Below are positions 1 to 64,000 of a stretch of DNA of 64,000 nucleotides, piece by piece (position 1 is the first letter of the stretch; each line of letters opens with the position of its first letter). Under the pieces are notes generated by a model, which saw only the letters and a program-made list of their open reading frames with translations, was not told where the DNA came from and made no database searches. Origin of the DNA: Persicimonas caeni (GTDB lineage Bacteria > Myxococcota_A > Bradymonadia > Bradymonadales > Bradymonadaceae); NCBI RefSeq assembly GCF_006517175.1, contig NZ_CP041186.1, forward strand, positions 1,116,001-1,180,000, given 5' to 3'. Made by a program: the position numbers and the translations under genes.

Positions 1-3000
1 CGAAGCGTCTCGACGCGCTCGAAGGGGTCGTCGGCGACGACCTCGGCACGGGTCAGATACAGCTCGACAAGGCTTCCGTAGGCCTCTTCGGTGCCCTGGT
101 CGCGGTAGATGCTCTCCAGCGCGTGGCTCGCCTGCATGTTGGTCGGGTCGATCTCGAGAATCTGCTCGTAGAACGACACCGCGCGGTTGGGTTCGAACAG
201 CTTGTTCTCCCAGATATCCGCAATGCGGGTCAGCTCGTCGATGCGCTCGTAGTCGTCTTCGAGGCGGTCGACTTTGAGCTCGAGCACCTGCGCGGCCTCC
301 TCCCACATGCTCTCCTGGAGGTAGAGCCGCTCGAGGTTCTCCAGCGCCAGCTCATTGCCCGGGTCGAGCGACATGACGTTCTTCCATGCCTCGATCGCGT
401 CGTGGGGCTGCATGAGCATATCGCCGTAGATTTCACCGAGCTCGATCCACAGCGAGAGCTTGCGCTCTTGCTCGACGCCTTCGTGTTCGATGAGGCGACG
501 GACCACGTCGGGAAGTTGGGCGTAGTCACCCTGGCGCGTGTAGATGTCACGCAGGGCCTCGAGCGCCCGCAGGTGCGTCGGCTCGATGGCGAGGACGTTC
601 TGCCAGGCGTCGAGCGCCTGCAACTCGTTGTCGAGCTTGTCCTGCCAGATGGTGCCCAGCGAGTCGTACAGCTCCAGCTGCTCGCCTGGCTCTTGAGTGA
701 GCTCGACGCGCTGCTCGAGGATGGTCACAAGGTCGTTCCAGCGCTCCTCTTCGAGGTAAAGGCGCTGCAGCTCGCCGAGCGCGTCCTGGTCGGTCGGCTC
801 GAGTTTCAGAACCTCGTTCCAAAGGTCGATGGCATCGAGCGGACGCTCGAGCATCTCCTCGGCGAGGTTGGCCATGCGAGCAAACAACTCGATTTTCTCT
901 TCGGGCTCGTGAGTGTTCTCGGCGCGACGGCGAAGCACGTCGAACAGGTCTTCCCACTGCTGGCGCTCCAAGTGGATGCGCTCGAGCTGGCGAAGCGAAT
1001 CTTCGTGCATCGGCTGGATGTCGAGCACGTTGCGATACGTGTCCACGGCGCGCTCGGGCTGCTCGAGGTTGTGCTGGAAGAGCTGAGCCAGCCGGAAGCT
1101 GAGCTCGATGATCTTCTCTTCGTCGTACAACCCTTCGATGCGCTTCTGGAGCACTTCGGCCAAGTCGTCCCAGCGTGCCTGCTGCTCGTAGATTCGGTCG
1201 AGAGCTTCGAGCACACGAGGCTCGCTCGGGTCGATCTCGAGCGCTTGCAGGTAAGCGCCTTCGGCCTCTTCGGCCTGGCCGAGCTTTTCGTCGAGGATAC
1301 GCGCAAGGCTGACCCACAAGGTCAGCGCGTCCTCTTCGACGAGGTCCTCGCGCTCGAGGGCGTCCACGTAAAAGCCGGCCGCCTCGCCCCAAGCTTGGGT
1401 GCTCTGGGCGAGTTCGTCGATTCGCTCGAGGACCTCGGGGTCGTCGGGCTTCTCGAACAGCGCCGAGCCGAAGGCTTGGAGCGCACGCTCCTCGTCTTGC
1501 AACTCGTTCAAGAAGATGCGCGCCACCTGCATCAGTAGCTCGTAGCGCTCGAAGTGATCGTCGAGCATCTCCAGACGCTGCAGGTAGATCTCGACGAGCT
1601 TCTCGTGCTGGCCCTTCTCCAGGTAATACGGCTCGAGGATGTCGGCGATCTTTTGGACCTCTTGGCCCGCCATGAACATCTGCTCGAGCGAGCCGATGGC
1701 CTGCGCATTGTCCGGATCGTCCATCAGCACGGTCTGGTAGACCTCGATGGCGTCGATCGGGCGCTCCAGCGCGTCCTGGTACAGCGTACCGAGGCGCAAC
1801 CGCAGTTCGAGCGCCTCGTCGGGCTCGGTCGTATTGTAGATGCGCGTCTGCAGAATCTCGGCCAGGTGTTCCCACTGGCCTTCGGCCAAGTACAGCCGGT
1901 CGAGGGCCAAGATGGCCTTCTCACTATCCGGCTCACTTTCGAGCACGCGGTTGAAGCGCTCGATGGCCTCTTCGGCGTATTGCAGCTCCTCTTCGTAGAT
2001 GCGTGCGATGCGCAGGTTGAGCTCAGTCACCGCATCGAAGTTGGTGGTGTCAGCGAGCGTCTCGTCGAGACGGTCGATGAGCACCTCCCAGGCGCCGAGC
2101 TGAGCGGCGAGGCGCTCGAGATGCTCGAGCACGTCTTCGCGTGCGGCATCGACCCTGAGAGCTTCGACATAGGTTTCGAACGCGTCCTGCGGATTATCGA
2201 GGTTCTCTTCGTAGATGCGCGCCACTTCGCGGTACAACTCGAGCTTGCGCTCGGGGTCGTGGCTCGCCTCGATGAGAAGCTTGTAAACGCGGACGAGCTT
2301 TTCCCACTCGTCGGCAGCCTCGTAGATGGGCCGCAGCACTTCGGCGGCCTCCACCTCGTACTCCCCGCGGGTGATCAGACCTTCGAGTGCCTCGGTCGTC
2401 GCCTCGTGCTGGGGAGCCTGGTCGAGCACCTCGCTGTAGACTTCGATGGCGCGAAGCACATCGCCCAGCTCCGTCTCCCACAGATGGCCGACGCGGTAGC
2501 GCAGGTCGAGCTTGTCCTCGTCCATCGCCACCAGCTCCATCTGACGCTGGAGGGTCTCCAAAAGCTCGTTCCACTGTTCGGTCTGGCCGTACAGCGTGTC
2601 GAGGTTCTCGAGCGCGGCGAGTTCGTCGGGGTCGATCTCGAGGATGCGACGGTAGTTTTCAATCGCCTCGAACGGCGCATCGAGGTGCTCGCGATAGATC
2701 GGACCCATCGCGTAGAGCAGGTCCTTTTTCGCCTCGTCGTTGTCGGCCAGCTCGAACTTGCGCTGGTAGATCTCGAGCAGCTCCTGCCAACGCTCGAGGT
2801 TGGTGAAGATCACCTCGAGGCGGTCGATGGCGTGGCTGTCGGCATCGTCGATGTCGAGCACGCGCCGGTAGACGCCCACGGCGTCTTCGGGCTGGTCGAG
2901 CACGTCTTCGTAAGTGGTGCCGGCCTGATACAGCAGGTTTTTCTTGTCGTCGTCTTCCTCGACCAGCTCGGCCTTGGTGACGAGCACGTCGACCAACTCG

Positions 3001-6000
3001 GCGAAGTCTTGGATATGACGATACAGCTCTTCGAGCGCCTCGACCGTCTCCAGATCGTTGGGGAAGAGCTCTTGGACGCGACGCAACAGGTAGGTCGCCG
3101 GCTCGAACGCATCGAGCTGTTCGATGCAGATATTCGCCGCGCGCCACAACAGGTCTCGCTTGACGTCCGGATCTGCCTGGAAGTCGGCCTCGGCCTCGAA
3201 ATGGTCGGCAAGCTCTTGCCAATTGCCGATCTGCTCGGCCAGACGATACAGATTATCGAGGGTCGTTTCGTTGGCGACGTCGTCGCGAAGCGCACGCCCG
3301 TACGTCTCGAAGGCATCTTGGGCGCGTCCAGCGCGCTCTTCGTGAAGCGCAGCCACACGGTGCAGAAGCTCGACACGTGCGTCGGGATCTTCGCTGGCAT
3401 CGACCTGGACTTCGAGCGCCCGGATAAGCTTCTCGGGCTGGTCCCACTCGATGTAGAGCGGCTCGAGGATGCGGCTGGCGCGACCGCGCGGCGCCTCCTC
3501 TTTGTCCATCATCTGCTCGAGCGCCTCGAGCGCGTCGGCGTTGGTCGGCTCGTCGTCGAGGACCTCCTCGTACAGGTCGACCGCACGGTCGAACTCCATG
3601 AGGTGATGCTCCAACACGGCGGCCAAGCGGTTCTTGACGTCGTTTTCTTCATCCTCGTCGACCAGCTCGAGCTCGGTGCGGATATTGTCCGCCAGCTCGT
3701 TCCACATCTCTTGGCCGCGGAAGAGCTGGCCGAGCATGCGTACGGCTCGGACGTTGTCCGGACGATCCTCGATCATCCCCTCGAGCACCGAAATGGCGCG
3801 CTCGGGGTCATCGAGAAGGCGATCGAAGAGCACCGCGATCTTGAAGTGCAGTTCCTCGACCTCTTCGTCGGTCTCGGCAAGCTCGAGCTCACGCTTGTAG
3901 ACATCGTGAAGCTCATCCCACTGCTCGGTCTGAGCGTAGAGTCCCTCGAGTTCCTGGAGCGCGCGCGACGAACCGGGCTCCAACTCGAGCACACGGTGAT
4001 ACAGCGACTGCGCCGTCTCGGTGTCTTCGAGGCGCTCGCCGTACATCTCTCCGAGGTCGAAGAGGTACTCGATGCGAAGCTCGTCGGATTCGAGCTCTGG
4101 CTCCAGCTCTTCGTAGAGCTCGATGAGCTCTTCCCAGCGATCGATCGGGCCGGCGACCCGACGAAGCTGGGCGCGCGCGGTTTCGTTCTCGGGCTGCAAG
4201 CGAACCAGCTTGGAGTACGTCTCGAAGGCCTCGTTGTGATAACCGAGCTCTTCGATCTGCGTGCGGCCAATTCGCTCGAGCAGCGCGACCTGTCGCTCGA
4301 GATCGTCGGCCGTCTCGACCTGAATCTCGAGGACGTTGATGAACTTCTGCCACTGTCCCTGTAGCTCGTAAACCGGCGTCAGGATCTGGGCAACTTCATC
4401 GCGGAACTGCGGCTCTTCGAGATAGCTCTCGATTGTCTGGCGAGCTTCGTGGTGAAGCGGACGCCAAGACAACACGTAGCCAAGCGACTCGACCGCCTCG
4501 GCGTCTTCGGCGAGGTGCTCTTTGCAGACCACACCCAGCTCGAAGCGCAGCGCGACAAGCCGCTCGATTTCACCTTCGGTGTAGGCGGGACCGAGATCGG
4601 TATCGGCGTCGGCGACGATTTCCTCGTCGGCCACCTCGGAAGCTTCGCGCAGCTCTTCCGCCTCCGAAAGTGCGTCGAGCGCTGCCTCAGACGCCTCCTC
4701 GACAAGCGAGGCCTCCGAAATTTCGCCGCCAGCGCCTTCAAAGACTTCGTCGGCAAATTCGTCGGCCGTTGCCTCGACCGCCTCGGCCTCAGAGCCACCG
4801 TCGGCGAGCGCCTCGGAGACCTCTTCGACCGGCCCCATGCCCGGGCCGTCCTCGGCGAGTTCGGCATCGTCGAGCGCCAACGCTTCTTCGGACGCTTCGT
4901 CTGCCAGCGCCTCGGCTGCAGCAAGACTCTCGTCGGCCTCGATGGAGACCGGCTCACCGCCCGCCAAGAAGGCGTCGATCGGAAGCACCCCCGGATAGTG
5001 GGATTTGCGTCCCCCAGCGCGCTCTTCGATAAGCGCGATCTCGCGGCGAATGATCTCGGCGAGTTCCTCGTGCGAATCCTGCGCGGCGTACAGACGGTGC
5101 AGCTCGCGAAGGGTCGTCTCGTTCTCTTCGTCGAGTTCGAGAGCCTCGCGCAGACGGTCGATAGCCGTGTCGATATCGCCGGCTTGGACCTCGGCAATCT
5201 CGGCCATGCCCTGCAGGATTTCGACCTGGTCGCTCACCTCCTCGGTGAGGTCCAGACGGCGTCGGTAGACGCTCATCAGCTCGTCCCAGCGCTCGGAGCG
5301 ACGGAAAATCCGCTCCATCGACGCAAGTGCGGCGAGGTTGTCCTCTTCCTCCTCGAGCACCGCTTCGAATTGGGCTAGCGCATCGTCGAGCTGGTCGAGT
5401 TCCTCGGAGAGCACGGTGCCCAAGCGCAACCGAAGCTGCTGGCGGGTCTCGAACTCGAGGTCTTCTTGAAGCGCCTGGCGATAAGCCTCAGCCAATTCGC
5501 CAAACGTATCGGCCGCACGCGCGGCATCTTCGAGCGCCTCGATAACTTCGCCGGCGCTCGGATCGTCGTAGAACGCTTCGGCGTACCAACGGAAGGCGCC
5601 GGTGGCATCGTCGAGTTGCTCGGCGTGCAGTTCGGCCAACTTGAGCTGGTACTCGCGACGCTCCTGGGGCTCGTCCCGGTGCTCCAGAATGATCTGGTAG
5701 CAGGTCTTGAGCTGGTCGTAGTCCTCTTTCTCACGCGCGATCGGCTCGAGCTGGAGGGCGACCTTCTCGTTGCGCTCGTCGATACCGAGCGCCCGGTCGA
5801 GGTCACGCTCGGCGCGACCGGTGTCGTCGAGTTCGTCGCGCCAGATGCGCGCCGCGCGAAGCAACAGCTCGATCTTGACCTCGTCCTCTTTCATCGTACC
5901 GGCCAAAGTCTCGAGCACACGCACGAGATCTTGCGGGCCGTCGGCCTCGGTCTTGAACGCCTCGAGAGCGTCCCAATCGCGATTGTCGATGTAGAGGCGC

Positions 6001-8855
6001 TCGAGAGCTTTGCGCGCCTTGAGGTCTTCGGGCTCCAATTCGAGAGCGCCCTTCCATGCCTCGATCGCCCGCTCGGAATCCTCCAAGCGGTCCGAATAGA
6101 GCATCCCAAGCTTCTGGTAGAGCTTCATCTTCTCGTCGCCGTCGGCGACGTGGCCCACCTTCAGCTCCAAAATTTCGGCGAGCTTCTCGTAATCACGGCT
6201 CTTCTCGTAGAGCGTCTCCAGCGCGTCGAGCGCGCTCGGGTCTTCCGGGGCGAAGTTGCGCACTTCGAGCCAAAGCTCGGTGGCCACCTCCGGATTACGC
6301 AGCCGGTCGCTGGCGAGTTGGGCGACCTCTTTGAAGCCTTCTGCCTTCTCCTCGTCGGTCTCGAAGGTCTCGATCTCCCGCTTGTGGACATCGATGAGCT
6401 TCTCCCAGTCGCGCCGCTTCTCGTACATCTCCTTCAAGAATTCGATCGCACCGGGGTGATGCGGACGAAGCTCGAGGATCGACTCGTAGGCCTTGATGGC
6501 TTCGGCCTGGTTGCGGAACTTCTCGAGGAAGAGTTCGGCGATTTGCTCGTAAATTTCGACGCGCGCGCTGTCCGAGCGGACCAACTCGGCCTTCTCCTGG
6601 AGCATGTTGATCAGCTCCGAGGCGCGGTTCATCTTGTCGTACATCTCGATGAGCGCGTCGATCGCCTCGAGATTCTCCGCGTCGATCTCGAGGATTTCTT
6701 TGTAGGTGTTCACGACCATCATGTCGTGATTCATCTCGTCGCGGTAGACGCGAATCGCCTCGTGCAACAGGTCGATTTTGTCGTAGTCGCGATCGTCGCC
6801 CAGCGCCTCGACCTCTTTTTTGACCAGGTCGACGTACATCGGCCACTTCTCGGCGCGCTTGTAGAGCACCTTGAGCCGGTTGCTCACCAAATGGTCGTCG
6901 ACCTGCCGGTCGAGGCGGCGAAGCGCGTCGATCTCTTTGTCGAGATCATCGAGCGCAGCGGCCATATTGGCCATGTGCCAATAAACTTTGTGCGCTTTCT
7001 CATCACCGTCGAGGTCGGCGTGGCGCTGCTCCAACGAACGCTGGTACTTGCGCCAGTTGTCGGTCGCCGCCTCCATGTCTTCGAGAGCCGACAGAATTTC
7101 GTCGTCACCGGCGGCTTCGGCCGCTTCACTCGCCGCGTCTTGGTCGCCGAGTTCGAAGAAGGCGATCCGCGCTTTGAGACTGTCGTCCTCGGCGGTCTCG
7201 AAGACTTGCTTCCAGAAATCCTTGTCGGTCCACAGGTAGCTGGTGCGACGGAAGAAAGACTGCCCGACACCAAGCCCGACTGCGGTCTCCCACAAGTTCA
7301 AGCCGGCCTCGTCGCCATCGCGGTGGCGAGACTCCAATCGTGCGGCGCGGCTGAGCAGCGTCAGCGACTCGTCGCCGCCTCCTGCTGCTTCGGCGTCCGC
7401 GACGAGTTCGTCAAAGCGGTCACGCCAGCTGGTTTCGGGCTCTTCTTCGACGTCTTCTTCAATATCGTCGGCGTCGAGTTCTTCCTCGTCGACGTCCTCG
7501 GCCTCCAGCTCTTCTTCTTCTTCGAACTCTTCTTCGAACTCTGCTTCTTCGAGATCTGCGCTCTCTTCTTCGAGCTCTTCCTCGTCGACGTCTTCAGCCT
7601 CCAGCTCTTCTTCGAGCTCTTCGGCTGCGAGTTCATCTTCGTCGCCATCCTCAGCTTCGAGTTCTTCTTCTTCGAGCTCTTCGACCTCGGCGCTCTCTTC
7701 TTCGAGCTCTTCGACCTCGGCGCTCTCTTCTTCGAGCTCTTCAGCGTCGGTCATCTCGGGCTCAACGAAATCGTCGACTTCTTCGTCAGCGTCGACTTCT
7801 TCGTCAGCCTCGATTTCTTCGTCGGCTTCGAGGACTTCGACATCCTCCTCATCGGCCAAATCGGCCTCGATCGGCGCGGCCGGAGGTCCGGCATCGACCT
7901 CTTCGACAAGCATCGCTTCGTCGAGTTCCATCGTGCCCGGATCGTCGCTCGGAGCACTCTCCTGCTCATCGAGGAGCATGGCCTCGTCGAGCTCCATCGT
8001 GCCCGGATCGTCGGCTGGAGCTGCGGGCTCTGCTTCGACGAGCATCGAGTCGTCGAGTTCCATCGTGGCCGGATTCGGCTCGACATCATCGAGCGCTTCG
8101 ACCTCGGCGTCCGCATCGACGTCATCCCCTTCGAGTAGGCGCTTTGCCTCCTCGTTTTCCGGGTTGATCTCGAGCGCGATTTGGAAGCACTGCGCCGCGC
8201 CCTCGGGGTCGCCCAAGTGATCCCGGTAAACCTTGCCCAACTCGACCGATGCGCGCGCCTGTAGCGTCGGCTCCTCGATGCTCTCGACTTCTTCGTACAG
8301 AAGTTCGGCAAGCTTAGGCCAATCCTGCTGGTCTCGCGCCAAGTCTTGGTGCGCCCAGCGCGCGGCGAGATTCGATGGCTGCAACTCCAGCGCGTAGACG
8401 TAGGCGTTTTGCGCCTCCTCGAGGTCGCCAAGGAAGCTGCCCAGGATCGTGCCCATGCGCATGTAGAGCCGACTTTGATACGCCGCATCGTCGAAGTGCT
8501 CGAGCGCCTCGGTGAAGAAACCGAGTAACTCCTCGACCTCGCCTTTGAGCGCCAAGTCGAACAAATGAGCTTCGATCGACACGTATGTCTCGTCGCCCAA
8601 CTCGAGGGCGACACTGACATACTCGCGCCCGCTCTCGACGTCTCCCAGCTGCACAGCCGCCAGGCGGCCTGCCTCCAGAAGAAAACGCGAGGCGACATCA
8701 GCACTCTCAGCCTCCTCGGCCGCCTGCTGGAAAGTCGTCACCAGTTGCTCGACATCGGAGCTGAACATACGCTCGAGCTCTTTGAGCGGTCCGAGGTCGT
8801 AAGGATCGGCTGCGAGCCGTGATAGGAGTTCCTGCATCTGAGTCTCACGATCCAT
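1..8855 (-). CDS. Giant TPR-repeat protein, GltI/AgmK-like, 3' end outside window
   Basis: One uninterrupted minus-strand frame runs from ATG 8855 to the left edge (2951 codons visible, no stop). It starts MDRETQMQELLSRL with no signal peptide, so a cytoplasmic location is inferred. The protein is a long array of helix pairs with TPR signatures (W..L...Y......DP....AL..L..LY) in three blocks, separated by two acidic spacers at about residues 238-470 and 1285-1428. The first spacer begins with three copies of a (D/N)P(G/A)TMELD(E/D)(A/S)ML motif. Proteins of this size and repeat content occur in the myxobacterial gliding apparatus (AgmK/GltI); homology is inferred from architecture and neighbours. 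No good ribosome binding site precedes the ATG. Long open frames on the plus strand here are mirror artefacts. Function is probably scaffolding. Confidence 0.85.
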   Translation of the reverse strand, partial: MDRETQMQELLSRLAADPYDLGPLKELERMFSSDVEQLVTTFQQAAEEAESADVASRFLLEAGRLAAVQLGDVESGREYVSVALELGDETYVSIEAHLFDLALKGEVEELLGFFTEALEHFDDAAYQSRLYMRMGTILGSFLGDLEEAQNAYVYALELQPSNLAARWAHQDLARDQQDWPKLAELLYEEVESIEEPTLQARASVELGKVYRDHLGDPEGAAQCFQIALEINPENEEAKRLLEGDDVDADAEVEALDDVEPNPATMELDDSMLVEAEPAAPADDPGTMELDEAMLLDEQESAPSDDPGTMELDEAMLVEEVDAGPPAAPIEADLADEEDVEVLEADEEIEADEEVDADEEVDDFVEPEMTDAEELEEESAEVEELEEESAEVEELEEEELEAEDGDEDELAAEELEEELEAEDVDEEELEEESADLEEAEFEEEFEEEEELEAEDVDEEELDADDIEEDVEEEPETSWRDRFDELVADAEAAGGGDESLTLLSRAARLESRHRDGDEAGLNLWETAVGLGVGQSFFRRTSYLWTDKDFWKQVFETAEDDSLKARIAFFELGDQDAASEAAEAAGDDEILSALEDMEAATDNWRKYQRSLEQRHADLDGDEKAHKVYWHMANMAAALDDLDKEIDALRRLDRQVDDHLVSNRLKVLYKRAEKWPMYVDLVKKEVEALGDDRDYDKIDLLHEAIRVYRDEMNHDMMVVNTYKEILEIDAENLEAIDALIEMYDKMNRASELINMLQEKAELVRSDSARVEIYEQIAELFLEKFRNQAEAIKAYESILELRPHHPGAIEFLKEMYEKRRDWEKLIDVHKREIETFETDEEKAEGFKEVAQLASDRLRNPEVATELWLEVRNFAPEDPSALDALETLYEKSRDYEKLAEILELKVGHVADGDEKMKLYQKLGMLYSDRLEDSERAIEAWKGALELEPEDLKARKALERLYIDNRDWDALEAFKTEADGPQDLVRVLETLAGTMKEDEVKIELLLRAARIWRDELDDTGRAERDLDRALGIDERNEKVALQLEPIAREKEDYDQLKTCYQIILEHRDEPQERREYQLKLAELHAEQLDDATGAFRWYAEAFYDDPSAGEVIEALEDAARAADTFGELAEAYRQALQEDLEFETRQQLRLRLGTVLSEELDQLDDALAQFEAVLEEEEDNLAALASMERIFRRSERWDELMSVYRRRLDLTEEVSDQVEILQGMAEIAEVQAGDIDTAIDRLREALELDEENETTLRELHRLYAAQDSHEELAEIIRREIALIEERAGGRKSHYPGVLPIDAFLAGGEPVSIEADESLAAAEALADEASEEALALDDAELAEDGPGMGPVEEVSEALADGGSEAEAVEATADEFADEVFEGAGGEISEASLVEEASEAALDALSEAEELREASEVADEEIVADADTDLGPAYTEGEIERLVALRFELGVVCKEHLAEDAEAVESLGYVLSWRPLHHEARQTIESYLEEPQFRDEVAQILTPVYELQGQWQKFINVLEIQVETADDLERQVALLERIGRTQIEELGYHNEAFETYSKLVRLQPENETARAQLRRVAGPIDRWEELIELYEELEPELESDELRIEYLFDLGEMYGERLEDTETAQSLYHRVLELEPGSSRALQELEGLYAQTEQWDELHDVYKRELELAETDEEVEELHFKIAVLFDRLLDDPERAISVLEGMIEDRPDNVRAVRMLGQLFRGQEMWNELADNIRTELELVDEDEENDVKNRLAAVLEHHLMEFDRAVDLYEEVLDDEPTNADALEALEQMMDKEEAPRGRASRILEPLYIEWDQPEKLIRALEVQVDASEDPDARVELLHRVAALHEERAGRAQDAFETYGRALRDDVANETTLDNLYRLAEQIGNWQELADHFEAEADFQADPDVKRDLLWRAANICIEQLDAFEPATYLLRRVQELFPNDLETVEALEELYRHIQDFAELVDVLVTKAELVEEDDDKKNLLYQAGTTYEDVLDQPEDAVGVYRRVLDIDDADSHAIDRLEVIFTNLERWQELLEIYQRKFELADNDEAKKDLLYAMGPIYREHLDAPFEAIENYRRILEIDPDELAALENLDTLYGQTEQWNELLETLQRQMELVAMDEDKLDLRYRVGHLWETELGDVLRAIEVYSEVLDQAPQHEATTEALEGLITRGEYEVEAAEVLRPIYEAADEWEKLVRVYKLLIEASHDPERKLELYREVARIYEENLDNPQDAFETYVEALRVDAAREDVLEHLERLAAQLGAWEVLIDRLDETLADTTNFDAVTELNLRIARIYEEELQYAEEAIERFNRVLESEPDSEKAILALDRLYLAEGQWEHLAEILQTRIYNTTEPDEALELRLRLGTLYQDALERPIDAIEVYQTVLMDDPDNAQAIGSLEQMFMAGQEVQKIADILEPYYLEKGQHEKLVEIYLQRLEMLDDHFERYELLMQVARIFLNELQDEERALQAFGSALFEKPDDPEVLERIDELAQSTQAWGEAAGFYVDALEREDLVEEDALTLWVSLARILDEKLGQAEEAEGAYLQALEIDPSEPRVLEALDRIYEQQARWDDLAEVLQKRIEGLYDEEKIIELSFRLAQLFQHNLEQPERAVDTYRNVLDIQPMHEDSLRQLERIHLERQQWEDLFDVLRRRAENTHEPEEKIELFARMANLAEEMLERPLDAIDLWNEVLKLEPTDQDALGELQRLYLEEERWNDLVTILEQRVELTQEPGEQLELYDSLGTIWQDKLDNELQALDAWQNVLAIEPTHLRALEALRDIYTRQGDYAQLPDVVRRLIEHEGVEQERKLSLWIELGEIYGDMLMQPHDAIEAWKNVMSLDPGNELALENLERLYLQESMWEEAAQVLELKVDRLEDDYERIDELTRIADIWENKLFEPNRAVSFYEQILEIDPTNMQASHALESIYRDQGTEEAYGSLVELYLTRAEVVADDPFERVETL

Positions 8856-8939
8856 GAGCTGTCAACTTGCCTTGCAAATCTATTGTGAGGTCCGCGGCGA
8901 CTGGGCGCCGCGGAAGATTTCGGAGGTCTGCTGCGAGCC

Positions 8940-9887
8940 TCATTTGCCCGCTTGCTTCGTTGCTGCCTTCTCTTTTTCCGACTTGAGCGTCTGCAACAAA
9001 CCTTGAGCGGCGCTGCGGCGCACCTGGTCTTCGGAGCGTGTCAGGTACGTCTCGAGCACCCCAATCGCCGCGTCGTGTTCGCCGAGCTCATTGTGCGCCA
9101 CGGCGAGGTTGAACGTGGCCGATACATGCTTCGGGTCGAGTTCGAGCGCCTTTTTGAAGCTGTTGGCGGCTTCTTGGAAGCGCTTGAGCTTCAACTGCGC
9201 AACGCCGCGACCGGCGTAGAGGCGAGCGACATCCCCATTGTTGAGAACGCCGTTGTCGTAGACCTGCAGTGCCTTGTCGTAGAAGCCGTAAGCGGTGTAG
9301 AGGTCCCCCAGTGCATGGTACGCCGCCCCGCCCGGGTCCTCTTCGTCCATCTTCATGCGAGCGTTGGCTCGAATCGATTTCATGAAGCTCTCGACGGCCT
9401 GAGCGTTCTCGCCAAGCTTTTTCTGACTCAGCCCGAGTCGGAACCACGACTTCGCGTCGTTCGGTGCCTTTTGAACCGCTTGCTGATACTGCTGCGCGGC
9501 CATCTCGTGGTTGCTCTTGTCGGAGAGCACCGCCCCGAGCTTGTAATGAATCTCGGCATTTTCCGGATCGCGCTGTAGCGCCTCGCGGTAAGCTTGCTCG
9601 GCGTTGTCGAGCTCACTTAGCTGCCGATGGTAGAGTTGTCCGAGGTAAAGCGCCGGTTCGGCGAAGGTGGGGTCGGTACTCTTGGCGGCCTTGAGGTACT
9701 TGACCGCCGTGATGTTTTGGCCCGATTGATAGGCCTCGATCCCCTTGTTCATCTCGGTGACCGCCTTGGCGCGGTTCTGATTGCACCCGAATGCGAAGGC
9801 CAGCATTGCCAGGATTAAAGCTGTGCCCAGGTGCCTCGGCAGATATCTCGTCGAGGATGTGGCCCTCGCACGAAACGTATCTTCCAT
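8940..9887 (-). CDS. TPR-repeat lipoprotein
   Basis: Predicted 315-aa lipoprotein. The ATG at 9887 is chosen because GGGAG lies about 9 nt upstream; a longer frame would add 17 residues of poor signal-peptide character. A hydrophobic stretch ends in the lipobox AFAFGC, followed by charged mature sequence. The rest consists of consecutive TPR units (AEPALYLGQLYHRQ, AEIHYKLGAVLSD, KSWFRLGLSQKKLGE, ATFNLAVAHNELGEH), giving an all-helical interaction module probably tethered to the inner leaflet of the outer membrane. It sits 84 bp upstream of the giant TPR gene and downstream of the AgmX-C lipoprotein, so it likely belongs to the same envelope machine. The C-terminus is Lys/Glu rich. Confidence 0.88.
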   Translation of the reverse strand: MEDTFRARATSSTRYLPRHLGTALILAMLAFAFGCNQNRAKAVTEMNKGIEAYQSGQNITAVKYLKAAKSTDPTFAEPALYLGQLYHRQLSELDNAEQAYREALQRDPENAEIHYKLGAVLSDKSNHEMAAQQYQQAVQKAPNDAKSWFRLGLSQKKLGENAQAVESFMKSIRANARMKMDEEDPGGAAYHALGDLYTAYGFYDKALQVYDNGVLNNGDVARLYAGRGVAQLKLKRFQEAANSFKKALELDPKHVSATFNLAVAHNELGEHDAAIGVLETYLTRSEDQVRRSAAQGLLQTLKSEKEKAATKQAGK

Positions 9888-10055
9888 ATCGTGGTTCTCC
9901 CGTCGCTCGGAAATGGTCCAGACGGTTCGATTGTTCACACTTTTACGGCAACAATTCTCGTCGCATCATAACCCCTTGAAGGTTCGGCTCGCAACCTCCC
10001 GTTCTACTAGGTAGAATCGCCCGCAGACGCGCCAAAGCGCAAGCGCAAGATTGGA

Positions 10056-10637
10056 TCATTTTTTTAGATTTTCTTCTTCAATTGGGGGCGCTTGCGGATC
10101 GAAGATTTCGCGGCGTAAATCGAGTCGCACGTAGAGCCGACGGATCATCGCGGTCTTCGACCTGGGAAGATCGAAGCGAAGCTTGTGCAAGATCCGCTCG
10201 ACACAACGCTCCAGTCGGGTACTCGAAGCGCTTGTAGAAACCTGCTCCACTCCGGCCACGCGCCCGTTGCTGGTCACGATCGCCTCATAGACCACCGTAC
10301 CTTCCAATGCCCGATTGACCTGCAGCGCCAGGCGATAACAACGGCGTGTCTCTCGCTGTAAGAGCTTGGCGGCCCCGGTCGTCTGGAGCCCACTGTCCTG
10401 CTCGCCCTGTACGTCGACGCTGACCCTCGGGCGTACCGCGACCGGGTCGGTCCCTTCCGGATTGTGGCTCGAGTCGCTGACGGCCGGTGGAATGCGTCGA
10501 GTGGTATCGTCCGCGCGCTCATCGGGCGTCGAGGCGCACCCAGCCGCGATTGCCAAGATCAAAAGAACAAGAAAACGCGCGCCCGCACCCAGGGTGCGGA
10601 CGCGCGCTTCCGAATTAGAGTCGAAGCTGATGGTCAC
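10056..10637 (-). CDS. AgmX/PglI C-terminal-domain lipoprotein
   Basis: Predicted 193-aa lipoprotein starting at GTG 10637, which overlaps the TGA stop of the preceding FHA gene (GTGA), implying translational coupling. An upstream in-frame start would lie deep inside that gene. The signal ends in the lipobox LAIAAGC. The C-terminal ~100 residues match the TonB-like AgmX/PglI C-terminal pattern: a first Cys in RRCYRLAL, a G.V....V...G.V strand-turn, a second Cys in LERCVERIL, then a closing strand. The FHA protein encoded just upstream ends in the same fold. Such domains in gliding and TonB-family proteins act in the periplasm. Specific partner unknown. Confidence 0.8.
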   Translation of the reverse strand: MTISFDSNSEARVRTLGAGARFLVLLILAIAAGCASTPDERADDTTRRIPPAVSDSSHNPEGTDPVAVRPRVSVDVQGEQDSGLQTTGAAKLLQRETRRCYRLALQVNRALEGTVVYEAIVTSNGRVAGVEQVSTSASSTRLERCVERILHKLRFDLPRSKTAMIRRLYVRLDLRREIFDPQAPPIEEENLKK

Positions 10638-12841
10638 TGCCTGCTGAAGTTGAACGGGTAGTTGACCACGACAATGCCACCGCCTTTCGGCTCGGGGAAG
10701 ACCCAACGGCGAATCTTGGAGGTGACACACGATTCGACGGCGCGGTTCTTCAGGGTGCTGCTTCGCACCATCGCCGCGATAACATCACCGGTGCCGGAGA
10801 TGGTGAACTTGACCTTGATGCGACCAGACAAGTTTTTGTTCTTCTGCAGTTCCTTCTCGTAGCAGAAGGCAATCTCACGACGGTGCTTGCGAATGACGCG
10901 GCGGATGATCTCTTTGTCGAGCGAGCCGGTCACGACCGGGCGACCCGGCACAACCTGCGGAAGTTTGTTGTCTTTCTCGCCCAAGTTGCCGGCACCTTTA
11001 CCGTAACCGGAGCCACCACGACCGCCACCACCACGGCCGGCTGTGCCGACGTTGGCCATGCCAATGCCGCGCTCGGAGACGCCGCCGCCACCACGGCCGG
11101 AACCCGACAGCCCCAGCCCGCCAAAGCCCTTGGCCGTGCCGACCGAGTCGCCTTCGAGATTACCCAACGCGTGGATAGCGTCGCTGCCAACCGACTGGCT
11201 GCTGTTGCCCCACATGCTGCTGACCTGGTTTTGGTTGAAGACCTGCATGACACCGGCGTTCATCGCCACGTTGGTGTCGCGCGCCTTCTTGAGCTCCATA
11301 TTGGAGTTGTCGGGCGGGCCTTTGATGGCCATGCGCTTGTTCTCTTGCTCGGCATCCTCTTTGCCGGCCTGTCCCTCTTCGCCTTTATGCTTGGCCGCTT
11401 CCTCTTCGTTGCCCTGGTCCTTGTCGAGCCAGTCGGGTTCCTTCTTCTCTTCCTGCTCGGGCTTCATCATCATTTCGACGAAGCGGTCCTCAGCCTGGAA
11501 GCCATCGAGGTCGAGGCTCTTAGCATCGTCCGGCAGGGTCATCGCCAAGAAGAGGAACAGGATGTGGGCCACCGCGCTGATAGCCAGATACGGCAGCGGC
11601 TCGGTGTCGATGGAAAATCCACCGCCGATCACTGCAGGCATGTCAGTGAAATGGACCAAAAAGGTCGTCGCGCCGATGTCGATGCGCGCGCTACTGCGCG
11701 AGCCGATCGGCACTTCGAAGGCGCTGGGGGCCTCGGCGCTCTGCTTGGCGACGTTCTGTCCAATCGCCTCGCTGAGGCTGTAGCGCTGGTCGCCATTTTG
11801 GATGAAGCCGTCCATCGCCTGCGTAAAGATCAGGTAGAACGACCCACCGCGACACGCGATGAAGGGAAACTGGATATCTTGGCCGAATGCAGGGTCTTCG
11901 ATGACAAAGTCATTTTCCTTGTCCGGACCGATGGTCACGGTGCGCGGAGTGGGGAAACTTGTCACCGACAGGACGTGATCGGCCCAAATCATCGCGACCT
12001 CGAGCGTATCTCCGCCCGAACCCTCGAAGAACTCCTCCTGATACACGTCGCTGTCCGACGGTCCGTTGTAGGCAGTCGCCGTATCGGACTCGCCGCCGAC
12101 GAAACCCACAGGTTCCTCGGTGGCGATCCACTCACCGTTGGGATCGTAGTAGCCGTAGGCGACCTGCCACTGGCCGGCTTCATCGTAATAGCCGTAGCCA
12201 GCTTGGTACTGACCGTGCTCGTCGTACCAGTAGGGGATGTAGTTGTTCTGCTCGTCGTAATAGCCCTGCTGTGTGTACGGCTGGACGACGGTGCCGTCAG
12301 CCAGCGTGACCGCCTGGTGCTGAGCTCCCTGTCCGGTAGCCCGCTGCTGGGTCGACGCCGCCTGCTGCTCTTCGGCCTGCTGAGCCGACTGGTCAGCCTG
12401 GGCCGCCGGTTGCTCAGTCGGCTCGCCGGTTTGCTGGCGGTCGACGTCGAGCTTTTGCTCGAGACCGCTGGTCACCTGCGTGGCATCGCCCGCACCGCCA
12501 AATTCCATGTCGGCTGCCGGCTGTTCGCCCGCCTCCACGAAATTGACCCGCACGGTGGTGTCGCCGAACTGCAGTTCGTCGCCACTCGAAATTTCGGTCT
12601 TGGTTACCTTCTCTCCGTTGACGAACGTCCCCGACGCACTCCCCAGGTCGATGACGCTGTAAGATCCGCCCGACCCTTTCTCGATCACCGCGTGGATGCG
12701 CGAGACGTTCGGATCTTCGAGTCGTAGGTGGGAACTCGCCAACTTACCGATCTTAATGACGTTTTGGTCGAGTTCTTCAGTCCGTACAACTTCGCCGTCC
12801 CGGACGATCTCAAAGCGAAGTTTGACGCTGTTTTGACTCAT
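10634..12841 (-). CDS. FHA-domain, single-TM protein with AgmX/PglI C-terminal domain (GltG/PglI-like)
   Basis: Predicted 735 aa; ATG 12841 is preceded by AGGGATAAGGGAG. Order of parts: an FHA domain (residues ~5-105, with SSHLRLEDPNVSRIHA and SASGTFVNG), a Gln/Ala linker, four ~13-residue aromatic repeats of the type YDExGQYQAGYGY, a second FHA-like segment (TVTIGPDKENDFVIEDP), one membrane span (YLAISAVAHILFLFLAMTL), a charged linker, a Gly-rich stretch, and a C-terminal TonB-like AgmX/PglI domain with the paired Cys (IAFCYEKEL, VESCVTSK). This cytoplasmic FHA / TM / periplasmic TonB-like layout is that of GltG (PglI) in Myxococcus. FHA domains bind phosphothreonine, so kinase control is likely but no kinase is in the window. 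Confidence 0.85.
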   Translation of the reverse strand: MSQNSVKLRFEIVRDGEVVRTEELDQNVIKIGKLASSHLRLEDPNVSRIHAVIEKGSGGSYSVIDLGSASGTFVNGEKVTKTEISSGDELQFGDTTVRVNFVEAGEQPAADMEFGGAGDATQVTSGLEQKLDVDRQQTGEPTEQPAAQADQSAQQAEEQQAASTQQRATGQGAQHQAVTLADGTVVQPYTQQGYYDEQNNYIPYWYDEHGQYQAGYGYYDEAGQWQVAYGYYDPNGEWIATEEPVGFVGGESDTATAYNGPSDSDVYQEEFFEGSGGDTLEVAMIWADHVLSVTSFPTPRTVTIGPDKENDFVIEDPAFGQDIQFPFIACRGGSFYLIFTQAMDGFIQNGDQRYSLSEAIGQNVAKQSAEAPSAFEVPIGSRSSARIDIGATTFLVHFTDMPAVIGGGFSIDTEPLPYLAISAVAHILFLFLAMTLPDDAKSLDLDGFQAEDRFVEMMMKPEQEEKKEPDWLDKDQGNEEEAAKHKGEEGQAGKEDAEQENKRMAIKGPPDNSNMELKKARDTNVAMNAGVMQVFNQNQVSSMWGNSSQSVGSDAIHALGNLEGDSVGTAKGFGGLGLSGSGRGGGGVSERGIGMANVGTAGRGGGGRGGSGYGKGAGNLGEKDNKLPQVVPGRPVVTGSLDKEIIRRVIRKHRREIAFCYEKELQKNKNLSGRIKVKFTISGTGDVIAAMVRSSTLKNRAVESCVTSKIRRWVFPEPKGGGIVVVNYPFNFSRQ

Positions 12842-12881
12842 CGCTCCCTTATCCCTCAAAAGTGGTGCGCGCTACTCATGA

Positions 12882-12915
12882 GACGCCGTCGTATTCTGCA
12901 CCCGAGTACGGCGTC
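12882..12915. other. Inverted repeat upstream of the FHA gene
   Basis: GACGCCGT (12882-12889) and ACGGCGTC (12908-12915) form an 8-bp inverted repeat with an 18-nt spacer in the 126-bp gap between the small exported-protein gene and the FHA gene. No U-tract follows. It could be an operator or an RNA hairpin; nothing further can be said. Confidence 0.35.
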
Positions 12916-12967
12916 CGCCCCGGGCTTCCAGCCGCCGGGGTTCCGCCCGCGCGGCCAGTAACTCTCT

Positions 12968-13255
12968 TTACAGGTCCTCGACCGACTCGAGCATCTCCGG
13001 GATGAAATCCGAGCGAATCTTGATCAGACTGCTCGTCTTCCCGTGGGTCTGGCCGGTGATGTTCTCGCCGTCAGGCTTGACCAGACTTCCAGTGACGTCG
13101 TCACCCTCGAAGTCGTAGACCGTCTCCTTTTGGTACTGCACGTCTCCGCCGCCTTGCGTGCGGCCCACCTCCGGCTGCGGCATGTCTTGCGCCGCGCCCA
13201 TGGTCGGGATGAGAAAGACAGTAACTCCAGCGAGTACTTTGAGTTTTTTCAGCAT
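12968..13255 (-). CDS. Small exported protein, possibly CglF-like
   Basis: Predicted 95 aa from ATG 13255, which has GGAG 6 nt upstream. The N-terminus MLKKLKVLAGVTVFLIPTMGAAQ is a signal peptide with a likely cleavage after GAA or GAAQ. The mature ~72 residues contain VYDFEGDDVTGSLVKP and end in KIRSDFIPEMLESVEDL. From memory, small outer-membrane gliding proteins of the CglF type have a similar DFE...G.L.KP core; this assignment is tentative. It lies between the TPR lipoprotein and the FHA protein, which supports a role in the same envelope complex. A hairpin terminator and a 295-bp gap separate it from the gene upstream, so it may head its own transcript. Confidence 0.7.
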   Translation of the reverse strand: MLKKLKVLAGVTVFLIPTMGAAQDMPQPEVGRTQGGGDVQYQKETVYDFEGDDVTGSLVKPDGENITGQTHGKTSSLIKIRSDFIPEMLESVEDL

Positions 13256-13497
13256 GGCTGCTCCTACAGTCATCAGTAGGCCAGAATTTTCACGAAGCCT
13301 CGCCTCGACACGCTCGGCCTTGGCGACGGGTTCCAAGTGATTGGACAACGGGAGCGTTCGAAAGTTCCGAAGGTTCCCAAATAAATTTTAGCTTCAGTGT
13401 TTCTAGCTGTCTCAATGTACCACAGTGACACCACCGCGCAAAGCTAACCACAATCTGGCGCACTTCACGCGCGACTTTTTTCGAGTTCAAACACAAA

Positions 13498-13522
13498 CGC
13501 CCGCTAATTTGAATAGCGGGCG
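13498..13522 (-). terminator. Hairpin terminator after the 530-aa TPR lipoprotein gene
   Basis: A perfect 9-bp stem (CGCCCGCTA / TAGCGGGCG, 7-nt loop) lies 28 nt beyond the stop of the TPR lipoprotein gene. On the minus strand it is followed by a T-rich but imperfect tract. The rest of the 13256-13550 gap is AT-richer than the genes and probably carries the promoter of the next gene, but no clear -35/-10 pair stands out. Confidence 0.6.
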
Positions 13523-13550
13523 TATGTGGTCTGGGTAATTCATGCATAAA

Positions 13551-15143
13551 TCAGGAGCCTTCTTGAGCCGAGGCAGCCTCCTGCTGCTTCGACTCGCCCC
13601 CGTCCTGAGCTTGTCCGCCTTCGGGGTTCTCGGTGTCTCCGGCCCCGTCAGAGTCGCCTTCAGGCTGGTCCTGTTGCTCTTGTTGCTTCTCCTCTTCGGC
13701 CGCAGCCTGCTCGGCCTGCTGCTCCTTCATCATCTTCGCCTGGTCACGCAACTCTTTGACGGTGGTGCGAAGCTGGGGGATCTGCTCCTTGGTCGCCTTG
13801 ATGATCTTGGTGACCTGACCGATCCGCTCGTTGGCCTCTTTGCGGTGGGCTTCATTGCCCTTGTTGTCGTAGGCCAGATAGTTGCGGTAGTGCTCGATCG
13901 CTTGGTTGTAGTGATCGATCGCCTTCTCCAGGTTCTCGACGTTCCACTCCGTGGTCGCCGCACTCGCCTCGAGTTGGTCGACGGGATCGTCGCTCTTGGC
14001 CTGCGGTGGCGGCTCGCGATTGACCCCGGCAATGGCATCTTGCGCCTTGTGCTCGTGCTCGAGCACGCCCAAGTTATACTGGACGATGGCGTTCTTTGGC
14101 TCACGCTCCAAGATCTCTTTGTAGATCTTTTCGGCCGCCTCCAGATTACCCATGCCGCGCTTGGCGACCGCGATCGAAATCTTTGCCTCTGTGTTGTTCG
14201 GCTCCTGAGCGAGCACCTTTTCGAAGTGCGACAGGGCGCGCTCGTAATCACGCACGTTGAGGATGACCGCCCCCAGGTTCATGCGCGCCGGCACGTGATC
14301 GGGCTCGAGCTCGATGGCCTTTTGGAACTGACGGATCGCTTCGGTGACATCTTTACGGGCAAGTTCTACCAAGCCGAGAATGTTACGAAGATCGGGTTCC
14401 TTGAGGCCCTGATCCATCTTGAGCGCGTTGAGGATTACGAGCTTGGCGACGTCGTGGTTTCCACGGGCGTAGTAGATACGCGCCAGGTTGGCATACGCCT
14501 TGACGTTGCTCGCATCACCGGCCAGCGACAGGCGAGCGTGGCGCACCGCCTTGCCGAAGTCGTCATCCTGACGGAAGAACACGCTGATGTTGTTGTGGGC
14601 GGCCGGGTTGTAATTTTCGGCCTCGAGCGCGTCGCGAAAGTGCTGACGCGCCGCGTCCATATTCCCGTTATCGAGGGCCATCATGCCGAGATTGACGTGC
14701 GGCGCCCCGAGCTTCGGAGCCGTCTCGACGGCCTTTTTGTAAGCCTCGCGTGCATCTTCGACCTCACCCTGCTCCTCGTAGAGCAGCCCGAGGTTGAACC
14801 ACGCTTTTCCGAAACCGGGATCCTCATCGACGGCATCTTCGAGCGCGGAGACCGCGTCGCCCACACCCTGCTCGCCCTGCTTCTCGTAGATCTCGACCGC
14901 TTTCTCGAACTCTTTTTTGGCGTCGACGTTCGTGCTGCCGCCCTGCGCCAGATCCGAGGCGTTCTTGTCGTCTTTGGTATTCCCCCCGGTCGAGCACCCG
15001 CTGGCAACAAGCAGCAACGCGGCCAAGAGGATGGTGATCGTGCGGCCAAACCGGCCGGCGTGAGATTTTTCGATTCGCTTCATATCGCGTCTATTCATCG
15101 GTGTTTCGAGCCTCATGCTTCGCAAAGCCAGCAACGCTTTCAT
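13551..15143 (-). CDS. TPR-repeat lipoprotein, GltE/AglT-like
   Basis: Predicted 530 aa if started at 15143, where GAGGTGAG lies ~10 nt upstream and the preceding stop is 20 nt away. A start at 15083 (MKRIEKSHAGRFGR) would give a more usual signal length and cannot be excluded. The signal ends in the lipobox LLVASGC. At least eight TPR units follow (AWFNLGLLYEEQGEVEDA, PHVNLGMMALDNGNMDA, ARMNLGAVILNVRDYERA). After them comes a coiled coil (QVTKIIKATKEQIPQLRTT) and an acidic Gln-rich tail. AglT/GltE of Myxococcus is a TPR lipoprotein of similar size encoded next to the large TPR protein GltD/AgmU, as here. Role inferred: outer-membrane-side scaffold. Confidence 0.85.
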   Translation of the reverse strand: MKALLALRSMRLETPMNRRDMKRIEKSHAGRFGRTITILLAALLLVASGCSTGGNTKDDKNASDLAQGGSTNVDAKKEFEKAVEIYEKQGEQGVGDAVSALEDAVDEDPGFGKAWFNLGLLYEEQGEVEDAREAYKKAVETAPKLGAPHVNLGMMALDNGNMDAARQHFRDALEAENYNPAAHNNISVFFRQDDDFGKAVRHARLSLAGDASNVKAYANLARIYYARGNHDVAKLVILNALKMDQGLKEPDLRNILGLVELARKDVTEAIRQFQKAIELEPDHVPARMNLGAVILNVRDYERALSHFEKVLAQEPNNTEAKISIAVAKRGMGNLEAAEKIYKEILEREPKNAIVQYNLGVLEHEHKAQDAIAGVNREPPPQAKSDDPVDQLEASAATTEWNVENLEKAIDHYNQAIEHYRNYLAYDNKGNEAHRKEANERIGQVTKIIKATKEQIPQLRTTVKELRDQAKMMKEQQAEQAAAEEEKQQEQQDQPEGDSDGAGDTENPEGGQAQDGGESKQQEAASAQEGS

Positions 15144-15163
15144 TCCGTCGTGCTCACCTCGCG

Positions 15164-18100
15164 TCAGGAGGCGTCGGCCGTCTCATCTCCTTCGGCAGCG
15201 CCCTCGCCCTCGACGTCAGACGACTCGACGGCGTCCTCGGCCGCATCCTCGGTGGTGCCCTGGTCGAAGTCTTGGAGGCGATCCTCCTCTTTCATCTTGG
15301 TGATGAACGCCGAGCGCATGAAGCCAGGGTTGAGGTGCTCGGGTTCGGCGCGCAGCTCCGACGGCTTGCGATACTCCCGCGGGCGAAGCTTCGCCAACTG
15401 GATCTCGGCCTTCTTGCTGTACTCGTTGAACCAGTTTTGCTTGAGGGCCACATCGAGCGCCTGCTTGTATGCCTGCACCGCCTTGTTCTCGATCATCGAG
15501 GCGCGGTCTTCGAGCAGGCCCTTGTAGATCTCTTCCTGGTCATAAGTCAGGCGCTTGGGCACCGGGCTGTTTCGCACCGTCTCGGCGAAGTTCTGGTACT
15601 GCGCGCCAATGCGGTACAGCGCGGCAATGGCCCAGTCGGGACGCTTGAAGAGGATGACTTGCTCGAAGATCTTCTGAGCCTTCTCGGCGACCTCCATCTT
15701 CTTCTTGATGCGCTTTTGCAGCTCTTTCTCGTTGGCCGACTTGATGGTGATCTCGGCCATCTCCTGGAAGACGTCCTCACCAATCATGAACTTGGCGCGG
15801 GCGGCCGCGTCGCGACCGTCGCTCAGCTCACCCTGAGTCTTCTCGTCGAGCGACGTGTAGATATCGAGCGTCTTTTTGAACTCCTTGAGAGCTCGGCGCT
15901 TATTTCTCGGGCCGCCCTCGTCCCAGTAGTACATGCCGATGGCGGCGTGAGCCTTGAGAATGCGGTCGTAATCGGACTTCTTCTCGTACTCGCGCAGGAA
16001 GCGCTGGTACTGCTTGAGCGCCTTTCGCTCTTCGCCCTGCTTCTCGTAGATACGCGCGATCTGGAAGTAGGCGATGGCAGCGCGCTCGGGCTTCTTTTTG
16101 CCGAACAGCTTCAGGTAGTGCTCATAGTCCTTGATGGCGCGGTCATAATCGCCCAGTCCGTAGCGGAACTCGGAGGCGTTGGCCAAAGCCGGCTCGGCCT
16201 TCTCGTGCTCGGGGAAGTTGGCCACAAAGAGCTCATAGAACTTGGCGGCCTGACTGTAGACGGCCAGCGCGTGGTAGTTGCCGCCGATATTGTAGAGCGT
16301 CTTCGGCGCCAGGGGCGACTGCGGGGTCGCCTTGAGCAAGAAGACGCGCACCTTGATGGCTTTGCCGAGGTCGCGCATGCGCTCGAAGTCGAGCGCGGCG
16401 TTGTAGAGCGCCTTGTCGACGTACTCCGACTGCGGGAAATCACGGTAGAACTGAACGAAGCACTTGGCGGCGTCTTTCCACTGCTCCTTCTCGTCGTGGA
16501 CGGTGCAGATCTTGAAGCGGATCTGCACGTTGAGCGTGTTCACGCTGTCCATGAACGGCCCATCGTCGATGGGCTCTTTTTCGATGTATCCGACGACGGC
16601 CTTGTGCAGGCCCTCGAAGTCATTGAGCAGGTTGAGCGTGTCGAGGTGCAGGTTCGCCGCGATGACCGCCAGGCGGTGCTCGCTGTGGTTGTAGGCGATG
16701 TCCTTGAAGATCTCGAGCGCTTCACGGAAGTGGTTGAAGTCGTAATAGGTACGCGCCAAGTTGTATTTGACGTCGACGATACGCTCGCCGTCGGGCGCGT
16801 GCTTCATGTAGCGCTCGAGCGCGTGGATGAACTTTTTGTGAAGGTCGGGGATCTCCTTAGGCTTGGGCGGCTCCTTCTTGGCCTGCTCACCGTCCTTCTT
16901 CTCGTCCTTCTCATCGCTGGTCTCGTCGTCGACCTTGGCGATGCTGCTCTCGGCAATCTCCGCCTGCTCCTCGGAGGTGTCGACCACCTTGAAGTACGCC
17001 AACACCGCCGCGTGGACCGCATCTTCGGTGTACTTGCCCTTCGGGTCGATATCGATGACCTTCTCGTAGCTCTCGGCGGCCTTCTCCCACTGCTGCAGTT
17101 TGTAGAGCAGTTCAGCGTAGAAGAACGTCGTGGTGTACTTCTTGGGGGAGTCCGGGAAGGTCTCCAGGTAGTGCTTGTAGAGGTGGTAAGCCATCGAGTA
17201 CAGGTCGGCGTTTTTGGTCTTCTGCGCCTCGCGGTGGTACTGAGTGGCCCACTGGCGAACCAACGACTCGACGCGCTTTCGCTTGCGGTCGTAGTTCTGC
17301 TCTTTGGTGTCACCGAATTTGTCTTGGTCGGCGTACTGCACCAGCTTCATCAGACGGACCAACTCTTTGATCGACTTGACGCTGTAGGCGTTGGAGACCG
17401 TCTGGTTGCGCACGATCTCGTACTGGTAGTCGATCGTCTTGACGCTGGTCTTGTTGAGCTTGATGAGCTGTCGGTACATGCGCGTCGAGTCGCGCGTGTT
17501 GCCCATGTCGCCGTAGTGGATCGCCAGGCGCTCGGCCAACTTGAGCCAAGTCTCCTTGTCGTCGTTGGTGATATCCTTGAGGAAGGGGATTGCCTTTTTC
17601 GGGTTACCCACGTGCGAGTACGTGCGCACGATGTCCTTGCGCGCCTGCTTGATCAACGCCTTGCTCTGGGGGTGGTTCGGGTGCTTCTTGGCGTACTTGA
17701 TCACGTTGATGAACGTGTCGAGCGCCTTGTCCTTCTGGGCCATGTTGAAATAGCACCAGCCCGCCTTGTACTTGGCGTAGGCGTAGACCTCCGAATCCTT
17801 GTACTGAGCGGCCTTCTTGTAGGCCTTGAGCGCGTTTTGGGCGTCGTCGTTGTTGAAGTAGTACTCACCGAACGACAAGAGCACGTTGGGCACGTACTTG
17901 GTGTTGGGGAAGTCGCGGATGAGGCGCTTGAAGATCTTGATCGCCTCTTCCTGCTTGCCGATCTCTTGAAGGTTGGTCCCCAAGTAAAAGAGCACCTTGT
18001 CGAGATCTTTGAAATTCGGGTGGTTCTGATAGATATCGACGTAGAGCTGGACGGCTTCCTTCTTGAGCCGCTCGGCCTCGTCGAGCATGCGCTGCATGGA

Positions 18101-18571
18101 GGCGCGGCATTGCTTGGCCTTTTGCTTGTTGCCCTTGTCGTCGAGGGTGTAGCACTGGTCCTGTTTTTTGAACGCCGTCATCTCGTAGTACTTCGACTTG
18201 TCCCAGTACATCTCGGACAAGTTGAACAGGTACTCGGCGCACTTGGGGTTGCTCTGGGGGCAGCTGTCGATGAGCTTCTTGAGCTGGACGATCTGCTCGT
18301 CGAGCCGGCGCACGTTCTCGACTTGCTTGGTGGGAATCGAACTCGAGGCGCTGACATTCGGACCTTCCTCCTCGCCTTCGAGGGAGGGTCGCTCCTTTTG
18401 GTCCTTGGCCTCGGCGACCTGAACGGTCTTCTCTTCCTTCTCTTTTTCTTCGGGTGCCCCTTCCTGGGCCCATCCTTGCGCGGGCAGCGCGAGGCACAAC
18501 GCGGCGAGGAGCGCAGCGGCAAGCAGGCGCGCCTTGGTGTTGTCGGACGAGCGGTTGAAGAAAGCGATCAT
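15164..18571 (-). CDS. Large exported TPR protein, GltD/AgmU-like
   Basis: Predicted 1135 aa from ATG 18571, chosen for AAGGAG 6 nt upstream; earlier in-frame starts run into the preceding gene. The N-terminus carries a Sec signal (ARLLAAALLAALCLALPAQGWAQ). The mature protein opens with a Glu/Lys-rich stretch and then contains many TPR-like units from end to end (VLFYLGTNLQEIGKQEEA, AAIAYFQIARIYEKQGEE, ALYNAALDFERMRDLGKA), interrupted by a Glu/Lys/Asp-rich insert near the middle (SDEKDEKKDGEQAKKEPP). AgmU/GltD of M. xanthus is a periplasmic TPR protein of about the same length. The gene lies between a GltC-like and a GltE-like gene, the same neighbourhood. It most likely links inner and outer membrane parts. 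Confidence 0.85.
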   Translation of the reverse strand: MIAFFNRSSDNTKARLLAAALLAALCLALPAQGWAQEGAPEEKEKEEKTVQVAEAKDQKERPSLEGEEEGPNVSASSSIPTKQVENVRRLDEQIVQLKKLIDSCPQSNPKCAEYLFNLSEMYWDKSKYYEMTAFKKQDQCYTLDDKGNKQKAKQCRASMQRMLDEAERLKKEAVQLYVDIYQNHPNFKDLDKVLFYLGTNLQEIGKQEEAIKIFKRLIRDFPNTKYVPNVLLSFGEYYFNNDDAQNALKAYKKAAQYKDSEVYAYAKYKAGWCYFNMAQKDKALDTFINVIKYAKKHPNHPQSKALIKQARKDIVRTYSHVGNPKKAIPFLKDITNDDKETWLKLAERLAIHYGDMGNTRDSTRMYRQLIKLNKTSVKTIDYQYEIVRNQTVSNAYSVKSIKELVRLMKLVQYADQDKFGDTKEQNYDRKRKRVESLVRQWATQYHREAQKTKNADLYSMAYHLYKHYLETFPDSPKKYTTTFFYAELLYKLQQWEKAAESYEKVIDIDPKGKYTEDAVHAAVLAYFKVVDTSEEQAEIAESSIAKVDDETSDEKDEKKDGEQAKKEPPKPKEIPDLHKKFIHALERYMKHAPDGERIVDVKYNLARTYYDFNHFREALEIFKDIAYNHSEHRLAVIAANLHLDTLNLLNDFEGLHKAVVGYIEKEPIDDGPFMDSVNTLNVQIRFKICTVHDEKEQWKDAAKCFVQFYRDFPQSEYVDKALYNAALDFERMRDLGKAIKVRVFLLKATPQSPLAPKTLYNIGGNYHALAVYSQAAKFYELFVANFPEHEKAEPALANASEFRYGLGDYDRAIKDYEHYLKLFGKKKPERAAIAYFQIARIYEKQGEERKALKQYQRFLREYEKKSDYDRILKAHAAIGMYYWDEGGPRNKRRALKEFKKTLDIYTSLDEKTQGELSDGRDAAARAKFMIGEDVFQEMAEITIKSANEKELQKRIKKKMEVAEKAQKIFEQVILFKRPDWAIAALYRIGAQYQNFAETVRNSPVPKRLTYDQEEIYKGLLEDRASMIENKAVQAYKQALDVALKQNWFNEYSKKAEIQLAKLRPREYRKPSELRAEPEHLNPGFMRSAFITKMKEEDRLQDFDQGTTEDAAEDAVESSDVEGEGAAEGDETADAS

Positions 18572-18653
18572 CTGGTGCTCCTTGAAGCTAGTCATCGAGC
18601 GCGCCGCCAACAGTCGGCGCCGAGGCGGCCGCGCCCAGCTCACACGTGTGCGC

Positions 18654-20264
18654 TCAGCGGCTGCACTCCGAGTTGATGTTGAAGACATAGGCCCCCAACT
18701 CGTCTCGCCAGTATTCCCCGTCGAACGTCCAATACATTTGCTCGTCACTGATCTTAATCTCGGGCGAATCGGTGACATTCCCCTGGACGTTCATGCCCGC
18801 GCGGATGTCTGCCTCGATCTGGCCCTGCTCGGCGCGGGCGACCTCGAACGTGATCTCTTCCTTCTGCATGATCAGCTCTTCGAGCTCGCGCACCACACGC
18901 TGCAGGCGCTGCTGAGCTACGGTGCCAGCGTCGCTGACCGCGAAGCTCAACGCCAACTCGGACTCCTGCAAAAGCGAAGTTCCCAGCGGACTCGACTGCC
19001 AAGCGTCGGGCATGGTGCCGATCTTCTCTTTCTCTTTTCGAATCGTGTCGACGAGGTCGAACTTACGCTCGACCTGAGCGTCGTCCAGCGCAGCATCCAA
19101 GATCTGGTAGACCTGCGGGTCGAACTCGGCGCTGCCGCCTTCGAGCTTCTCGAGCCACTCGAACATTGCGGTCGGATCTTGATAGTCGGTCAATACCGCC
19201 TGCACATCGTCTTTGAGGGGAGCGTAGTAGTAATCGAAGTCCTCGAGTACGTAGCGCACACGCTCGTACTTGCAGTTGTAGAAGAAGATCACCGCCGACA
19301 GAATCGGCCCCTCGGGGAAGTAGGCGTCGGCGAAAAACGGCGAGTTCAGGCTGTGCAGGTTGCCCAGCGCCTTGTTGTAATCGTCGGTCTGGAAGAAGGC
19401 CCAGCTCGACTCGAACAGCGCCTGCGGCCAGCGCACCGAACTGCGGTCGATATTCGAGTAGTATTTGAGGCTCGTGCCGTAGTCGCCCGTCGAGTAGAAC
19501 ACGCGCGCCATGCCGAAGGTCGTCAGCTCCTTGAGCTCTTGCTCCTCGGGAGTCAGTGCTGTGCTCTCTTCTTTGGAGCGAAGGTGGGAGAGCACCGTCT
19601 TGAACTCTTGGACGGCGGGCTTGGCCTCGTAGTTGGCCACGTGGGTGATCGCAGCGATGTAGTGCGCCTTTCCATAGTGCTCACTGCGCTTGCTGACCGC
19701 GGTCAGAAGGCGAAGTGCTTCCGCATTGTTCATCTGCTGGTACAGATGGCGGCCTACCAAGTAGGCGAACTGGTCGCGGTACTTTTCGGGAACATCTTGC
19801 GGGTAATAGCTGGCGTAGGGAGCCAGTCGCTGCATCAGCGAGGGGTCACCGGGAATGACATCGGTCAACAGGACCAGGCCACGCAACGTGGGCAGATAAT
19901 ACGGGTGCGACTCTCCGGCGTCGACGATGCGGCCGAAGTAGCTCAAAGCCCCCTGATACAACTCCATTCGCAGCAGCGTCTTTCCGAGTTCATACTCGGC
20001 TTCGGGCACATAGGCCTCGGCGGCCACGTCTTCCGAGGAGACCACCTTGTAGAACATCAGGCTGGCCTCGTCGTACTTCTTCTGTTCGTAGAGCTTTTTG
20101 CCCTCGGCCAGAAGGTCCGCAAAGGGGCCGGTCTTCTCGGGAGAGGCTTCCTCTTCGACTTCTTCTTCGCCGAAGGACATCGTGCCCTGAGCCCCGGCCT
20201 GACTGACCGCGACTAGCTGGATAGCTAGGAGGACGAGAAAACCACTCAGAAAGCGCTTCGACAT
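18654..20264 (-). CDS. Exported TPR-like protein, GltC-like
   Basis: Predicted 536 aa from ATG 20264, with GGAG 8 nt upstream. The signal peptide SKRFLSGFLVLLAIQLVAVSQAGAQ is followed by an acidic segment and helical repeats typical of TPR scaffolds (FADLLAEGKKLYEQKKYDEA, LGKTLLRMELYQGALSYFG, GMARVFYSTGDYGTSLKYY). The C-terminal third has a long coiled-coil stretch (RVVRELEELIMQKEEITFEV) and ends in a Tyr/Trp-rich tail (QMYWTFDGEYWRDELGAYVF). It is the first large gene of the TPR cluster and sits 82 bp upstream of the GltD-like gene. GltC of Myxococcus is a periplasmic protein in the same complex; the link here rests on context and size and is tentative. Confidence 0.82.
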   Translation of the reverse strand: MSKRFLSGFLVLLAIQLVAVSQAGAQGTMSFGEEEVEEEASPEKTGPFADLLAEGKKLYEQKKYDEASLMFYKVVSSEDVAAEAYVPEAEYELGKTLLRMELYQGALSYFGRIVDAGESHPYYLPTLRGLVLLTDVIPGDPSLMQRLAPYASYYPQDVPEKYRDQFAYLVGRHLYQQMNNAEALRLLTAVSKRSEHYGKAHYIAAITHVANYEAKPAVQEFKTVLSHLRSKEESTALTPEEQELKELTTFGMARVFYSTGDYGTSLKYYSNIDRSSVRWPQALFESSWAFFQTDDYNKALGNLHSLNSPFFADAYFPEGPILSAVIFFYNCKYERVRYVLEDFDYYYAPLKDDVQAVLTDYQDPTAMFEWLEKLEGGSAEFDPQVYQILDAALDDAQVERKFDLVDTIRKEKEKIGTMPDAWQSSPLGTSLLQESELALSFAVSDAGTVAQQRLQRVVRELEELIMQKEEITFEVARAEQGQIEADIRAGMNVQGNVTDSPEIKISDEQMYWTFDGEYWRDELGAYVFNINSECSR

Positions 20265-20393
20265 GGATTTGGCTCCATGAAAAGATTCTAGTAGACGCGC
20301 AGGCGCTAACCTCGCGCAGATATTCATCAGGGTCTCTCGGTGCTGCTCGCCGCCCCGGCCAACGTGGTTACGCCGGCCAGTCGCAGACCGTCG

Positions 20394-20726
20394 TCACTCA
20401 TCGATGTCGACGTCTTCGACGCAGTAGCTGGTGTTCGAGCCGAACGGGAACTGCCGGCACTTTCCGGCCACACAATCGCCGTCGGACTCGCAGGTCGTCG
20501 TGCAGAACGCCTGACTCCCCTTGTACCGCGCGCAGATCTGAGTTTCACACTGCAAGTTCTGCTCTTCGACACAGCTCACGTTAGACTCGGGATCGGCACA
20601 CAGGCTCCCCGCTTCCAGATCGCAGCTGGCGTACATATCGTCGCCGCACGCGGTCAGGGTCACCGTCAGCGCCAATAGGGCCCCGGCAAAGAGTGAGCCT
20701 CCCAAAAAGTGACGCCATCGCTGCAT
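20394..20726 (-). CDS. Small Cys-rich lipoprotein
   Basis: Predicted 110 aa from ATG 20726 with GGAGGAAGG just upstream. The N-terminus MQRWRHFLGGSLFAGALLAL ends in the lipobox TLTACG. The mature part has ten further Cys in short spacings (SLCADPESNVSCVEEQ, FCTTTCESDGDCVAGKC), suggesting several disulfides in a small knotted domain of the Dickkopf/EGF-like style common in myxobacterial surface lipoproteins. It ends in DVDIDE. It is 129 bp upstream of the GltC-like gene and could be part of that transcript. No function can be assigned. Confidence 0.8.
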   Translation of the reverse strand: MQRWRHFLGGSLFAGALLALTVTLTACGDDMYASCDLEAGSLCADPESNVSCVEEQNLQCETQICARYKGSQAFCTTTCESDGDCVAGKCRQFPFGSNTSYCVEDVDIDE

Positions 20727-20936
20727 TCGCCTTCCTCCACACACCACAGATGACCATTGAGATTCATGCTGCATGCAGAATGCACTTGAAGGCGCACTCT
20801 CGTCAAGGTCGCTCTCTGACTCGGGATGAGCGCCTTTTGCAGTTTATTGTCGTCTACCACAGCATCAATTCTTGCTCTGACAAGAATCAATTCTTTTTGA
20901 GACAATGCGAACCACGCAAGAATGAAACAAGAACGA

Positions 20937-20969
20937 AAGAAGGCCGGCGGAATACCCGCCGGCCTTCTT
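20937..20969 (-). terminator. Strong hairpin terminator after the E/A-rich lipoprotein gene
   Basis: A perfect 14-bp stem (arms 20937-20950 and 20956-20969, core GGCCGGCGG / CCGCCGGCC) with a 5-nt loop lies just past the stop at 20994. The minus strand then reads TTCGTTCTTG, a T-rich tail. Confidence 0.85.
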
Positions 20970-20993
20970 CGATCCTAACGGATCAGCAGCGAC

Positions 20994-21320
20994 TCACATG
21001 CTGTCGTCCGCTTCGGGCTCTTCTTCAGCCGCTTCTTCTTCCATCTCTTCGCCAGCTTCTTCAGCGGCTTCTTCGGTCTCTTCAGCGGCCTCTTCAGCGC
21101 CTTCCTCGACCTCTTCAGCAGCTTCTTCGGTTTCCTCAGCTGCTTCCTCGGCAGCCTCTTCGGTCTCCTCAGCAGCTTCTTCGGTCTCCTCTTCCATCGG
21201 CGCTTCCTGCTCCTTGACCTCTTCCTGAGCTTCGTCAGGCTTGGCTTCGCCGTTGCTGCAAGCGGTGGCGAACGAGAACGAGAGCGCGATCAAAGCGATC
21301 AACAGACTCTTGAGCTTCAT
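20994..21320 (-). CDS. Small Glu/Ala-repeat lipoprotein
   Basis: Predicted 108 aa from ATG 21320; AAGGAG lies 8 nt upstream, whereas an in-frame GTG overlaps that site. The signal peptide MKLKSLLIALIALSFSF ends in the lipobox ATACS. The mature protein is almost only Glu, Ala and Thr in repeats of the type EEAAEETEEAAEE, ending EPEADDSM. Such a sequence should form a highly acidic extended helix or coil anchored to the membrane. It is monocistronic: a strong terminator follows and a 360-bp gap precedes it. Function unknown; a periplasmic spacer or cation-binding role is only a guess. Confidence 0.82.
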   Translation of the reverse strand: MKLKSLLIALIALSFSFATACSNGEAKPDEAQEEVKEQEAPMEEETEEAAEETEEAAEEAAEETEEAAEEVEEGAEEAAEETEEAAEEAGEEMEEEAAEEEPEADDSM

Positions 21321-21682
21321 GGTTGTCACTCCTTAAACTTTTGGTGTGGGCCCAGGGTTTTCAACAAGCCAGTGCACGGCATGGCAACGTGTCGGTCAAC
21401 GGTCCCTGTGAACCACTTCAATCAACTGATTGTCACTGGCAAAGCCATACGTGCCAACAATATGCCTCTTTTGGGCTTAGCACGTTCCTATACATTTTCA
21501 AGAAATAAGTCCTCGTGTCTAGATAATTCTCATGGCAGCCCGATCTTTTTTGGAGGCGCAACCTGAGGAGCGGGCTTTGAACCCGCACTCGCCTGTTATA
21601 TAAACGCGGGAGCGCTCGCCGAGTCTTGTTGCTGCCGGCGAGCGATCGCAAGCTTGATTTCTCTCCGGCGGAGAAGCCTGTC
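21321..21682. other. Divergent intergenic region
   Basis: This 362-bp region separates the E/A-rich lipoprotein (minus) from the metalloprotease (plus) and must hold both promoters. It is AT-richer than its surroundings and contains TTATATAA near 21596 and a hairpin GCGGG-CTTTGAA-CCCGC near 21576. No gene or further named element is visible. Confidence 0.5.
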
Positions 21683-23272
21683 ATGTCGATTCATCGTCTG
21701 TCCTGTCGCATTGTTTGTACCCTTCTGTTCGTCGCGGCATTCGCCCCGGCTTCGGCCCTCGGCCAGCAAAAGGAGCAAGCCTCCGCCAACCCCGAAAGCA
21801 CTGCCGACGACGCCAAAGCTGGTGCCGACGCCAGCGGTGAGCGCCTGCTCGAAGAGGCGGCCGAGATCTCGGGCGAAGTCGCCAGGATCCGCGGCCTATC
21901 GCTCAAGCACGAAATCAAAAAGGGCATTCGCAACCGCGACCAACTCCGCAAGGTGCTCATCGAGCGGCTCGCCGAAGAGGTCACTGACGAAGATGTCGAA
22001 AACGAAGCCAAAGTTTTCAAGAAGTTAGGCTTGATGCCCGAGGACCTCGACTACAAGCAAACCTTGCTGGACGTGTTGACCGAGCAGATCGCCGGGTTTT
22101 ACGACCAAAACGCCAAAGAGCTGTACATCATGCAGGGGATCCCCCTGGAGTTGCAGCGACCGGCAATGGCTCATGAAATCTTCCACGCCATCCAAGACCA
22201 GCACTTCGACATCAAGCGCATGGTCGAGCCGATCAGCAGCAAGGAGAACGGTGATTTCGCCTTGGCACGCTCGGCGCTCATCGAGGGCGACGCCAGTGTG
22301 GTGATGATCGACTTCTCGTTGTACGAGGAAGGCGTTCTGCCGCGCGACCAAGTGCGCAGCATCATCGACATTCCCATGATGGCCAACGTCCTCACGCAGT
22401 TGACCCGGGAGGATATCGGAGCTCTGCAACAGATGGTCCCTCAGGGGACAAACCCCTCCTCTCCGGTCGATCCGTCGCAGCTGTCCGAGTCGGCCTTGGC
22501 CGACGCACCGCGCATGATCCGCAAGCTCCTCGTATTTCCCTACTTTGGGGGCATGCGTTTCGTAATCAAGACCCGCTTGGGGCATGACTGGGAGCGCGTC
22601 AATCAAGTTTACAAGAACCCGCCCGTCTCCACCGAGCAGATCTTGCACCCGGAACGCTACTTCGCCGGAGACGAGCCCGTGCGTCTCGACTACAACGTCG
22701 AGCCGACCTTCGAAGACGACGCACTCATCTACGACAGCGTGTTGGGCGAGTACCAGATGCGCTTGGTCCTCGAAGAGCATCTGCTCGAGGGCGAAGACGG
22801 CCAGAAGAATCGTGCCCCGCTCGACAAGGCGCTCGATGGCTGGGACGGCGACCGGCTGCGCGCCTACGAGACGTCCGAGGGCCAAACCCTCATTTCGCAT
22901 CTGAGCGTCTGGGATTCTCTCGACGACGCTGACGAATACTTCGACGCGCTCGTCGAGATGATGAAGGTGCGTTATCCCGACGCGAAGTTGACTCACAACC
23001 GCGGCAAGTACGGCCAGTCCGTGTGCATGCGCGCCGGCGAAGGCGATGAGGCCGAGCGCATCTATCTCGAGCAATGGGGTGACCTGGTGCTGCATCTCGA
23101 AGGCGCTCCCACCAAGCTCGACGCCAAGGGCAAAGAGACCGACACCACCGCTTATATCCTCCGGGAGCGCATCATGCGCACCGTCGAGCGCACGCCCTTC
23201 GCAGAAGTCTACGAGCAGAAGGTCGAGGCTTACGACGCCGAGGCGGCGACCAAGGATGCGAGCGACCGGTAG
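21683..23272 (+). CDS. Exported HExxH zinc metalloprotease-like protein, family not recognised
   Basis: Predicted 529 aa from ATG 21683 (GGAG 10 nt upstream). The N-terminus is a signal peptide (CTLLFVAAFAPASALGQ). After a charged helical region comes TEQIAGFYDQNAKELYIMQ and then MAHEIFHAIQDQHFD, with HExxH at residues 164-168. A conserved-looking LIEGDAS follows with Glu201, 37 residues downstream, a good gluzincin-type third zinc ligand. The C-terminal 300 residues contain mixed alpha/beta sequence without a domain I recognise. It is most likely a periplasmic or secreted peptidase. It stands alone on the plus strand and converges with yraN. The assignment as a peptidase rests on the motif alone. 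Confidence 0.8.
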   Translation: MSIHRLSCRIVCTLLFVAAFAPASALGQQKEQASANPESTADDAKAGADASGERLLEEAAEISGEVARIRGLSLKHEIKKGIRNRDQLRKVLIERLAEEVTDEDVENEAKVFKKLGLMPEDLDYKQTLLDVLTEQIAGFYDQNAKELYIMQGIPLELQRPAMAHEIFHAIQDQHFDIKRMVEPISSKENGDFALARSALIEGDASVVMIDFSLYEEGVLPRDQVRSIIDIPMMANVLTQLTREDIGALQQMVPQGTNPSSPVDPSQLSESALADAPRMIRKLLVFPYFGGMRFVIKTRLGHDWERVNQVYKNPPVSTEQILHPERYFAGDEPVRLDYNVEPTFEDDALIYDSVLGEYQMRLVLEEHLLEGEDGQKNRAPLDKALDGWDGDRLRAYETSEGQTLISHLSVWDSLDDADEYFDALVEMMKVRYPDAKLTHNRGKYGQSVCMRAGEGDEAERIYLEQWGDLVLHLEGAPTKLDAKGKETDTTAYILRERIMRTVERTPFAEVYEQKVEAYDAEAATKDASDR

Positions 23273-23290
23273 ACGCCTTTCGGGACGCGG

Positions 23291-23719
23291 CTACCAGACC
23301 CGCCCGTCAGCATCGAACGCACAGGGAAAATGCGTCAGCTTCGGCTCTTCGCCGCTCAGGTCGATGGCAATGACGTCGAAGCGAACGTTGACCTTGCGAA
23401 CCTTCTCTTTTTGCAGATACACCTTCGCCAGGCGCACCAACCGCCCACGTTTGCGGGCGTTGACCGAAGCTTCCGGAGGCGGCCCCAATGGGGTGCGCTT
23501 GGTCTTGACCTCGACAAACGCCAGTGTCTGCTCCATTCGGTGGCCCACCTTGCCGTAGCGGCTGGCCACCATGTCCAACTCGCCCATCTTGAGGGTGTAG
23601 TTGCGGTGCAAGACCTCCCAACCCAACTCGCGCATATGTTCGGCAGCGAGATCTTCGCCAGCCATCCCAATTTCGCGACGCGGGTCAAGGTCTTTCGAGT
23701 CGTCTTTCGTCTGTTCCAT
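23291..23719 (-). CDS. yraN: YraN/UPF0102 family nuclease-like protein
   Basis: Predicted 142 aa from ATG 23719 with GGAG 8 nt upstream; an earlier in-frame GTG has no better signal. The sequence follows the UPF0102 pattern: GMAGEDLAAEHMRELGWEVL, RNYTLKMGELDMVA and LAFVEVKTKRTPLG, with the GELD and EVK residues forming a PD-(D/E)xK-like nuclease core, then a helical tail with KVYLQKEKVR. The family is found next to rnhB in many genomes, as here. Cellular role is poorly defined; nucleic-acid processing is assumed. The ~140-bp leader upstream contains a 37-nt motif that recurs elsewhere in the window. Confidence 0.92.
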   Translation of the reverse strand: MEQTKDDSKDLDPRREIGMAGEDLAAEHMRELGWEVLHRNYTLKMGELDMVASRYGKVGHRMEQTLAFVEVKTKRTPLGPPPEASVNARKRGRLVRLAKVYLQKEKVRKVNVRFDVIAIDLSGEEPKLTHFPCAFDADGRVW

Positions 23720-23755
23720 CTCGTTTTCTCCACGGAAGAGTGACACACGGTCCCT

Positions 23756-23792
23756 ATTACGGTTTTCGGCAAGAAGGGCCGAATCGTTGCGT
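23756..23792. repeat. Conserved hairpin motif, copy 1
   Basis: This 37-nt segment begins with the 17-nt core ATTACGGTTTTCGGCAA and ends with AATCGTTGCGT. Both ends recur exactly at 54619-54654, with a different middle of 8-9 nt. Each copy can fold: here TTCGGC pairs with GCCGAA. It lies between rnhB and yraN. Confidence 0.6.
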
Positions 23793-23860
23793 GTGTGTGG
23801 AGAAAAAAAACGAAAACCGCCCCCACAGCGGCACCTGACGGGGGATCGCGGCGTCGTTTT

Positions 23861-24535
23861 CTATTTGCGGAGCTTGTCGCGGTATTCGCGCACACCACCG
23901 AACGTGAGCCGGTGGATGGGACAAGGTCCGTACTCGGCAACCGCATCGCGGTGCTGCTTGGTAGGATAGCCTTTGTTGCTGGCAAACCCGTATTCCGGCC
24001 ACTGTTCGTGATGGCGCGCCATGACCTCGTCACGGGAAACCTTCGCCAGAATACTGGCCGCCGCGATGGCTCGGCTACGTGCATCGCCTTTGACGACCGC
24101 GCGCTGCGGGAGCGACAGTTTGACGGGCATATTGCCGTCGATGAAGACGTAATCGGGAGGACCGTCGAGTTGCTCACACACCTCAGCGACGGCCGCCTCC
24201 ATGGCGCGATGAGTCGCCTGGAGAATATTGATTTCGTCGATCACGGCATGATCGCTGAACGTGATACTGAAAGCCGGCGCCGAAGCTTGGATGAGTTCGA
24301 AGGCCTCTTCACGGCGCGTTTGCTCGAGCTTTTTGGAGTCGTCGAGCAGTTCGAGCCAAGGCTCTTCGAGCGCTTCGAGATCTATTGCGACTGCCGACGC
24401 ATAAACCGGACCGGCCAATGGGCCTCGCCCGGCCTCGTCGACGCCGATGATAAACCGGTAGCCCTGGGAGACACACCAGTCTTCGAGTTCGCCGATGACC
24501 GGCTCGCCTTTCTGAAAGAGATTCTGCTGACTCAT
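23861..24535 (-). CDS. rnhB: Ribonuclease HII
   Basis: Predicted 224 aa from ATG 24535; an in-frame GTG at 24559 overlaps the end of the preceding gene. It cleaves the RNA strand of RNA-DNA hybrids and removes misincorporated ribonucleotides in the cytoplasm. Visible motifs: GVDEAGRGPLAGPV with the catalytic Asp-Glu, DDSKKLEQTRRE, YVFIDGN and ARSRAIAAASILAKVSRDE, the full RNase HII set. The start codon is 11 nt after the stop of the SMC-like gene, so the two are probably co-transcribed. The rplS...rnhB-yraN order is common in proteobacteria. Confidence 0.97.
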   Translation of the reverse strand: MSQQNLFQKGEPVIGELEDWCVSQGYRFIIGVDEAGRGPLAGPVYASAVAIDLEALEEPWLELLDDSKKLEQTRREEAFELIQASAPAFSITFSDHAVIDEINILQATHRAMEAAVAEVCEQLDGPPDYVFIDGNMPVKLSLPQRAVVKGDARSRAIAAASILAKVSRDEVMARHHEQWPEYGFASNKGYPTKQHRDAVAEYGPCPIHRLTFGGVREYRDKLRK

Positions 24536-24546
24536 GGACGGTCGGT

Positions 24547-26292
24547 TTATCCGCTGCACAATACGATATGACTCTTCTTCGCGGCGCTCTCGAACACCTC
24601 GTCGAAGGCGTCTGAGACATTCGAACCGAAGTCGTCACGCGGGTCATTGACCCAGATGGTCTCGAAGTAGCCCCCCGAACGATCGGCGGTGTTCACGTGA
24701 AGCGCCAGCGCCAAGGCCGCCTTGACGATACGCTCTTCAGAGCTTCGCGTGCGTCGCCACATCTCGAGCTTATCGTCGCTCAGATCGCGAACGCGCAAGT
24801 CGCCCTCGGGCGAAAGCTCCACACCCTTGAACCGATTGCCGAGCACGTGCCCACAGATCTTGCCCCACATCTTGCGGGTTCGAGACTGCAATCCACTCGC
24901 AGTCCACTGCCCCGTGCGCTCGGCGGCCAACTTGAGTCGACCGAATGCAGTCTGGGGCACCTCTTCGGGCTCGTCGTCTTCGTCGTCAGAAAGGGCGTCG
25001 GCTGGCTCGATGCCAAGGCTCTGCAGATCGTTCTCGAGCTGGAAGGTCGACATGACGAACTCCGGAAGCAACGTGCGCTCGGCCTCTAGATCCTCGAGCT
25101 CTTCCTCGAGTTCGGCGATCGTGGCTGCCGCGGCTTTGTAGGTAGGATCGCGGCGTGCTTCCGTGGCTTTGGCCTCGAGTTGCTCGATGATCTGCTCGAG
25201 CTTGCTGGTCTTCTCGACGCGGACGAACAATTCCTCTTCGTTCTCGACACCCGCGTGAATCAACAGATGATTGATCTGCTCGCGAAACGAGACTTCCTCT
25301 TCGCGCACCTGGTTGAGGCGGCGCTTGATCGATTCTAGGCGCACTTGGTGCACACTGGCCCGTTCGAGATCGGTGAAGTACTTGAGCAACACCCAGGCAA
25401 CCATGCCGAAGCCGACGACATTGACCGCGGCGGCCTGTCTCAGCGTGTCGTGCATGCCGACCGACACCCCGAGCGCGGCCACGCCGATCGCCAGTCCGGC
25501 CCAGAAGAGCGGCACCTTCCAAGGACGATCGGGCAGCTTTCGCTCCACGTCGATGCGCTCGTCTTCTTCCTGGCGAATCAGACGATCGAGCTGGTGGTCG
25601 AACTCCTCGAAGCGCTCGTCCTTCTCCGATAACAGAGACAGATCTTCCTCGGAGAGATCATCGAGTCGCAATTGCTCGAGCTTGGCTTTCGCCTGCTCGA
25701 GCTTCTCTTCGATCTTGGCGCCGGTGCCGAGTTGTTTGCGTTGCTCGGCAATCTTGCCCTCGATATTCTTGATTCGGTCCTCGAGTGTTTCGACACGCAC
25801 GGCGGTGCGATACTTCTCGACGAGCTCACGGCCGCGCTCGTCGAGTGCAGCAGCGCCGTTCGCGGGGTCGTAGAGCTCGTCGTCGTCGAATCGCCAGAGG
25901 TTCAGCGCTGCAAAGGACTCGAAGTCCGGCAGACCGAGTTCGCCGGCCAACGCTTCGACCGTGGCATCCTCGCCCTTGGCGAGGCCGGTATAGCCCCCCT
26001 CGCCTTTTCTCTGTAGACGCAGCGACGACGGCTTGCCTCGGCGCAGCACGCGATACTCTTTGTCATCTTGCTCGAACACCACCGCCAACTTGATCGTGCC
26101 GTCCTGCTTCAACTGCTCGTCCAGCGGCGAAGGCACACGGGAGGGGTACAGTAGCGCGATGACAAGCGCGTGAACGTCGGCGGTCGTCAGGTCCGACGGA
26201 AGACTCATCCGGTCGACGCCGGGGGCCGTGGCCAGCCGGACCGGCGACTCGCAACCGAATACACCTTGGAATATGATCTCTCGGATTCGCAT
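24547..26292 (-). CDS. Coiled-coil membrane protein resembling a degenerate SMC/YhaN-type ATPase
   Basis: Predicted 581 aa from ATG 26292. The start MRIREIIFQGVFGCESPVRL recalls the first strand of RecF/SMC/YhaN ATPases, but where the Walker A loop should be (residues ~25-45, PGVDRMSLPSDLTTADV) no GxxGKS/T is present. Residues 160-250 and 310-420 are coiled coil, and two membrane spans lie between them (about 258-278 and 287-306). The C-terminal part has an ABC-signature-like LSDDKLEMWRR, a following ALALALHVN and a Walker-B-like ETIWVNDPRDDFGS. The layout mimics YhaN with a membrane hairpin in the coil but has lost nucleotide-binding residues. It sits between rplS and rnhB; function unknown. 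Confidence 0.85.
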   Translation of the reverse strand: MRIREIIFQGVFGCESPVRLATAPGVDRMSLPSDLTTADVHALVIALLYPSRVPSPLDEQLKQDGTIKLAVVFEQDDKEYRVLRRGKPSSLRLQRKGEGGYTGLAKGEDATVEALAGELGLPDFESFAALNLWRFDDDELYDPANGAAALDERGRELVEKYRTAVRVETLEDRIKNIEGKIAEQRKQLGTGAKIEEKLEQAKAKLEQLRLDDLSEEDLSLLSEKDERFEEFDHQLDRLIRQEEDERIDVERKLPDRPWKVPLFWAGLAIGVAALGVSVGMHDTLRQAAAVNVVGFGMVAWVLLKYFTDLERASVHQVRLESIKRRLNQVREEEVSFREQINHLLIHAGVENEEELFVRVEKTSKLEQIIEQLEAKATEARRDPTYKAAAATIAELEEELEDLEAERTLLPEFVMSTFQLENDLQSLGIEPADALSDDEDDEPEEVPQTAFGRLKLAAERTGQWTASGLQSRTRKMWGKICGHVLGNRFKGVELSPEGDLRVRDLSDDKLEMWRRTRSSEERIVKAALALALHVNTADRSGGYFETIWVNDPRDDFGSNVSDAFDEVFESAAKKSHIVLCSG

Positions 26293-26357
26293 ACGTGCAG
26301 TTTAGCGCCGCTGGCGGGCTGTTGTCTACCGCTTTGGTACACGTCGGCGATGAACGC

Positions 26358-26404
26358 AAAAAGCCAGCGGCCCGCCGATAGAAAAAGGCGGGCGCTGGCT
26401 TTTT
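26358..26404 (-). terminator. Terminator after rplS
   Basis: GCCAGCG(g)CCCGCC (26363-26376) pairs with GGCGGGCGCTGGC (26387-26399), a 13-bp stem with one bulged G. A-tract on the left and T-tract on the right make it usable on both strands. It separates the ribosomal genes from the SMC-like gene. Confidence 0.85.
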
Positions 26405-26429
26405 ACGCAGTCTTCAAAGGCGAACGAAC

Positions 26430-26789
26430 TCAGACGCCCTTACGCTCGCGCTTGCTGCGGATACGCGCCGACTTACCGGTGCGCTCACGCAGGTAGTAGA
26501 GCTTGGCGCGGCGCACGCGGCCGATGTTGCCCAACTCGATCTTCTCGATACGCGGGCTGTGCACCGGGAAGATACGCTCGACGCCGATGCCGCCGGCCGA
26601 GATCTTGCGCACGGTGAAGGTCTCTTTGAGGCCGGAGCCGCTTCGGCCCAGGACGACACCTTCGAACACCTGGACGCGCTCTTTGTCACCCTCGCGAATG
26701 CGGAGGTGGACGCGCACGGTATCACCGGAGCGGAAGTGAGGAACGTCCTCGCGAAGCTGCTGCTCTTCAATCTTGTCAATAAGGCTCAT
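26430..26789 (-). CDS. rplS: 50S ribosomal protein L19
   Basis: Predicted 119 aa from ATG 26789 (GGAG 8 nt upstream). L19 lies at the 30S-50S interface. Diagnostic stretches: [59 protein letters not shown] and [18 protein letters not shown]. Length and motifs are normal. It is preceded by trmD with a 145-bp gap that may contain its own promoter, and is followed by a strong terminator. This is the standard rpsP-rimM-trmD-rplS order. Confidence 0.98.
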
Positions 26790-26934
26790 GGTTCGTCTCC
26801 ACCGTTGTGTGGCGGTCAATCGATTTTATGGCTCGTCCGTTCCGACGGCAGGGCCGGCGAAACCGGGGTTACACTAGTTGGACCCTCGCCAAGGGCGGGG
26901 TGATGTAACACGACACCCGAGCGAAGTAAAGACG

Positions 26935-27615
26935 TTAATCGTCCTGTAGCAAATCGGGCCGTCGCTGCTTGGTTCGCTCGACGGACTGTTCGCGGCGCCA
27001 ATCGGCGATCTTTTGATGGTTGCCGCTGAGCAAGACCTCGGGAACCTGCCGTCCGCGAAACTCCCGCGGGCGGGTGTATTGAGGATATTCGAGGCGACCG
27101 TCGGCGAAACTCTCCTCGCGGATCGACGCCTCGTTGCCCAGCACGCCCGGAAGCAGACGCGTGACGGCGTCGATGAGCACAAGCGCGCCGGGCTCGCCGC
27201 CGCTCAGAACGTAATCACCGATCGAGACCTCGCGGTCGATCCATCCTTGGCGCACCCGCTCGTCGATCCCTTCGTAGCGCCCACAGGTCAGAATCATCCC
27301 TGGAAGTTCGGCGAGTTCGTGGGCCAAGCTCTGGCTCAGCGGCTCACCTTGCGGGCTCATGAGGATCCGCGGCGCGGCCGGATCTTGTTCGCGCGCATGC
27401 TCCAGCGCGCCGACCAACGGCTCGGGCTTCATGACCATGCCCGCTCCGCCCCCGTACGGGAGATCGTCGGTCGTCTTGTGCTTGTCGGTCGCAAAGTCCC
27501 TGATGTCGACGAGTTCGTAATCCACCAGGCCCTTGTCGTGGGCACGGCCCAAGATGGTCGCTTGGAGGGGAGTCTCGAAAAACTCCGGGAACAGTGTCAG
27601 GATCTGGAACTTCAC
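26935..27615 (-). CDS. trmD: tRNA (guanine-N1-)-methyltransferase
   Basis: Predicted 226 aa from GTG 27615 ([13 protein letters not shown]), the position where family members begin; a longer frame adds low-quality residues. TrmD methylates G37 of tRNAs with S-adenosylmethionine through a trefoil-knot SPOUT fold. Visible motifs: [51 protein letters not shown] and [14 protein letters not shown] 29-nt gap separates it from rimM upstream. Nothing unusual. Confidence 0.97.
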
Positions 27616-27644
27616 GGCAGATCGCCTGCGGGCAGGAGGATGGC

Positions 27645-28190
27645 TCAGGGAAGCTCGGTGCCTTCCGGAGCCCAATGATCGAGGGGTTGGAGAAGCACGG
27701 CTCCGTCGTGATCGAGGTCGGCAACGGCGTCTTCGATCATTGGAACGAAGAGCTTGGAGCCGTCACTCATATGAACAACCATCACATCGTTGGCGCCGGT
27801 CTCGAAAAACCCGCCAACCTCGCCAATCGAACGCGACGGCCCCTCTTCAGCGAGCAAGATGAGGACCTCCCGTTCTACCAAGTCCTTCTGATAGAACTCG
27901 TCCTCTTCCAACTCGGGAAGCACCTCCGCGTCGACGAAAACCTCGAGGTTGGTCAGCGCTTCGGCTTCGTCGCGATCGGCGACCTCGTCGAACTGGACGA
28001 TGTCGAACTTATTCGCTCGACGCGCCCGAGCCACCGTCAACGGGAAATCTTGGTCCCCCCGACGTGCGAAAACCCGCGATCCCACCTCGAAGAGGTCGGA
28101 TCCCGGGTTCACGGGAAAGTAGCGGATCTCGCCGCGCACTCCGTGCGCACGTCCGAAGGTCCCCGTTTGGATGAGCTCTCGATCCGCCAT
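27645..28190 (-). CDS. rimM: 16S rRNA processing protein RimM
   Basis: Predicted 181 aa from ATG 28190, three bases after the khpA stop. RimM binds S19 and helps mature the 30S head. The sequence begins [20 protein letters not shown], the family's hallmark, and continues with [12 protein letters not shown] and a PRC-barrel half ([32 protein letters not shown]). The usual PGLL-like end is altered to [10 protein letters not shown]. Normal length and context. Confidence 0.95.
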
Positions 28191-28193
28191 CGG

Positions 28194-28457
28194 TCAGTCG
28201 ACGATATCGACGGTGACCTGTTTGCCGGTGCCGATGTCGGCCGCGGTCACCATGCTGCGCATGGCGCGAGCGATCCGCCCGCCGCGACCGATCACGCGCC
28301 CACGCACGTCGTCGGGAGTGAAAATCTTGATATCGAGCTGCGAGTCACCCTCGTCGGCCTCGACGTTGAAGTCAACGTCGTCACCCAAGAGCGACTCCAC
28401 CACGTAGCGAACCAGCTCGCGGTAGGCTTCGGCGGTGTCCTTGTCGGTTGCAGCCAT
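28194..28457 (-). CDS. khpA: KH-domain RNA-binding protein KhpA
   Basis: Predicted 87 aa from ATG 28457; GGGAG lies 8 nt upstream and an in-frame GTG further upstream is less likely. A single KH domain with the GxxG loop as VIGRGGRIARAMRSMV. The family (KhpA/YlqC) binds RNA and is typically encoded between rpsP and rimM, as here. It begins 51 nt after the rpsP stop. Confidence 0.93.
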   Translation of the reverse strand: MAATDKDTAEAYRELVRYVVESLLGDDVDFNVEADEGDSQLDIKIFTPDDVRGRVIGRGGRIARAMRSMVTAADIGTGKQVTVDIVD

Positions 28458-28508
28458 CGTGTGCTCTCCCACAGACTAGTACTCGGCTCGAGAGGTGAGC
28501 CAATCCGA

Positions 28509-29057
28509 TTACTCTTCCTCGTCGGAAGTTTCCTCGGACTCTTCGGCTTCTTTAGACTCTTCGGCTTTCTCAGCTTCTTCCGAAGCCTCTTCAGCCTCTT
28601 CGCCCTCTTCCGAAGCTTCTTCGGCCTCAGCTTTCTCAGCCTTTTCAGCCTTCTCAGCCTCTTTAGCGGCCTTGGCCTCTTCCTCGGCCTTTTTGGCCTC
28701 AGCTTTGGCTTGCTCGGCGATCTCGGCGCGACGAGCTTCGTCGGCCTGACGCTTCTGCTCGGCCTGGGCCTTGCGGGCAGCCTCGTCGGCCCCCTCTTCG
28801 CTCAGGTCGACCACGTCGCCGCGGCGCATGCGCCGGATCAACGACAGCACGGTGTCGGTCGGCTGGGCGCCGACGCTCAACCAGTACTCGACGCGCTCGG
28901 AGTTCAGGCGCACCGTGGCCGGCTCGTGGAGCGGGTCGTAGGTGCCCAGCATTTCGATGAACCGACCATCACGGGGGCTACGCTTGTCGGTGGCAACCAC
29001 GCGATAGAAGGGGCGCTTTTTGGCGCCATAACGCTGCATTCTAAGTCGTACAGGCAT
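28509..29057 (-). CDS. rpsP: 30S ribosomal protein S16 with long acidic C-terminal extension
   Basis: Predicted 182 aa; standard S16 is about 80-90 residues. Residues 1-85 are ordinary S16 (MPVRLRMQRYGAKKRPFYRV, GRFIEMLGTYDPL, LSVGAQPTDTVLSLIRR). The rest is a ~95-residue Ala/Glu/Lys-rich tail of the type AEKAEKAEKAEAEEASEEGE, ending ETSDEEE. No frameshift is needed, so the extension is real unless processed. It should be a charged helix reaching out of the 30S body. First gene of the rpsP-khpA-rimM-trmD group. Confidence 0.96.
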   Translation of the reverse strand: MPVRLRMQRYGAKKRPFYRVVATDKRSPRDGRFIEMLGTYDPLHEPATVRLNSERVEYWLSVGAQPTDTVLSLIRRMRRGDVVDLSEEGADEAARKAQAEQKRQADEARRAEIAEQAKAEAKKAEEEAKAAKEAEKAEKAEKAEAEEASEEGEEAEEASEEAEKAEESKEAEESEETSDEEE

Positions 29058-29123
29058 CGTTTCTCAGTCGTCTTTTGGAAAACCAACTTCCTTATGTGAG
29101 CGCGCCCGGAGGAGCACCCACGG

Positions 29124-29153
29124 TCTATAAAATTGCGCGGCCCTGCATTTGCA
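29124..29153 (-). promoter_or_regulatory. Possible promoter of the rpsP operon
   Basis: On the minus strand TTGCAA (29148-29153) is followed after 18 bp by TATAGA (29124-29129), about 70 nt before the rpsP start. A sigma-70-like match by eye only. Confidence 0.4.
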
Positions 29154-29222
29154 AGGCCTCGGAAGGTCGGGAACACTAGAGATCCCAACCGTCCCTGTCA
29201 AGTGCGCGTGGCGCCGGCCGGC

Positions 29223-29260
29223 AAAAAAGCGACCACCGGGAGGACAAATCCATCCCGGTG
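29223..29260 (-). terminator. Terminator after the glutaredoxin gene
   Basis: CACCGGGA (29234-29241) pairs with TCCCGGTG (29253-29260). On the minus strand the hairpin is followed by a run of six T (29223-29228), 20 nt past the glutaredoxin stop. Confidence 0.8.
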
Positions 29261-29280
29261 TTCAATTGCACGGCGGCTGC

Positions 29281-29682
29281 TCAGTCGCCGCAAGCATCTT
29301 CGATCATCTGACCGAGGTCGCCCGACTCGTGCATCTTGCTCACGATGTCAGAGCCGCCCACCAACTCGCCGCCGACGTACAGCTGCGGAATGGTCGGCCA
29401 ATCGCCGTAGTCTTTGATACCCTGACGGATCTCGGGGTCGGCGAGCACGTTGACCGCGTAAAACGGCTTGCCGTAGCTCGACAACACCGCGGCCGCGCGC
29501 GCCGAAAACCCGCACATGGGCTGCTGGGGCGTGCCCTTCATAAAGAGCACCAGATCATTCTCGGTCACCATCTTCTCGATCTCCGAGAGAACGTCGCCGC
29601 CTTCGTCGCGCGTCTTCGGCGCGGCCTCGGCAGACTCGGAACCGGCGATCGGAAGCGAAATCTTCTTCTTTTCGTCACTCAT
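29281..29682 (-). CDS. Monothiol glutaredoxin, Grx4/GrxD type
   Basis: Predicted 133 aa from ATG 29682, which overlaps the TGA of the upstream BolA gene (ATGA). It carries the CGFS active site (QQPMCGFSARAAAV) and the glutathione-binding stretches WPTIPQLYVGGELVGGSDI and LVLFMKGTP. Monothiol Grx proteins bind [2Fe-2S] clusters with BolA partners and deliver them or sense iron. Compared with the usual ~105 aa, there is a ~30-residue N-terminal extension rich in charged residues. The overlap with bolA suggests matched synthesis of the two partners. Confidence 0.95.
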   Translation of the reverse strand: MSDEKKKISLPIAGSESAEAAPKTRDEGGDVLSEIEKMVTENDLVLFMKGTPQQPMCGFSARAAAVLSSYGKPFYAVNVLADPEIRQGIKDYGDWPTIPQLYVGGELVGGSDIVSKMHESGDLGQMIEDACGD

Positions 29683-29927
29683 GACTTCTCTTCCCACTGC
29701 TCTGGAGTAAAAACGTCGAGCGTCAGTGCATGGATCGGCCCTTTCATCTCTTCTTTGAGGGCGTCGTAGACCATGCGGTGGCGCTTGATGAGCGGCTTCC
29801 CGTCAAACGCTTCGGAGATGACGGTCACCTGGTAGTGATCTTTGGTACCCGTCAGGTCCTGAACGTGGACCTCGGCATCCGTCAGAGATGCTTTGATCTT
29901 GGAGACGATCTCTTCCGGCTCAATCAT
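29679..29927 (-). CDS. BolA/IbaG family protein
   Basis: Predicted 82 aa from ATG 29927 (MIEPEEIVSKIKASL). It has the BolA core: VQDLTGTKDHYQVTVISEAF, the conserved H/R-rich IKRHRMVYDALKEEM and IHALTLDVFTPEQ. BolA proteins form a heterodimer around a [2Fe-2S] cluster with monothiol glutaredoxins, and the next gene encodes exactly such a partner, overlapping by four bases. Ribosome-binding sequence is weak (AGAG). Confidence 0.93.
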   Translation of the reverse strand: MIEPEEIVSKIKASLTDAEVHVQDLTGTKDHYQVTVISEAFDGKPLIKRHRMVYDALKEEMKGPIHALTLDVFTPEQWEEKS

Positions 29928-30150
29928 TGTGTCTAACTCTCTGGCTGGCGTTAAATTCCGCGTGTGACCCACGAGGTCGAACTCGCCGGGTCGCCCGGTT
30001 CACGCCCCTTCCCCTAATAGGATTCGCTCGCGAATTCAAGATGCGTCCGTCACAAGATTGGATCTTTGGCCCGCGGTGATTACGGGTTTGCCTCGCAAAT
30101 TAAGCGCGTGTCCGAGTTGCGTCCAGCAAGCGAAGCGATGCGGCCAGCGC

Positions 30151-30180
30151 TTGACCAAATCCGGTTCACACAATTATAAG
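30151..30180 (+). promoter_or_regulatory. Probable promoter of the fadN-fadA operon
   Basis: TTGACC (30151-30156) and TATAAG (30175-30180) are spaced 18 bp apart, about 120 nt before the fadN start. The rest of the 29928-30299 gap shows no gene; it presumably also holds the bolA promoter on the other strand. Confidence 0.55.
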
Positions 30181-30299
30181 TAGCCGCACTGAATCGTGGT
30201 TCATTGGCGCATGGCGTGCGCACTGAGCACGCCGCCAGATGCACGCGCCAGTCGCCGTTTCCTCTCGCTCAAACGACCTTACGCAAAGGAAGCACACTT

Positions 30300-32678
30300 A
30301 TGGCAACCAAGCGCATTCGAAAGGCCGTCGTCATCGGCGCCGGGGTCATGGGTCGCGGCATCGCCGCGCACCTGGCCAACGCTCGCATCCCCGTTCACCT
30401 GCTCGATATCGTCCCACAACCCCAGGAGGGCGACGATCCGAAGGATCCGGCGTTTCGCAGCAAGATCGCGCGCAACGCGATCCAGCAGATCAAGAAGAGC
30501 AAGCCGGCGCTCATCTTCACCAAGCGCGATCTCGAGCTGATCACGCCGGGCAACATCGAAGATGATCTCGACGTGCTCGCCGACGCCGATTGGGTCGTCG
30601 AGGCCGTGCCCGAGCGTATGGACATCAAGCAGGCGACCTTCTCCAAGATCGAAGAGCACGCCGGCGAAGACACCATCATCACCTCGAACACCTCCGGGCT
30701 GTCCATCGCGGGCATGCTCGAAGGCCGCAGCGACAGCTTCAAAGAGCGCTTCCTGGTGACGCACTTCTTCAACCCGGTGCGCTACATGAAGCTTCTCGAG
30801 CTGGTCGAGGCCGAGGACACCTCCTCGGAGGTCACCGAGACGATGATCGCGTTCGGTCGCGACGTGCTCGGCAAGGGCATCGTGTTCGGCAAGGACACCA
30901 CCAACTTCATCGCCAACCGCATTGGCGTGCATGGCATCATGAGCATCATGCACCTGATGAGCGACTTCGATATGACCATCGAAGACGTCGATCAGGTCTT
31001 CGGCAAGCCTATGGGCCGACCGAAGTCGGCTGTGTTCCGCACCGGTGACGTCGTCGGTTTGGACACCTTCGTGCACGTGGCCGACAACTGCCACGAGACG
31101 TTGACTGACGACGAGGACCGCGAGGTCTTTGAAGTCCCCGACTTCCTGCGCGACATGGTCGAAAAGGGCTGGACGGGTCAAAAGGCCGGCCAGGGCTTCT
31201 ACAAGAAGACCGACGAAGGCATCATGGCCCTTCGCCCGGAGTCCATGGAGTACGAAAAGCGCGACAAGAGCGACTTTTCGAGCCTATCGGGTGCCAAGGG
31301 CTCGCCGGCGGACAAGATCCGCTACGTCATCCGCGAGGGCGAGGACAAGGCCGCCGATTTCGCACGCGCCGCCACCTACCGCTCGCTGGCCTACACGGCG
31401 CGACGCATGGGTGAGATCGCCGACGATGTCGTCAACATCGATCGCGCGATGCGCTGGGGCTTCAACTGGAAGCTCGGGCCGTTCCAGACCTGGGACGCCA
31501 TCGGCCTCGAGTGGTCCGTCGAGCAGATGAAGGAAGAAGGCATCGAGCTGCCCTCTTGGATCGACGAGATGGTCGAAGCCGGCCACGAGTCTTTCTACCG
31601 CTGGAACGGAGCCACGCGTGAGTACTACGACGTGGAGGCAAATGACTACAAGCCGGTGCCGGCCGACGAGCGCGAGATCTCCATCGACGTGCTCAAGAAG
31701 TCGGACAAGAAGGTGATGGGCAACTCCAGCGCCAGCCTCTACGACATGGGCGACGGCGTGGCCCTGCTCGAGTTCCACACCAAGATGAACTCGGTCGACA
31801 ACGACATCATCGCGATGATGGAGCAGGCCGCCGACGAGGTCGAAGACGGCGACTGGCGAGGGCTGGTCATCGGAAACGGCTCGGACAACTTCTCGGCAGG
31901 CGCCAACCTGATGCTTGTGCTCATGAACGCACGCGCGGGCAACTGGGACGACATCGAAGAGATGGTCACCCGCTTCCAGGCCGCCAACCAGCGCATGCGC
32001 TACCTGTCCAAGCCGGTCGTGGCTGCCCCGCGCGGCCTGACCCTTGGTGGCGGCGCCGAGGTAGCCATGGGCGCCAACGCTATCCAGCCTGCCGGCGAGC
32101 TCTACATGGGGCTGGTCGAAGTCGGCGTGGGCCTCGTGCCCGGCGGTGGCGGCAACCTGCAGCTGATGCGCAACATCTTCGGCAAGCACGCCAGCGACGC
32201 CGACTTCGACGCCCTCCCCTTCCTGCAGAAGGTCTTCATGCAGATCGGTATGGCCGAAGTCTCGCGCAGCGCCGAACAGGCACGCGAGGCGGGCTTCCTC
32301 AAGCTCGACGACGGGCTGTCGATCAACGCCGAGCATCGCCTGCACCACGCCAAGCAGCGGGTCATCGGCATGTACGAAGCGGGCTTCCGTGCGCCGCGTC
32401 CCACCCAGTTCCGCCTGCCCGGCAAGGACGGCGTGGCGACCATCGACATGATGCTCTACAGCATGGAGGGCCAGAAGCAGATCTCGGCCTACGACCGCCA
32501 CATCGGCAAGATGTTGGCCAACGTGCTGTGCGGCGGCGAGACCACCCGCGCGGTGCTCACCAGCGAAGACCGGCTGCTCGAACTCGAGCGCGAGGCCTTC
32601 CTGTCGCTGTGCGGCGAAGAGAAGAGCCAGGAGCGCATGCAGCACATGCTCATGCACAACAAGCCGCTTCGTAACTAA
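30300..32678 (+). CDS. fadN: 3-hydroxyacyl-CoA dehydrogenase / enoyl-CoA hydratase, FadN type
   Basis: Predicted 792 aa from ATG 30300 (AAGGAAG 8 nt upstream). The N-terminal half is an NAD-binding hydroxyacyl-CoA dehydrogenase (VVIGAGVMGRGIAAHLANA; ITSNTSGLSIAGM; LVTHFFNPVRYMKLLELVE; KDTTNFIANRIG). The C-terminal half, from ~470, is a crotonase domain (VALLEFHTKMNSVDNDII, NFSAGANLMLV, GLTLGGGAEVAMGA). This dehydrogenase-first order and length match Bacillus FadN rather than E. coli FadB. It performs the hydration and dehydrogenation steps of fatty-acid beta-oxidation in the cytoplasm. The thiolase gene follows 81 bp downstream. Confidence 0.95.
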   Translation: MATKRIRKAVVIGAGVMGRGIAAHLANARIPVHLLDIVPQPQEGDDPKDPAFRSKIARNAIQQIKKSKPALIFTKRDLELITPGNIEDDLDVLADADWVVEAVPERMDIKQATFSKIEEHAGEDTIITSNTSGLSIAGMLEGRSDSFKERFLVTHFFNPVRYMKLLELVEAEDTSSEVTETMIAFGRDVLGKGIVFGKDTTNFIANRIGVHGIMSIMHLMSDFDMTIEDVDQVFGKPMGRPKSAVFRTGDVVGLDTFVHVADNCHETLTDDEDREVFEVPDFLRDMVEKGWTGQKAGQGFYKKTDEGIMALRPESMEYEKRDKSDFSSLSGAKGSPADKIRYVIREGEDKAADFARAATYRSLAYTARRMGEIADDVVNIDRAMRWGFNWKLGPFQTWDAIGLEWSVEQMKEEGIELPSWIDEMVEAGHESFYRWNGATREYYDVEANDYKPVPADEREISIDVLKKSDKKVMGNSSASLYDMGDGVALLEFHTKMNSVDNDIIAMMEQAADEVEDGDWRGLVIGNGSDNFSAGANLMLVLMNARAGNWDDIEEMVTRFQAANQRMRYLSKPVVAAPRGLTLGGGAEVAMGANAIQPAGELYMGLVEVGVGLVPGGGGNLQLMRNIFGKHASDADFDALPFLQKVFMQIGMAEVSRSAEQAREAGFLKLDDGLSINAEHRLHHAKQRVIGMYEAGFRAPRPTQFRLPGKDGVATIDMMLYSMEGQKQISAYDRHIGKMLANVLCGGETTRAVLTSEDRLLELEREAFLSLCGEEKSQERMQHMLMHNKPLRN

Positions 32679-32704
32679 ACAGCGCCGCTCAGGAAGAAAC
32701 CAAC

Positions 32705-32733
32705 GGCGGTCGCGGGTTTTACCCGCGTCCGCC
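32705..32733 (+). other. Strong hairpin between fadN and fadA
   Basis: GGCGG-T-CGCGGGT pairs with ACCCGCG-T-CCGCC around a TTT loop: 12 base pairs flanking a T:T mismatch. No T-run follows, so it is more likely an mRNA stability or processing element than a terminator. Confidence 0.6.
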
Positions 32734-32759
32734 CTGAAGCCACATATATGGAGAAAACT

Positions 32760-33941
<1,182 letters not shown>

Positions 33942-33970
33942 GTCTGTTAGACCCAAACAGACGACCCTTC

Positions 33971-34017
33971 GAGGGTCGTGTCGCCGAAAATCTTCGGTGG
34001 CACGACCCTCTTTTTTT
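33971..34017 (+). terminator. Terminator after fadA
   Basis: GAGGGTCGTG (33971-33980) pairs with CACGACCCTC (34001-34010), with a nested CCGAA/TTCGG stem inside, followed by seven T. Confidence 0.92.
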
Positions 34018-34020
34018 GCG

Positions 34021-34153
34021 GACAAACTACGATTTGGGGGCCGCTTTGGCGCACGCTTTCGATGACTCGACGCGCTATTTGAGCAGACAAACTACAATTT
34101 GGGGGCCGCTTTGGCGCACGCTTTCGATGACTCGACCCTCAAATTGTAGTTTG
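34021..34153. repeat. 65-bp tandem repeat with inverted end
   Basis: A 51-nt block (34021-34071) is repeated at 34086-34136 with one mismatch (period 65 bp), containing GGGGGCCGCTTTGGCGCACG. The second copy's CAAACTACAATTTG (34088-34101) reappears inverted as CAAATTGTAGTTTG (34140-34153), so the copy can form a large stem-loop. No coding sequence crosses it convincingly. It ends 25 bp before the rlpA-like start. Confidence 0.9.
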
Positions 34154-34178
34154 GCTGCCCAAATAGTATCCTAGGTGC

Positions 34179-34649
34179 ATGAAGCACCTGCGTTTTCTCA
34201 TAATTTCGCTTATCGCCGCGTTCGTCCTGAACGCCTGTGGCTCCACCTACGACACCTCGCGCATCCGCGATCCCAAAGGCGATCTGATCACCGATCGAGC
34301 CGCCAACGGACCCGACGGAAAGAAGCACGCACTCAGCGGCGGAGCGAGTTGGTACGGCAAGAAATTTCACGGCCGCACCACCGCCTCCGGCGAACCGTAC
34401 GACATGTACGCCTTTACCGCGGCTCACAAGACCCTGCCGTTCCACACGGTGGTACGCGTCATCGAGCCGGAGACGAACAAATCGGTTGTTGTGCGCATCA
34501 ACGACCGCGGACCCTACCACGGCAGCCGCATCATCGATCTGTCGTTTGCCGCGGCGACCGACCTGGACCTCGTCGAGCGCGGCGTGCAGCACGTCGAACT
34601 CGAGGTCGTGCAGTGGGGTGACGGCTCGCGGGTGCGTGCCACGGACTAG
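34179..34649 (+). CDS. RlpA-like double-psi beta-barrel lipoprotein
   Basis: Predicted 156 aa. Signal MKHLRFLIISLIAAFVLNAC with lipobox VLNAC, then a short linker and a DPBB domain: GGASWYGKKFHGRTTASGEP, FTAAHKTLPFHTVVRV, VVRINDRGPYHGSRIIDLS. These are the RlpA signature residues including the catalytic-type NDRGP Asp. RlpA acts on peptidoglycan lacking stem peptides at septa or the cell surface. Unlike E. coli RlpA it has no SPOR domain, so septal targeting by that route is not expected. No clear ribosome-binding site is seen. Isolated gene downstream of a repeat. Confidence 0.93.
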   Translation: MKHLRFLIISLIAAFVLNACGSTYDTSRIRDPKGDLITDRAANGPDGKKHALSGGASWYGKKFHGRTTASGEPYDMYAFTAAHKTLPFHTVVRVIEPETNKSVVVRINDRGPYHGSRIIDLSFAAATDLDLVERGVQHVELEVVQWGDGSRVRATD

Positions 34650-34724
34650 CACCGGCGCACTGGAACTCATATTCGTCCCTGAGTATAATCTGACTGGATT
34701 CAGCCTCCTGAAACAGCCGGGCAC

Positions 34725-36587
34725 ATGCCTTTTCGCTTGCCATTGTGGTTGGGAAGATACTGCGCCGCCTGCGGGCTGAGTCTCCTTACCTTCGTAGGAT
34801 GTGGATGTTCCGGCGAGGCCCCCCCCGACGGCGACCGAAATGTGTATCGGGCGGAGGACGCGGGCGGGCGTGACGGAGTGAACGCCGACGCATCTGTAGA
34901 TGACCTGACGACCCTGCCTCCTCCGCCCGAAAGGCCCGGGCCATTCAATCTCGATTGCCCTCCCGCCAGGCTATCTGACGAGCAGCGCCGCTGGCTTTCG
35001 CATACGCCCCACTGTTACGGCGAAGGTGAACCGCTCTTTGACGACGCGACCGAGTCATCTCAACTGGTGCACACTCACGGGTACGCAGACCACCTCACCC
35101 TCTATAAGCGCCAAGTTGGCGGCGGAGTCGCCCTCGAAGATTTCAACAACGACGGCGCCCTCGATCTGTATCTGAGCAACGCCAACGGGCCGAATCGGCT
35201 ACTGCTGAACGACGGGAACGGTCAGTTCTTCGATTGCACCGCTCAGACCGCGATGGGATTCGCCCAGGATTGGACGAACGGTGTCAGTTCAGCCGATTAC
35301 AACAATGACGGGTGGCAAGATCTCTACCTGACCAACCGGGGACCCGATCGCCTGATTCGCAACAACGGGGATGGGACGTTTACCGATGTGACCGAGCAGG
35401 CCAGCATCAGCGCCGACGCCAACAGTGGCACGGCGACGTGGGGAGATCTCGACGCCGACGGGCACCTCGATCTGTTCGTCTCGGCGCTCGCCTGGGAGTA
35501 TACCAACGGCTACGAAAGCATTGTCCCCGGACGATCGCGGCTCTATCGCAACCTGGGCGACGGTAGCTTTCGAGAAGTTCTCCACGGAGTGAGCTTTGCG
35601 CCCGGAGCCTCGTTCATCTCCCCGATGGTCGATCTGGACGACGATGGAGATCTCGACCTGCTGCATACGCAGGAATTCTACCACATCACCCAGACTCAGT
35701 ACTTTCGGAATGACGGCCCTACCTCCGATGGCTGGATTGACTGGCAGGAGCGCTTCGAGTTCCGCAGACTTCCGGTAAGTCACGCTGTGATGGGCGTAGC
35801 GCCCTTCGACATCAACCGTGACGGACGCCTCGATCTGGCGATGTCCGCACTTTGGGGGATGTCTCCGATGCGAGAAGCGTTGCTCGTCAATCGGGGCGAC
35901 ACCACGTTTGTCGACGAAGCCCCCGATCGTGGGGCGTTTGCCATGGACGCTGGGTACACTCCCGGAGAAACGCGCCGCTTTGTGAGTTGGGCGATGATCG
36001 CCGCCGACATCGACAACGATCGTGATGAGGATCTGTACGTCACCTACGGCCACTTCAGTCCGGGGGTCGACTGGGACGCCCCCCCAGAAGAGCATCCGCC
36101 CATGACACCGGACCAGCCCAACGCCCTATTGGTCAACGACGGACACGGACATTTCACACTGGCCGACGGGTCGTGTGCCGAGGACACTGGCCAAAGCCGC
36201 GCAGCAGCTGCCGGTGATGTCAATGGCGACGGGTGTGTCGATCTGGTGGTGGTCAATCAAAATGGCAACACCCGCCTCTTGCGCAACCGATGCGAAGCGG
36301 CCGGCCATGCGGTGTCGGTGCGCCTGCTCGGCACCCAGAGCAACCGCGATGCGGTCGGCGCCCGAGTCGAGTTGACTGTGGGCGACAACACGCAGCACAA
36401 GCGAGTCTTCGCCGGCTCCCGCGGAGTCCACTCCTCGCTGCCCAAACGACTGCACTTCGGACTGGGCGACGCCGACCAGGCCGATCGCCTCACGGTATGG
36501 TGGCCCTCGGGCAAGCATCAGGTATTCGGACCGATTCCGGCGGGCACGGTGGTACTTGAAGAGCCCTCCTCCTCCGACGCTCAATAA
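34725..36587 (+). CDS. CRTAC1-type FG-GAP/ASPIC-UnbV lipoprotein
   Basis: Predicted 620 aa. The N-terminus has a hydrophobic stretch ending in a lipobox-like LTFVGC. The body holds several VCBS/FG-GAP blades with calcium-binding-type loops (DFNNDGALDLYLSN, DYNNDGWQDLYLTN, DLDADGHLDLFVS, DINRDGRLDLAMSA, DINGDG-like DVNGDGCVDLVVV), making a beta-propeller. The C-terminus matches ASPIC/UnbV (SSLPKRLHFGLGDADQADRL, VWWPSGKHQVF). Probably surface- or periplasm-exposed, perhaps in adhesion; no enzyme activity is apparent. Possible alternate starts exist; the chosen ATG lacks a strong ribosome-binding site. Confidence 0.9.
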   Translation: MPFRLPLWLGRYCAACGLSLLTFVGCGCSGEAPPDGDRNVYRAEDAGGRDGVNADASVDDLTTLPPPPERPGPFNLDCPPARLSDEQRRWLSHTPHCYGEGEPLFDDATESSQLVHTHGYADHLTLYKRQVGGGVALEDFNNDGALDLYLSNANGPNRLLLNDGNGQFFDCTAQTAMGFAQDWTNGVSSADYNNDGWQDLYLTNRGPDRLIRNNGDGTFTDVTEQASISADANSGTATWGDLDADGHLDLFVSALAWEYTNGYESIVPGRSRLYRNLGDGSFREVLHGVSFAPGASFISPMVDLDDDGDLDLLHTQEFYHITQTQYFRNDGPTSDGWIDWQERFEFRRLPVSHAVMGVAPFDINRDGRLDLAMSALWGMSPMREALLVNRGDTTFVDEAPDRGAFAMDAGYTPGETRRFVSWAMIAADIDNDRDEDLYVTYGHFSPGVDWDAPPEEHPPMTPDQPNALLVNDGHGHFTLADGSCAEDTGQSRAAAAGDVNGDGCVDLVVVNQNGNTRLLRNRCEAAGHAVSVRLLGTQSNRDAVGARVELTVGDNTQHKRVFAGSRGVHSSLPKRLHFGLGDADQADRLTVWWPSGKHQVFGPIPAGTVVLEEPSSSDAQ

Positions 36588-36624
36588 AAAAAGCCGGCGG
36601 CGCTTTCATTCGCGCCGCCGGCTT
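36588..36624. terminator. Bidirectional terminator between convergent genes
   Basis: AAGCCGGCGGCGC (36591-36603) pairs with GCGCCGCCGGCTT (36612-36624), a 13-bp stem with an 8-nt loop. Preceded by an A-run, it lies between the plus-strand FG-GAP gene and the minus-strand vWA gene. Confidence 0.9.
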
Positions 36625-36647
36625 CATTCACCCCGATAAGTCGCCCA

Positions 36648-38891
36648 TCAGGGCGTCATGCCTTCTCCGCATTTGCAAGTCGGATTGGGGGGATTGCTCC
36701 CATTGCCCCAGCCGAGCACGTACTGCGTGAAGTTCTTACCTTCGATTTCGTCGCGGCTGTCAGTGGGACACGAGCAAACGTCTCGCTCGTAGCAGGCGGC
36801 AGCTTCGTAGCCTGAAGGCAGGGTGTAGCGGTCGCCGTTTTGCTTGCGCACGTTGTCCCAACTGGTGCTCAGGTTGTCGCGCACACCGTTGCAGTCATCG
36901 TCGACGCCGTTGCACACCTCGGGCATCGGCTCGAGTGGATCGCACTGCCAACTGCCACCGGAACAACTGCGTATCCCGATATTGCAACGATTGACCTCGC
37001 GTTTCATCGCCGCTTGCTCGGCCGATCCAGGGTTGTCTTCGTAATCGACGTGGCACAGCGAGCCGTCGCTCAACCCCTCGTCCACCAGACCGTCACAATC
37101 ATCGTCGATGCCGTTGCACGTCTCGGGAGACGGATCGCCCGGGGTCGCATCGCAGGCGATGGTGCCTTGGTTCGTGCAGTACTCACCTCCCTGACGCTCA
37201 CATGCGCCCACACCCGCCGAGCAGGTGCCGCCCTCGCCGACCAGATCGGTTGGGCAATTGCGTTCCGGACGACAGATGTCCATGCCCTGGTTGCAACGCC
37301 AGCGGCCCACCGGGCACTCGCATGTGCGCGCCGGCGGATTCATGTCCGAGCCGCTGCAGCCCGAGTTGGGCTGCTCACGGCACAGACACGCCAGCTGAAT
37401 GGAGACGTCGTTGCCATTGGGGTTGGTGACCAAACCGTCTCGAATCAACTGGCAATAGTCTCCCGAAGCCCCATCCGATCGGTCCAGAATTCGGATCGAG
37501 TTGTGCGCAGGAGACGCAAAATCCCAGCCTCGCGGACCACGCGGCGAGTCGATGTGGTAGACGCGCGTCGTCCCTCCCAGGTTGATCTTGAGGCAATCGT
37601 AGTCCGAACTCTTGCAGCCCTGCCATTGTTCGTCCCACGGCTGCGGACTGGTGGGCTCGGCGAACGCCGAGAGACTGAACGTGCACGAGATTTCGCGGGC
37701 AATGCCCGCCAGTGCCACCTTCAGAGCAGCCTCGTTGTCGGCTTGGTAGCTGCCGTCGCAGTTGCCGTCGAAGCTGCTCCAGTTGCCGGGATTGCTGCAG
37801 GGATCGCCGTTCGAGCATGTGCCGGTACCACCAGCCGCTGCGACCACGTCGTTGAACTCCTCGTCGGTGCCACCGCCAAAGCCCACCACGTACAACGGCG
37901 CGATGGCTCGGTGCTCGCAGGCTTTCTGGATCGTCTCGGTGTGGGCATCGGAGCCGAACGAAGCCGTCGTGGGTGCGCCGTCCGTAAGCAAGACGCCCGC
38001 CGAGCCTCCGGGAGCGTTCTTCACGGTCGCACTGTTCAGCATGCGGTGAATTGCCAGCGAAGTGGGCGTGCCCCCGGCGGGTCCGAGGCTGTTGAGCGTA
38101 TTCATGATCCGCCAGTTGGCGTTTGCACTCGCCTCGTGACGAATATTGGCCTGCGTCCCCTCGTACGTACCCAACCCAAACTCGACGGTGTCGGGGCTAC
38201 TCGCGGTCATATCGCGAGTGACCACGTCGATGGCGTCGACCGCAATGTCCCACTTCGAGCGAGTGACATTGGAGCACCACCAACTGCTCTCACGGTAATA
38301 GTCGACGCTGTCGAGCGAGTAGTTCGAGTAACGGGACGACAGGTAGTTGTCTAGACGGTCCCGGCACTGGTTGTCATTCGAGCAAGTATCGCAGTCGACA
38401 TCACCGCTGATCGATTTCGTGTTCGAGTAGGACATCGACCATCGCCTGATACCGCAGTAGTCGCCCCAGTGCTTATCCTCTGCGTAGTCCTCCAACAGAC
38501 CATCGGCTGCATTGCGGCAGTCATTGCGACTGCGGCACCAACTGCAATCAAAGGTCTTGGTCAGGCTATGCCAATCATCCCACCAGCCATCTTCCTCACA
38601 ATATTGTCCGCTGAATCGGCACGTGTGCTTGCCATAGAGCGTGGCGTCGTAATCGCATTGATTACAGGTGTTGCCCACCGTGACCTGACCGCCCATCGAG
38701 CCCGAACGGTCGAGCATCAACATCGCCTGGGGCGGAGGCAGCGTCTGAATATCGCTACCGGAGTCCGGATTACACATTTGGCCGCCGGAGTTGGTCCAAT
38801 GCCAGGCGTGAGCTTGCTGCCCTCCCACCATCAGCGCGGCGACTCCCAGACAGGCTGCGAGCAGCACATGAATTCGTTTTGTGGGTTTCAT
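36648..38891 (-). CDS. Exported vWA-domain, MopE-like Cys-rich protein (cassette copy 1)
   Basis: Predicted 747 aa. Signal peptide (VLLAACLGVAALMVGGQQAHA), then a von Willebrand A domain with a MIDAS motif (DRSGSM, residues 61-66; GGTPTS; VLLTDGAP), here interrupted by a Cys-rich insertion just after DRSGSM with many CxxC-type pairs. The C-terminal third has MopE/Myxo-type Cys-Asp repeats (CNGIDDDCDGLVDEG and CNGVDDDCNGVRDN) and a ~70-residue end domain with NGSNPPNPTCKCGEG. The second cassette copy at 40539 has the same architecture and end. Likely a metal-binding secreted or surface adhesion protein. It follows its lipoprotein partner by 75 bp. Confidence 0.92.
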   Translation of the reverse strand: MKPTKRIHVLLAACLGVAALMVGGQQAHAWHWTNSGGQMCNPDSGSDIQTLPPPQAMLMLDRSGSMGGQVTVGNTCNQCDYDATLYGKHTCRFSGQYCEEDGWWDDWHSLTKTFDCSWCRSRNDCRNAADGLLEDYAEDKHWGDYCGIRRWSMSYSNTKSISGDVDCDTCSNDNQCRDRLDNYLSSRYSNYSLDSVDYYRESSWWCSNVTRSKWDIAVDAIDVVTRDMTASSPDTVEFGLGTYEGTQANIRHEASANANWRIMNTLNSLGPAGGTPTSLAIHRMLNSATVKNAPGGSAGVLLTDGAPTTASFGSDAHTETIQKACEHRAIAPLYVVGFGGGTDEEFNDVVAAAGGTGTCSNGDPCSNPGNWSSFDGNCDGSYQADNEAALKVALAGIAREISCTFSLSAFAEPTSPQPWDEQWQGCKSSDYDCLKINLGGTTRVYHIDSPRGPRGWDFASPAHNSIRILDRSDGASGDYCQLIRDGLVTNPNGNDVSIQLACLCREQPNSGCSGSDMNPPARTCECPVGRWRCNQGMDICRPERNCPTDLVGEGGTCSAGVGACERQGGEYCTNQGTIACDATPGDPSPETCNGIDDDCDGLVDEGLSDGSLCHVDYEDNPGSAEQAAMKREVNRCNIGIRSCSGGSWQCDPLEPMPEVCNGVDDDCNGVRDNLSTSWDNVRKQNGDRYTLPSGYEAAACYERDVCSCPTDSRDEIEGKNFTQYVLGWGNGSNPPNPTCKCGEGMTP

Positions 38892-38966
38892 TGGCTATCT
38901 CTCATGCACAAACAAACAAGGAAATTACAAGTTCGTCTGGCTCTCACATGCCGATCGAGGGCCGTT

Positions 38967-40211
38967 CTACTTATACTCGAAGCTGTACTGGAAGGTCTCT
39001 CCACCGCTCGTCAGCTTGTCGACGACCACATAGTAGGTACCGTCTGCCGGAGCCACCCAATCGCCTTTCTCTGGAGACACGAACACGTCCACGCACTGGT
39101 AAGGATTCGCCCCACATCCGTTGAGAATGAACACGGCGTTGACATTGGAGTCGCCCGTCTGGGCGTCAATGTTGATGGTCTGGCCTTGAACCAAATTCGG
39201 GAAGCGAAAGACCACCTCACGCCCCGGCGTGGGTACCGTCGAGCCGTCGCCGAGCGCGCAGAACGTCTCGCCGTCGAAGTCGATGCTATTCGTGTAGGCT
39301 TTGAGATCGCCGGTAAACGTAGCCGTTGCGGTGACATCGATTGCTTGGTCGCAGAAATCGCCCAGGCAGGCCGATCCATCCGCACAACTATCGGCGCACG
39401 CAAATACCTGGCTCTGATTGCCTCCGGTGCAAATCTCCATCTCGCCGTTGGTGCACACACTTTGGCCCAATGGGCAGGATTCACCTGAAGCACTCAGCTC
39501 GATCGTAAAATCTGAGCTTCGGCCCACGTCTTGCTCGACGACCATCCATACATCGGTATTCGCCGGCACGAAGAGGCTCGATCCAGCGTCATAGCAGCGC
39601 TGCTGCGATGCCTGTTGGGTGCACGTGCTGCGAAATTCAATCTTGCCATCGGCCTGGCCCACCCACGTCTCTTGGAACTGAACGAGGCTATCCTCGGCCA
39701 CGGTGAACTTGAAGATCTTTTCGGGCCCCGTATCCCCCGAGCATGAGGCGGCCAAGACATCGGATTCGCCCAGAAAAGAGCCTGTGGCGGTCAACGTGTT
39801 CGAAGTCGTCAGCGTCCCCAGATCTTCGGCCAACTGACACTTGTTCTCCGCGGTGGCTTCAACGCATGAACCATCCATGCACAACTCGCCGACCGCACAC
39901 GGAGTCTCCGGACAAGTGGTCGGAGTATCACCGCCGTCACTGCCGTCAGAATCCGCGGCGTCTCCAGCGTCATCGGGGGTGTCCCCGTCCGTGCCGTCGG
40001 TGGCATCGGAGGCATCCGGAGTCGTCACATCTCCTGCGTCGGTCGCGCCTCCATCACTCGCGCCCCCATCGGTCCGGGAGTTGTTCCCGTTGTTATTATT
40101 GCCGCCCACAATGTTACTGGCGCCCCCCTCGGGACCGTCGTCGGATCCGCAACCGGCGACCAGTGCCATCGCGAGGAGCGTTGCGGTAATGACCTTCCAG
40201 TTTTTCTTCAT
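38967..40211 (-). CDS. Lipoprotein with two PPC-like beta domains (cassette copy 1)
   Basis: Predicted 414 aa from ATG 40211; a GTG 9 nt upstream is an alternative. The signal ends in LVAGC, followed by a long Asp/Gly/Ala-rich linker (~residues 25-95), a small Cys-rich motif (CAVGELCMDGSCVE), KCQLAEDLGTL, a beta-rich PPC-like domain (KIFKFTVAEDSLVQF...VWMVVEQDVG), a second Cys cluster (CTNGEMEICTGGNQSQVF, CADSCADG), and a second PPC-like domain ending in YYVVVDKLTSGGETFQY. The gene at 42659 encodes a clear paralogue. Probably a surface-exposed, calcium-stabilised lipoprotein that works with the vWA protein encoded just downstream. Confidence 0.9.
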   Translation of the reverse strand: MKKNWKVITATLLAMALVAGCGSDDGPEGGASNIVGGNNNNGNNSRTDGGASDGGATDAGDVTTPDASDATDGTDGDTPDDAGDAADSDGSDGGDTPTTCPETPCAVGELCMDGSCVEATAENKCQLAEDLGTLTTSNTLTATGSFLGESDVLAASCSGDTGPEKIFKFTVAEDSLVQFQETWVGQADGKIEFRSTCTQQASQQRCYDAGSSLFVPANTDVWMVVEQDVGRSSDFTIELSASGESCPLGQSVCTNGEMEICTGGNQSQVFACADSCADGSACLGDFCDQAIDVTATATFTGDLKAYTNSIDFDGETFCALGDGSTVPTPGREVVFRFPNLVQGQTINIDAQTGDSNVNAVFILNGCGANPYQCVDVFVSPEKGDWVAPADGTYYVVVDKLTSGGETFQYSFEYK

Positions 40212-40538
40212 GATATTCACTCGAGCTTCGTCCGAGGTGCAAAGCGTTGAGGAGACGAGAAAGAGGCTCCCCCGGCGAACGCCGTTGACCATAAGGAACA
40301 ACCTTTCGGTCAAACAGCTACATTAAGCTTACAAAATCGCACATCAATCTTCAACATAATGCCTGAGAAAACCTGCGCTGTATTCTCACGCCGGAGTCTC
40401 TTGATTTCGTCGAGATGAGGCGCCATGACGCCTGTGAGTAGACTGAGCCCCCCTCCTCGACGCTGCCCTTCAATAAAAAACCGGGAACGGACATCCAGTC
40501 CGCCCCCGGTCGAGGTGATTAGTTATACAGACCTGTAA
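40212..40538. other. Intergenic region between the two cassettes
   Basis: This 327-bp gap contains the terminator of copy 2 (40474-40510) and must contain the promoter of copy 1. A possible sigma-70-like pair on the minus strand is TTGATG-16-TAATGT near 40320-40350. Nothing else recognised. Confidence 0.4.
40474..40510 (-). terminator. Terminator after vWA/MopE-like copy 2
   Basis: ACCGGG (40480-40485) pairs with CCCGGT (40505-40510), with an inner GGAC/GTCC stem and a 3-nt internal loop. On the minus strand it runs into a T-rich tract. Confidence 0.8.
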
Positions 40539-42581
40539 TCACGGCCGAAGCCCCTCCCCGCACACGCAGGTGGGATCGGGAGGGTTACTGCCGTTGGCCC
40601 AACCGGCCACATAGCTCGAGAAATCGGTCCCCTCGATATCGTCGCGAGCGCCGTTGGGACACGAGCACACGTCGCGCTCGTAACAGGCCGCGGCAGCGTA
40701 TTCTGACGGCAGCGTGTAGGGGTCGCCGTTTTCATCGACGACGAGATCCCAACTCGTACTCAGGTTGTCGACGCTGCCGTTGCAGTCGTCGTCGAGGCCG
40801 TTGCACACTTCGGGCATCGCGCCAAACGGCGCGCACGCGGGCGTGCCGCTGTCGCACAAGAACTCGCCCAAATTGCACCGATTGACCTCGTTGGAAATCA
40901 TCAACTGTTCATCTGCGCATGCACCACCGACGCAGTCGACGTGGCAGAGTCCACCGATATCGAGCCCGCCCGGTGTGTTGTCATCGGCGCCGATCGCCTC
41001 GTCGGCTGCGCCGCCGCAGTCATTGTCGAGCCCGTCGCACACCTCCGGCTGCGGCGTGCCGGCCACCGCGTCGCACTCGGGTAGTCCGTCGATGCACTGG
41101 ATGGTGCCGGTATTGGCGCACTCTCCGACGCCCACAGTGCACGCATCGCCCTCGCCGGTCTTGTCGGCCGGGTTGCCGTTGTCGTTGACGCAGGGCTCGC
41201 GCGGCTCGCACACGTCCGTTCCCTGTACACATACCCAATTGCCAACCTGGCAATCACACGCCCCCGGCGGCGGGACCATATCGCCCGCCGAGCAGTTCCC
41301 ACCCGCCGTTTGAGTGCACATGCACGCACGCGTAATCGAGATGTCGTTTTCGTCGGGATCGCTCAAGTAGCCACTCTTGAGCTTCTGGCAGTAATCGTCG
41401 GCGGCGCCGTCGGCCATGTCGAGCAGTCGGATCTGGGTGTGATTCGTCGACGCCCAGGCCCATCCCACGGGCGCGTTGGTCGAACTGGTGTGGTAAATGC
41501 GTTGGTTGACCGCTCCGTTGAGCTGAATCTGCAGACAGTCATAGTTGGCGCATCCCTGATTGGGATCGTCCCACTCGGGATTTGCCGGATCGGTCGCCAG
41601 CGCACTGATATCGAAGGTGCACGCGATCTGGTTGCTGATCTGGTTGAGCGCGTTCTGAAACTCGGTCTGGTTTTCCGCCTGGTAGCTGCCCGTGCATTTA
41701 CCCGTCCAGTAGGTCGCATCGTACTGGTAGGTGCCGCTCGCACAGGGGTCGCCGCCATTGGTGCAACTGCCGGTGCCGCCGGCCCCCGCCAAAACGTCGT
41801 TGAACGCCTTGTCGGTGCCTCCGCCAAAGCCAATCACGTACAGCGGCGCCGTCGCGCGGTGCTCGCACGCAGCCTGAATCACAGCGCTGCGTGCGTTGTC
41901 GGGCTCACCGTCCGTCACCAGAATACCGGCCGCACCGGTGGGCGCGCTCTGAATGGTGGTGCTCAAGTGCGCGGTGTCGATCGCCGTAGCCATGGGCGTG
42001 CCGCCCCCCGGCGACGTGTTGTTGAGCACGGCCATGATGTCGGGGTGGCGATCCTCCGCCGCCTCCAGATGAATCGTCGCCCCAGTGCCGTGGAACAATC
42101 CCAACCCAAAGCGCACGTCGTCGGGAAGCGCTTGCGTCAGATCGAACGTAATCGCGTCGATGGCCGCGACGGCAGCCTCCCAGAGCGATTGGACCCCATC
42201 ACAACTGCGCCAACCCAAATATGCGGTGCTGTTGATGGTGTATGTCGAACCCGAACCGCTCAGGTAGTCGGACAGCATCGTCTCGCACATCAGCGCGTCG
42301 GTGCACCCGTCGCATACATACTCGTAGCCAACATAGGTGCGCCCATCGATGGAGCCGTCGAAGCTGCAAATATCTCCGCCGCAGGTCTGCGACGGGTTAT
42401 CCATCGAGCCGCTGCGGTCGAGCATGATCATCGACTGGGGAGGCTCGGCCACGCCGGTCTCGAAGCCGGCCGCCGGCGCACATGTCCCGTCGTCAAAGTT
42501 CCAGCCCAGCGCCGGCGAGACGACCAAGAATGCAGCCACCAACGAGAACCAAAAGATCTTTGTGTTCGCTTTACGCCTCAT
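40539..42581 (-). CDS. Exported vWA-domain, MopE-like Cys-rich protein (cassette copy 2)
   Basis: Predicted 680 aa from ATG 42581 (GGAG 7 nt upstream). Signal peptide IFWFSLVAAFLVVSPALG, then a vWA domain with MIDAS DRSGSM (residues 55-60), GGGTPM and GILVTDGEPD. It shares with copy 1 the segments ACEHRATAPLYVIGFGGGTD and IYHTSSTN, the MopE-like repeats CDGLDNDCGGAADE and CNGLDDDCNGSVDN, and a C-terminal domain ending NGSNPPDPTCVCGEGLRP. The Cys-rich insert after the MIDAS is shorter than in copy 1, which explains most of the length difference. Likely secreted or surface-bound; role inferred only from domains. Confidence 0.92.
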   Translation of the reverse strand: MRRKANTKIFWFSLVAAFLVVSPALGWNFDDGTCAPAAGFETGVAEPPQSMIMLDRSGSMDNPSQTCGGDICSFDGSIDGRTYVGYEYVCDGCTDALMCETMLSDYLSGSGSTYTINSTAYLGWRSCDGVQSLWEAAVAAIDAITFDLTQALPDDVRFGLGLFHGTGATIHLEAAEDRHPDIMAVLNNTSPGGGTPMATAIDTAHLSTTIQSAPTGAAGILVTDGEPDNARSAVIQAACEHRATAPLYVIGFGGGTDKAFNDVLAGAGGTGSCTNGGDPCASGTYQYDATYWTGKCTGSYQAENQTEFQNALNQISNQIACTFDISALATDPANPEWDDPNQGCANYDCLQIQLNGAVNQRIYHTSSTNAPVGWAWASTNHTQIRLLDMADGAADDYCQKLKSGYLSDPDENDISITRACMCTQTAGGNCSAGDMVPPPGACDCQVGNWVCVQGTDVCEPREPCVNDNGNPADKTGEGDACTVGVGECANTGTIQCIDGLPECDAVAGTPQPEVCDGLDNDCGGAADEAIGADDNTPGGLDIGGLCHVDCVGGACADEQLMISNEVNRCNLGEFLCDSGTPACAPFGAMPEVCNGLDDDCNGSVDNLSTSWDLVVDENGDPYTLPSEYAAAACYERDVCSCPNGARDDIEGTDFSSYVAGWANGSNPPDPTCVCGEGLRP

Positions 42582-42658
42582 ACCGCCACTCCAAGCCTTC
42601 GAAAATTCACATTCACTCATCACTCGACACAGGCACTTGCGGCCGCGACCGCCGAAGC

Positions 42659-43882
42659 TCAGGGCCCGGTGATATCGAACCCGTAGCTAAAGCTGCCGGC
42701 TGTGGTCGATTGCTTGTCGATGATGACGAAATAGCTCTCATCACTGACGCCACTCGGCACCGTCCACGCGACCGAACTGTTCGTCCCCGACGCCACGAAG
42801 GCTTCTTCGCAGACGATCGACTGCGAGCAACTCGGAGCGATGAAGATGCCGACGTTGGGCCCCGTGTTGATCGTCACCGTCTGACCGGCGTCGAGTCCCT
42901 GCAGCTCGAAGATCACTTCACGTCCGGGGGTGGACACCGTGGAGGTATCGACGGTGCACAAACTGTTATTCGAAAAGTCGATATTGGCCTGGTAGGCGCC
43001 GAGGTCGCCGCCGAAGCTCGCCGAGCCCGAAACCGCAATGGCGTTCGAGCACAGGCTCCCGGAGCACACTTCGGCGTCGGCGCAGGTGTCGGCACACGCG
43101 AATGTCTGGCTGCTCGTGCCGCCGGTGCACACCTCGAAGGTGCCGGCATCACAACGCTCGACGCCCGCCGGACACGTCTCTTCGGCCGCGCTCAACGTGA
43201 AATCAAAATCGTTGCCGCGCCCGAGCGTCTGCTCGACGACGAGGTAGACGGTCGTGCCAGCCGCCACTGACAAGTCGTTGTTGCCATCGAAGCAACTGAC
43301 ATCCTCGTCCGCCGGGCTCTCACAGGCGTTCTGGCGGAACTCGAAGACCGCGTCGAACTGTTCGGGGAAATCGCTCTCGAAGCTGACCAGGCTGTCCTGG
43401 GCGACGTCGAACTTGTAGACGACCTCGTTGCCACCGCTCGAGCAGGTTGCCGTCAGCACATCACTCGCCTCGGCGGTCGTGCTCGAGACGACAATCGGTG
43501 AGTCGAGCGTAAGCGTGCCGAGATCTTCGGCGAGTTGGCATTTGCGCGCAGGCGTCTCCTCCAGGCAGGTGCCGTCCACGCAGACCTCTCCGGCTTGGCA
43601 GCTAACCTCTTGACAGCTCGTATCGCCGGGGTCAGCGTCGGCGTCGGGCGCATCCGTCGCAGCGTCACCTTCGCTCAAATCACCGTCGGTGACCGAAGCA
43701 TCGGCGTCGCCGGTATCGCCGACATCGGGCGCATCGGCATTCCCGGCGTCGAGGCTGACGTCGTTCTCGTTATTCGGCCCTTGCACGCCGCCATTGCCGG
43801 GACCGTCTTCCTCACCGCCACATGCGGCTGTACTGCCGACAAAGAGCAACGCCGCAGCGACGATCATCCACCTTCTCGTCAT
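42659..43882 (-). CDS. Lipoprotein with two PPC-like beta domains (cassette copy 2)
   Basis: Predicted 407 aa from ATG 43882; a GTG 9 nt upstream is possible, as in copy 1. Signal (WMIVAAALLFVGSTAAC) with lipobox STAAC, Asp/Ala-rich linker, CQAGEVCVDGTCLE, KCQLAEDLGTLTLDSP, a first PPC-like domain (VVYKFDVAQDSLVSFES), a second Cys cluster (CDAGTFEVCTGGTSSQTF, CADTCADAEVC) and a second PPC-like domain ending SYFVIIDKQSTTAGSFSYG. Every element is in the same order as in copy 1. It precedes the vWA gene by 77 bp. Confidence 0.9.
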   Translation of the reverse strand: MTRRWMIVAAALLFVGSTAACGGEEDGPGNGGVQGPNNENDVSLDAGNADAPDVGDTGDADASVTDGDLSEGDAATDAPDADADPGDTSCQEVSCQAGEVCVDGTCLEETPARKCQLAEDLGTLTLDSPIVVSSTTAEASDVLTATCSSGGNEVVYKFDVAQDSLVSFESDFPEQFDAVFEFRQNACESPADEDVSCFDGNNDLSVAAGTTVYLVVEQTLGRGNDFDFTLSAAEETCPAGVERCDAGTFEVCTGGTSSQTFACADTCADAEVCSGSLCSNAIAVSGSASFGGDLGAYQANIDFSNNSLCTVDTSTVSTPGREVIFELQGLDAGQTVTINTGPNVGIFIAPSCSQSIVCEEAFVASGTNSSVAWTVPSGVSDESYFVIIDKQSTTAGSFSYGFDITGP

Positions 43883-44226
43883 GGATTTCACTCGAGCCTC
43901 ATCCGAAGCAAATATCTGGTTAGCCGGCAACGCCACGCCGGCGACACTGAGCAACCGCTTTCTCAGAGCAGAACAAACACTCAGGCTCTACTAAACAATT
44001 TGTCGAGAACGGGGGTCGACCCCACAAACGAGTATACAGATCTGCCAGTCGCAATGCCAACCTTTGAGGCAAAATATCCCGCCCTGAAGGCCATACAGGG
44101 CCACTTCAACGCATCTCCCGCCCCTCTAATTTGAAGAAAAAATTTTATCTTCAGCTAACAACCAAAGACGGCCTTGTATACTACTACAAGATTAGAGGCC
44201 AACAATGTGATTCGTGAAGAAAAGGT
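43883..44226. other. AT-rich intergenic region upstream of cassette copy 2
   Basis: This 344-bp region lies between the kamA-like stop and the lipoprotein start, both on the minus strand. It is AT-rich, has a weak hairpin near 44125-44155 and the promoter-like pair given separately. No gene seen. Confidence 0.5.
44031..44060 (-). promoter_or_regulatory. Possible promoter of cassette copy 2
   Basis: On the minus strand TTGGCA (44055-44060) and TATACT (44031-44036) are spaced 18 bp, about 150 nt upstream of the lipoprotein start. By-eye match only. Confidence 0.45.
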
Positions 44227-45372
44227 TCAATTGGAGGTGGGATCGACGTCGAAGAACTCGAACGTTTCACCGGCCCAGTTACGGAAGACGACGTGCTGTC
44301 CCCCGTCGGCCGCCTCGCGCGACACGATATATTGGGGCACCAACTCGACCTTTCCGCCGCCGCCGGGCAAGTCGACCACGAAGTCGGGCACGCCCATGCC
44401 TCCAATGCGGCCGCGCAGATGGTCGAGGATGGACAGGCCGGTCTTCAGGGGCGTGCGAAAGTGTGTGATCCCCTCGGACATGTCGCACTGCAGGATGTAG
44501 TAGGGACGACAGCCATGGGTGAGGAGCTTTCGGTTGAGCTCGAGGACCGTCTCGGGGTCGTCGTTGACGCCTTTGAGGAGAACCATCTGATTGCCGAGCA
44601 CACAGCCGGCGCGCACGAGTTTGTCGAGGGCGCGACAGGCGTCCTCTCCCAACTCACGCGGATGGTTGAAGTGGGTATGCAGGTAAACGGGCGCGACGTC
44701 GGCCAACAACTCGCACAACTCGTCGGTGATGCGCTGCGGCAGCGTCACCGGATTGCGCGTGCCCAGCCGAATGACCTCGACGTGCTCGATAGCGCGCAGG
44801 GCGCGCAGAATCTCGGCCAGGCGCGCATCGCTCAACGTCAGCGGATCTCCGCCGGAGACGAGCACGTCGCGCACTTCGGGGGTGTTTCGAATATAGGTCA
44901 GCCCAGCTTCGATCTGCGCACGGGAGGCTGCGGTGGTCGGATCGGAGACTTTGCGCTTTCGGGTGCAGTGGCGGCAATAAACCGGACAGTTGTGGCTCAC
45001 ATAAAAGAGCACCCGGTCGGGGTACCGATGAGTGAGCCCCGGCACCGGCATATGGGCCTCTTCGGCGAGGGGGTCTTCGAGCTCGAAGGGCTGCGTTTCG
45101 AGCTCTCCCGGCTGCGGCAAGGCCTGCAGACGCACCGGACACCCCGGGTCGCTCGGGTCGATGAGCGAGGCGTAATGCGGCGTCACCGCCACCCGGAACG
45201 CCCCACAGCTGTCGGCAAAAGCTCGACGCTCCTCATCGGTCAGCTCGACGACCTGCTCCACCTGCTCGAGCGTGCGCAGGCGGTTTCGCTGCTGCCAATG
45301 CCAGTCATTCCACTGCTCACGAGTGACCGACTTCCACAGGGCAGCTCGATTGTCGTAGGTCGAATTCGCCAT
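44227..45372 (-). CDS. KamA-family radical SAM aminomutase (lysine 2,3-aminomutase-like)
   Basis: Predicted 381 aa from ATG 45372, 10 nt after the upstream stop; longer frames overlap that gene. The radical SAM cluster motif is CPVYCRHC (C-x3-C-x2-C). The PLP-lysine loop LPGGGGKVELVPQYI is intact. The Asp residues that in lysine 2,3-aminomutase hold the substrate amino group appear present in QCDMSEGITHFRTP and VVDLPGGGG. The length is between EpmB (~340) and clostridial KamA (~416). It converts lysine to beta-lysine (osmolyte or catabolic use) if the assignment is right; an EF-P-type role (EpmB) cannot be excluded from sequence alone. Confidence 0.92.
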   Translation of the reverse strand: MANSTYDNRAALWKSVTREQWNDWHWQQRNRLRTLEQVEQVVELTDEERRAFADSCGAFRVAVTPHYASLIDPSDPGCPVRLQALPQPGELETQPFELEDPLAEEAHMPVPGLTHRYPDRVLFYVSHNCPVYCRHCTRKRKVSDPTTAASRAQIEAGLTYIRNTPEVRDVLVSGGDPLTLSDARLAEILRALRAIEHVEVIRLGTRNPVTLPQRITDELCELLADVAPVYLHTHFNHPRELGEDACRALDKLVRAGCVLGNQMVLLKGVNDDPETVLELNRKLLTHGCRPYYILQCDMSEGITHFRTPLKTGLSILDHLRGRIGGMGVPDFVVDLPGGGGKVELVPQYIVSREAADGGQHVVFRNWAGETFEFFDVDPTSN

Positions 45373-45382
45373 GAGGCTCAAC

Positions 45383-46987
45383 TCAATGCACGATACGCAC
45401 ACTCGCCACGGTGGGGACGAGCTGTGAGCGAAGGTGGAAGCGCAAGTCGACGTGGCCGACGACCTCTGCGTCGTGGCCGGTGATCGGCCCGTCGACATGG
45501 GTCACCCACTCGACCGGGTGCAGCGGGTCGACCTTGCTGCACAACCGGATGCGGTGGGGCGTGCCATCGGCAGCGTCGAAGCCCATCTCGTACTCGATGC
45601 CGTCCTCGGAGAGCAGCCGCACGCGGATCGTTCCGCGCACCTCGGCGTGCTCGACCAGGCCCTCGAGGGTGAGCGTGCCGTCGATATTGCCCTCGAGATC
45701 GCGCGCCAGGCGCCCCACGTTGGGGAACTCGGCTTGCAACGTCAGACGTGCGCGCCCCGCCTTGCCACTCGTGTCGTCTCGCTCGGCGTCCCGCCACTCC
45801 CCTTCGAGCACCTGGCGGAACCCAAAGCCCACGTTTTGCTTGCGGTCCTTGAGGCGTACGCGCGTCTCGGTGTCGAAGCGCGGCGCCCAGCCGTGATCTT
45901 GATACCAACGAATCGTCTCGACGATTCCCTGGCGAAAGTCGGTGTATTTGGCCTTCCAGCCGAGCGCCTTGAGCGCGTCTGCGCCCAGGATATTGTCCTT
46001 CTCCACATAGAACAGCGCGTTGCGGTCGACGCGCGGGCGCAGCGGGCTATGCAGCTCGTACTGGTGCTGGACCCGATTCCACAGCCCGCGCAGCAGCTGC
46101 CGGGCCAGATCGAAGATCCACTCCCGGTCGATCAGCGGCGACAGCGCCGTCCACAGCGCCGTGTTGGGAAACGGCACCAGCGGGCCGACTTCGAGGCCGT
46201 AGGCTTCGGTGATCGAGGTGATCACCTCGCCAAAGCCCAGCGGCGTGTCGTCGGCGACGTTGAAGGTGCGCTCGAACGCCTCCTCGTTGCCCAGCACCCA
46301 CAGCGCGGCGCTGGCCGCGTCTTCGACGTAGCACCAGTTCGTGCGCGGCCCGCCGGTAATCCCCGGAAGGTAAGGCATAAACCCGCGGACCAGCGGCGGA
46401 AGCGTGGCGATGCTCGCCCCCATCTTGGCGCAGTGCGGCCCGTAGATGAGCGCGGGGCGCAGCACCGTCCAATGCGTCTCGCCCGACGTCGAGGCGAGCA
46501 CCTCTTCGCTGTCGATCTTGGTCTGCTCGAAGGCGTTGCTCGCCTCGACGGGGTCGTCTTCGCTGCGCAAGCCCGACTGCGGCCGATAAATCGCCCCGCA
46601 GCTAAAATGAACGAAGTGCTCGAGCCCGGCGCGATCGGCGGCTTCGTACAGCTCGCGGACCAACTCGACGTTGACCCCGGCCAATTCCGGATAACTTTCC
46701 GACAGGCTGACCAACGCAGCGGTGTGCACCACCGCCGCACAGCCGTCGACGAGCGCGTCCAAGTTGGCCGCCGACAGCTCGGCGTAGCGCCAATCGACGT
46801 CCTCGTGGGGGTCAAACAGACCGTGCAGCTCGACCTCGGTGGCCGCCACCCGATCGATGGCGCGCACGCGCAAGCCTGCGTCGAGCGCCTTTCGCACCAC
46901 GTGGCGCCCCACCCCGCCGGCGGCGCCGGTCACCAAGACCAGCGTTCCCGGCTCGAGATTCGTTTTGAGACCCTCTTGCGTACTCAT
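45383..46987 (-). CDS. NAD-dependent epimerase/3-beta-HSD-like protein with extra C-terminal beta domain
   Basis: Predicted 534 aa. Residues 15-~360 are an extended SDR: LVLVTGAAGGVGRHVV (nucleotide-binding GxxGxxG), VVHTAALVS, a Ser near HFSCGAIY, and a TKIDSE segment where the usual YxxxK Tyr is replaced (NAFEQTKIDSE), so the catalytic Tyr is not obvious. The C-terminal ~150 residues (GFGFRQVLEGEWRDAERDD onward) form a beta-rich domain with GTLTLEGLVEHAEVRGTI and EYEMGFDAADG, similar to a domain I recall beside GMC-type sterol oxidases. Possible steroid- or sugar-type substrate; unproven. Likely co-transcribed with the aminomutase gene. Confidence 0.85.
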   Translation of the reverse strand: MSTQEGLKTNLEPGTLVLVTGAAGGVGRHVVRKALDAGLRVRAIDRVAATEVELHGLFDPHEDVDWRYAELSAANLDALVDGCAAVVHTAALVSLSESYPELAGVNVELVRELYEAADRAGLEHFVHFSCGAIYRPQSGLRSEDDPVEASNAFEQTKIDSEEVLASTSGETHWTVLRPALIYGPHCAKMGASIATLPPLVRGFMPYLPGITGGPRTNWCYVEDAASAALWVLGNEEAFERTFNVADDTPLGFGEVITSITEAYGLEVGPLVPFPNTALWTALSPLIDREWIFDLARQLLRGLWNRVQHQYELHSPLRPRVDRNALFYVEKDNILGADALKALGWKAKYTDFRQGIVETIRWYQDHGWAPRFDTETRVRLKDRKQNVGFGFRQVLEGEWRDAERDDTSGKAGRARLTLQAEFPNVGRLARDLEGNIDGTLTLEGLVEHAEVRGTIRVRLLSEDGIEYEMGFDAADGTPHRIRLCSKVDPLHPVEWVTHVDGPITGHDAEVVGHVDLRFHLRSQLVPTVASVRIVH

Positions 46988-47084
46988 GGCGACACCGATT
47001 CCTGTCTATGTCCTGACACTGCGCGATGGCTAGCACAGTAGAACGGCGTTTGTCAGCTTTCGGTGTCGCCATGCTCGGCGTCAA

Positions 47085-48974
47085 TTACAAAGACAGATTT
47101 GGCGCGATGACGTTGTCCAGCGCAGGGTTGAACCGCACGCGCACACTCCCGACACCGGCGAGCGACGACAAATCGACGGTATGGAGCAGATCGTTATTCT
47201 CGATGAGGAGCCTCATGTCGATCGAGACGAGCTGCGCTGCCGAGACCATCAGCAGCGCGTCGTTGCCCGCGATGAGCAGTTCGCCGGCCGATACCAGCGC
47301 CGGAAGATCGATCTGCTGCAATGAGGGGTTTCCAAAAATATGGATGACCCCGTCGACCGTCTCGAGCGACCCGAGATTGTCTAGCGCCACCAGCGATGGG
47401 TTCCCCTCGACGACCAAGCCCTCACCGATGGACTCGAGCTCGTCGAGCCCGGCCAGGCTACGCAGATTGGCGTTGTCGGCGACACCGACGAAGCCGCCGA
47501 CGGAGCGAAGCCCGCTCAAAAACCGAAGGTCGGTGACGTCGTCGGTGTTCTGAACGAAAAGACTCCCGCCGATCTCGACACAACCGTCGGAATTGCCGAT
47601 AGCATCCGCATCACTCGCGCTATTGATGACCACGTCGCCTTCAATGATAGCGCAGGGCTCGTCACCGCCATCATCGCCGTCGCCGTCGTCGACACGCTCG
47701 ACGAGCTTGGCGATGACAGAAAATTGAGCGGCATAGATCGCATCTCCATCAACGGCGACAGCCGCCCCGAAACTGAGGGGCGCGTCCCCGAAGAGAAACG
47801 TCCAGGATTCAGCCCCGCCCGCTGTGTATTTTCGAATATAGGTGCGTTGCCCAGTCGCAGGGTCTTCTCCCCCGAGTGTGGGTCCGGCTTGGAGGGCTAC
47901 ATAGATGTCGGACATTCCCGCCGCGATCGCGTCGGCCGTATCTGCGATTGGGGTCCCGAACTGAGTGGTCCACTGCTCGGCGCCGTCAGCGCCGTAAGTC
48001 CGCACGAAGGCGTCGCGATCGCCCAAATTACTCTGGCCGGAAAGCGCCCCGTCGGTCCATCCGCTCACGTGGACACGTCCCGCGGTCACGGCCACGTCGG
48101 TCGCCAGGTCGTTGGCCGTGCTGCCGAATTGGTCGAGCCAGACGCGTGTCCCGTCGGTGTCGAAGTGAGCCACGAACGCGTCACGGGCGCCCAGATTGCT
48201 CTGGCCGGAGAGCGCCCCGTCGGTCCAACCGCTCACGGACAGGCCGTCATCGTTGATCGCGATGCCGGTCGCCTCGTCGTCGACGTCCGGATCGCCGAAG
48301 CGCGAGCTCCACACGAGGTTGCCATCGAGGTCGAACTTGATGACGAACGCATCGAAGGGCAGCGTCTGCCGGCCAGGTGCGAAAGGACTGCCTGTGGAAC
48401 CGCTTACGTAGATGCCCGTGTCGTCGATGACGGCATCGCTCGGGTCCGTGACCCGTTGATCCGCGAACGCGAATTCTTCGGTCCAGAGCACTGTGCCATC
48501 GTGGGTGTACTTTCGGATGAAGAGCCCAGCTCTCGCCCCCTGCATCGCCGAGGCGAAACCAGCCTCGCCGACGGCATATACACCGGTCGCGTCCACCAAG
48601 ATGGCGTCGACAAACTCGAGCTGGCGCAGGGCGAACGCATCGGACCACAGCTCGTTTCCATCCGCATCGTAGGCGCGAATGAAGGCATCTGGCCCTCGAC
48701 CGACGTCCGGAAAGCCCGGCAGTACGCCTCCCCCGCCGAGCAAGCCGCCGACGTAGACGTTGCCGTCGGCGCCCACCGTCCTAATGCGCGCGTTGGCACC
48801 CGCTTCGATCTGTCGTGTCCACTCGAGTTGCGGCTCATCGCCTGCCGTCTGCGCACTTGCGGCTGTCCTCGACGCTCCGGGGCTCGTGCCCGGTGTGTCA
48901 CCTGGGCTGACATCGCCACATGCGATCGAGCAAACGAATGATAATACGATTGGAAAGAGCAATCGTCTCGTCAT
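47085..48974 (-). CDS. Beta-propeller (SBBP-type) lipoprotein with C-terminal receptor-L/LRR-like domain
   Basis: Predicted 629 aa from ATG 48974 with AAGGGGG 6 nt upstream. Signal LLFPIVLSFVCSIAC ends in the lipobox CSIAC. Residues ~45-400 are propeller-type repeats of the form DAFVRTYGADGAEQW..QFG, two of which share SGWTDGALSGQSNLG exactly. A Gly/Asp linker follows, then a repeat domain like eukaryotic receptor L-domains (LRSVGGFVGVADNANLRSL, EGLVVEGNPSLVALDNLGS, GVIHIFGNPSLQQIDLP). Probably exposed on the cell surface and binding a ligand or another cell; no direct evidence. Confidence 0.88.
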   Translation of the reverse strand: MTRRLLFPIVLSFVCSIACGDVSPGDTPGTSPGASRTAASAQTAGDEPQLEWTRQIEAGANARIRTVGADGNVYVGGLLGGGGVLPGFPDVGRGPDAFIRAYDADGNELWSDAFALRQLEFVDAILVDATGVYAVGEAGFASAMQGARAGLFIRKYTHDGTVLWTEEFAFADQRVTDPSDAVIDDTGIYVSGSTGSPFAPGRQTLPFDAFVIKFDLDGNLVWSSRFGDPDVDDEATGIAINDDGLSVSGWTDGALSGQSNLGARDAFVAHFDTDGTRVWLDQFGSTANDLATDVAVTAGRVHVSGWTDGALSGQSNLGDRDAFVRTYGADGAEQWTTQFGTPIADTADAIAAGMSDIYVALQAGPTLGGEDPATGQRTYIRKYTAGGAESWTFLFGDAPLSFGAAVAVDGDAIYAAQFSVIAKLVERVDDGDGDDGGDEPCAIIEGDVVINSASDADAIGNSDGCVEIGGSLFVQNTDDVTDLRFLSGLRSVGGFVGVADNANLRSLAGLDELESIGEGLVVEGNPSLVALDNLGSLETVDGVIHIFGNPSLQQIDLPALVSAGELLIAGNDALLMVSAAQLVSIDMRLLIENNDLLHTVDLSSLAGVGSVRVRFNPALDNVIAPNLSL

Positions 48975-49308
48975 GAGGTCCCCCTTGTCGATTTGCATCC
49001 CCCACAACTCCGACCAAGTCGGGCCAAACGGCACCCGGCGTCAGTCACCAATACGGGGCCCCTACTCACGAGGAGCTGCGCAATCTACCCTAACCCCTTC
49101 AAGATTAGTCATTTTATGAAGGCATCAAACACTCCTTGAGACGAACACCTGCGCAGTTAGACTCGAGCCCGGGCAATGCGACTCGTCGAGGTTCTTTTCA
49201 AAACGTCGACAAGAGCCCCCTATCTTGCAGCGAGGTTAGGGGGCGTGCTAATCGTCGCCCTTGTCTGAATGCTGTTGATTGAAACACTACATCAAGGAGC
49301 CACACGCC
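48975..49308. other. Divergent region before asnS
   Basis: This 334-bp region lies between the propeller lipoprotein (minus) and asnS (plus). It includes an 8-bp hairpin GCCCCCTA / TAGGGGGC (49215-49222 / 49237-49244) in the asnS leader without a following T-run. No T-box or ORF recognised. Confidence 0.5.
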
Positions 49309-50610
49309 ATGGCCGAACACGTATACATCGAAGACATCGCCGACCACGTAGGCGAGACCGTCACCATCAAAGGGTGGCTCTACAACATGCGCTCGAGCGG
49401 CAAGCTCCACTTCTTGGAGCTTCGCGACGGCACCGGCTTTATGCAGGGCGTCATGTTCAAGGGCGACGTCGATGAGGAGTTGTTCGACAAGACGAATTAC
49501 CTGCGCCAGGAGACGAGCATCATCGTCACCGGCACCGTCAAAGAGGACGAGCGCGCCCCGTTCATCCCCTTCGAGATGGGCATCTCCGATATCGAGGTCG
49601 TCGCTGAGCCGACCCAAGAGTACCCGGTCACCCATAAAGAGCACGGCGTGGCGTTCCTCATGGAGAACCGCCACCTGTGGATGCGCACTCCGCGCCAAGT
49701 CGCGATCATGAAGGTGCGCCACGAGATCATCAAAGCGATCCGTGGCTTCTTCGACGACCGCAAATTCCAGCTCGTCGACGCGCCTATCTTCACCCCGGCG
49801 GCCGTCGAGGGCACCACCACGCTCTTCGAGACCGAATACTTCAGCCAGAAGGCCTACCTGACCCAGTCGGGCCAGCTCTACATGGAGGCCGGCGCGATGG
49901 CCTTCGGCAAGGTCTACTGCTTCGGGCCGACTTTCCGCGCCGAGAAGTCCAAGACTCGCCGTCACCTGACCGAGTTCTGGATGGTCGAGCCGGAGGTCGC
50001 CTATATGGAGCTCGACGAGGACATGGACTTGGCCGAGGCCTTTGTCCAGCACATCGTCAGCCACGTGCTCGAGCACTGCAAAGACGAGCTCGAGACCCTC
50101 GAGCGCGACACCGCGCCCCTCGAGAAGATCGCCCAGCCTTTCCCGCGCATCAGCTACGACGAAGCCGTCGAGATCATCAAAGAGAACGGCGGTGACATCG
50201 AGTACGGCGCCGACTTCGGCGCGCCCGACGAGACCATCCTGGGCGAGCACTTCGACACCCCGGTCATGGTCCACCGCTACCCGGCGGACATCAAAGCGTT
50301 CTACATGCGCAAAGATCCCAACGACGAGACCAAGGCGCTGTGCGTCGACGTGATCGCGCCCGAAGGTTACGGCGAGATCATCGGCGGCGGCGAGCGTGAG
50401 TGGGACGTCGAGAAGCTCGAAAAGTCCATCGAGGAACATAACCTGCCGATGGAAGCGTTCGAATGGTACCTGGACGTTCGCCGCTACGGCTCGGTGCCGC
50501 ACGCCGGCTTCGGTCTGGGCCTCGAGCGGACCGTCGCCTGGATGTGCGGTCTGCACCACGTGCGTGAGACGATCCCGTTCCCCCGCATGATGGACAAGAT
50601 CATCCCGTAA
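49309..50610 (+). CDS. asnS: Asparaginyl-tRNA synthetase
   Basis: Predicted 433 aa from ATG 49309 (AAGGAG 9 nt upstream). Class IIb synthetase: OB-fold anticodon domain ([20 protein letters not shown]), then a catalytic core with [12 protein letters not shown], motif 2 ([20 protein letters not shown]) and motif 3 ([16 protein letters not shown]). The AsnRS form of motif 2 is seen. It charges tRNA-Asn with asparagine. The length is slightly shorter than the usual ~460. The next gene begins 22 nt downstream. Confidence 0.96.
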
Positions 50611-50632
50611 TTCCCGTAGGACCGGTTCAAAC

Positions 50633-51205
50633 GTGTCCGAAGACGGAAAAAAACCATCGGGCTCCTCCGAGAGCCCCGAAGAAGCGCCACAGGATTCACT
50701 GCGCGGCAGCGTCGAGCTGCCGCGCGTGATCCTGGGCAGCGACGACGGCGACCGCGCAGCCCCTCGTAAACGGGTGTTGCCGGGACTGGTCGACGTTCGC
50801 TGGCTGGTCTACCCGGCCTATATCACCTGCTTTATCGCCGGGGGACTGGCCGTCGACTTCGCCATCGAGGGCGGCGAATGGTCGGCCGCGCCCGTGGCGC
50901 TCGCCTGGCTGATGCTCTTCTTCTGGGAGTGGATTTACGGCGTCGCCTACCGCTACCGACGCACCATCCTCAAATACTTCTCCTTTCTGCTCGTCGCCGG
51001 GCTCAGCGCCGGCCTGGCCGCTCTATGCTGGGAACGCGCCGAGCCCCAGCTGGTGGCCACTGCCGCCGAGCTGGTCGACCGCGACCACGCCACCATCCTC
51101 GACTATGCCGCCATCACCACCCTCCTGAGCGGCGCCTTCGTCACGATCCACGTCGTCGTCGCGGGTCGTGGCTATCGCGAGAAAAAAGTGCGTGGTAAAC
51201 CTTGA
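50633..51205 (+). CDS. Uncharacterised four-helix membrane protein
   Basis: Predicted 190 aa from GTG 50633 (weak AGGA upstream). A soluble, Ser/Glu/Asp-rich N-terminus (~50 aa) precedes about four hydrophobic spans (YPAYITCFIAGGLAVDFAI, VALAWLMLFFWEWIYGV, FSFLLVAGLSAGLAALCW, YAAITTLLSGAFVTIHVVV). It sits between asnS and the prepilin peptidase, with spacings of 22 and 3 nt, so it is co-transcribed. I do not recognise a family; an inner-membrane role next to pilus assembly is possible. Confidence 0.8.
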   Translation: MSEDGKKPSGSSESPEEAPQDSLRGSVELPRVILGSDDGDRAAPRKRVLPGLVDVRWLVYPAYITCFIAGGLAVDFAIEGGEWSAAPVALAWLMLFFWEWIYGVAYRYRRTILKYFSFLLVAGLSAGLAALCWERAEPQLVATAAELVDRDHATILDYAAITTLLSGAFVTIHVVVAGRGYREKKVRGKP

Positions 51206-51208
51206 GCC

Positions 51209-52318
51209 ATGAATATTGACGCAATTTACTGGATGGGAGCTGCGTTCGCCTTCGTCTTCGGGGCGGTGGTCGGCAGCTTTTTGAATGTGGTGATCTACCG
51301 CGTGCCCGCCGGCCTGAGCGTGGTCAGCCCGCCCAGCCGCTGTCCGGTCTGCGAGAGCCAGATTCGATGGTACGACAATATCCCGATCATCTCGTGGGCG
51401 CTCCTGCTGCGCGGCAAATGCCGTGACTGCGGCACGCCCATCCCGGCGCGCTATGCGCTCGTCGAGGCGCTGACCGGCGTGTTGACCGCCGCCTTGTGGT
51501 TCAAGGTCGCCCACCCCTTCTTTACGAGCGTCGAGGTCTTCACCCAGACCCCGGCGATCAACTACCTGTTGCCCTTCGGCCTCTACTTCTTCTTTTTGTG
51601 TCTGATGGTCGTCATCACCTTCGTCGACCTCGACCACACGATCATCCCGCACAAGTTCACGCTGCCCGGCATGGCCGTGGGCGTCGCCGTCCCCTTCTTG
51701 TTCAACTGGCTGCTCGAGCCGGGCGCTCTGGCCGACTTCTGGCCGAAGGTGACCGTCTTCGAGAGCGTCGTCGGCCTGATCGCCGGCGGCCTGGCGGTCA
51801 TCGTCATCTTCTACGCCTACTTCGCTCTGCGCGGCATCGCCGGCATCGGCGGCGGCGACGTCACCCTCATGGCGGTCGTGGGTGCGTGGCTCGGCTGGCC
51901 TGCGCTGATCTTCGTCTTCTTCGCCGCCAGCATGCAGGGCACCTTGGCCGCCGTCGCAGCGATGATCTTCGGGGGCAGCAGCCTCCTTCGCGACCACGGC
52001 GAGTTGCTCGCCGACGAAGAGGAGCAGGAATTGCGCGAGGAGGCCGCCGAACGATTCGAAGCCGACACGGTCGCCGAACTCGAAGAGCCGAGCGAACCTG
52101 CTGTAGAATCGCCTGATACAGAATCGCCTGCTGCAGACGAACCGGCCGAGGACGAACCGGCCGAGGACGAGGCGACCGACGAAGACCAGACCGCCAGCCC
52201 CATGGCCGTCCCCTTCGGCCCGTTCATCGCGCTGGCGGCCGTCGAGCACTTCTTCATCGGCGACCTGCTCCCCTCGGCCCTGTCGATGAGTTATCTGTAC
52301 GAATTCGGACACTGGTAA
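51209..52318 (+). CDS. pilD: Prepilin peptidase / leader peptidase (PilD type)
   Basis: Predicted 369 aa. It cleaves and N-methylates type IV prepilins at the inner membrane. It has the zinc-binding CxxC pairs in the N-terminal cytoplasmic loop (CPVCES and CRDCGTP) and both active-site Asp: FVDLDHTIIPHKFTLPG and the GGGDVTLMA loop. About six to eight membrane spans are visible. Unusual is a ~60-residue Glu/Asp/Pro/Ala-rich insert (AADEPAEDEPAEDEATDE) between the GGGD loop and the last span; typical PilD is ~290 aa. It overlaps the kinase start as TAATG. Confidence 0.93.
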   Translation: MNIDAIYWMGAAFAFVFGAVVGSFLNVVIYRVPAGLSVVSPPSRCPVCESQIRWYDNIPIISWALLLRGKCRDCGTPIPARYALVEALTGVLTAALWFKVAHPFFTSVEVFTQTPAINYLLPFGLYFFFLCLMVVITFVDLDHTIIPHKFTLPGMAVGVAVPFLFNWLLEPGALADFWPKVTVFESVVGLIAGGLAVIVIFYAYFALRGIAGIGGGDVTLMAVVGAWLGWPALIFVFFAASMQGTLAAVAAMIFGGSSLLRDHGELLADEEEQELREEAAERFEADTVAELEEPSEPAVESPDTESPAADEPAEDEPAEDEATDEDQTASPMAVPFGPFIALAAVEHFFIGDLLPSALSMSYLYEFGHW

Positions 52319-53444
52319 TGGTCGGCCCGCCCACTCAACGACGAGGCATCCCCGGAGGCCTGCGCGCCCAGCTTTTGATGGGCCTGTGCCTGCTCATCGT
52401 CGCCGCCTTCATTCTGGCCGGCGTCGTCGCCGAGCACGCCATCCAGCGCCAACTGCCCATCGAAGACACCCGCCGTCTGCTCGTCGTCTACCTGGGCCTC
52501 GACGCCCTGTTCATCTTGCTGGTGGGCTACGCCTTTTTGACCTACGTGGTCATGCGCCCCTTGCGCGCCATCGGCGTCGCCAGCGAGCGCGCCGCCCGCG
52601 GCGACCTGGCCAGCCCCATCACGGTCTTGCCCCCAACGAGTTCGGCCAGGTCGGCCGCCAATTCAACGGCATGCTCGACGAGCTTCGCCAAAACCGCGAG
52701 GAGCTCGAAGCCCGCCTCGACGAACTCGACCAGGCCAACAAGCAACTGCGCGAGGCCCAAGACTCGCTCATCCGCTCGGAAAAGCTCGCCAGCGTCGGCC
52801 AACTCGCCGCCGGCGTCGCCCACGAGGTCGGCAACCCCCTGGCCGCCATCTCCGGCTACCTCGAACTCCTCGACGACGGCGACCTCGACGACGACCTCAC
52901 CGCCGACATCCTCCAGCGCTCTCAAAAGGAAGTCGAGCGCATCCGCACCATCATCCGCGACCTGCTCGACTTCAGCCGCGAAGAGGCCGAGCCGGCCATC
53001 GAAGCGGTCGCGCTGCCGCGATGCGTCGAAGAAGCCAAAAACCTCGTCAAAGCCCAACCCAAATCGCGCAACGTCGACATCGTCGACCACACCCCCGCCG
53101 ACCTGCCCCAGGTGCGCGCCGTCGGCTCGCAGGTCGTCCAAATCCTGGTCAACCTCTTGATCAACGCCGTCGACGCGATGGAGGGCGAAGCCGGCGAGAT
53201 CGCCATCACGGCCGAAACCCGCGACGACCAGGTCGCGCTCATCGTCGAAGACAACGGCCCGGGCATCCCCGACGACAAGCTCCAGCGCGTCTTCGACCCG
53301 TTTTTCACGACCAAGGATCCGGGCGAAGGCACCGGCCTGGGCCTGGCGATCTGCCTGCGGATCATGCGCCGGCTGGACGGCGATATCCGCGTGGAGAGTC
53401 GCGAGGGCGAAGGCGCCCGCTTCGAGCTCGTCTTCCAGCGTTGA
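52318..53444 (+). pseudogene. Sensor histidine kinase, frame broken by a 1-base deletion in a C run
   Basis: Frame 1 (from 52318) encodes two membrane spans (GLCLLIVAAFILAGVVAEH and YLGLDALFILLVGYAFLT) and the HAMP start (RPLRAIGVASERAARGDLAS). Frame 2 takes over at 52635 with NEFGQVGRQFNGMLDEL, a coiled coil and a full kinase: SVGQLAAGVAHEVGNPLAAI (phospho-His), LVNLLINAVDAM, VEDNGPGIPD and EGTGLGLAICLRI. Joining needs one extra base in CCCCC at 52630-52634. This is either a sequencing error or a real mutation; the downstream kinase looks intact. A sigma-54 NtrC-type regulator 4.7 kb downstream could be its partner. Confidence 0.85.
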
Positions 53445-53490
53445 TGCTCTGGCCAGATGTTGGGGGCTGTTGCGAGGGGCGCTGGCATTC

Positions 53491-53560
53491 GGAGGCAGCG
53501 CTTCCAGCGCTGGTCGCAGGACCGTACGGTCTTGCTACGAGGGCAAGATGCCCTGCCTCC
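53491..53560. repeat. 70-bp nested palindromic element
   Basis: The ends GGAGGCAG (53491-53498) and CTGCCTCC (53553-53560) are inverted. Inside lie the stem AGCGCT-TCC-AGCGCT, the palindrome GACCGTACGGTC (53520-53531) and AGGGCA-AGA-TGCCCT (53540-53554). No ORF is associated. Resembles a REP-type dispersed element. Confidence 0.75.
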
Positions 53561-53593
53561 AAAGGTGTTTGCGACAGCCTCTCTGTCCCGCCC

Positions 53594-53893
53594 GGTGAAT
53601 CAGCCTGTGCAGCTAACCGAGGCGCCCAACTCCTCGAAGACCCCGGCGGGTTCACCCCGCCGGTGAACGAGCCTGTGCAGCTAAGCCGAGGCGCCCAACT
53701 CCCCGAAGACCCCGGCGGGTTCACCCCGCCGGTGAACGAGCCTGTGCAGCTAACCGAGGCGCCCAACTCCCCGAAGACCCCGGCGGGTTCACCCCGCCCG
53801 GTGAACGAGCCTGTGCAGCTAAACCGAGGCGCCCAACTCCCCGAAGACCCCGGCGGGTTCACCCCGCCCGGTGAATCAGCCTGTGCAGCTAAC
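53594..53893. repeat. Tandem array of ~69-bp palindromic units
   Basis: Four full units start at 53594, 53662, 53731 and 53800 (68, 69, 69 and 70 bp), with a partial fifth at 53870. Each has GCCTGTGCAGCTAA, GAGGCGCCCAACTCC and the hairpin CCGGCGGG-TTCAC-CCCGCCGG; units 3 and 4 have one extra C in it. Open frames on both strands cross it only as repeats of 23 residues and break where the unit length changes. Confidence 0.92.
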
Positions 53894-55010
53894 AGGCCGC
53901 CATTGGCCGTCACGGCGACACACCGGTGCGTCTACCGGCGAAATTCGCCGGCATGGGCGCTGCGGATTTGCTTGTGATTGTGTTCGGCTCACGGGCTAGG
54001 CCCGCCCCGTTTTGAAGCCACCTCGGATAGGTCATACGCTGGGCGCATGCCCACCCCGACGCCACGACCTACGAATTACAACGACGTCGCTGCGGCACTC
54101 CCATGGCACAGGCTCATCTTCACGCCACATCTGAACTTCGACGCATCAACAAACCCGCACCGGGCAAATCCGACCGTTTCGCCACAAGGACGAAACCGCC
54201 GGCTCGGCCTCCGCCGAGCGCGTCGAAGAGGTACGGGCCGACATCACCTCGAAGATACGCTCGCTACGAAAGCTCTGTTTTGCGGATCGGGAAACCGTTC
54301 CGCCGCAGGCCAGGTTCTGCTCGACAACTCCCGACCGAGCCGAGGCGAGGGGATTCGGTGCAGATTCGGACGCCGTCTGACGCAGGCGATGTGCTGGTCG
54401 CGAAGCGACCGAATGCCCTTGGGGTGCGGAGCATCATCGAGGAAAGACGGCGCCGAAGATGCACGAATCAACCGCCTTCGGCGACGGGAGTGAGTTGTCG
54501 AACAGAACCTTCTGAGCCCACCGGCTCAGCCACCAGGCGGTGGGTTAACGCTGACTACGACCCACCCGCCCGTTTCAAATTTGTGGGGAAACTCGTGGCC
54601 ACGATACATCCACCCCTCATTACGGTTTTCGGCAAAAATCGAAAATCGTTGCGTACTTTTTGAAAAATCGACCCGCAGCGTCCTTCTAGGCCGGATTTCT
54701 TCTAATGCGATCTACGCCGTTCTTTCCCGACGTTTCGATGTTTCCGCGCCCCGGCTTCGCGCCAATTACAGCGCGCCCCCCGTCGACCTACTGTTCGACC
54801 GGTCGTTGAGCTCGAAGCCGCACATATCGACCGGGGAATCGAGGTGATCGCTCGTCGGACTCGCCGCCGAGCCGAGGAATGAGGTCGGGCCTCGAGGGGA
54901 GCACAACGAAAGGATGTGGAGCGACGTCTCGACGTGTCCGGCGGGGAGCTCCGCGTCGGGTGCGGCGAGGCCCTCGCCCCGCCGCACTGATGGAGTCATG
55001 ACTGGGGGAG
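53894..55010. other. ~1.1 kb without a convincing gene
   Basis: Open frames here are short, Arg/Pro-rich and overlapping on both strands, with no start context, signal or recognisable motif. The region contains copy 2 of the 36-nt hairpin motif (54619-54654) within an AT-richer patch around 54590-54670. It may be a decayed gene or noncoding spacer after the repeat array. Confidence 0.5.
54619..54654. repeat. Conserved hairpin motif, copy 2
   Basis: It shares ATTACGGTTTTCGGCAA and AATCGTTGCGT with 23756-23792. In this copy TTTTCG pairs with CGAAAA around an 8-nt loop, so sequence differs but a hairpin is kept. Confidence 0.6.
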
Positions 55011-57962
55011 TTACTCGCCGTAGACGGTCACGTCATCGGCGTTGGCCTCCAGCGTGGCGCGATCGTCTTCGATCTTGCGCGGCTCGGCGCGGTTCCAGAT
55101 CTCCACTTCGCTGTCGTAGTACGGGCTGGCCGGGTTGGCCGAGTAGCCGCCGGGCACAGCGTTGTAGGTGACCGGCCCGTTGGGGTCCATGTCGTGGACC
55201 ATGCGCAGCGAGGAGCCGCTCGAGCAGGTGAAGTTGAAGTCGTCGTAGCCGTGGTCGCAGGGGGTGACGGCGAACTGGCCGCCGGGCCGCTCGTAGAACG
55301 GCAGGCCGCGCTCCTCAGTGGGGCGCTGGAAGGCGTTTTGGCCCACGGGGATGAGCCCGTCGAGGCGCAGGCCGTGCATGTTGCCCCAGACCCAATCGGA
55401 CGGGTCGCCCGAGCCCGGCGAGGGGATCGCGCGGCCGAAGACCTCGGCGAGGGTCTGGCCGCTGGCCAGCCGGTCGCGTGCGGCGAGCACCGAGCGCACC
55501 AGGAAGGTCTGGCGGGTCTCGGTCTCCTCGGTGGACAGGTCGTCGAAGATCGTCGAGTCGCCCGCCGTCGCGTCGTAGGTCTCGGTCTGCTCGGTGTTGT
55601 CGAGCAGGTGGATGAGTGAGCGCACCAGCACCTGGGTCGACGAGGGCAGCTTGAAGTCGCCGTCTTCGAAGAAGCCGATGGCGGCGAACTCGTCGCCGTA
55701 GACGTCGGGCAGCAGGTAGACCATCGAGGCGTTGAACAGGGCGGCCGCGGCGCTTCGGTCGACGTCGTCGCCCTGCGGGGTGCGCGTGGCCGGCGACTCG
55801 AAGTCCCAGTTGGCGAGCAAGTCGCGCAGCTCGGCCAGGTCGGTCTCGCGCCCGGCGATCTCGGCGCGAAGCGCCTGCAACTCGGGGTCGTCGGAGTCGT
55901 CGATCGAATCGTCGAGCGCGCGGTCGATCGCGCTGACCATATGCGGCACGACGTGCTCGGCGACCTTGTCGTAGCCGTCGTTCTGGATCGCGGTCTGATG
56001 CTCGAGGGTCAGTTTCTCGCCGCTCGCGCGCTCGCCGGTGGCGTTGGTGATGCGCTCGGTGATGCGCTCGGCGCGAAGGCCCAGGTCGTAGAAGCCGCCC
56101 AGATAGTAGGTGTCGTTGACCGGGTTATTGTCGAGCGTGGTGCCCACCTGGTCGTTATTGGCGGTGACCACATAGCCTTCGGCGCGGTTGTAGGCGTGGG
56201 GGATATATTGCTCGTCCAGATAGCCGTCCCACTCGGCGGTGCCGTCGCTCGGCAGCACGAAAATCGGCGCGTTGCCCGACGGGTTGTCCACCGGGTCATA
56301 GGTGAGCGCTCCGTCACCGCGCACCGGGATCTTCGACTGGCCGGAGTAGAACGTCTCGCCCGAGGCAAAGCCGAACACGAAGTTGCTCGAGCCGACGGTG
56401 TAGTAGTCGAGCGCCTCCTCGACGTCTGCGGGTGCCTCGGCACGCCACAGGCGCATCAGGAATTCGAATTCGTTGTTGGCCTCGAGGCCGACCCACTTGA
56501 TGGAGAGCGCCTCGTCGCCGGTACGCGCGACGGGCTTTCCGTCCTGGGTGGGCGGCAAGATCGGGCCGTGGTGGGGCACGACCTCGAGGGTCAGGTCGAC
56601 CTCCTCGGTGATATTGCCGAAGGCGCCCACCTTGATCGTCTCGGTGATGCGCTCGACCTCGACCTGCTGGTCGCCCAGCTCGACGGTCGCCGGGTTGGCG
56701 TCGTTGGAGTTGCCGGTGATCTTCTCGTGATAGACGTCGACGTAATCGTAGAAGCCGACCGTGGTGCCCCAGGCGACCTTGTCGCTGCGCCCGATGACGA
56801 TGCCGGGCACGCCCAGAATGCCCACGCCGACCATCTTGAGCGGCTCGCGCCCGTCGATGTCATTATTGAGCTCGAGGTGGATGGGATAGAAGATCGTCGG
56901 CAGCGACAGGCCCAGGTGCGGGTCGTTGGCCACGTTGGGGTAACCCGAGGCGGTCAGATCTCCGGAGAGCACCCAGTTGTTGCTGCCGCGGTCGAACATC
57001 TTGCGGTGGCCGAACAGGTCGATGTCGGCAAAACCAGGCAGATCGGTCAGGCCTTCGTGCAGCGACAGGGCGTTTCGCAACACGTCTTGGCTGATGCGCG
57101 GGGCTTTGGAGTCGGACTGGTTGGGCATCTGCAGCGCGCGGGTGCCGCCGCCGGGGAAGCCGTCGAGATGCGTGGTGTCCGAGGCGGGCGCCGAGCGGAC
57201 GACGTCGGCCAAAAACCCGGCGCGCGCGGCGAACTTGGGGTCAGAGGCGTCCGCGGTGAACGTATCGAGGATATTCTGGCGCGCTGCGTGCGCGTCGATC
57301 CACATGGGCGCGGTGTAGGTCAGCTGGACAGCCAGAAGTTTGCCCACGGCGAGCACGTCCGAGGGCTCCCAGTCGCGGATGGCCGACGCCGGCATCACCT
57401 GCGCCAGAACGCCCGGCTGGTTCACCTCGCCGGCGCGGTATTTGGCGATGTAGGCGTTGACCCCGGCGCAGAAGGCGTCGAGCGCCTGGTACGACTCGTT
57501 GTCCGGGTCGTAATTCTCCTCGACGTATTTCTTGGCCGAGCGCTTCAGCCCCAGCGTGCGCATGAGCACGTCCGTCTCGACCGCGCTGCTCGACAACCCG
57601 CCCATTAGTTCGCCCAGGGTGCCGGTGGCGATACGCCTGTAGAACTCCATCTGCGCGAACCGATCGGTCGCGTACATGTAGCCGTTCATAAAGAAGAGGT
57701 CTTCGAGCGACTCGGCGTACACGTGGCGCATGCCGTATTCGTCGGTGATGACGGTCACCGGCCTGCGAAGCTGGGCGAAGGCGTCTTCGGTGCCGGCATC
57801 CGCGTCAGTCGACGCGTCGGCGGCGTCCGAGTCACCATCGGGTGTGTCGGCCACATCCGTTCCGGTATCGGCAGGAACCGGGTCCTCCTCATCGGGTGAA
57901 GTACACGCCATCAAAGTGAACACAAAGAACACGCACAGAACTACAGGCAGTCGTCGTCTCAT
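55011..57962 (-). CDS. Penicillin acylase family (Ntn-hydrolase) lipoprotein
   Basis: Predicted 983 aa from ATG 57962 (AGGA 5 nt upstream); an earlier in-frame start would overlap the divergent gene. Signal RLPVVLCVFFVFTLMAC with lipobox TLMAC, then an Asp/Ala/Thr-rich linker. The family core is clear: GMRHVYAESLEDLFFMNGYM, ATDRFAQMEFYRRIATGTLG, and the nucleophile Ser327 in DRGSNNWVLSG, where autocatalytic cleavage is expected to create the N-terminal Ser. Later come the acylase motifs VANDPHLGLSLPTIFYPIHL and GIPGIVIGR-like GVPGIVIGRSDKVAWG. Substrate could be an acyl-homoserine lactone, lactam or peptide; not predictable here. Confidence 0.94.
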   Translation of the reverse strand: MRRRLPVVLCVFFVFTLMACTSPDEEDPVPADTGTDVADTPDGDSDAADASTDADAGTEDAFAQLRRPVTVITDEYGMRHVYAESLEDLFFMNGYMYATDRFAQMEFYRRIATGTLGELMGGLSSSAVETDVLMRTLGLKRSAKKYVEENYDPDNESYQALDAFCAGVNAYIAKYRAGEVNQPGVLAQVMPASAIRDWEPSDVLAVGKLLAVQLTYTAPMWIDAHAARQNILDTFTADASDPKFAARAGFLADVVRSAPASDTTHLDGFPGGGTRALQMPNQSDSKAPRISQDVLRNALSLHEGLTDLPGFADIDLFGHRKMFDRGSNNWVLSGDLTASGYPNVANDPHLGLSLPTIFYPIHLELNNDIDGREPLKMVGVGILGVPGIVIGRSDKVAWGTTVGFYDYVDVYHEKITGNSNDANPATVELGDQQVEVERITETIKVGAFGNITEEVDLTLEVVPHHGPILPPTQDGKPVARTGDEALSIKWVGLEANNEFEFLMRLWRAEAPADVEEALDYYTVGSSNFVFGFASGETFYSGQSKIPVRGDGALTYDPVDNPSGNAPIFVLPSDGTAEWDGYLDEQYIPHAYNRAEGYVVTANNDQVGTTLDNNPVNDTYYLGGFYDLGLRAERITERITNATGERASGEKLTLEHQTAIQNDGYDKVAEHVVPHMVSAIDRALDDSIDDSDDPELQALRAEIAGRETDLAELRDLLANWDFESPATRTPQGDDVDRSAAAALFNASMVYLLPDVYGDEFAAIGFFEDGDFKLPSSTQVLVRSLIHLLDNTEQTETYDATAGDSTIFDDLSTEETETRQTFLVRSVLAARDRLASGQTLAEVFGRAIPSPGSGDPSDWVWGNMHGLRLDGLIPVGQNAFQRPTEERGLPFYERPGGQFAVTPCDHGYDDFNFTCSSGSSLRMVHDMDPNGPVTYNAVPGGYSANPASPYYDSEVEIWNRAEPRKIEDDRATLEANADDVTVYGE

Positions 57963-58131
57963 CGGGTCCTCGCGCAGGTGGGCAGCGGCATCGAACGATG
58001 GGTAAATTGTCGTGATCGGCGGGTAGTCTAACCGATCGGTTGCCCAAATGCGAGACGGGGGCAATTGACTGCCACGCGGCGATGGCGGAACATGGCCCCG
58101 TTGGTCACTCCCCTGCCCTGCAGCCGCGCTC

Positions 58132-59511
58132 ATGGACAAGCTTCGCATACTGGTCATCGACGACGAGGAGAGCATCCGCCACATGCTCACCGTGCTGCTC
58201 GAAAAGGAGGGCTACGCGGTCAAGACCGTCGGTGACGGCGAGGAGGGCCTCAAGGAGTTGCTCACCCGCGAGTACGATCTGGTGCTCACCGACGTGCGCA
58301 TGCCCAAGATGGACGGGCTCGAGCTCATCGACGAGGTCCTCGAGCGCAATATCCCCACCACCGTCATCGCCATGAGCGCGTTCGGCAACCGCGAGATGGC
58401 CATCGACGCGCTCAAGCGCGGCGCCTACGACTATTTCGACAAGCCGTTCAAAAAGGACGAGGTGCTGCTGACCTTGGCCAAGGCCGAGGAGCGCCTGCAA
58501 CTCAAGCGCGAAAACGACGCGCTCAAGGGTTTCAGCGCGGACGGCGAGTTCCAGAATATCGTCGGCGACAGCGAGCCGATGCAGGCGGTCTACGGCACGG
58601 TCTCGAAGGTCGCCGGCTACAAGTCGACCATCCTGCTCACCGGTGAGTCGGGCACGGGTAAGGAGCTCATCGCCCGCGCGATCCACAACCTGTCGCCACG
58701 CAAGGACGAGGCGTGGGTGCCCATCAATTGCGGGGCCATCCCCGAGAACCTGCTCGAGAGCGAGCTCTTCGGGCATGTGCGCGGCGCGTTCACCGACGCC
58801 ACTCAAGACAAGGTGGGACTCTTCGAGGAGGCCCACAAGGGCACCCTGTTCCTCGACGAGATCGCCGAGCTTCCGATGAACCTGCAGGTCAAATTGCTGC
58901 GGGTCTTGCAGGAAAACGAGATTCGCCGCGTGGGCGGCAACAAGTCGATCCCGGTCGACGTGCGCATCGTCGCCGCCAGCCTGCACGACCTGGGCGAGCG
59001 CGTCGAAGAGGGCTTGTTTCGCGAGGATCTGTACTACCGCCTCAACGTGATCAATATCCAGCTGCCCCCGCTTCGCGAGCGCCGCGAGGACGTGCGCCCC
59101 CTGGTCGATTTCTTTATCGCCAAGCAGAACCAACGGCTCGGCACGTCGATCACCGGCGTGGAGCCCGAGGCGATGAAGCTCATGCTCGACTATCACTGGC
59201 CGGGCAACGTGCGCGAGCTGCAAAACTGCATCGAGCGCGGGGTCGTCTTGGCCAACGGCCACAAGATCGACGAGTCGGTGCTGCCCGACCGCATTCTGGA
59301 CAGCAACGACGAGCTCAAGCAGCTTTTTAACAGCGACGAGCTGTCGATCAAAAAGATGAGTACTGCGCTCGAGCGTATTCTGATACGACGTGCTCTCGAA
59401 AAGACTGGCGGCAACCGCACCAACGCCGCCAAGCTCCTCGAAATCAGTCACCGGGCCCTGCTCTACAAGATCAAGGACTACGGCCTCGAGACGGTGGGTA
59501 TGGAGACCTGA
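58132..59511 (+). CDS. NtrC-family sigma-54 response regulator with GAFTDA loop
   Basis: Predicted 459 aa. Receiver domain (residues ~1-120; phospho-Asp in DLVLTDVRMPKMDGLE; DKPF), AAA+ sigma-54 domain (Walker A GESGTGKE; Walker B GTLFLDEIAELP; VDVRIVAAS, arginine-finger REDLYYRLNV) and a Fis-type HTH (GGNRTNAAKLLEISHRALLY). The loop that contacts sigma-54, normally GAFTGA, reads GAFTDA (GHVRGAFTDATQDK). It activates sigma-54 promoters when phosphorylated. It is divergent from the acylase gene (169 bp). The frameshifted kinase 4.7 kb upstream is a candidate partner. Confidence 0.95.
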   Translation: MDKLRILVIDDEESIRHMLTVLLEKEGYAVKTVGDGEEGLKELLTREYDLVLTDVRMPKMDGLELIDEVLERNIPTTVIAMSAFGNREMAIDALKRGAYDYFDKPFKKDEVLLTLAKAEERLQLKRENDALKGFSADGEFQNIVGDSEPMQAVYGTVSKVAGYKSTILLTGESGTGKELIARAIHNLSPRKDEAWVPINCGAIPENLLESELFGHVRGAFTDATQDKVGLFEEAHKGTLFLDEIAELPMNLQVKLLRVLQENEIRRVGGNKSIPVDVRIVAASLHDLGERVEEGLFREDLYYRLNVINIQLPPLRERREDVRPLVDFFIAKQNQRLGTSITGVEPEAMKLMLDYHWPGNVRELQNCIERGVVLANGHKIDESVLPDRILDSNDELKQLFNSDELSIKKMSTALERILIRRALEKTGGNRTNAAKLLEISHRALLYKIKDYGLETVGMET

Positions 59512-59591
59512 TTTAGGCCACATCTCAACTTGCGCAGTCGCGCCGAATGTGGAACTCTCGGTGCGCTTTTATTACAAGCCACAGAGCACCG

Positions 59592-61361
59592 ATGCTTAAG
59601 AAGTTCCTCAAATTCTTAAAGGGGACCACCCAGGAACAGGCGTTCGAGGGAAGTTACCTCGATCACCTCCTCGAACAGGTCCGTCCGAGTGTCGAGGCGC
59701 AGCTCGAAGAGTGTCCCGAGCACGATCCCCTTCTGGTCGTGGTCACCGAGATCCTTCGACTGAGCAAACCCGAGCAGTGGACCGAAGCGATCGAATGTCC
59801 GCTGGCCGACGAACAGAGCCCCGAACTCGCCGCGCCCGCGCCGCCTCCTGCGCCCGCAGACGAGGCGGACGAGGCTGACGATTCTGGTGAGGGTGATGAG
59901 CCTGTCGAGGCGGACGCCGACGCGTCGAACGAGTTCTTTGAAATCCTCGAGGAAGAAGAACTCGAAGACGACGAGAGTGAAGAGAAAGCATCGGACGAAT
60001 CTGACGAGGCTGACGAGCAGCAAGAGGACTCGGACAGCGACTCTGACGACGAACAAGAAGAAGAGCATGAAGACGACAAGACGGCTGCCGACGGCGGCGA
60101 ATCGACCGGGCTCGACGAAGAATCCGAGGCTGTCCACGTCGACGCCGAGGGCGACCTGAGTGCAGCCCAGACGCGACCAACCGCTCCGCTCCAAAGCGGT
60201 GACGCCATCGCGGCGGCGGAGATCGTCGAAGAAATCGCTCAAGAAGCGATCTTGGAGAACTCGCAGAGCGCTGACGACGAACTCGAGCAAGCCGCCGCCA
60301 AGGCCACGCGCCTCGACTCGCCGGAGGTCTTGAAGGCCGGCCGCATCTTCTTGGGCTTGCTCATCGAGAACGATCGCCTGCCCGTCGACATGCAGTTGTC
60401 GATCGCCGAAACGATGCTCGCGCGCGACCTCCTGCTCGGCTACTTCGTCCACGACGAGCAGTTCGAGGCGAAGGCCAAGGAGTTGTTGAGCCTCGTCGAG
60501 CAGAAGTTTAACGAGGGCGCTTTCAGCCAGGCGCGCATCCTGTTGCAGCTCTTCCAGACCGACCGCCCCACCCGCATCAACAACGATCGCAACCTCTTTT
60601 ACGAGGACATGATCATGCGGCTGGGCATCCGTCGGCGCCACCTGCTCAACCACAACCTTTTGGCCGAACTCGAGGCGAACAGCGACGTCGAAGACCTCGA
60701 CCAGGGCCTGGCGCAGACGTGCCACTGGCTCGAAGAGAACCTGCACATCAAGTTTCACCTGTTTACGCGCGAGACCGAAGACGTCGACGCCTGGCGCGCC
60801 TTCGCCCAGCAGTCGGCGCGTCGAGACGCCGAAGACGTCTTCTTGCGCTACATTCCGCCCAAGCGCTGGCGCCCGCTGCACGCCTCGGCGCAAACGCCGA
60901 GCGACCGCATGGTCGCCCACATCTCGGCTGCCACGGTCAAGCGCTACCTCCTGCGCCAGATCAAGGCGTGCTACTTCGTGCTGCGCGCGGTCGGCGACAC
61001 CGGACTCGAGCCCTACCTGGACGTCTTTTTCGACTGGTGCGAGACCAAGTTCGAATTCAACAGCGTGCGCCTAATGCCGCTCATCTACCGGCGCACGATG
61101 TCCGACACCCAGCTCATCGACAAGATCTTCGAGGACGCCTTTCGCCGCTTCTTCCAGAAGAAGGCCGCCGAACTTCTCGAGAGCTTCGACGAAGAGACCA
61201 TCCGCGAGGCGACCCAGGCCACCTTGGACGCCATTGCCGGCCTCGACTTCAACCACGTGCCCCCCGGCAACTACGATCTGGGCGGGCTGGTACTCGACCG
61301 CCTCTTCGGCCTGCAGTACCACGAACCGGAGTTCGCGTTTAAGCTGCACCGGTTGTCGTGA
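59592..61361 (+). CDS. Uncharacterised protein with an acidic central linker
   Basis: Predicted 589 aa from ATG 59592 (LKKFLKFLKGTTQEQAF); an in-frame ATG at 59547 gives 15 more residues. No clear ribosome-binding site. A small helical N-terminal part is followed by a ~130-residue run of Glu, Asp and Ser (DSDSDDEQEEEHEDD), then a helical C-terminal domain of ~370 residues (LLIENDRLPVDMQLSIAE, ARILLQLFQTDRPTR, FDWCETKFEFNSVRLM). No domain recognised and no signal peptide, so probably cytoplasmic. It overlaps the next gene by GTGA and follows the regulator by 80 nt. Confidence 0.8.
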   Translation: MLKKFLKFLKGTTQEQAFEGSYLDHLLEQVRPSVEAQLEECPEHDPLLVVVTEILRLSKPEQWTEAIECPLADEQSPELAAPAPPPAPADEADEADDSGEGDEPVEADADASNEFFEILEEEELEDDESEEKASDESDEADEQQEDSDSDSDDEQEEEHEDDKTAADGGESTGLDEESEAVHVDAEGDLSAAQTRPTAPLQSGDAIAAAEIVEEIAQEAILENSQSADDELEQAAAKATRLDSPEVLKAGRIFLGLLIENDRLPVDMQLSIAETMLARDLLLGYFVHDEQFEAKAKELLSLVEQKFNEGAFSQARILLQLFQTDRPTRINNDRNLFYEDMIMRLGIRRRHLLNHNLLAELEANSDVEDLDQGLAQTCHWLEENLHIKFHLFTRETEDVDAWRAFAQQSARRDAEDVFLRYIPPKRWRPLHASAQTPSDRMVAHISAATVKRYLLRQIKACYFVLRAVGDTGLEPYLDVFFDWCETKFEFNSVRLMPLIYRRTMSDTQLIDKIFEDAFRRFFQKKAAELLESFDEETIREATQATLDAIAGLDFNHVPPGNYDLGGLVLDRLFGLQYHEPEFAFKLHRLS

Positions 61362-62002
61362 CATCGCGTCTCCCAAACCCCTACCTGTGCGCCGCGCTTC
61401 TGGCGGCGTTGGTGGTCTTTGCCGCCAACCTCGCCACACCGACCACGGCCTACGCCCAAGAGGCGGTCGCCTCGCTCGACGCGCACCTGCTCGAACAGAA
61501 TGCCGACCGCCTGGCGATCAATCAGACCGGCATGAGCGTCTTGCTCGGCTGGTCAGCGCTCAACATGGGCGTGGGCACTTGGGGCTATTTCGCCAGCAAG
61601 GGTCGCTGGAAATATTTCCACCAGATGAACGCGGCTTGGAACGTCGTCAACGGCGCCATCGCCGTCGGCAGCCTCATCGGCGCGGGCGGCGAAGACCCAG
61701 CGAGCTTCGGGCTACTGGCGACGATCGAAGAGGCGCAGTTCATCGAAAAGGTTCTGCTCTTTAACGCCGGCCTCGACATCGGCTATATCGCCGCCGGCGC
61801 CTACCTCAACGAGCGCGGCCTGCGCAAAGACTCCGACCGCCTCGTCGGCTACGGCCGCTCCGTGATGCTGCAGGGAGCATTCCTGCTGGTCTTCGACGGC
61901 GTGCTCTTCTGGCTGCACAACCAGAACACCTCCGACTTTCTCATGCGCGTCGAGCCGCTCGTCGGCGATGCAACCGGCGCCGCGCTGACGATTAGCTTCT
62001 AA
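61358..62002 (+). CDS. Uncharacterised membrane protein with signal-like N-terminus
   Basis: Predicted 214 aa from GTG 61358, overlapping the upstream TGA by four bases. A hydrophobic N-terminus (LCAALLAALVVFAANLA) ends near TTAYAQ, a likely signal cleavage. Four hydrophobic helices follow (GMSVLLGWSALNMGVGTWG, AWNVVNGAIAVGSLIG, LFNAGLDIGYIAAGAYL, SVMLQGAFLLVFDGVLF). The W..LN.G.G / NAAWNVVNGAI pattern fits small uncharacterised membrane families (DUF6992-like, from memory). Translationally coupled to the gene upstream. Confidence 0.8.
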   Translation: MTSRLPNPYLCAALLAALVVFAANLATPTTAYAQEAVASLDAHLLEQNADRLAINQTGMSVLLGWSALNMGVGTWGYFASKGRWKYFHQMNAAWNVVNGAIAVGSLIGAGGEDPASFGLLATIEEAQFIEKVLLFNAGLDIGYIAAGAYLNERGLRKDSDRLVGYGRSVMLQGAFLLVFDGVLFWLHNQNTSDFLMRVEPLVGDATGAALTISF

Positions 62003-62117
62003 TCATCTCCCCCGCTTCGCCTACGCGTCGGGTTTGTCAAAACGATTGTGAAACCCTGCGCCATCAACTGCATCTCACGTACGACACACACCGACTGTGC
62101 CGTTTCCTAAGGTCCCC

Positions 62118-62474
62118 ATGAGCACCACCACCTTTATTATCGTCGCTGCGCTGACGCTCGTCGCGTTCTACATTCTGCGCAAAACACAATCGCTGGATCC
62201 CGAGAAGCGCCGCGAGATCCTCGACGCCCTCGAAAAGGGGGCGACATTGGTAGATGTGCGCACTCGCCAGGAGTTCGACTCCGGCCACCCCGAGGGCGCC
62301 ATCAACGTGCCGCTGCACCAACTGCAGCAGGACGTCAAAGGCCTGAAGCGAAAGCCACGACCCATCGTGGTCACCTGCGCCTCGGGCATGCGCAGCGCGC
62401 GGGCTGCCAAACTTCTTCGCCGATCGGGTATCGAAGTGCTCGACCTCGGCGGAAGAGCCAACTGGCCGCGCTGA
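62118..62474 (+). CDS. Membrane-anchored rhodanese-domain protein
   Basis: Predicted 118 aa from ATG 62118 (AAGG 7 nt upstream; an in-frame GTG at 62097 is an alternative). One N-terminal membrane segment (TTFIIVAALTLVAFYIL), then a rhodanese domain: ATLVDVRTRQEFDSGHPEGA, INVPLHQL, and the active-site loop VVTCASGMRSARAA with the catalytic Cys. It probably carries sulfur or detoxifies on one face of the inner membrane. Upstream 115-bp gap. Confidence 0.92.
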   Translation: MSTTTFIIVAALTLVAFYILRKTQSLDPEKRREILDALEKGATLVDVRTRQEFDSGHPEGAINVPLHQLQQDVKGLKRKPRPIVVTCASGMRSARAAKLLRRSGIEVLDLGGRANWPR

Positions 62475-62506
62475 GAGGTTTCGAGTTGTGAACTGAGGAG
62501 GATCCG

Positions 62507-62722
62507 ATGCCTACCCCGGAACCGACCAATCCCAAAAAACTACCCGGTACCGAATGGACCGCCGTCGAGCCCGAAGAGCGACGCAAGCACTGGCAGGTGC
62601 TTCGCTTCGAGAAGAAGGCCGGCGAGGTCGTGCTCGAAGCAGTCTTGGACCACCACCAGCTACGCCTGCCCTGGCGAGAGCTTCGCAACCGCGACGAGTG
62701 GCGCCCCGGCTGGACGCATTAA
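62507..62722 (+). CDS. Small Trp-rich protein, TIGR02450 family
   Basis: Predicted 71 aa from ATG 62507 with GAGGAGG just upstream. The KLPGTEWTAVEPEERRKHWQ opening, VVLEAVLDHHQLRLPWRELR and final WRPGWTH follow the TIGR02450 Trp-rich pattern (W at several fixed spots). The family is uncharacterised. It is 32 nt after the rhodanese stop and likely in the same transcript. Confidence 0.9.
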   Translation: MPTPEPTNPKKLPGTEWTAVEPEERRKHWQVLRFEKKAGEVVLEAVLDHHQLRLPWRELRNRDEWRPGWTH

Positions 62723-62728
62723 TGCCGA

Positions 62729-64000
62729 TTACTTCGTCGACATCTCGTGGCCTTCGCCGGTGATGTCTTTGACGTAGGCGTCGAAGTTGAACTGCGGGGA
62801 GTGCTCGGGGACGTGGCACTCCATGCAGTCGCTCTCGACCGGGTCGGCCTTGATGTGCTGGGGGTTGCCGGAGGCGTCGATGGGCGCCTGGACGTGGTCG
62901 GAGCCCGGGCCGTGGCAGTTTTCGCAGCCGACGTCCTCGAGGTTTTTCTGGATGGTGCGCTCGCCGAGCTTCGCCTCGTAGTGCAGCTTGCCGATGACGC
63001 TTCCGCCCGGCTTTTCGTAGCCGACGACGTGACAGCCGATGCAGCTCTGGTCGAAGAGCTTGTTGCGCTCCTCGAGCGTCTCGACGGCGGTGGCGTGCTC
63101 GGTCTTCTCCCAGAACGCCTGCTCTTGGACGTGACAGCGGGCGCATTCCTGATTGCCCACGAAGAAAGCTTGGCCCTCTTCGACCGGCGGAACCTCGCGC
63201 TCGACCTTCGACTGCAACTCCTGCAGGCTCTTGTTGTACTCGTTTCGAAGATTGTTGAGCTTGTCGTTGATCGGAAGCCCCGGCTCCATCGGCACGGGTC
63301 TGTAGATAAAGGCGTTGCCCGCTTCGGGCACTTTGACATCCTCGGTGCGAAGCTTCTCGAGCTTGGCCTCACGCTCGGCGATATCGTCTCTCAGACGCTG
63401 GAGGATGGGCGGGTTTTCGCGGCGCTTCGACGGAGGAAAGCGCTCGAGTTGCTTCTTTTTGTGCTCGATGAGCCGCTGGAGCTTCTCGATTTCGGTCTTG
63501 CTGCCGGCGCTGGCGTTCGTGTACGGCTCGCCTTTGTCACGCTGGAGAAGCTTGAGCACGCCCAGATAACGGCCCTGGTCGTAGGCTTCGAGCGTGTGCC
63601 CCCCGCCCACCTCATAGACCTGATCGGTCTCGCGCGGGCCGTGGCCGACGACGCCAAAGTCGATGCCGTCGACGGCCTCCAACACATTCTGCGTCGCCTC
63701 GAGATCGCCGTGCATCAACAAGACGATCGTCTGGGCGCCCTGCTCTTTCAACGAGGCGACGGCGGCCTCGACCGCCGGCACCGGCTCGCTCGCGCTCACC
63801 CCTTCGACGTCCTTGTAGAGCTCGGGATTGACCGCACCGACGACGCCGAGCTTGATGTCTTCGAGGTCGAGAACCTCCGTCGCGGCGAGTGCTTTGCCGC
63901 CCAACTTCAGGTTCGCGGCGATCGGCTCGACGCCCGCCTGCTCGAGGGTCTTCTGGTAAAAGTCGACGCCCATCGCGAAATCGAGCTCGCCGGGCACGGT
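62729..64000 (-). CDS. Multiheme c-type cytochrome fused to a metallophosphatase-like domain (5' end outside window)
   Basis: The frame is open to the right edge; the visible 423 codons end at 62729, so the start is missing. The N-terminal visible part resembles 5'-nucleotidase/UshA-type metallophosphoesterases (LLMHGDLEATQNVLEAVDGI, DFGVVGHGPRETDQVYEV). A coiled-coil Lys/Glu-rich middle follows (IEHKKKQLERFPPSKRR). The last ~150 residues have four CxxCH heme sites: CARCH, CIGCH, CENCH and CMECH, in a spacing like cytochrome c554-type proteins. Expected to be periplasmic or exported. It is convergent with the Trp-rich gene, 6 nt apart. Confidence 0.9.
   Translation of the reverse strand, partial: TVPGELDFAMGVDFYQKTLEQAGVEPIAANLKLGGKALAATEVLDLEDIKLGVVGAVNPELYKDVEGVSASEPVPAVEAAVASLKEQGAQTIVLLMHGDLEATQNVLEAVDGIDFGVVGHGPRETDQVYEVGGGHTLEAYDQGRYLGVLKLLQRDKGEPYTNASAGSKTEIEKLQRLIEHKKKQLERFPPSKRRENPPILQRLRDDIAEREAKLEKLRTEDVKVPEAGNAFIYRPVPMEPGLPINDKLNNLRNEYNKSLQELQSKVEREVPPVEEGQAFFVGNQECARCHVQEQAFWEKTEHATAVETLEERNKLFDQSCIGCHVVGYEKPGGSVIGKLHYEAKLGERTIQKNLEDVGCENCHGPGSDHVQAPIDASGNPQHIKADPVESDCMECHVPEHSPQFNFDAYVKDITGEGHEMSTK

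Follow-up and report, generated by a model that had tools for sequence, protein, structure and literature searches.

Can a protein built on the plan of an SMC-type ATPase be retained by bacteria once its ATP site is gone? Rad50, SMC and related proteins are viewed as clamps and motors that run on ATP. The question is raised by an open reading frame of Persicimonas caeni, located in a stretch of 64,000 nucleotides (hereafter the window; contig NZ_CP041186.1, positions 1,116,001 to 1,180,000), which an original prediction made from the sequence had described as an SMC/YhaN-like protein that lost its Walker A motif, gained a membrane hairpin and might serve as a structural pseudo-ATPase. A literature search retrieved no work joining the terms 'SMC-like' and 'pseudo-ATPase', and no such protein by title or by the opening of the abstract.

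Locus and gene neighborhood

The frame begins with ATG, encodes 581 residues and lies on the minus strand between rplS, itself preceded by trmD, and the rnhB-yraN pair, with the following features:

26430 to 26819, minus strand: rplS (ribosomal protein L19), conserved upstream neighbor
26354 to 26408, minus strand: strong terminator-like hairpin in the interval between rplS and the pseudo-ATPase gene (-41 kcal/mol, z -8.3)
26299 to 26328, minus strand: weak sigma-70-like match ahead of the gene, by consensus only
24547 to 26292, minus strand: putative membrane pseudo-ATPase coding sequence (581 aa, stop codon included; open reading frame and homologues)
23861 to 24559, minus strand: rnhB (RNase HII), conserved downstream neighbor, overlapping the 3' end of the gene in its longest reading
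23291 to 23746, minus strand: yraN (UPF0102), conserved downstream neighbor

Given the terminator-like hairpin after rplS and the sigma-70-like match, the gene is probably the first of a separate transcription unit that continues into rnhB and yraN. The genome is a single contig of 8,047,206 bases; one account of the order mentions three complete Bradymonadales genomes, strain YN101 among them, ranging from 5.0 to 8.0 Mb in size (PMC7460792).

Three further frames of the same neighborhood are recorded here in their own right. A 548-residue protein with an HExxH motif (HEIFHAIQDQHF; 21626-23272, plus strand) is syntenic downstream of yraN in many genomes of family f1 and has no Pfam match at E<=0.01; a TPR-like protein of 557 residues (18654-20327, minus strand) keeps its synteny near yraN throughout the class; and a repetitive, very acidic protein with a lipoprotein-like N-terminal start (EEAAEETEEAAEE; 20994-21329, minus strand) found no match in a Pfam search.

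The ATP site is degenerate throughout the family

Over its first 50 residues the protein runs collinear with YhaN as far as LLYG/LLYP, ungapped for several sequences, and the position of the YhaN GPNEAGKST loop is occupied by LPSDLTTAD. A motif scan of the 581 residues finds neither GxxxxGK[ST] nor GK[ST], and a survey of orthologues extends this absence to the whole family: GxxxxGK[ST] occurs in 0/35 near-full-length members (two others, L012 and L149, run to contig ends), and the lysine column never holds K (0/35). The remaining nucleotide-binding elements are similarly eroded, with D in the Walker B Mg-Asp column of 1/31 members, an acidic residue (D or E) in the next column, the second Walker B position, of 19/31, and no His in the H-loop column of the family alignment. 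In the window protein the corresponding segments are:

26179 to 26202, minus strand: place of the Walker A loop, LPSDLTTA (residues 31-38), with T at the lysine position (alignment)
24769 to 24783, minus strand: LSDDK (residues 504-508), at most where a degenerate ABC signature region begins (alignment)
24640 to 24663, minus strand: ETIWVNDP (residues 544-551), degenerate Walker B strand (profile and alignment)

The missing Walker A of the original prediction is thus a family-wide trait, no orthologue with an intact motif having been found among the 35 members, and its Walker-B-like reading of ETIWVNDP stands in degenerate form. Its signature-like reading of LSDDK has to be narrowed, since the post-signature helix of the predicted model begins near residue 517, so that this segment can at most start a degenerate signature region. 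Members outside the class retain what look like remnants of the motifs: the outgroup genome G057 shows RGDQAKTN at the loop and AGGEQ close to the signature, and members of family f32 show, for instance, APDEQAAAG and LDAEEQTIVLTAFRIA at the corresponding places. We read this pattern as a probable stepwise loss of the ATP site from a YhaN/Rad50-like ATPase. The loss of these motifs suggests that the family does not bind ATP.

A predicted Rad50-type head

Searched alone, the window protein matches nothing above cut-off in Pfam, NCBIfam or the PDB sequences, and in Pfam searches with the members of alignment A1 none of the 25 families listed, out of 31, is a head family. Structure prediction from A1 (26 homologues) yielded an AlphaFold2 model with a mean pLDDT of 86.4 and a pTM of 0.52, in which the two ends of the chain form a head:

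25900 to 26292, minus strand: Rad50/SMC-type head, N-terminal half (residues 1-131; AlphaFold2 and VIA-align)
24550 to 24948, minus strand: head, C-terminal half (residues 449-581; AlphaFold2, VIA-align and A1-profile PDB search)

Aligned by VIA-align to Thermotoga maritima Rad50 (3tho_A), the model scores Z 20.8 with an rmsd of 3.2 A over 260 residues, well over the program's own level for chance helical matches; the first 14 rows of the ranking are Rad50/SbcC, followed by SMC heads (Z 14.8-17.5). Foldseek likewise returns Rad50, Lamassu LmuB (9hqu_A, E 2.2e-7) and JetC as leading matches, and structure matches in BFVD include Rad50/SMC-type nuclease subunits from phage. A separate AlphaFold2 model of the outgroup member L150 (561 aa, alignment A4, mean pLDDT 81.2) aligns to Rad50 3qf7_A at Z 22.4, with an rmsd of 3.8 over 273 residues. 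At the sequence level, the best match of the A1 profile among 177,635 PDB sequences is Methanocaldococcus jannaschii Rad50 (E 2.5e-4), with the C-lobe and Walker B region in register, and residues 42-88 of Pyrococcus furiosus Rad50 align with profile positions 42-86 (E 0.045). Overall, the SMC/YhaN-type layout proposed for this protein is borne out, the comparison with ABC-type heads having returned a Rad50/SMC head and no unrelated fold, and membership of the family in the Rad50/SMC superfamily is well supported.

Residues W133, W476, W512, T515, R516 and E519 of the head are among those invariant across 15 f1 members. Most of the family's head lobes are acidic or neutral (pI 4.7 for the N-lobe and 5.3 for the C-lobe of the window protein), which does not appear to favor DNA binding, although the N-lobes of SMC and SbcC from the same genome are likewise acidic or neutral (pI 4.6 for SMC).

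A predicted membrane hairpin at the apex of the coiled coil

Between the two halves of the head, the chain forms two coiled-coil arms joined by a hydrophobic hairpin:

25537 to 25839, minus strand: outgoing coiled-coil arm (residues 152-252; AlphaFold2 model)
25381 to 25512, minus strand: membrane hairpin between the arms (residues 261-304; model and hydropathy)
25072 to 25380, minus strand: returning coiled-coil arm (residues 305-407; AlphaFold2 model)

The two membrane spans claimed for the coil are accordingly present as hydrophobic helices between residues 152-252 and 305-407 (residues 262-278 and 287-303, with Kyte-Doolittle 17-residue means of 2.09 and 2.08). They lie midway between arms of about 100 residues each, at the coil apex, where Rad50 carries its zinc hook; a CxxC zinc hook is found in 0/35 members. 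Two hydrophobic segments exceed the threshold in 26/32 members and one in the other 6, and at a stricter threshold the three f32 members show two segments in two cases and one in the third. At 0.15 nm per residue each arm would measure about 15 nm, and the hairpin suggests an inner-membrane location.

That the hairpin was gained is not borne out: distant members of the family and two YhaN-type ATPases of the phylum with intact Walker A have one as well, so that this element was more likely inherited.

Distribution, genomic slot and selection

The window protein used alone as a query in a contig scan found nothing; the same scan with alignment A2 returned 11 loci. A protein search detected homologues in 26/57 near genomes, the A1 profile in 30/283 genomes of the phylum (E<=1e-4) and the A3 profile in 49/377 genomes (E<=1e-3), of which 37 were accepted as members by frame and place. 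The 12 excluded genomes comprise G179 and G213, whose multi-pass coiled-coil proteins resemble chain-length regulators by eye; G001 and G216, which carry intact LmuB-like ATPases; G045, where the match falls within its SMC; and G074, G116, G215, G219, G223, G306 and G342, with short weak matches (for G074, one stretch was scanned by tblastn).

Members span seven families of one phylum. Within the class the gene is present in 19/21 genomes of f1, 5/5 of f2, 1/1 of f6, 5/6 of f4 and 3/13 of f3, and in none of f5 (0/8) or f7 (0/3); outside it, G057 and three f32 genomes carry it. The two f1 genomes without the gene have no rplS match either. Named carriers include Lujinxingia vulgaris TMQ2, together with a Lujinxingiaceae MAG.

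The original prediction located the gene correctly between rplS and rnhB and called the spot unexpected; the second part does not hold, as the gene directly follows rplS in 36/37 genomes, the remaining contig beginning inside the gene. In 27/37 genomes rnhB comes next. Genomes that lack the gene often have rplS adjoining rnhB (e.g. G045, G051, G043), and in f5 other genes occupy the slot downstream of rplS. There (L076-L082) we observe a frame of about 340 residues with zinc-ribbon-like and FHA-like parts by eye, followed by a signal-peptidase-like frame. Three f3 loci (L084, L087 and L093, in G038, G026 and G032) hold shortened forms of about 400 residues between rplS and yraN, in which the coil is largely gone and much of the C-lobe is missing; tblastn found no rnhB near them.

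In a FastTree phylogeny of 35 members all five multi-member families are monophyletic (support 0.71-1.0), and the family looks vertically inherited; the deep branches are long and we place no trust in their order. Three pairs from one genus (90-92% amino acid identity, dS 0.57-0.79) give dN/dS values of 0.07, 0.11 and 0.07, indicating by computation that the gene is under purifying selection there, pairs beyond this genus being near saturation. A search for a viral relative of the family found none, and no conserved partner gene apart from the housekeeping neighbors was found around its members.

YhaN-type ATPases as the probable nearest intact relatives

At E<=1e-12 the YhaN family PF13514 matches 15/114 genomes of the phylum, none among the f1 genomes searched. 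The window protein has no match to it at E<=1, and a whole-genome search at this cut-off gave 22 places, none at this locus. Since it has neither a PF13514 match nor a Walker A, it is not filed as a YhaN.

Of 12 YhaN stretches, 11 yielded a near-complete protein, and in two of these (L129, 886 aa, and L130, 875 aa) an intact Walker A is combined with a mid-coil hairpin. A calcineurin-like phosphoesterase gene, as would be expected for YhaO, lies directly upstream of both hairpin YhaN (the L156 copy scores just below Pfam's cut-off). Membrane helices are also carried by Bacillus subtilis YhaN. The staphylococcal protein is listed as a membrane protein in one source (PMC7137321). The two loci of intact-Walker-A hairpin ATPases, each directly downstream of a YhaO/Mre11-like gene (L155:4721-8640 in G119 and L156:4212-7969 in G148), represent a membrane-bound nuclease-ATPase pair deserving study.

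Compared by hhalign lobe by lobe, the family aligns to YhaN with P 1.1e-4 for the N-lobe and P 0.0038 for the C-lobe (0.53 and 0.25 in reversed controls); the full-length comparison is weak (P 0.0064, and P 0.23 against the two hairpin YhaN). Among 20 single sequences the family profile ranks three YhaN at the top, followed by SMC and LmuB-like heads, with other YhaN low, and the C-terminal part of the A1 profile weakly matches intact LmuB-like ATPases (E 9.3e-6 and 1.6e-5). Loci L060 and L061 hold intact SMC-type LmuB-like ATPases whose C-lobe is weakly matched by the family profile. A helix break in the returning arm, 'hAGVxxExEL', was discarded both as a YhaN-like mark, being present in only some YhaN, and as a family mark, being found at that place only in the window protein among seven members. 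The nearest intact relatives thus seem to be YhaN-type ATPases, and YhaN ancestry, the best of close choices, is likely on these alignments but not proven.

Alternative explanations

The broken ATP-site motifs could mark a decaying or damaged ATPase gene peculiar to this one genome, and the forms of about 400 residues in three f3 genomes do resemble erosion there. However, Walker A is missing from all 35 members, the frame is open throughout seven families whose five multi-member representatives are each monophyletic, and dN/dS is 0.07-0.11; for f1 the survey and dN/dS refute damage, and we regard it as extremely improbable overall. Little credence can be given to an unrelated coiled-coil membrane protein with a mere SMC resemblance, in spite of the lack of Pfam, NCBIfam or single-sequence PDB matches above cut-off, as the 260 residues of the head aligned with Rad50 score Z 20.8 and both lobes are in register with Rad50/YhaN. 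A role as a defense subunit, in a Lamassu-like (LmuB) or some other system, suggested by weak PADLOC matches to LmuB (2.1e-5) and by the Foldseek matches to LmuB and JetC, is comparably improbable: in the window protein the PADLOC match covers residues 318-406 of the coiled coil, and the family occupies a fixed housekeeping slot, is apparently inherited vertically and has no viral relative that we could find.

Two further readings concern the head itself. The acidic residue at the second Walker B position (19/31 members) and the loop and signature remnants of G057 would be compatible with continued nucleotide binding and cycling in a pocket of unusual type; with the Walker A lysine absent from 35 members, the Mg-Asp reduced to 1/31 and no H-loop His, we consider this very unlikely. 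The family could also act as the ATP-dead partner in a heterodimer: docked on the head of an intact Rad50/SbcC or SMC, its own head would bring that ATPase to the membrane and serve as regulator or receptor. The retained head fold and conserved head residues agree with such a role, and partners are available (SbcD in 48/57 and SMC in 36/57 class genomes), but the gene is not linked to sbcCD or smc, its presence tracks neither, and f2 and f6 have it yet show no SMC_prok_B match at E<=1e-30, which leaves this reading unlikely. Replacement of SbcCD or SMC by the pseudo-ATPase was discarded because both are widespread in the class and show no such tracking.

A proposed ATP-independent tether

The open frame, the loss of ATP motifs, the predicted head fold, the position of the hairpin, purifying selection and the fixed slot, each established computationally, support a model where the family is a conserved, ATP-dead, membrane-anchored branch of the Rad50/SMC/YhaN superfamily that quite probably serves, without ATP, as a tether or docking platform. 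The N- and C-terminal halves would build a Rad50-type head, predicted to be cytoplasmic, from which an antiparallel coiled coil with arms some 100 residues long would reach the inner membrane, a two-helix hairpin in the membrane replacing the zinc hook or hinge. Such a protein would most likely descend from a YhaN-type ATPase partnered with a YhaO/Mre11-like nuclease, having lost ATP binding and the nuclease partner and retained head, coil and membrane anchor.

Without ATP, head engagement could not be switched as in Rad50, and since related bacteria kept the ATP-dead version, its job probably needs no ATP. As head shape, a set of head residues, coil and anchor are what is conserved, a standing role suggests itself, in which the platform would hold a cytoplasmic partner some 15 nm off the membrane; this partner may be DNA or a second protein, for instance a Rad50/SMC-type head that is still active. 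The structural role suggested in the original prediction stays at the level of a proposal. A more specific version, in which this lineage-wide Rad50/SMC-type protein with an anchor in place of hook or hinge tethers the membrane to the chromosome or to a repair complex independently of ATP, is possible and is put forward tentatively. If the model is correct, an SMC-type head and coil can persist for long without any ATP cycle, and a family under selection without an ATP site would part the scaffold role of Rad50/SMC folds from the contribution of ATP. It is also a candidate, open to testing, for a protein linking membrane and nucleoid in bradymonads and related bacteria; since Lujinxingia vulgaris TMQ2, a named strain, carries the gene, deleting or tagging it there may be practicable.

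Comparison with known systems

With Rad50/SbcC the pseudo-ATPase shares the head fold of the predicted model, the two-lobed plan and the antiparallel coiled coil, but it differs in having neither intact Walker A and Walker B motifs nor a CxxC zinc hook, in the membrane hairpin at its apex and in the absence of a linked mre11/sbcD, sbcD being present elsewhere in the same genome. Condensin-type SMC proteins resemble it in head fold (Z 14.8-17.5) and coiled coil, whereas its own coil is short, its ATP site is lost and two hydrophobic helices stand at the apex in place of a globular hinge. Lamassu LmuB similarly has a Rad50-type head and coil, yet the PADLOC LmuB models match only the coil of the window protein and not its head, and the pseudo-ATPase gene sits in a housekeeping slot. 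The closest likeness seems to be to YhaN, with which the N-terminal 50 residues are collinear and both lobes in register (a register not exclusive to YhaN), and some of whose members (L129, L130) carry a mid-coil membrane hairpin. Compared to these ATPases of 870-1180 residues, the pseudo-ATPase is reduced to about 580, has no Walker A of the GPNEAGKS type and no PF13514 match, and its Walker B and signature are degenerate. Finally, it occupies a fixed slot after rplS with no YhaO-like gene nearby: tblastn with the YhaO of G119 matched both YhaN control stretches and 0/48 stretches around members.

Follow-up and report, generated by a model that had tools for sequence, protein, structure and literature searches.

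Paired lipoprotein and VWA-protein genes form a family-specific, probably adhesive surface module in Persicimonas caeni and its relatives

The genome of Persicimonas caeni YN101 consists of a single contig of 8,047,206 bp, of which a 64-kb stretch (1,116,001-1,180,000) is the window analysed here; positions within it are counted from its first base. Four genes follow one another on the minus strand of the window in the order P_A, V_A, P_B, V_B. P_A (42659..43882) encodes a lipoprotein of 407 aa and V_A (40539..42581) a secreted VWA protein of 680 aa, and the corresponding proteins of unit B, P_B (38967..40211) and V_B (36648..38891), comprise 414 and 747 aa. The gap between P and V is 77 bp in unit A (42582-42658) and 75 bp in unit B (38892-38966). 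Each V gene is followed on its 3' side by a strong intrinsic terminator with a 14-pair stem, located at 40479..40511 (minus strand, with a T run) for V_A and at 36590..36625 (minus strand) for V_B. Across the whole region, terminator-like sites were no more numerous than in shuffled sequences, and the same was found for promoter matches. A gene for an FG-GAP/UnbV-ASPIC (CRTAC1-like) secreted protein (34725-36587, plus strand) is convergent with V_B and has a terminator region in common with it; this gene is missing from the syntenic slot in Bradymonas. P_A and P_B share 39% identity over 421 positions (E 4e-82), and V_A and V_B 49% over 605 positions (E 0.0). By sequence they are real paralogues, with a similarity far beyond chance. 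The original prediction of two consecutive, clearly diverged two-gene units, with spacings of 75 and 77 bp and their own terminators, is reproduced in each of these points. Its tandem duplication describes A and B correctly as side-by-side paralogues, but two more P/V loci lie elsewhere in the genome.

The P proteins have the anatomy of tethered lipoproteins. In all 31 P proteins compared, a cysteine at the lipobox position was recognized by eye behind a hydrophobic stretch, within a canonical box in most of them. It is followed by a tether of 44-103 residues, usually rich in Asp, and by a core with invariant cysteines. The lipobox of P_A reads STAAC, followed by GG, and that of P_B LVAGC, followed by GS. 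In P_A, the acidic tether (43541..43819, minus strand; 18% Asp) extends from Cys21, the predicted lipidated residue, to the folded head; it contains a four-Cys module and is mostly predicted to be disordered. The model of P_A (mean pLDDT 76) places two PPC-like beta-sandwiches in the head, at about residues 99-234 and 282-405, with a Cys-rich linker between them, and the architecture of P_B is the same. Sandwich 1 is closest to the ColG collagen-binding/PPC domain of clostridial collagenase (Z 11.5, rmsd 2.2, 96 residues). The PPC profile (PF04151) gives P_B 18.1 bits against a cut-off of 25.9 and does not match P_A; P is therefore PPC-like in fold and no member of PF04151 by Pfam's test. The predicted label of PPC-like lipoprotein thus holds for the lipobox and for the modelled fold of P_A, but not at the level of the sequence match. 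A search of solved structures by sequence with P returned nothing significant. Unlike the clostridial collagenases, whose PPC/collagen-binding domains sandwich 1 resembles in fold, P has no protease and carries its two sandwiches and Cys-rich linker on a lipid tether.

Repeats with the P fold also make up giant proteins that are not accompanied by V. In P. caeni, proteins of 1143-2346 aa contain up to 12 tandem copies of the C-terminal half of P, with no V gene nearby (G000:C1:4013312-4020349, i.e., L141:5313-12350; C1 ~4024181-4029734; C1 ~5166044-5174063, L143). The giant of 2346 aa matches P starting at its N-terminal signal region. Similar P-repeat proteins are present in most relatives.

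V_A and V_B carry SPI-like signal peptides, in which no lipobox was seen by eye at the cleavage region. Their VWA domains score at or slightly over the Pfam cut-offs (V_B 25.0 vs 23.8 for PF00092; V_A 27.0 vs 27 for PF13519), and the model of V_A matches VWA folds with Z up to 23.1. This model has a mean pLDDT of 66.5 and is confident in the VWA core only; the insert described below reaches 60-70, and the C-terminal part is low. The MIDAS is complete in V_A, where motif 1, DRSGS (42405..42419, minus strand; D55/S57/S59), is completed by T195 and D224, and likewise in V_B (DRSGS, 38697..38711, minus strand). It has been lost in five V paralogues. Both proteins end in a Cys-rich domain that is diagnostic of P-linked V and finishes with CxCGEG. 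In V_A, it comprises a MopE motif and CxC...CxCGEGL (40548..40886, minus strand), and its counterpart in V_B (36657..36995, minus strand) is 68% identical; both proteins stop at CxCGEGxxP.

The MopE motif (PF11617), the name of which derives from Cu binding, occurs in one or two copies in V, two of them in V_A, and is the steadiest Pfam match across the V proteins. Hundreds of unrelated surface proteins in Myxococcota contain this short DxDxDG-like loop, and it gives no evidence of MopE function. For this reason, MopE matches elsewhere in the P. caeni genome were rejected as V homologues. The designation as a vWA/MopE-like protein is thus sound for VWA and, with matches at or near the cut-offs, for MopE, but the MopE motif alone is not diagnostic. 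At another P. caeni locus (G000:C1:1247671-1259341, L144), three large proteins of 1048, 1651, and 1060 aa are encoded in tandem and match VWA and MopE; a Pfam scan of two of them also showed 14 and 21 thrombospondin type 3 repeats.

P and V constitute a genuinely linked pair, a family-specific two-gene surface module. P. caeni has four P-V units at three genomic places, the other two being a PPVV locus at 969-979 kb and a PV locus at 3636-3640 kb, together with extra paralogues of P or V parts. The PPVV locus (L021:9835-17131; G000 C1 ~971.8-979.1 kb) encodes two near-identical V proteins of ~1180 aa in tandem behind two P, each with a degenerate V-like N-terminal half, a second VWA with MIDAS, and a MYXO-CTERM tail. 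Two MopE-motif proteins are encoded next to it on the opposite strand (L021:4216-6890). The genome collection was scanned with a VWA-core alignment. In 18 genomes of the family, including Bradymonas sediminis FA350T (G008), Microvenator marinus V1718T (G005), and a genome (G018) whose P2 and V proteins match Lujinxingia vulgaris TMQ2 at 100%, P was found immediately 5' of V and in the same orientation at 30 loci, arranged as PV, PPV, or PPVV. This count includes a half-length P (G009 C532) and a V cut by the contig end (G014 C375); five more P and five more V at contig ends, with no room for a partner, stand outside it. A V follows every P that has downstream sequence in the family genomes. 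The sole clear unpaired V (G006 C102, L096:2412-4145) lies behind a RecD-like helicase gene; it has lost the MIDAS, and its C-terminus resembles a sorting tail. The predicted pairing is thereby borne out by further copies in the genome as well as by the relatives, in which homologues are not commonly single.

The confinement of the module to the family was seen with both partners. Among 379 Myxococcota genomes, no full-length P was found outside the family, only weak partial matches. Lone VWA-core matches outside it (E 1e-11 to 1e-18, ~340-900 aa) resemble generic VWA proteins and were rejected as V. In the P. caeni genome, the full 104 positions of the V C-terminal domain were matched at exactly five places (106-121 bits), which are the five P-linked V genes; the next-best match (40 bits) covers the MopE part only. 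Strong full-span matches in a phylum-wide search were confined to the family. No conserved flanking genes of the P-V loci were found beyond close relatives, which argues against a larger operon. Literature searches yielded no description of the P and V genes.

The P and V trees show matching groups. Distances in P and V are correlated (r = 0.745), a value reached by none of 20,000 free permutations and by 4 of 2,304 within-genome partner reassignments. Linkage alone would give congruent trees, so the correlation demonstrates a stable partnership, not binding. As A and B are closely related, swapping their partners was neutral in this mirror test, which is therefore silent on A-versus-B partner specificity. 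In the concatenated P+V tree, unit A joins a Bradymonas unit at 100/99, and a sister relationship of A and B is rejected (p-AU 0.039). Unit A and the Bradymonas unit also share their neighbours, which are genes resembling lysine-2,3-aminomutase (73% identical) and an epimerase (68%) and, on the far side, an RlpA-like gene (68% identical). By tree and gene order, unit A and the Bradymonas unit are syntenic orthologues, and the split of A and B is older than that of Persicimonas and Bradymonas. Bradymonas has no B; its second slot is occupied by a PPV unit of the P. caeni 969-kb type. The proposed long-term upkeep of both units is seen in one genome only, as Bradymonas keeps A alone.

The V proteins vary most beside the MIDAS. 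Across 25 V proteins, the stretch from MIDAS motif 1 to helix 1 of VWA ranges from 10 to 183 residues (11 in Bradymonas a), and the other VWA segments are mostly near constant in length. In V_A, this insert spans 79 aa, from D55 to W134 (42183..42404, minus strand), and in V_B it is Cys/Trp-rich and reaches 153 aa (38253..38696, minus strand), making it the greatest difference between A and B. Two relatives (G004a, G005a) have a second insert of ~140 residues right before MIDAS motif 3. The V proteins at L091:10103-12925 and L088:9653-12325 contain two related inserts of ~150 aa, one in MIDAS loop 1 and one before motif 3, and a Pfam scan of these inserts gave no match. From their positions, inserts build up on the face of the metal site, where a ligand would bind. 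A divergence of A and B that is greatest in the MIDAS-flanking loop is what would be expected if their ligands differ.

A different role for the metal site can be envisaged. P and V could form a periplasmic or envelope metal-binding pair, in which the MopE and Asp-rich motifs and the VWA of V sequester or sense Ca or Cu, and P is a structural lipoprotein, with no external ligand. The consistency of the MopE match across V, the acidic tether of P, and the retention in genomes of the five V without MIDAS agree with such a pair. It is nevertheless considered unlikely, given the short and widespread nature of the motif, the clustering of variation at the MIDAS face, and the MYXO-CTERM tails of V paralogues, which point to surface sorting.

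The P-V units resemble known VWA surface adhesins. The best VWA fold matches of V_A include the pilus-tip adhesins Mfa5 (Z 22.2), PilB (20.4), and SpaC (20.3), which have in common with V a VWA fold with MIDAS (Z 20-22). By sequence, the V profile also finds adhesive VWA domains in LapA, Plasmodium TRAP, and a mussel byssus protein. The pilus-tip class, too, has inserts close to the MIDAS face, and VWA folds have non-adhesive roles as well. Another reading considered was a T4P or Tad pilus with V at its tip, in the manner of PilY1 or of a Kil tip, and with P as the assembly lipoprotein. The VWA fold matches among tip adhesins of Gram-positive and type V pili fit this proposal, as does the VWA present in Myxococcus PilY1.3 (PMC9109919). 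However, V_A, V_B, and eight V paralogues gave no Pfam match to the PilY1 C-terminal domain (PF05567-type) or to pilins, conserved minor-pilin neighbours are missing, and Kil tips are formed by three pilins (PMC12075869), which makes a pilus tip highly improbable. Unlike Mfa5, SpaC, and PilB, the P-V units have no pilin or sortase pilus parts, and the homology does not extend overall beyond VWA.

A second comparison is with CglB of Myxococcus focal adhesions, like V an exported Myxococcota VWA protein, with weak local similarity in the VWA region. CglB is a lipoprotein with an N-terminal lipoprotein signal; V, with its SPI-like signal, is not, and differs further in its inserts, MopE motifs, and C-terminal Cys domain. 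To our knowledge, P has no counterpart in the Glt set. V as the Bradymonadales counterpart of CglB in gliding, with P as a Glt-like partner, would accord with the sub-threshold NCBIfam matches (24 bits for V_B and, as the family's highest, 49 bits for the V of Bradymonas G008b) and with CglB being itself a VWA surface adhesin (PMC13104615). Still, this was judged improbable, since other VWA proteins outscore V_A on CglB, no conserved neighbours would fit a glt set, and the 200-bit cut-off was reached by no protein in 24 relatives. Membership of CglB (NF033757) was rejected on the same equivalog cut-off (V_B 24.2 bits; 0/24 genomes over it).

Sorting signals locate the V family at the cell surface. 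Three V paralogues of P. caeni, V1 and V2 of the 969-kb locus and the V at 3636-3640 kb, have C-termini that score above the cut-off of the MYXO-CTERM model (TIGR03901). V_A and V_B have no such Cys-TM-Arg signal, and the terminators start within 30 bases of their ends. A Cys-TM-basic tail is present in all five MIDAS-less V (weaker in G002 and G006c), four of which sit behind a P. This persistence of pairing indicates that the MIDAS is not needed for it and is left free for another ligand; as these V keep the C-terminal domain, that domain is a likelier site for P than the MIDAS. Tailed V would be self-anchored and still have a P, which suggests that P is more than a mere anchor. Myxococcus TraA is released via type II secretion when it lacks its MYXO-CTERM tail (PMC11980579), and a T2SS is encoded in the P. 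caeni genome (PMC7188933). By analogy, release would be expected for V_A and V_B if nothing held them, and P would be the natural holder. A surface location is very likely. MYXO-CTERM receptors such as TraA, with its partner TraB, are comparable in the tail of several V paralogues and in the two-gene layout; unlike them, V_A and V_B are tail-less and their partner is a PPC-like lipoprotein. By the tests made, V is thus neither CglB nor PilY1, and V_A and V_B are not MYXO-CTERM proteins either.

The explanation preferred overall, held with evenly balanced confidence, is that each P-V unit is a two-part adhesin, tethered by P and binding through the MIDAS. P would be an outer-membrane lipoprotein, the acidic tether of which bears a head of two PPC-like sandwiches. 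V would be exported by Sec and then probably rely on the type II system to cross the outer membrane; this route and the identity of the ligand are what we infer. At the surface, P may hold V via the conserved C-terminal Cys-rich domain, a metal at the MIDAS may allow the VWA to bind an external ligand, and the hypervariable insert may set ligand specificity. As old paralogues, A and B probably recognize different ligands (prey, kin, or matrix). A physical P-V complex seems fairly probable, and adhesion by the MIDAS, as judged from its residues, equally so. The suggested metal-dependent adhesion in a predatory or social lifestyle is in line with the intact MIDAS, on the residues of which metal dependence rests, and with P. 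caeni being a marine, contact-dependent predator, as predation by the group needs contact (PMC11509652, PMC7188933). A role of the units in predation is possible, if tentative.

P and V, or the V of neighbouring cells, could also be trans-binding receptors in kin recognition, with paralogue divergence reflecting strain identity. P. caeni and relatives display species-level incompatibility in colony merger without T6SS (PMC11509652), MYXO-CTERM receptors such as TraA act in this way in Myxococcus (PMC11980579), and the PV units differ strongly between genera. On the other hand, A and B are each a single sequence here, and identity between species is too low for inferring allelism; kin recognition is accordingly rated as quite unlikely.

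It has been suggested that predation by Bradymonadales must begin with adhesion to the prey (PMC11509652), and no dedicated Bradymonadales adhesin was described in the literature searched. Being family-wide, tightly paired, and variable where a ligand would sit, the P-V units make concrete candidates for the recognition of prey or kin and can be tested in the cultured P. caeni and B. sediminis. A more speculative and rather doubtful reading is that they give Bradymonadales a repertoire of paired recognition receptors that is specific to the lineage and diversifying. If true, a common anchoring by P and the V C-terminal domain would display VWA heads whose MIDAS-side inserts are exchangeable, and which prey or kin are gripped would depend on the units present in a genome. 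P and V probably represent an undescribed adhesive surface complex, the two genes of which travel together throughout the family. If borne out, they would add a lipoprotein-partnered scheme to the known displays of VWA adhesins on Gram-negative surfaces.
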